Source of the DNA: Bacteroidales bacterium
GTDB taxonomy: Bacteria > Bacteroidota > Bacteroidia > Bacteroidales > P3
Direction of reading: 5' to 3'
DNA length: 10,731 bases
Assembly: GCA_017560705.1 (NCBI GenBank)
Contig: JAFZEK010000363.1
Coordinates: 1 to 10,731, forward strand
Under the pieces are notes generated by a model that saw only the letters and a program-made list of their open reading frames with translations, did not search any database and was not told the DNA's origin. Shown one piece after another: positions 1-10,731 of the stretch (the stretch's first letter is position 1; each line of letters begins with the position of its first letter). The translations under genes and the position numbers were made by a program.

Positions 1-39
1 ATATAATTAAATAGTATATATAATTAATAGTATATACTA
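1..39. repeat. AT-rich short tandem repeat, about 15-bp period
   Basis: Two and a half units of roughly atataattaa(t)agt follow each other, with small length differences between units (15 and 16 bp). It is almost pure A/T and contains no coding signal. It may simply be low-complexity intergenic DNA, and it is cut by the window edge, so the true copy number is unknown. Confidence 0.45.
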
Positions 40-62
40 ACTCTTTGGAGTTGCTTTCATCG

Positions 63-110
63 AAAGAACGATTTTGCAAGATTTATTCTTGCAAAATCGT
101 TCTTTTTTTT
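63..110 (+). terminator. Strong intrinsic terminator, perfect 19-bp stem
   Basis: Left arm 63-81 and right arm 87-105 are perfect reverse complements (aaagaacgattttgcaaga against its complement), with a 5-nt loop (tttat). A run of T covers 103-110. The T-run is only on the plus-strand 3' side; on the minus strand the hairpin is followed by mixed sequence. It therefore fits the end of a plus-strand transcript whose gene lies left of the window. It also lies 58 bp beyond the stop of the minus-strand TOPRIM-like gene and could partly serve as a stop for that operon. Confidence 0.85.
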
Positions 111-167
111 GTGTTTGAGGTGTTGAAATCGTTTTTGATGTTGATGCTAATAGACTTATAGTTGTCT

Positions 168-824
168 CTAGAAATTGCTTTTTGTGAATAGATGAAAACG
201 TTGAAGTTCGTTATCTGATATTTCTAATGCATGAACGTCTAAAGTATCTAATAACGCCGGTGCTGTTTTTAATTTTCCATATTTAGCTGCTTTCTCGTTT
301 TTTTCAAAATATGTTTTGAGTAGAATACCTAACTTTTCTGAAGGCTTGGATAATGATTCGATGTCTTTGTTCTTTATGATGGAATGTTCGGATATACTTG
401 TTACTTTTTTTCTTTTATAACCTTCTTTTTCAGCCCATTTATCCATACAAGCAGGTTGTTTTAAAAACCAAGCTTCCATTTCTTGAATCATGAAAAATAC
501 GGAATCTTTTTTCTCTTCCGGTATAATAATGGTTTTAGTTGAGTCTGTTTCGTTTAATAGTTTATTGAACCATAGCTGTTTTTCATTTGGAGGCAAATCT
601 GAATCTACAAAAAGGGCGATTGGCATAGATTCTTTGGCAAACTTTTTGGCAGCGTTGCGGTAGCCATTGCCCAGATAAATTGTAATTTCTATATCGTCTC
701 TATTCAAAAGTCGGCCAAAGAATTTGTGTAGCGATTCTCTTAAGGCTTCAGCATTATTGGCTGTTTCGGCCGATACAGAATTGGGATACACTCCACCTTC
801 TATTATAAGATTTAGTTTTACCAT
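168..824 (-). CDS. DUF4276-family TOPRIM-like protein, partner of the AAA ATPase
   Basis: This 218-residue protein matches the DUF4276 pattern. An N-terminal strand ends in an acidic residue (LNLIIEGG, Glu9), a DxD motif follows strand three (LFVDSD, Asp74 and Asp76), then comes the family hallmark MIQEMEAWF (112-120), and late KPSEKL and KYGK segments. Glu plus DxD is the metal-binding arrangement of TOPRIM folds, so nuclease or related phosphotransfer activity is likely but not proven. The start at 824 has a strong ribosome site (ggaggtaagag) inside the last codons of the upstream ATPase gene, and the two reading frames overlap by 7 nt (ATGGTAA), indicating translational coupling. ATPase plus TOPRIM pairs are seen in OLD-, Gabija- and PARIS-type defence; DUF4276 fills that slot here. 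The defence role is inference from this pairing. No signal peptide is seen, so it should be cytoplasmic. Confidence 0.85.
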   Translation of the reverse strand: MVKLNLIIEGGVYPNSVSAETANNAEALRESLHKFFGRLLNRDDIEITIYLGNGYRNAAKKFAKESMPIALFVDSDLPPNEKQLWFNKLLNETDSTKTIIIPEEKKDSVFFMIQEMEAWFLKQPACMDKWAEKEGYKRKKVTSISEHSIIKNKDIESLSKPSEKLGILLKTYFEKNEKAAKYGKLKTAPALLDTLDVHALEISDNELQRFHLFTKSNF

Positions 825-2029
825 CTCTTACCTCCAATTTGTCCGAGCAACCACATTTGTCCCGGAAGGTAGTCGCCTTCCCAGTCGGGGAAATCCTCTT
901 CGGTAATGTTTTTTACTATTGTAGTATTGTTCTCGTCTTTTTCAAATACAAGGATGTCTTCAAGTTCAAATTGGTTGAGTAGGTGAGGAGAGTGTGTTGC
1001 AATAATAAGTTGTGTTTTTTGAGAAGCGTGTTTTATCATCTCGGCTACCGAACGAATCATGTCAGGATGTAATCCTTTTTCCGGCTCATCGATGGCTACA
1101 AGGTTGCCTTGTAGAGGATTATAAAATATACTTTCTAGCAATAAGAATCTTAATGTTCCATCTGATATGTGTAAAGCACCAATAGCACGACTCATGTTTT
1201 TCTCAAGTAAAGATAAATATGATTGACCATATATATTACTGATTTCTATACTCTTAAAATTGGGATTGATATTTTTAAATGTATTTTCTAAACGATCAAA
1301 ATCAAATGAGTGCTTAAGTTTTAGTAAATTTAAAATCTGAGACAAATTGCTCCCATTCTTTCGTAAACGAATATCTGTGGAAAATTCAGTTGTAGAGCGA
1401 ACTCTACTTCCTTCTTCTACATTAAAATTACTATAAACAGATATTGATTCTATCGCTTTACGCAAAGTGTGAATAGGCAAATAATGTTTAGGATCATTTA
1501 TTTGACGAAGAATTAATTCTTGTCCTGAAATGTCACTATCCGAATAATCTTGAAACAATATTGTAGAATCTTGAGTTTGTGTACTCATTTTTCCATTCCC
1601 ATTGCTAAAATCTAAATAAGTAAATGGTAAGCCTGTTCTTTTTTTATTTTCTGTATACATTTCTTCATTCAAAGTATAACTCGTGCCTGATTGACGAATT
1701 GTAATACGATAATACACGTCTGATTTAAAATCTGCCATCGTATTGATAGTGTTTAGCTTTTTATAATCGAATATGTATGTAATTTGGGCATATGGAGCTT
1801 TTTGTTCTCCATTACAATTTATGATTTCTTCGTAGCCACCCCATTGTTCTTGAATAAGTTTTACTAATCCTTCGCCAACAATACCTTCGGTAAGGATACG
1901 TAAAGAATTGATGAAAGAACTTTTTCCACTTCCATTTATACCTAATAGAAGGTTTACTCTGTCGTTTAATTTTATTTCGGTCTTTCCTTTAAACGAAAAG
2001 AAGTCTTGTATAATAACGGCTTTAAGCAT
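818..2029 (-). CDS. AAA family ATPase (AAA_15/AAA_21, OLD/SMC-like), putative defence ATPase
   Basis: This 403-residue cytoplasmic ATPase has all motifs of the ABC/SMC-like AAA group. Its N-terminus is of the RecF/OLD type (IIQDFFSFKGKTEIKLND), with Walker A GINGSGKSS (30-38), an ABC-signature-like segment HISDGTLR (287-294), Walker B LVAIDEP (Asp314, Glu315) followed by EKGLHP, and an H-loop IIATHSPHL (His346). The insertion between residues 50 and 280 is variable and has no heptad coiled coil obvious by eye. No TOPRIM domain is fused at the C-terminus as in OLD; instead the next gene encodes one. It is the first gene of a two-gene minus-strand operon and overlaps the TOPRIM-like gene by 7 nt. 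Such ATPases usually sense or regulate while the partner is the effector; here that is inferred. The region about 80 bp upstream of its start borders an inverted-repeat element. ATG at 2029 gives the family-typical N-terminus. Confidence 0.92.
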   Translation of the reverse strand: MLKAVIIQDFFSFKGKTEIKLNDRVNLLLGINGSGKSSFINSLRILTEGIVGEGLVKLIQEQWGGYEEIINCNGEQKAPYAQITYIFDYKKLNTINTMADFKSDVYYRITIRQSGTSYTLNEEMYTENKKRTGLPFTYLDFSNGNGKMSTQTQDSTILFQDYSDSDISGQELILRQINDPKHYLPIHTLRKAIESISVYSNFNVEEGSRVRSTTEFSTDIRLRKNGSNLSQILNLLKLKHSFDFDRLENTFKNINPNFKSIEISNIYGQSYLSLLEKNMSRAIGALHISDGTLRFLLLESIFYNPLQGNLVAIDEPEKGLHPDMIRSVAEMIKHASQKTQLIIATHSPHLLNQFELEDILVFEKDENNTTIVKNITEEDFPDWEGDYLPGQMWLLGQIGGKRW

Positions 2030-2108
2030 GAAAATTTTTATTTTATATATTTATTACAGACAAAAACGAGTTTGTATATGGTTTTATTATTGTTACTTAT
2101 TCTTTTAT

Positions 2109-2369
2109 GGCAACTTCTAAAAATTGCTTTGTAAGTGATTTGTGGAATTTTCTTGAGAAGATTTCTAGTTTCTTTTGACCCATCATAGCAGGCTATGCGA
2201 CCCCAAAAGAAATAGAAAGATTTCAAGAACGTTGTGATTAAGCGAGAGAAGAGCAATGCCTCAGCATTAGCTATTTCGAGCGATAGCAACATCGATGAAG
2301 TCAATCACACAAAAATTCTTTCATTTCATAATAACATTTCATAGAACGTGATTTTTTTAGAAAGTTGCC
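2109..2369. repeat. Inverted-repeat element copy A (MITE-like or structured intergenic repeat)
   Basis: The ends are inverted repeats: ggcaacttctaaaaa at 2109-2123 and its near complement ttttttagaaagttgcc at 2353-2369, differing by one inserted base. Inside, 2152-2177 and 2204-2227 form a second imperfect inverted repeat (cttgagaagatttct... against ...agaaagatttcaag) around a small perfect hairpin, catagc/gctatg at 2184-2197. The four bases TTAT lie directly outside both ends, as a target-site duplication would, though chance is likely in A/T-rich DNA and copy B also has tta after its end. There is no transposase. Size and ends fit a non-autonomous element or a family of structured intergenic repeats. 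Confidence 0.6.
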
Positions 2370-2611
2370 TTATATCAATTGTGCAAAGATACTACTTTTT
2401 AAGCGATTTTTTGGGGAAAAGTTGTATTATCTGTATTAAAAAGAGTTATTAGGGTTATTTTTTATGATCTAAATAATTGGGGTATAGATATTAATAGTTG
2501 TATTACAGGAAAAACAAGAAAGTGGTGAAAATCTGTAATAATACATCGGTAACGTATAGAAAAAAACTCCTTCCAATCAAACTTTTATATTTTAGAGAAA
2601 TTACTGCGGTT

Positions 2612-2839
2612 TATTCTTGATCTATTTCTTTTTCTTCTTCTTTTTCAATTGTATAGCCCGCTATACTTAATCAAAAGAAAGTAGAAATCTTCTCAAGAAC
2701 GTTGCATTTAAGCGATTAAAGAGCAAAGCCCCAGTATTAGCTCTTTCGAGCGATAGCAACATTGACGAAGTCAACGCACGCAAAAGTTCTTTTGTTTCAT
2801 GATAATATTTCTTAGAACGTGGAATTTTTAGAAGTTGCC
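2612..2839. repeat. Inverted-repeat element copy B, diverged second copy
   Basis: This aligns with copy A by eye over about 210 bp in the same orientation, at roughly three-quarters identity. Shared blocks include caagaacgttg, tttcgagcgatagcaacat and the right end tttttagaagttgcctta. The central hairpin is kept with a 7-bp stem, gtatagc/gctatac at 2651-2666. Its right inner arm (2672-2697) is complementary to the left inner arm of copy A at 25 of 26 positions. A clear left terminal repeat is missing; a weak candidate lies near 2550 (ggtaacgtatagaaaaa). It appears to be an older or truncated copy. The left boundary is approximate. Confidence 0.55.
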
Positions 2840-2993
2840 TTACATTATAAATTCGCAAAAATAAAATAGAAAAACATGAAAAATTATCTATTATTAGTCC
2901 TCTTTGCAATGGTTGAAATGTTAAAAGATTAGGTGTTTTAATCCATATAATCAAGTAGTTAATATTGTGGGAGTACTTTTTTATATTGATAGA

Positions 2994-3025
2994 TTTTATT
3001 ATATGAAATATTTATTGTAAATTTG
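2994..3025 (+). promoter_or_regulatory. Candidate Bacteroidales-type promoter of the exported-protein cluster
   Basis: TAAATTTG at 3018-3025 matches the Bacteroides -7 consensus TAnnTTTG exactly. A weak -33 element (TTTT, 2994-2997, consensus TTTG) lies 20 nt upstream, which is the usual spacing. Transcription would begin near 3032, leaving a leader of about 100 nt before the first gene. The -7 match is good and the -33 match is poor, so the call rests on position and the -7 box. Confidence 0.5.
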
Positions 3026-3134
3026 CAACTTGTTAGAAAAAACCGTTTTTCGTACGAATAGTTAGAAGAATAGGTTTAGTGGGGATTCCGAAAACCATAA
3101 AAAGAGTAGGAATGATACTAACATTCAGGTGAAA

Positions 3135-3761
3135 ATGAAGAGAGTATTTATTTTGGCAGCTACTGTTTTATTTGCTGCAACAGCTGTTATGGCACAGCCA
3201 AAAACTTCAGAAAAAGGATTGTGGAAGCAAGCTAAAAAGCAAGCTAAAACAATGGTAAAAGAAGGTTGGAAAGTAGATGGAAGCCAACCTATGGAAAATT
3301 GTTTGTACAATCACTTGGTTAAGCTAAGCGACCCCAATTATCAAGAAGTTGTGGCTACAGTATCGGGTAGTACTACTGTTAGAACAGTGAACCAAGGAAA
3401 ACAATGGGCTAGAAATATGGCAAACCAATCGTATGCCAAAGATGCTAGCACTGTTGTGAAAGGTAGAATTATGGGCGAATCGGGTGCCGGTATTGACGGT
3501 GCTCCTTCGGTGGATAACTTCTACGAAGCTTACGAAGCTTTGGTGTACAAGAGCATTCAAGGTGAATTGAAAATGAGTTTCGGTGTTTATCGCGAAACTA
3601 AAGAAGGAACTATTGAATACATTGGCTACTACACCGTAAACGAAGAAGAAGCTTCTAAGGCTCGTATAAAAGCTATGCAAAACGCCATGAAGGAATCGGA
3701 ATTTGCACGTAAACATGCCGAAGAAATTGGTAAATTTGTTCAACAAGGATTTGATCAGTAG
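3135..3761 (+). CDS. Exported protein of unknown function, Bacteroidales family, possibly LPP20-related
   Basis: The product is 208 residues with a clear signal peptide (MKRVFILAATVLFAATAVMAQ, cleavage after VMA). The mature part starts with a basic amphipathic segment (GLWKQAKKQAKTMVKEGWKV), has a central VSGSTTVRTVNQGKQWARNMA region, and ends in an Ala- and Glu-rich helix (ASKARIKAMQNAMKE...). I recall similar proteins as common hypotheticals in Bacteroidales, but no function. The alanine-spaced helices after a short strand vaguely resemble LPP20-type domains; this is weak inference. A GTG at 3129 is also in frame, but ATG at 3135 follows aggtgaaa and gives a normal signal peptide. It is the first gene after the promoter candidate and is followed by a terminator-like hairpin, so it may be made in excess over the genes behind it. 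A 12-bp perfect tandem duplication (3225-3248) encodes KQAKKQAK. Confidence 0.85.
   Translation: MKRVFILAATVLFAATAVMAQPKTSEKGLWKQAKKQAKTMVKEGWKVDGSQPMENCLYNHLVKLSDPNYQEVVATVSGSTTVRTVNQGKQWARNMANQSYAKDASTVVKGRIMGESGAGIDGAPSVDNFYEAYEALVYKSIQGELKMSFGVYRETKEGTIEYIGYYTVNEEEASKARIKAMQNAMKESEFARKHAEEIGKFVQQGFDQ
3225..3248 (+). repeat. 12-bp perfect tandem duplication inside the first cluster gene
   Basis: The unit aagcaagctaaa occurs twice head to tail and encodes KQAKKQAK in the basic helix just after the signal peptide. A similar 9-bp duplication (acgaagctt twice, 3523-3540) encodes YEAYEA in the same gene. These are likely replication-slippage products and small length variants between strains would be expected. 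Confidence 0.7.
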
Positions 3762-3779
3762 TAATAACTATTAGGGTGT

Positions 3780-3822
3780 GCTGCTAAAGCCTTGTAAAAA
3801 GGGTTTTAGCAGCATATTTTTT
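3780..3822 (+). terminator. Intrinsic terminator or attenuator between the first two cluster genes
   Basis: Arms 3780-3791 (gctgctaaagcc) and 3802-3813 (ggttttagcagc) pair over 12 bp with a single G-U pair and a 10-nt loop, followed by atatttttt. It lies 18 bp after the stop of the first gene and 16 bp before the start of the second. Because the next genes lie close behind and I see no convincing new promoter, it probably acts as a partial terminator that lowers expression of the rest, or it marks the end of a separate one-gene unit. Confidence 0.7.
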
Positions 3823-3837
3823 AAATGTAAGTTTGGT

Positions 3838-4629
3838 ATGAAACGCTTATTTGTATTTGCGATAATGGTGATGTCTTTAGCCTCATTGTCGGCTAAGGAA
3901 AAAATAGAAAAAGTGAAGGTTCGTGGTGAGTATACTTTACTTACTACTGCTGATGTTACTTTCAAGCAAGCTGCTGCTGAGGCATTGAAAGATGCTAAGC
4001 GTAAAGCGATAGAAAAAGTTTGTGGCGAGACGGTGAACGTGTGGGACAGAATGAGTACCTCCAATGTTGGGGAATCGTTTAATAGTTTGTCGCTTAATCA
4101 GATTAATGGAGAGCTAGTGGAATACACTGTCATAAAGGAATGGCGTGAAGATAGCAAGGTGCGCAGTGTGGAAGTTTTGTTCTATTGCGAAATAGAAGCT
4201 AAGGTAAAGAAAGGCTTGACTCCCGACCCTAATTTTACTGCAGACATTGAAGGTGTGAAAGGTATATACTTTGAAGGTGACAAGATAGAGTTCAAAGTGA
4301 CACCATATCGTGATGCTTATTTGAAGATATTTTGCATGGAAAATGAGCAGTTGGGTTATCGTTTGTACCCCAATGAGATTGATGGTACAGTACAAAAGCT
4401 AACTGCCAACAAGAAACATGGTATTTTGGAGTATTCCGATTTGGAATGTGCTAAAAGTACTACTCAGAAGGTGGAAGTGAATTATCTTGTTTTTGTATTT
4501 ACCAAAGAGGAGTATCCATTTTATAAGGATGTAAACTCGTGGCAGGAGATAGAAACATGGATGGCCAAGATTCCAAGCGACCAAAAGTACATATACTATG
4601 CTCCTATAGAAATTAGAGAGAAACAATAA
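3838..4629 (+). CDS. Exported FlgT-N/LPP20-like and DUF4384 domain protein
   Basis: The product has 263 residues with signal peptide MKRLFVFAIMVMSLASLSA. Residues about 22-125 look like the FlgT-N/LPP20 type of domain: a strand (VKVRGEYTL), then a helix with the typical A..A..DA.R.AIEKV.G pattern (44-63), and later strands (GELVEYTVIKEW, RSVEVLFYCEIEAKV). Residues about 130-225 match DUF4384: YFEGDKIEFKVTP, then DAYLKIFCMEN, YRLYPNE, and a final strand VEVNYLVFVFTKEEYPF. DUF4384 is known as a domain often fused to, or found next to, caspase-like peptidases, and the next gene is such a peptidase, so a shared pathway is likely. The start at ATG 3838 is chosen because upstream in-frame codons run through the terminator hairpin and the signal peptide begins here. 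No catalytic residues are recognised; a scaffold or sensor role is inference. Confidence 0.85.
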   Translation: MKRLFVFAIMVMSLASLSAKEKIEKVKVRGEYTLLTTADVTFKQAAAEALKDAKRKAIEKVCGETVNVWDRMSTSNVGESFNSLSLNQINGELVEYTVIKEWREDSKVRSVEVLFYCEIEAKVKKGLTPDPNFTADIEGVKGIYFEGDKIEFKVTPYRDAYLKIFCMENEQLGYRLYPNEIDGTVQKLTANKKHGILEYSDLECAKSTTQKVEVNYLVFVFTKEEYPFYKDVNSWQEIETWMAKIPSDQKYIYYAPIEIREKQ

Positions 4630-4663
4630 ATGAATATTTAGTAACTGTATAAAAATAACTATC

Positions 4664-5566
4664 ATGAAAAGATTAGTGATTTTGGCAGTGTGCTTTTCAG
4701 CACTTGTATGTGTAGCACAAAATAATGCCGTAACAAAGAAGAAGACCTTGGTTATAAACCAAGAAACACCAGAGTCTAGAGCCGCTAATGTGGATAGAGA
4801 TGTGCCTGTAACAGAAATATCTCAAGAAAAAACCTTTGCACTTATCATAGCCAACGAGAACTATGATCAAGTGGCTGACGTGGATTATGCTTTGCATGAT
4901 GGACGTAGTTTTAAGAACTACTGCGAAAAAACATTGGGGATACCTGCTAACCACATCTTGTATTCCGAAAATGCTACAGCAGGAAAAATTAAATCAGAGC
5001 TGAAAAAGTCGAAAGATATATTGGAAGCTTATAAAGGCGAAGCATCATTAATAGTGTATTATGCCGGTCATGGTGTACCTGATAAAAATCTTAATGGCTA
5101 TTTGTTGCCTACCGATTGTTCGGGTAGCGACCTATCGATGGCTGTGGCTTTGAACGATATGTACGAAGAGTTTTCCGAAGTGCCTGCTCAAAGCATTGTA
5201 ATGTTTTTGGATGCTTGTTTTAGTGGTTCTAAGCGTGGCGAAGGTATGATTCAAAATGCTCGTGCCGTAAAAGTAGTGGCAAAAGACAATAAACCTAAAG
5301 GTAAAGTTATTGTGTTTTCGGCTGCTCAAGGGGATGAAACTGCTCACCCTTACAAAGAACAACGCCATGGAATATTCACATACTACTTGCTTAAGAAGTT
5401 GAAAGACACTCAAGGCGAAGCAACATTGCAAGAGCTTGGCGAGTATGTACAAACTCAAGTGCGTCAAAATTCCGTAAATATAAGTGAAACTAAACATAGT
5501 CAAACACCCACAATGGTGGCATCGCCAAAATGGGGAGATGATTGGAAAGAATTAAAATTGAAATAG
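4664..5566 (+). CDS. Exported caspase-like cysteine protease (peptidase family C14)
   Basis: The product has 300 residues with a signal peptide (MKRLVILAVCFSALVCVAQ). The C14/p20-like domain spans about residues 55-290: strand one ALIIANENYDQV (59-70), HDGRSFKNY, catalytic His136 in IVYYAGHG, and catalytic Cys185 in MFLDACFSG. An acidic residue before the Cys (Asp183) is kept, as in orthocaspases, and a later strand reads VIVFSAAQGDETA followed by HGIFTYYLLKKL, the usual p10-like end. The family cleaves after basic (metacaspase/orthocaspase) or other residues; specificity cannot be told here. The signal peptide places it in the periplasm or beyond rather than the cytosol. It lies 34 bp after the DUF4384 gene and 6 bp before the PEGA gene, so an operon is likely. 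There is no N-terminal prodomain of note, only a ~35-residue charged linker. No truncation is visible. Confidence 0.93.
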   Translation: MKRLVILAVCFSALVCVAQNNAVTKKKTLVINQETPESRAANVDRDVPVTEISQEKTFALIIANENYDQVADVDYALHDGRSFKNYCEKTLGIPANHILYSENATAGKIKSELKKSKDILEAYKGEASLIVYYAGHGVPDKNLNGYLLPTDCSGSDLSMAVALNDMYEEFSEVPAQSIVMFLDACFSGSKRGEGMIQNARAVKVVAKDNKPKGKVIVFSAAQGDETAHPYKEQRHGIFTYYLLKKLKDTQGEATLQELGEYVQTQVRQNSVNISETKHSQTPTMVASPKWGDDWKELKLK

Positions 5567-5572
5567 AAAGAT

Positions 5573-7057
5573 ATGAAGAAATGTCTATTGTTCTGTGTCA
5601 TTGTTTTTGCTACATTCTGTGGTAAAACAGTGGCACAGAATGTTACTAATTTGGACTTTGCATTAAGAGATGGTAAAGTAGTTATAACTTACGCTTTGGA
5701 TTATCCAGCGGATATTAAAGCGTATTATTCTCTTGACGATGGTAATAGCTATAAAGAAATAACCAAGGCTACGGGCGATTTGGGTGCATTGGTAACGCCC
5801 TCGCCTATGAAACGTATAGACTGGGATGCCTTTGCCGAAGTTGAAAACTTAGAGTATGAATCGGATGTAGCGTTGGTTATTAAGGTGGAAGCTATTGCAA
5901 ATGCATATACCAAACAAGCTATGGAGGCGGCCAAGAAAATGGTAAAAGAAGAAAAAGCCGACCAATACCTTATAGTTCGTTGTGCTGACGATGGAGCAAT
6001 GTTGTATTTGGATTCTACCGGTACAGGATTGCCGTTTACTAAGGGGGTTATTAGGATACCAGTAGCTTCAGGTAATCATACCTATAAGATAGAAGCTCCT
6101 ATGTACGAAACTGAATCGGGGCAAATAGATGTGTTGGCTTATCAAAACAAGGAACTTGCTGTGAATTTGAAGCCTTTGTTTTCGGAAGTAACAGCTATTG
6201 CAGACCCTGAATATCTTATTTATGTAGATGGTGACTATATGGCAAAGGGACAGTGGAAAGGTCGTTTGTTGCAGGGTAAGCACATTTTGGAAGCTCGCAA
6301 GGGCGAGAAATATTTGTCTATGCCATATATGTATGAAGCTGTAAAAGGTACTACTCAAACTATAAATTTAAAGAATTCAGCACCTGCTGCTCTAATGATA
6401 GTAGAAAGTGAGGAAGCTGATGTGGCTATGTTCATTGATGGTGAAGATAAGGGTATTCAAACAAAAGTGGCTGATATTATCTCTGTAGGTAAGCATGATA
6501 TTAAACTGAAAAAGCATGGATTTGAAAATACGGATACTACGGTGATTCTAGAACATGGTAATGTTGCTAATGTGATATTAAAAATGCAGCCTGTAACCAA
6601 CAAGTTTTTCTTCTTGGCTAATATGGCTTACTCTATGTCGCCTCAAGCATCATACGGTATAACACTAGGAACTGTAAAATATTGGGGTTGGTATTTGAGT
6701 GCTACTACTAATCTGGACTTTAGTTCTATGGGTTATGAATTTGCAGAGCCAACAGAAGGATACTATACTGGCAAAACATCTACATCGCGTTTTGCTCTTA
6801 ATGTGGGTATAGTGCGTCGTTTGAACAAGATATTCTATCTTAAAGCCGGTGTAGGCTATGGAATAAGAAATCTTTCGTGGCAAAAGAGCGATGGTGATTG
6901 GGTGAATATTACTGCTAATTCTTTTAGTGGTTTGGAAGCCTCGGTAGGTATGCAAATGATGTTTGGTCACTTTGTTCTTTCGGCAGATGCAGTTGTGCCT
7001 ACAACAAAAATTGGTAAATATTGCGAAGCTCGAATTGGCGTTGGTTTTGCTTTTTAA
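5573..7057 (+). CDS. PEGA-repeat protein with putative C-terminal outer-membrane barrel
   Basis: The product has 494 residues with signal peptide MKKCLLFCVIVFATFCGKTVA. Residues about 23-108 form an all-beta domain common in Bacteroidales PEGA proteins (VVITYALDYPADIKAYYS, then MKRIDWDAF, then VALVIKVEA). Three PEGA-like units follow at about 132-200, 201-266 and 271-341, each with a short-hairpin pattern (MLYLDSTGTG, IYVDGDYMAKG, MFIDGEDKG) and a later GNHTYKIEA, GKHILEAR or GKHDIKLKK strand. Residues 344-494 alternate polar and aromatic or hydrophobic residues, contain turns rich in Gly and Asn, and end in GVGFAF; a final Phe is typical of outer-membrane barrels. The protein could thus anchor the system in the outer membrane, with the PEGA stalk binding partners or glycan; this is inference. 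It starts 6 bp after the caspase gene, with aaag as a weak ribosome site. Confidence 0.85.
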   Translation: MKKCLLFCVIVFATFCGKTVAQNVTNLDFALRDGKVVITYALDYPADIKAYYSLDDGNSYKEITKATGDLGALVTPSPMKRIDWDAFAEVENLEYESDVALVIKVEAIANAYTKQAMEAAKKMVKEEKADQYLIVRCADDGAMLYLDSTGTGLPFTKGVIRIPVASGNHTYKIEAPMYETESGQIDVLAYQNKELAVNLKPLFSEVTAIADPEYLIYVDGDYMAKGQWKGRLLQGKHILEARKGEKYLSMPYMYEAVKGTTQTINLKNSAPAALMIVESEEADVAMFIDGEDKGIQTKVADIISVGKHDIKLKKHGFENTDTTVILEHGNVANVILKMQPVTNKFFFLANMAYSMSPQASYGITLGTVKYWGWYLSATTNLDFSSMGYEFAEPTEGYYTGKTSTSRFALNVGIVRRLNKIFYLKAGVGYGIRNLSWQKSDGDWVNITANSFSGLEASVGMQMMFGHFVLSADAVVPTTKIGKYCEARIGVGFAF

Positions 7058-7086
7058 TTTGGTATGAATAGTATAATAGGATAAAT

Positions 7087-7770
7087 ATGATTATGAAATA
7101 TATAAAAAGTATATTAGTAATAGCTCTTTTAGCTTTCTGTGTGTCGTGTGAGAAAGATATGAGTGTAACACCTTCTCGCATATATACAATAGATGCTACC
7201 GATATTATAGGTACTAATGCTTTGGTAGGTGGCAACGTTATTGCTAATGGCAATTTGGAAATACGTAAATGTGGTATATGTTGGAACACTAAAGGAATGC
7301 CTACTGCGGGAGACTCTCATATAGAAGGCAGTCTTTCGGAAAACCATTTCTATGTAACTCTTAGTGGGTTGACAGTAAAAACAACTTACTATGTTCGTGC
7401 CTACGTGGTAGATAAGAATGGTACGTACTATGGCGATGAAAAGACATTTACCACTACCGATGAGTTATATCCCGATTTAAGAACAAAAGATGTGTCGGCT
7501 ATTACAAAAACTTCTGCTGTTGGCGGAGGTGTGGTAGTATTTGCCGGTAATCCAGAGGTGACAGAACGTGGTATTTGTTGGGCTACTACTCAAAATCCCT
7601 CAGTAGAAAATTCCAAAAAATCAAATGGAGCAGGCAAAGGTGATTACCTTTGTGATATAACAGGACTTACAAAAAATACTACTTACTATGTAAGAGCATA
7701 CGCTTATTGTGATAAGACTAAAAAGTATTTTTATGGTCCACAAAAGACATTTAAAACAAAGGCTAATTAG
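7087..7770 (+). CDS. Lipoprotein with two FN3-like (GICW) repeats
   Basis: The product has 227 residues with a hydrophobic signal ending in AFCVSC; Cys21 is the probable lipidation site, and the following E-K-D resembles the charged surface-export signal known for Bacteroidota lipoproteins, so surface exposure is likely but inferred. Two similar domains occupy about 31-123 and 129-225, each with a GICW motif (63-66 and 142-145), a Leu-containing turn, and TTYYVRAY (99-106 and 178-185), then YGxxKTFxT. This fibronectin-III-like unit is frequent in Bacteroidales surface lipoproteins and usually mediates binding. Another in-frame ATG lies at 7093; 7087 is kept because agga stands 5 bp before it. 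Neighbours on both sides are exported, with a 29-bp gap from the PEGA gene. Confidence 0.85.
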   Translation: MIMKYIKSILVIALLAFCVSCEKDMSVTPSRIYTIDATDIIGTNALVGGNVIANGNLEIRKCGICWNTKGMPTAGDSHIEGSLSENHFYVTLSGLTVKTTYYVRAYVVDKNGTYYGDEKTFTTTDELYPDLRTKDVSAITKTSAVGGGVVVFAGNPEVTERGICWATTQNPSVENSKKSNGAGKGDYLCDITGLTKNTTYYVRAYAYCDKTKKYFYGPQKTFKTKAN

Positions 7771-7812
7771 AAGTAACGACATATAAATTTTAGGAACGGA
7801 GGTTTGTTGATT

Positions 7813-9297
7813 ATGAATAGAATAAAAACGTTATTAGGAGTATTGGGTATTGCGTGTTGCGGTGCTGCAATGTCGCAAACCGATGATGATAAATTTCGTG
7901 CAGAGTTTGAGGCTTTCAAGCAGCAAGCTCAGAACGAGTTCAACACCTTTAAGCACGATGCTGAAAAGGAGTATGAAGAATTTCGTAGAAAAGCCAACGA
8001 AGAGTATGCCAATTTTATGGCTACTCCGTGGACGTTTTTTGAATCCAACGAAGCTGTGGAAGCTCCAAAAAGTCCCGAACCGCCCGTTCCTGAAATAAAG
8101 AAACCGGAAGAGCCAAAGCAAGAGGAGGTGGAATTGCCTTTTGAAGTGGTGATACCTGAACCGGAAAGATGTGCTATGCCTGAACCTCCGGTGCCTATAA
8201 AAGCACCTGTTGTTCCTGCTAAGAACATACTAAAATTCTCGTATTACAACACAGAATGTAGCCTGGGAATGGGTGATGATATTAAGTTTTCGCTTGACGA
8301 TGTTTCCGAGAAAGCAGTGTCCGATGCATGGAAAAAACTTTCTAATAAGCAGGTTGATGATTTTGTGGCTAACTGTTTGCAGCTTAGAAAAGATATGCAG
8401 CTTTGCGATTGGGGATACATAACAATGCTAGACACTATTGCAAACAACATCTTTGGTAAGAAGACCAACGAGGGCGTAGTGCTACAAATGTATGTGCTTA
8501 CACAATCGGGATATAATGTGCGTATAGCTAGAACTGATAATAAATTAGTGCTACTATTGCCTACTAAGGAAGTGCTTTACAACTACACTTACCTAATGAT
8601 AGATAATGAAAGATATTATGTAATAGACCAAACCGATGCCGATGGTTTTATGGTATTTAATCATGCCTTTCCAAAAGAAAAGATGTCTTCGTTGCAAATA
8701 AGAACTATTCCGAATTTGGTGAATGTGCGTACTAATGTCAAGAATTTTGAATCCGAAGCCTATCCCGATGTAAAGGTTGCGGTAGCGGTAAACAAGAATT
8801 TGGTGGATTTCTATAATTCTTATCCTTTGGGAGATTGGAACAATTATGTGTCGGCTTCGCTAAGTAAAGACGTAAAGGACGTGTTGTATCCTATGCTTAA
8901 AAAGCAGATAGAAGGAAAAACACAAGAAGAAGCCGCTAATATACTTATAAATTTTGTACAGACGGCTTTTGAATACAAGGTGGATGATGAGCAGTTTGGC
9001 TATGAACGTCCTTTGTTTGCCGACGAAGTGTTCTATTATCCATATAGCGACTGTGAGGATAGGTCTATACTTTTTGCGGTGTTGGTGAATGAGCTGATGG
9101 GTTTGGATGTGGTTCTGTTGCACTATCCTGGTCATCTGGCTACTGCAGTAAGATTTTCCAACGATATAGTAGGAGACTATATTAATCTAGATGGTGATAA
9201 ATACATCGTGTGCGACCCTACATATATAGGTGCAAGTATAGGAGAGGCTATGGAACGCTACAAAAATGAACAAGCAAAGGTGGTGAAAATAAAATAA
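7813..9297 (+). CDS. Exported transglutaminase-like protein with hendecad coiled coil and Pro-rich linker
   Basis: The product has 494 residues with signal peptide MNRIKTLLGVLGIACCGAAMSQ. Four 11-residue units (30-73) follow the pattern x-E-[FY]-x-x-F-[KR]-x-x-A-x (AEFEAFKQQAQ, NEFNTFKHDAE, KEYEEFRRKAN, EEYANFMATPW), predicting a long helix or coiled coil. A Pro/Glu-rich linker (about 82-137) leads to a large C-terminal part. There, residues 370-480 carry a transglutaminase-like triad: Cys414 in YSDCEDRSILFAVL, His441 in YPGHLATAV, and Asp468 in YIVCDPTY. The fold includes proteases, cross-linkers and deamidases, so the reaction is unknown; the triad is intact. The middle (140-360) is not recognised. 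In-frame TTG codons at 7804 and 7807 exist, but ATG 7813 follows an aacggagg ribosome site and starts a clean signal peptide. It sits 42 bp after the lipoprotein gene and 12 bp before the Sel1 gene, so co-transcription is likely. Confidence 0.87.
   Translation: MNRIKTLLGVLGIACCGAAMSQTDDDKFRAEFEAFKQQAQNEFNTFKHDAEKEYEEFRRKANEEYANFMATPWTFFESNEAVEAPKSPEPPVPEIKKPEEPKQEEVELPFEVVIPEPERCAMPEPPVPIKAPVVPAKNILKFSYYNTECSLGMGDDIKFSLDDVSEKAVSDAWKKLSNKQVDDFVANCLQLRKDMQLCDWGYITMLDTIANNIFGKKTNEGVVLQMYVLTQSGYNVRIARTDNKLVLLLPTKEVLYNYTYLMIDNERYYVIDQTDADGFMVFNHAFPKEKMSSLQIRTIPNLVNVRTNVKNFESEAYPDVKVAVAVNKNLVDFYNSYPLGDWNNYVSASLSKDVKDVLYPMLKKQIEGKTQEEAANILINFVQTAFEYKVDDEQFGYERPLFADEVFYYPYSDCEDRSILFAVLVNELMGLDVVLLHYPGHLATAVRFSNDIVGDYINLDGDKYIVCDPTYIGASIGEAMERYKNEQAKVVKIK
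7900..8031 (+). repeat. Four 33-bp coding units encoding hendecads
   Basis: Four consecutive 33-bp units encode 11-residue blocks in the N-terminus of the transglutaminase-like protein. The DNA of the units has diverged widely while the E-[FY]-x-x-F-[KR]-x-x-A pattern is kept, so selection acts on the helix surface rather than recent copying. The last unit keeps the EY..F start but ends in TPW, closing the coil. Confidence 0.75.
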
Positions 9298-9309
9298 AGT
9301 GGAAAAGAG

Positions 9310-10464
9310 ATGAAAAAGATATTGATAATGTTGCTTTGTTTGCCCATATCTTTTGTGGCTTATTCGCAGAATGATTGTACTCATTTTGATACCATAGGAC
9401 AGTATGATGATGCGTTTGCGTGTTTCTTGTCCGATACTTTGAATCCTCATAAGCAATATAAAATAGGAGAGTACTACTACGAAGGCAAGGTGGTGAAGAA
9501 AGATTATTCTAAAGCAGTAGAGTGGTTTAAGAAATCGGCGTTGGGCAATGATTCCGATGGACAAAATAATTTAGGCTACTGCTACCGTAGGGGTAAAGGT
9601 GTGGAGCAAGACGATAAAATGGCTGTACATTATTTTACTTTAGCGGCAGAAAACAATAATAGTTTTGCACAGTACAATCTAGGATGGTGCTACGAAAATG
9701 CAAAAGGAGTGACACAAGATTTGAGCCAAGCTGCTTATTGGTTTGAGAAAGCTGCTACCCTTGGTGATGTTACAGCCCAGCTGTATATAGGTAATTACTA
9801 TTTCACCGGCTTGGGTGTGGAGCAGAATTTAGAGAAAGCATTGTACTGGATGGAGAAAGCTGCAGAGCAGGGCGATCCTACTGCACAATATAAACTGGCT
9901 TCTATCTACGAAGAACAAAATGATAGTGAGAAAGCCGATTACTGGTATTCCTACTCCGTAGAAAATGAAATAAGAGCCACTCAAGCAGATATGCTGGAGA
10001 ATGTAGCCGGCATGGAAGCAAAAGAAGAACGAAACTACACTGCCGATGTGGAGCTATATAAGAAAGCTGCTTCGCTAGGACACCACAAAGCACAATGCAA
10101 CCTGGCACTATGCTACTACCGAGGTCTTGGAACAAACAAGGATTATGCCAAGGCTGCAGAGCTATTTGCACAAGCAGCCGAAAAGAACAATACCACTGCT
10201 CAATACATGCTTAGCGTGTGTTATCAAATGGGTACCGGAGTGGAAAAAGATATGAAGCAAGTAGTGTTTTGGAGCCAAAAGGCAGCAGAAGGCGGAAATG
10301 TAACAGCTATGTACAACCTTGCCAACTGCTACTACTATGGCCGCGGAACCGAAAAAGACTACAACAAAGCCCTTGAATGGTACAAAAAAGCTGCCGGCAA
10401 AGGACACGAAAAAGCTAAAATAGGAATAGATAATGCAACAAAGAAAATACAGGAAGGAAGATAG
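9310..10464 (+). CDS. Exported Sel1-repeat (SLR) protein
   Basis: The product has 384 residues with signal peptide MKKILIMLLCLPISFVAYSQ. About eight Sel1-like units of ~36 residues follow, for example at 82-117, 118-153, 154-189, 294-329 and 330-365, each of the form AQ.NLG.CY..G.GV..D...A..WF.KAA..G. The solenoid is regular at both ends but broken at about 190-258, where one unit is short (EEQNDSEKADYWYSYSVENE) and is followed by a charged non-repeat stretch with an ETADVELYKKAA-like half unit. Sel1 repeats are protein-binding adaptors, often in signalling or secretion. In an operon with caspase-like, PEGA and DUF4384 proteins it is likely a periplasmic scaffold. It starts 12 bp after the transglutaminase-like gene behind ggaaaagag. 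Confidence 0.92.
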   Translation: MKKILIMLLCLPISFVAYSQNDCTHFDTIGQYDDAFACFLSDTLNPHKQYKIGEYYYEGKVVKKDYSKAVEWFKKSALGNDSDGQNNLGYCYRRGKGVEQDDKMAVHYFTLAAENNNSFAQYNLGWCYENAKGVTQDLSQAAYWFEKAATLGDVTAQLYIGNYYFTGLGVEQNLEKALYWMEKAAEQGDPTAQYKLASIYEEQNDSEKADYWYSYSVENEIRATQADMLENVAGMEAKEERNYTADVELYKKAASLGHHKAQCNLALCYYRGLGTNKDYAKAAELFAQAAEKNNTTAQYMLSVCYQMGTGVEKDMKQVVFWSQKAAEGGNVTAMYNLANCYYYGRGTEKDYNKALEWYKKAAGKGHEKAKIGIDNATKKIQEGR

Positions 10465-10466
10465 TT

Positions 10467-10731
10467 ATGAAACACTTTAATATGAAAACCGGAATAAGAA
10501 AGATTACAGCATTGGCAATGATGATGCTGTGTGTGTGTCAGGTATGGGCATTTGATTTTAGTGCATTAAGCCCAAGCGGACATAGGTTATATTACACCAT
10601 AGTGTCGGATGTGGCACCGCGTACGGTAAAGGTGGTAGCACCAGCCGATGATAGGTATTATTATGGTGTCACGTGGGATGGATTTACAAAACCTACCGGC
10701 AATGTGGTGGTACCCGATACTGTTACTTACG
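10467..10731 (+). CDS. BspA-like leucine-rich-repeat surface protein, N-terminal part (cut by window)
   Basis: The reading frame starts at ATG 10467, two bases after the Sel1 gene's stop, behind an aggaaggaag ribosome site, and stays open for 88 codons to the window edge. It has a long basic and hydrophobic signal (MKHFNMKTGIRKITALAMMM...VWA) and then FDFSALSPSGHRLYYTIVSD, WDGFTKPTGNVVVPDTVTY. This is the characteristic N-terminal segment of Bacteroidales BspA-type proteins, which continue into LRR_5 repeats. These are usually surface proteins that bind host or bacterial ligands. The repeats themselves lie outside the window, so the family call rests on this header. The tight spacing suggests it belongs to the same operon. 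An inner ATG at 10482 is possible but less likely. Confidence 0.8.
   Translation, partial: MKHFNMKTGIRKITALAMMMLCVCQVWAFDFSALSPSGHRLYYTIVSDVAPRTVKVVAPADDRYYYGVTWDGFTKPTGNVVVPDTVTY

Follow-up and report, generated by a model that had tools for sequence, protein, structure and literature searches.

The exported caspase-like protease encoded in the window, as we call the whole 10,731-nucleotide stretch analysed here, belongs to a conserved core of three genes, g1, g2 and the caspase gene g3, whose linkage among relatives goes beyond chance. Around this core the cluster is a mosaic and not a fixed set. We tentatively propose that it represents a modular system for exported proteolysis in Bacteroidales, the enzymes of which may cut or release surface proteins; this interpretation is possible, if still short of probable.

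Eight plus-strand open reading frames span positions 3135 to 10731, with some gene starts set at in-frame ATG codons within the listed frames, and the N-termini of all eight read as export signals when judged by eye (Table 1). These coordinates and N-termini bear out the initial annotation, which had described consecutive genes with signal peptides and gaps of 2-42 bp beyond the second gene; the measured gaps were 34, 6, 29, 42, 12 and 2 bp. The 76-bp gap between g1 and g2 contains a strong hairpin (−29 kcal/mol, z −5.0), equalled by 0 of 200 shuffles, and a different hairpin occupies the equivalent position in the sister genome G001 (z −3.0). The stem-loop is a possible terminator or attenuator; the consensus terminator scan did not return it. 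Sigma-70 and terminator scans gave chance-level results, and a Bacteroidetes-type promoter pattern was nowhere matched in full, its half-sites being fewer than chance predicts. Upstream within the window lies a candidate defence pair.

Table 1. Predicted features of the exported gene cluster in the window.
Feature	Position	Strand	Description
g1	3135..3761	+	208-aa exported protein, unnamed family
stem-loop, 21 bp	3773..3820	+	between g1 and g2, U-rich 3' side
g2	3838..4629	+	exported; DUF4384 C-terminal half, weakly FlgT_N/LipL46-like N-terminal half
g3	4664..5566	+	exported caspase-like protease (C14), H136 and C185
g4	5573..7057	+	exported; PEGA domains, probable C-terminal outer-membrane barrel
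g5	7087..7770	+	FN3-type protein; probable lipoprotein signal (lipobox by eye)
g6	7813..9297	+	exported transglutaminase-fold enzyme; long N-terminal helix, proline-rich spacer, C414/H441/D468
g7	9310..10464	+	exported Sel1-repeat protein
g8	10467..10731	+	N-terminus of large exported protein, cut by contig end

The domains named in the initial annotation fell into two groups when scored with Pfam. The caspase domain of g3 (PF00656, 74.5 bits, cut-off 21.4), PEGA in g4 (46 bits, cut-off 20.8), fn3 in g5 (26.6 bits, cut-off 25) and Sel1 in g7 (257.6 bits in 7 stretches, cut-off 30.7) were above their cut-offs, whereas DUF4384 in g2 (26.7 bits, just under 27), OMP_b-brl in g4 (19.2 bits, cut-off 28.7) and Transglut_core in g6 (13.4 bits, cut-off 23) were below. 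With the last two scores under cut-off, sequence backs the barrel and transglutaminase readings weakly; the C-terminus of g4 is a probable outer-membrane barrel. The catalytic residues of both enzymes, said to be intact, were indeed present, and invariant or nearly so in the aligned homologues of g3 and g6.

Linkage was examined with a profile of g2, the steadiest partner gene of the caspase. Among 150 relatives the profile gave 28 matches, a count that includes the genome of the window and two near relatives of it. Of the 28, 22 lay no more than 10 kb from a caspase, where 0.6-0.9 would be expected for evenly placed genes in 2- or 3-Mb genomes; at least 127 caspase entries entered this count, pieces of one gene once. 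The possibility that g2 and the caspase are chance neighbours was rejected on these figures. The profile was built from copies beside caspases or g6 and is biased to that subfamily, yet the adjacency of newly matched loci stays a free outcome. At 60 further g2 loci (55 of 66 new matches fetched within the order, 5 of 7 outside it), where some contigs stop inside the examined neighbourhood, a caspase lay nearby in 34 and on the same strand in 33. The linkage exceeds expectation more than 20-fold and reaches 26 families of the order Bacteroidales. The distribution is patchy: g2 was found in 73 of the order's 393 genomes, and no match appeared in G003, G004 or G005, which share the genus of the window genome. 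At the loci, genes were called by a simple ORF rule, and signal peptides by inspection or with a rough hydrophobicity criterion. Strict gene order, on which the initial annotation had staked the cluster, varies among relatives, but linkage is well above chance, and because the caspase keeps its partners in the neighbourhood the genes are not merely accidental neighbours.

Comparison with relatives corrected the view that the unit is built around the caspase and the transglutaminase-like enzyme. In the 98%-complete sister genome G002, g6 and g7 lie together on a separate contig from g2, g3, g4, g5 and g8, and only 5 of the 80 named g6 loci, some of them duplicated, contain a caspase; those five all come from sources other than named cultured strains. 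Among the 38 stronger of 62 listed g6 matches, 6 were near a caspase, against 0.4-0.6 expected. The g6 gene is separable from the core, and a single fixed eight-gene operon was rejected since order varies and g6-g7 can stand apart. Elsewhere WD40-type, TPR, WG and CARDB modules appear as partners or fusions, PEGA and barrel proteins recur, and in one genus the cluster includes a SIR2-like gene whose neighbour is weakly P-loop-like.

By sequence, g3 is a predicted protease of the caspase-like family C14. H136 and C185 were nearly invariant among 23 aligned caspases, and the His-Cys dyad was kept in 66 of the 68 homologous caspase domains read; in a PDB sequence search, MALT1 was the one match to the caspase profile, and a weak one (best E 6e-5). 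The initial annotation had held that bacterial caspases are mostly discussed as cytosolic, which is only partly right, as passages of a 2012 survey already describe bacterial caspases with N-terminal helices or signal peptides, consider cell-surface roles possible and suggest surface or fratricidal functions (PMC3501461). The signal-peptide metacaspases in those passages resemble g3 as exported C14 proteases with WD40, TPR or Sel1 repeats, often in operons, whereas transglutaminase, PEGA and DUF partners and the g1-g2 partnership are absent from them. Membership of the EACC1-caspases was rejected: in the EACC1-type model NF047832 g3 reached 80.7 bits where 140 are required, the 5' gene g2 matches DUF4384, and no EACC1 family was found for g1 or g2. 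That two-gene membrane conflict system is alike in having a constant small partner beside the caspase and variable modules; however, in the relevant passages of its description (PMC7159879) the constant gene is a different one, a single-helix EACC1 protein, while here the caspase is exported and stands beside a DUF4384 protein that is exported too.

For g6, the transglutaminase fold is backed by an AlphaFold model (mean pLDDT 89) and its alignments. C414, H441 and D468 were invariant in 23 aligned homologues, and the C-H-D triad was present in 130 of the 131 homologous rows covering it, not all of which are independent, as loci occur both as a numbered genome and as a named record (e.g. L093/L162, L096/L186, L097/L180, L098/L203, L102/L193). 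The predicted fold is nearest to LapG, by a modest margin. LapG is a periplasmic protease that releases adhesins, freeing LapA. Export, the Cys-His-Asp triad in a transglutaminase-like fold that marks LapG-type enzymes (BTLCP), and the large surface protein beside g6 homologues in several loci are further likenesses to the Lap system. In contrast, g6 matched no LapG-type Pfam family (at E up to 0.1 the scan gave ARMH5 and Transglut_core only, each below its cut-off), its profile retrieved nothing from PDB sequences at E up to 1, it sits among a caspase and small envelope proteins, and its long N-terminal helix and spacer are presumably absent from LapG. The Lap system also has a LapD-type receptor and a LapA-type adhesin secreted by a type I system, whereas the secretion system seen in this genome is type IX (SprA_N at E 1.9e-161 and 29 tails over cut-off).

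A candidate substrate is g8. Its BspA-like character, as first annotated, is not visible in the 88 residues within the window, which had no Pfam match, but it is seen in the G002 orthologue (82% identity over 78 residues), a 1695-aa protein that carries BspA-type LRR, repeats of the InlB type and a tail for type IX secretion (Por_Secre_tail, 43.1 bits with a cut-off of 27). The contig end removes the C-terminus from the copy in the window; g8 is a probable substrate of type IX secretion. At the other end of the cluster, the model of g1 resembles LPP20/Tip-alpha proteins with modest scores, Lpp20 and Tip-alpha of Helicobacter being among the nearest solved folds (low scores). Of 13 g1 members scanned, none matched the LPP20 Pfam model at E up to 0.1, and a PepSY_2 match was under the Pfam cut-off. 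g1 is related to the C4 proteins, which open many g6 clusters. Comparison of g2 with C5 aligned 15 columns only, and that of g2 with g1 the signal-peptide region alone.

In the modular proteolysis system that we propose, whose placement in the envelope beyond export, internal contacts, substrate and trigger we infer, g1, LPP20-like by its model, and g2 would form an envelope-linked base holding the exported caspase. The PEGA/barrel protein g4, the FN3 protein g5, LapG-like g6 with Sel1 protein g7, and the giant LRR protein g8 would be lineage-specific add-ons. Repeat or adaptor proteins may sense a surface or envelope cue, upon which g3 and g6 would most likely cleave large surface proteins or free them, beginning with g8, analogously to the release of LapA by LapG.

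The main rival is a surface or periplasmic conflict system, in which g1 and g2 are the constant parts while the exported caspase serves as effector, lethal to the cell itself or to a neighbour once a receptor module is triggered, by a logic like that of the EACC1-caspase pairs. The patchy distribution, the swapped modules, the SIR2-like gene, the defence candidates upstream and the surface or fratricidal roles proposed in the 2012 survey speak for it. However, PADLOC gave no match for g1, g2 or g4-g6 and only a caspase domain for g3, the constant gene of the EACC1-type caspases, as given in passages of PMC7159879, was not found here, and linkage through many families seems deeper than fast-moving defence islands would show. 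We regard this explanation as unlikely, though worth serious consideration. A general assembly or quality-control set, maturing or policing outer-membrane, type IX or capsule components with no dedicated substrate, would accord with FlgT_N- and LPP20-type matches, which typify envelope proteins, with the recurring PEGA and barrel proteins, and with HvyA, a LapG relative that, according to part of its description, controls encapsulation (PMC4241560); the patchy distribution argues against general housekeeping, and we consider this decidedly improbable. That a short g1-g3 core merely stands beside unrelated exported genes accords with the varying order, the separate g6-g7 and the hairpin after g1, and may hold for g4, g5 and g7, but is very doubtful for the cluster given the linkage of g2 and of g6 to caspases.

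Exported caspases of bacteria have been on record since 2012 or earlier, their job being unsettled in passages of that survey (PMC3501461). No description of such a gene set was found in titles and abstracts, mostly outside the subscription literature. With a partner gene present through 26 families, a LapG-like enzyme in part of the clusters and a candidate substrate, the role of exported caspases would become open to deletion and surface proteomics. The proposed system would also connect proteolysis of the caspase type with adhesion and the remodelling of the cell surface in Bacteroidales, which dominate animal guts. More broadly, we suggest with similar reserve that g1/C4-type proteins with g2, C5 or C13 could be the common base of an undescribed modular envelope class, on which alternative exported enzymes, a caspase or a LapG-like protease, would be exchanged along with modules for sensing or adhesion. 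If this were true, caspase-type proteolysis would be a regulated cell-surface function, not a cytosolic death switch.

The eight genes of the cluster (g1 to g8) all begin with export signals, as judged by eye, and the catalytic residues that the initial annotation had named for the caspase and the g6 enzyme proved correct in homologue alignments. The g1 product belongs to no settled Pfam family. DUF4384 falls just below cut-off in the window's g2 and is present in 12 of 15 aligned members of the g2 family, one of which carries FlgT_N; a match to LipL46 is weak. By Pfam, g3 is a C14 caspase and g5 an FN3-type protein; g4 combines PEGA domains with a probable barrel, the Transglut_core match of g6 stays below cut-off, g7 has Sel1 repeats, and g8 is truncated by the contig end. 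The caspase dyad was intact in 66 of the 68 domains from all loci read. Among 142 g6 rows, 11 are fragments that do not extend over the triad; the others have C-H-D in 130 of 131 cases and C-H-E in one. One of the two broken dyads, in genome G008, has an intact copy beside it. In locus L090 (12132-14063), both His and Cys are replaced in a caspase copy directly before an intact one, which the altered copy may partner as a pseudo-enzyme.

Among the 150 relatives searched, 23 held a total of 28 matches to the g2 profile, and a caspase lay within 10 kb of 22 of these matches, against an expected 0.6-0.9, with g1 near 16 and a g6 homologue near 6. Grouped by score against the window's caspase, those lying near g2 were 20 of 34 at 150 bits or more, 5 of 16 at 100-150 bits, and 1 of 77 below 100 bits. 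Within the order, 73 of 393 genomes carry g2; a draw across the phylum gave 8 of 296, a count that includes the window's genome. The g2 profile had no match in three genomes of the same genus (G003-G005). Sixty previously unused g2 loci were then fetched, covering 55 of 66 new rows from within the order and 5 of 7 from beyond it. A caspase was present in 34 (30/55 inside the order, 4/5 outside), on the same strand in 33; of the sixty loci, 21 had g1 and 17 had g6. Where g2 scored about 120 bits or more, 24 of 38 loci had a caspase, and g6 occurred in 4 of the 14 without one. With the 150 relatives and the new loci combined, the linkage spans 26 families of the order, counted by masked family labels.

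The test set beforehand was whether gene order is kept in relatives. The linkage of g2 and the caspase held, whereas strict order did not: the 60 loci included CASP-G2 (10 times), G1-G2-CASP (5), TG-CASP-G2 (4) and G2-CASP (3), TG being the g6-type gene, and g2 stood alone on its strand in 22. Seven g2 loci, among them L066 (4053-6167) and L243 (11410-13494), share an exported protein about 695 residues long, and both scanned copies match WD40-type propeller families. The g2-caspase cluster of two genomes from a single genus contains a SIR2-like gene (SIR2_2, E 2.6e-13; PADLOC SIR2, E 3.7e-7) and a neighbour with a weak P-loop match (L086, 11637-14106; L090, 9450-12114).

A scan of species genomes with g6 gave at least 584 confirmed relatives, of which the best 80 were analysed together with flanks of up to 10 kb. 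ORF profiles placed FN3-type genes in 41 of these 80 loci, the recurring protein clusters C4 and C5 in 39 each, PEGA in 21, g1 in 18, C13 (a third such cluster) in 15, LRR giants in 11, the caspase in 5 and g2 in 4. The idea of one cluster built around the caspase and the transglutaminase-like enzyme was not supported in that form: the two co-occur in only those five loci, and g6 mostly has other neighbours. A g1- or C4-type gene was present in 57 of the 80. The caspase is in 3 of the 4 loci with g2 and in none of those with C5 (0/39) or C13 (0/15). Exported clusters that pair a g1/C4-type gene with a g6-type enzyme therefore come in at least three versions, only one of which has the caspase. 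The sister genome G002 splits the cluster, with g2-g3-g4-g5-g8 on one contig and C4-C13-g6-g7-PEGA on another; g1 was not found in it. One g6 locus of Bacteroidales type (L162, JAMPAI010000003.1) carries the title Ruminococcus flavefaciens, probably a mislabel.

C4 proteins, which open many g6 clusters, are related to g1 (hhalign 96.5%, E 9e-10). C13, the second gene in another g6 cluster type, shares the N-terminal part of g2 (84.9%, E 6e-6) and matches LPP20 below cut-off; comparison of g2 with C5 gave no real relation. The predicted g1 model (mean pLDDT 86) was nearest Helicobacter Tip-alpha (7.0) and Lpp20 (6.2), modest scores with Tob domains alike at 6.9. A profile search with an E limit of 1e-5 found 523 g1 relatives; the 120 listed were all devoid of Pfam domains, and the few that bore a name were called 'hypothetical protein'.

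The window is a complete contig (C356, 10,731 bp) of a fragmented assembly (1.78 Mb, 363 contigs, 75% complete), on which a defence-type pair, a two-repeat stretch and g1-g8 follow one another. The named relatives of g6 place the host in the order Bacteroidales.

Features of the window
Feature	Position	Strand	Evidence
HEC-01B/A candidate defence pair match, two genes	168-2029	minus	HEC-01B E 1.2e-16, HEC-01A E 1.2e-72
Interspersed repeat, two copies, about 140-170 bp	2204-2370 and 2670-2840		
Eight-gene cluster	3135 to contig end	plus	ORFs
TANNTTTG promoter-like half-site	3828-3835		ends a few bases before g2 start codon
21-bp stem-loop	between g1 and g2		-29 kcal/mol, z -5.0

The repeat had 39 matches in the window's genome (27 of 204 candidates scored), 31-43 in each of five other searched genomes of the genus, and one weak match in the 25 other genomes; it appears to be a mobile or REP-like element specific to this genus. 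The stem-loop is absent from the list of a consensus terminator scan, and in the sister genome G001 the corresponding position holds another hairpin (z -3.0). Transcription may treat g1 as a unit of its own, or may be attenuated from g2 onward. The promoter-like TANNTTTG half-site likewise ends shortly before the g2 start codon in G001 (L085, about 1093-1100); half-sites of this type were not commoner than chance.

The orthologue of g8 in G002 (82% identity over 78 residues) is a 1695-aa protein that combines BspA-type LRRs and InlB-type repeats with a type IX tail, and the window's genome encodes SprA and 29 tails over cut-off. LRR-cluster proteins directly precede g6 homologues in four loci (L076, L098, L100, L101); our small tail profile matched those of L076 and L101, and Pfam found LRRs and no tail in that of L100. 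Tails occurred in 8 of 75 g2 loci, five of the eight having gone into building the profile, so no tail excess is shown there.

No published description of this gene set was found in the literature searched. In a 2012 survey (PMC3501461), 237 of 508 metacaspases lay in predicted operons and 104 (15%) had transmembrane helices, a part of which may be signal peptides; the survey suggested surface or fratricidal roles. The EACC1-caspase membrane system (PMC7159879) follows a similar logic; however, its partner was not found in the window, and the window's caspase falls below the EACC1-type cut-off.

Our preferred reading, at somewhat short of even chances, is that the cluster processes surface proteins. 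The estimate is slightly reduced because, in comparisons of the g6 model, the lead of LapG over other thiol enzymes is narrow, about one Z unit or less. The leading alternative, a conflict system at the cell surface, is consistent with the patchy spread, with WD40-type, TPR and WG partners or fusions, and with the SIR2-like gene and its weak P-loop neighbour in one genus. The analysis establishes the cluster's composition, its linkage, the intact catalytic residues and the folds as predicted; the envelope placement, the contacts, the trigger and the substrate are inferred. Under surface-protein processing, g1 and g2 would form an envelope-linked base, g3, and g6 where present, would act as proteases, and the role of adaptors or sensors would fall to g4, g5 and g7, with g8 the likeliest substrate in the window's lineage.
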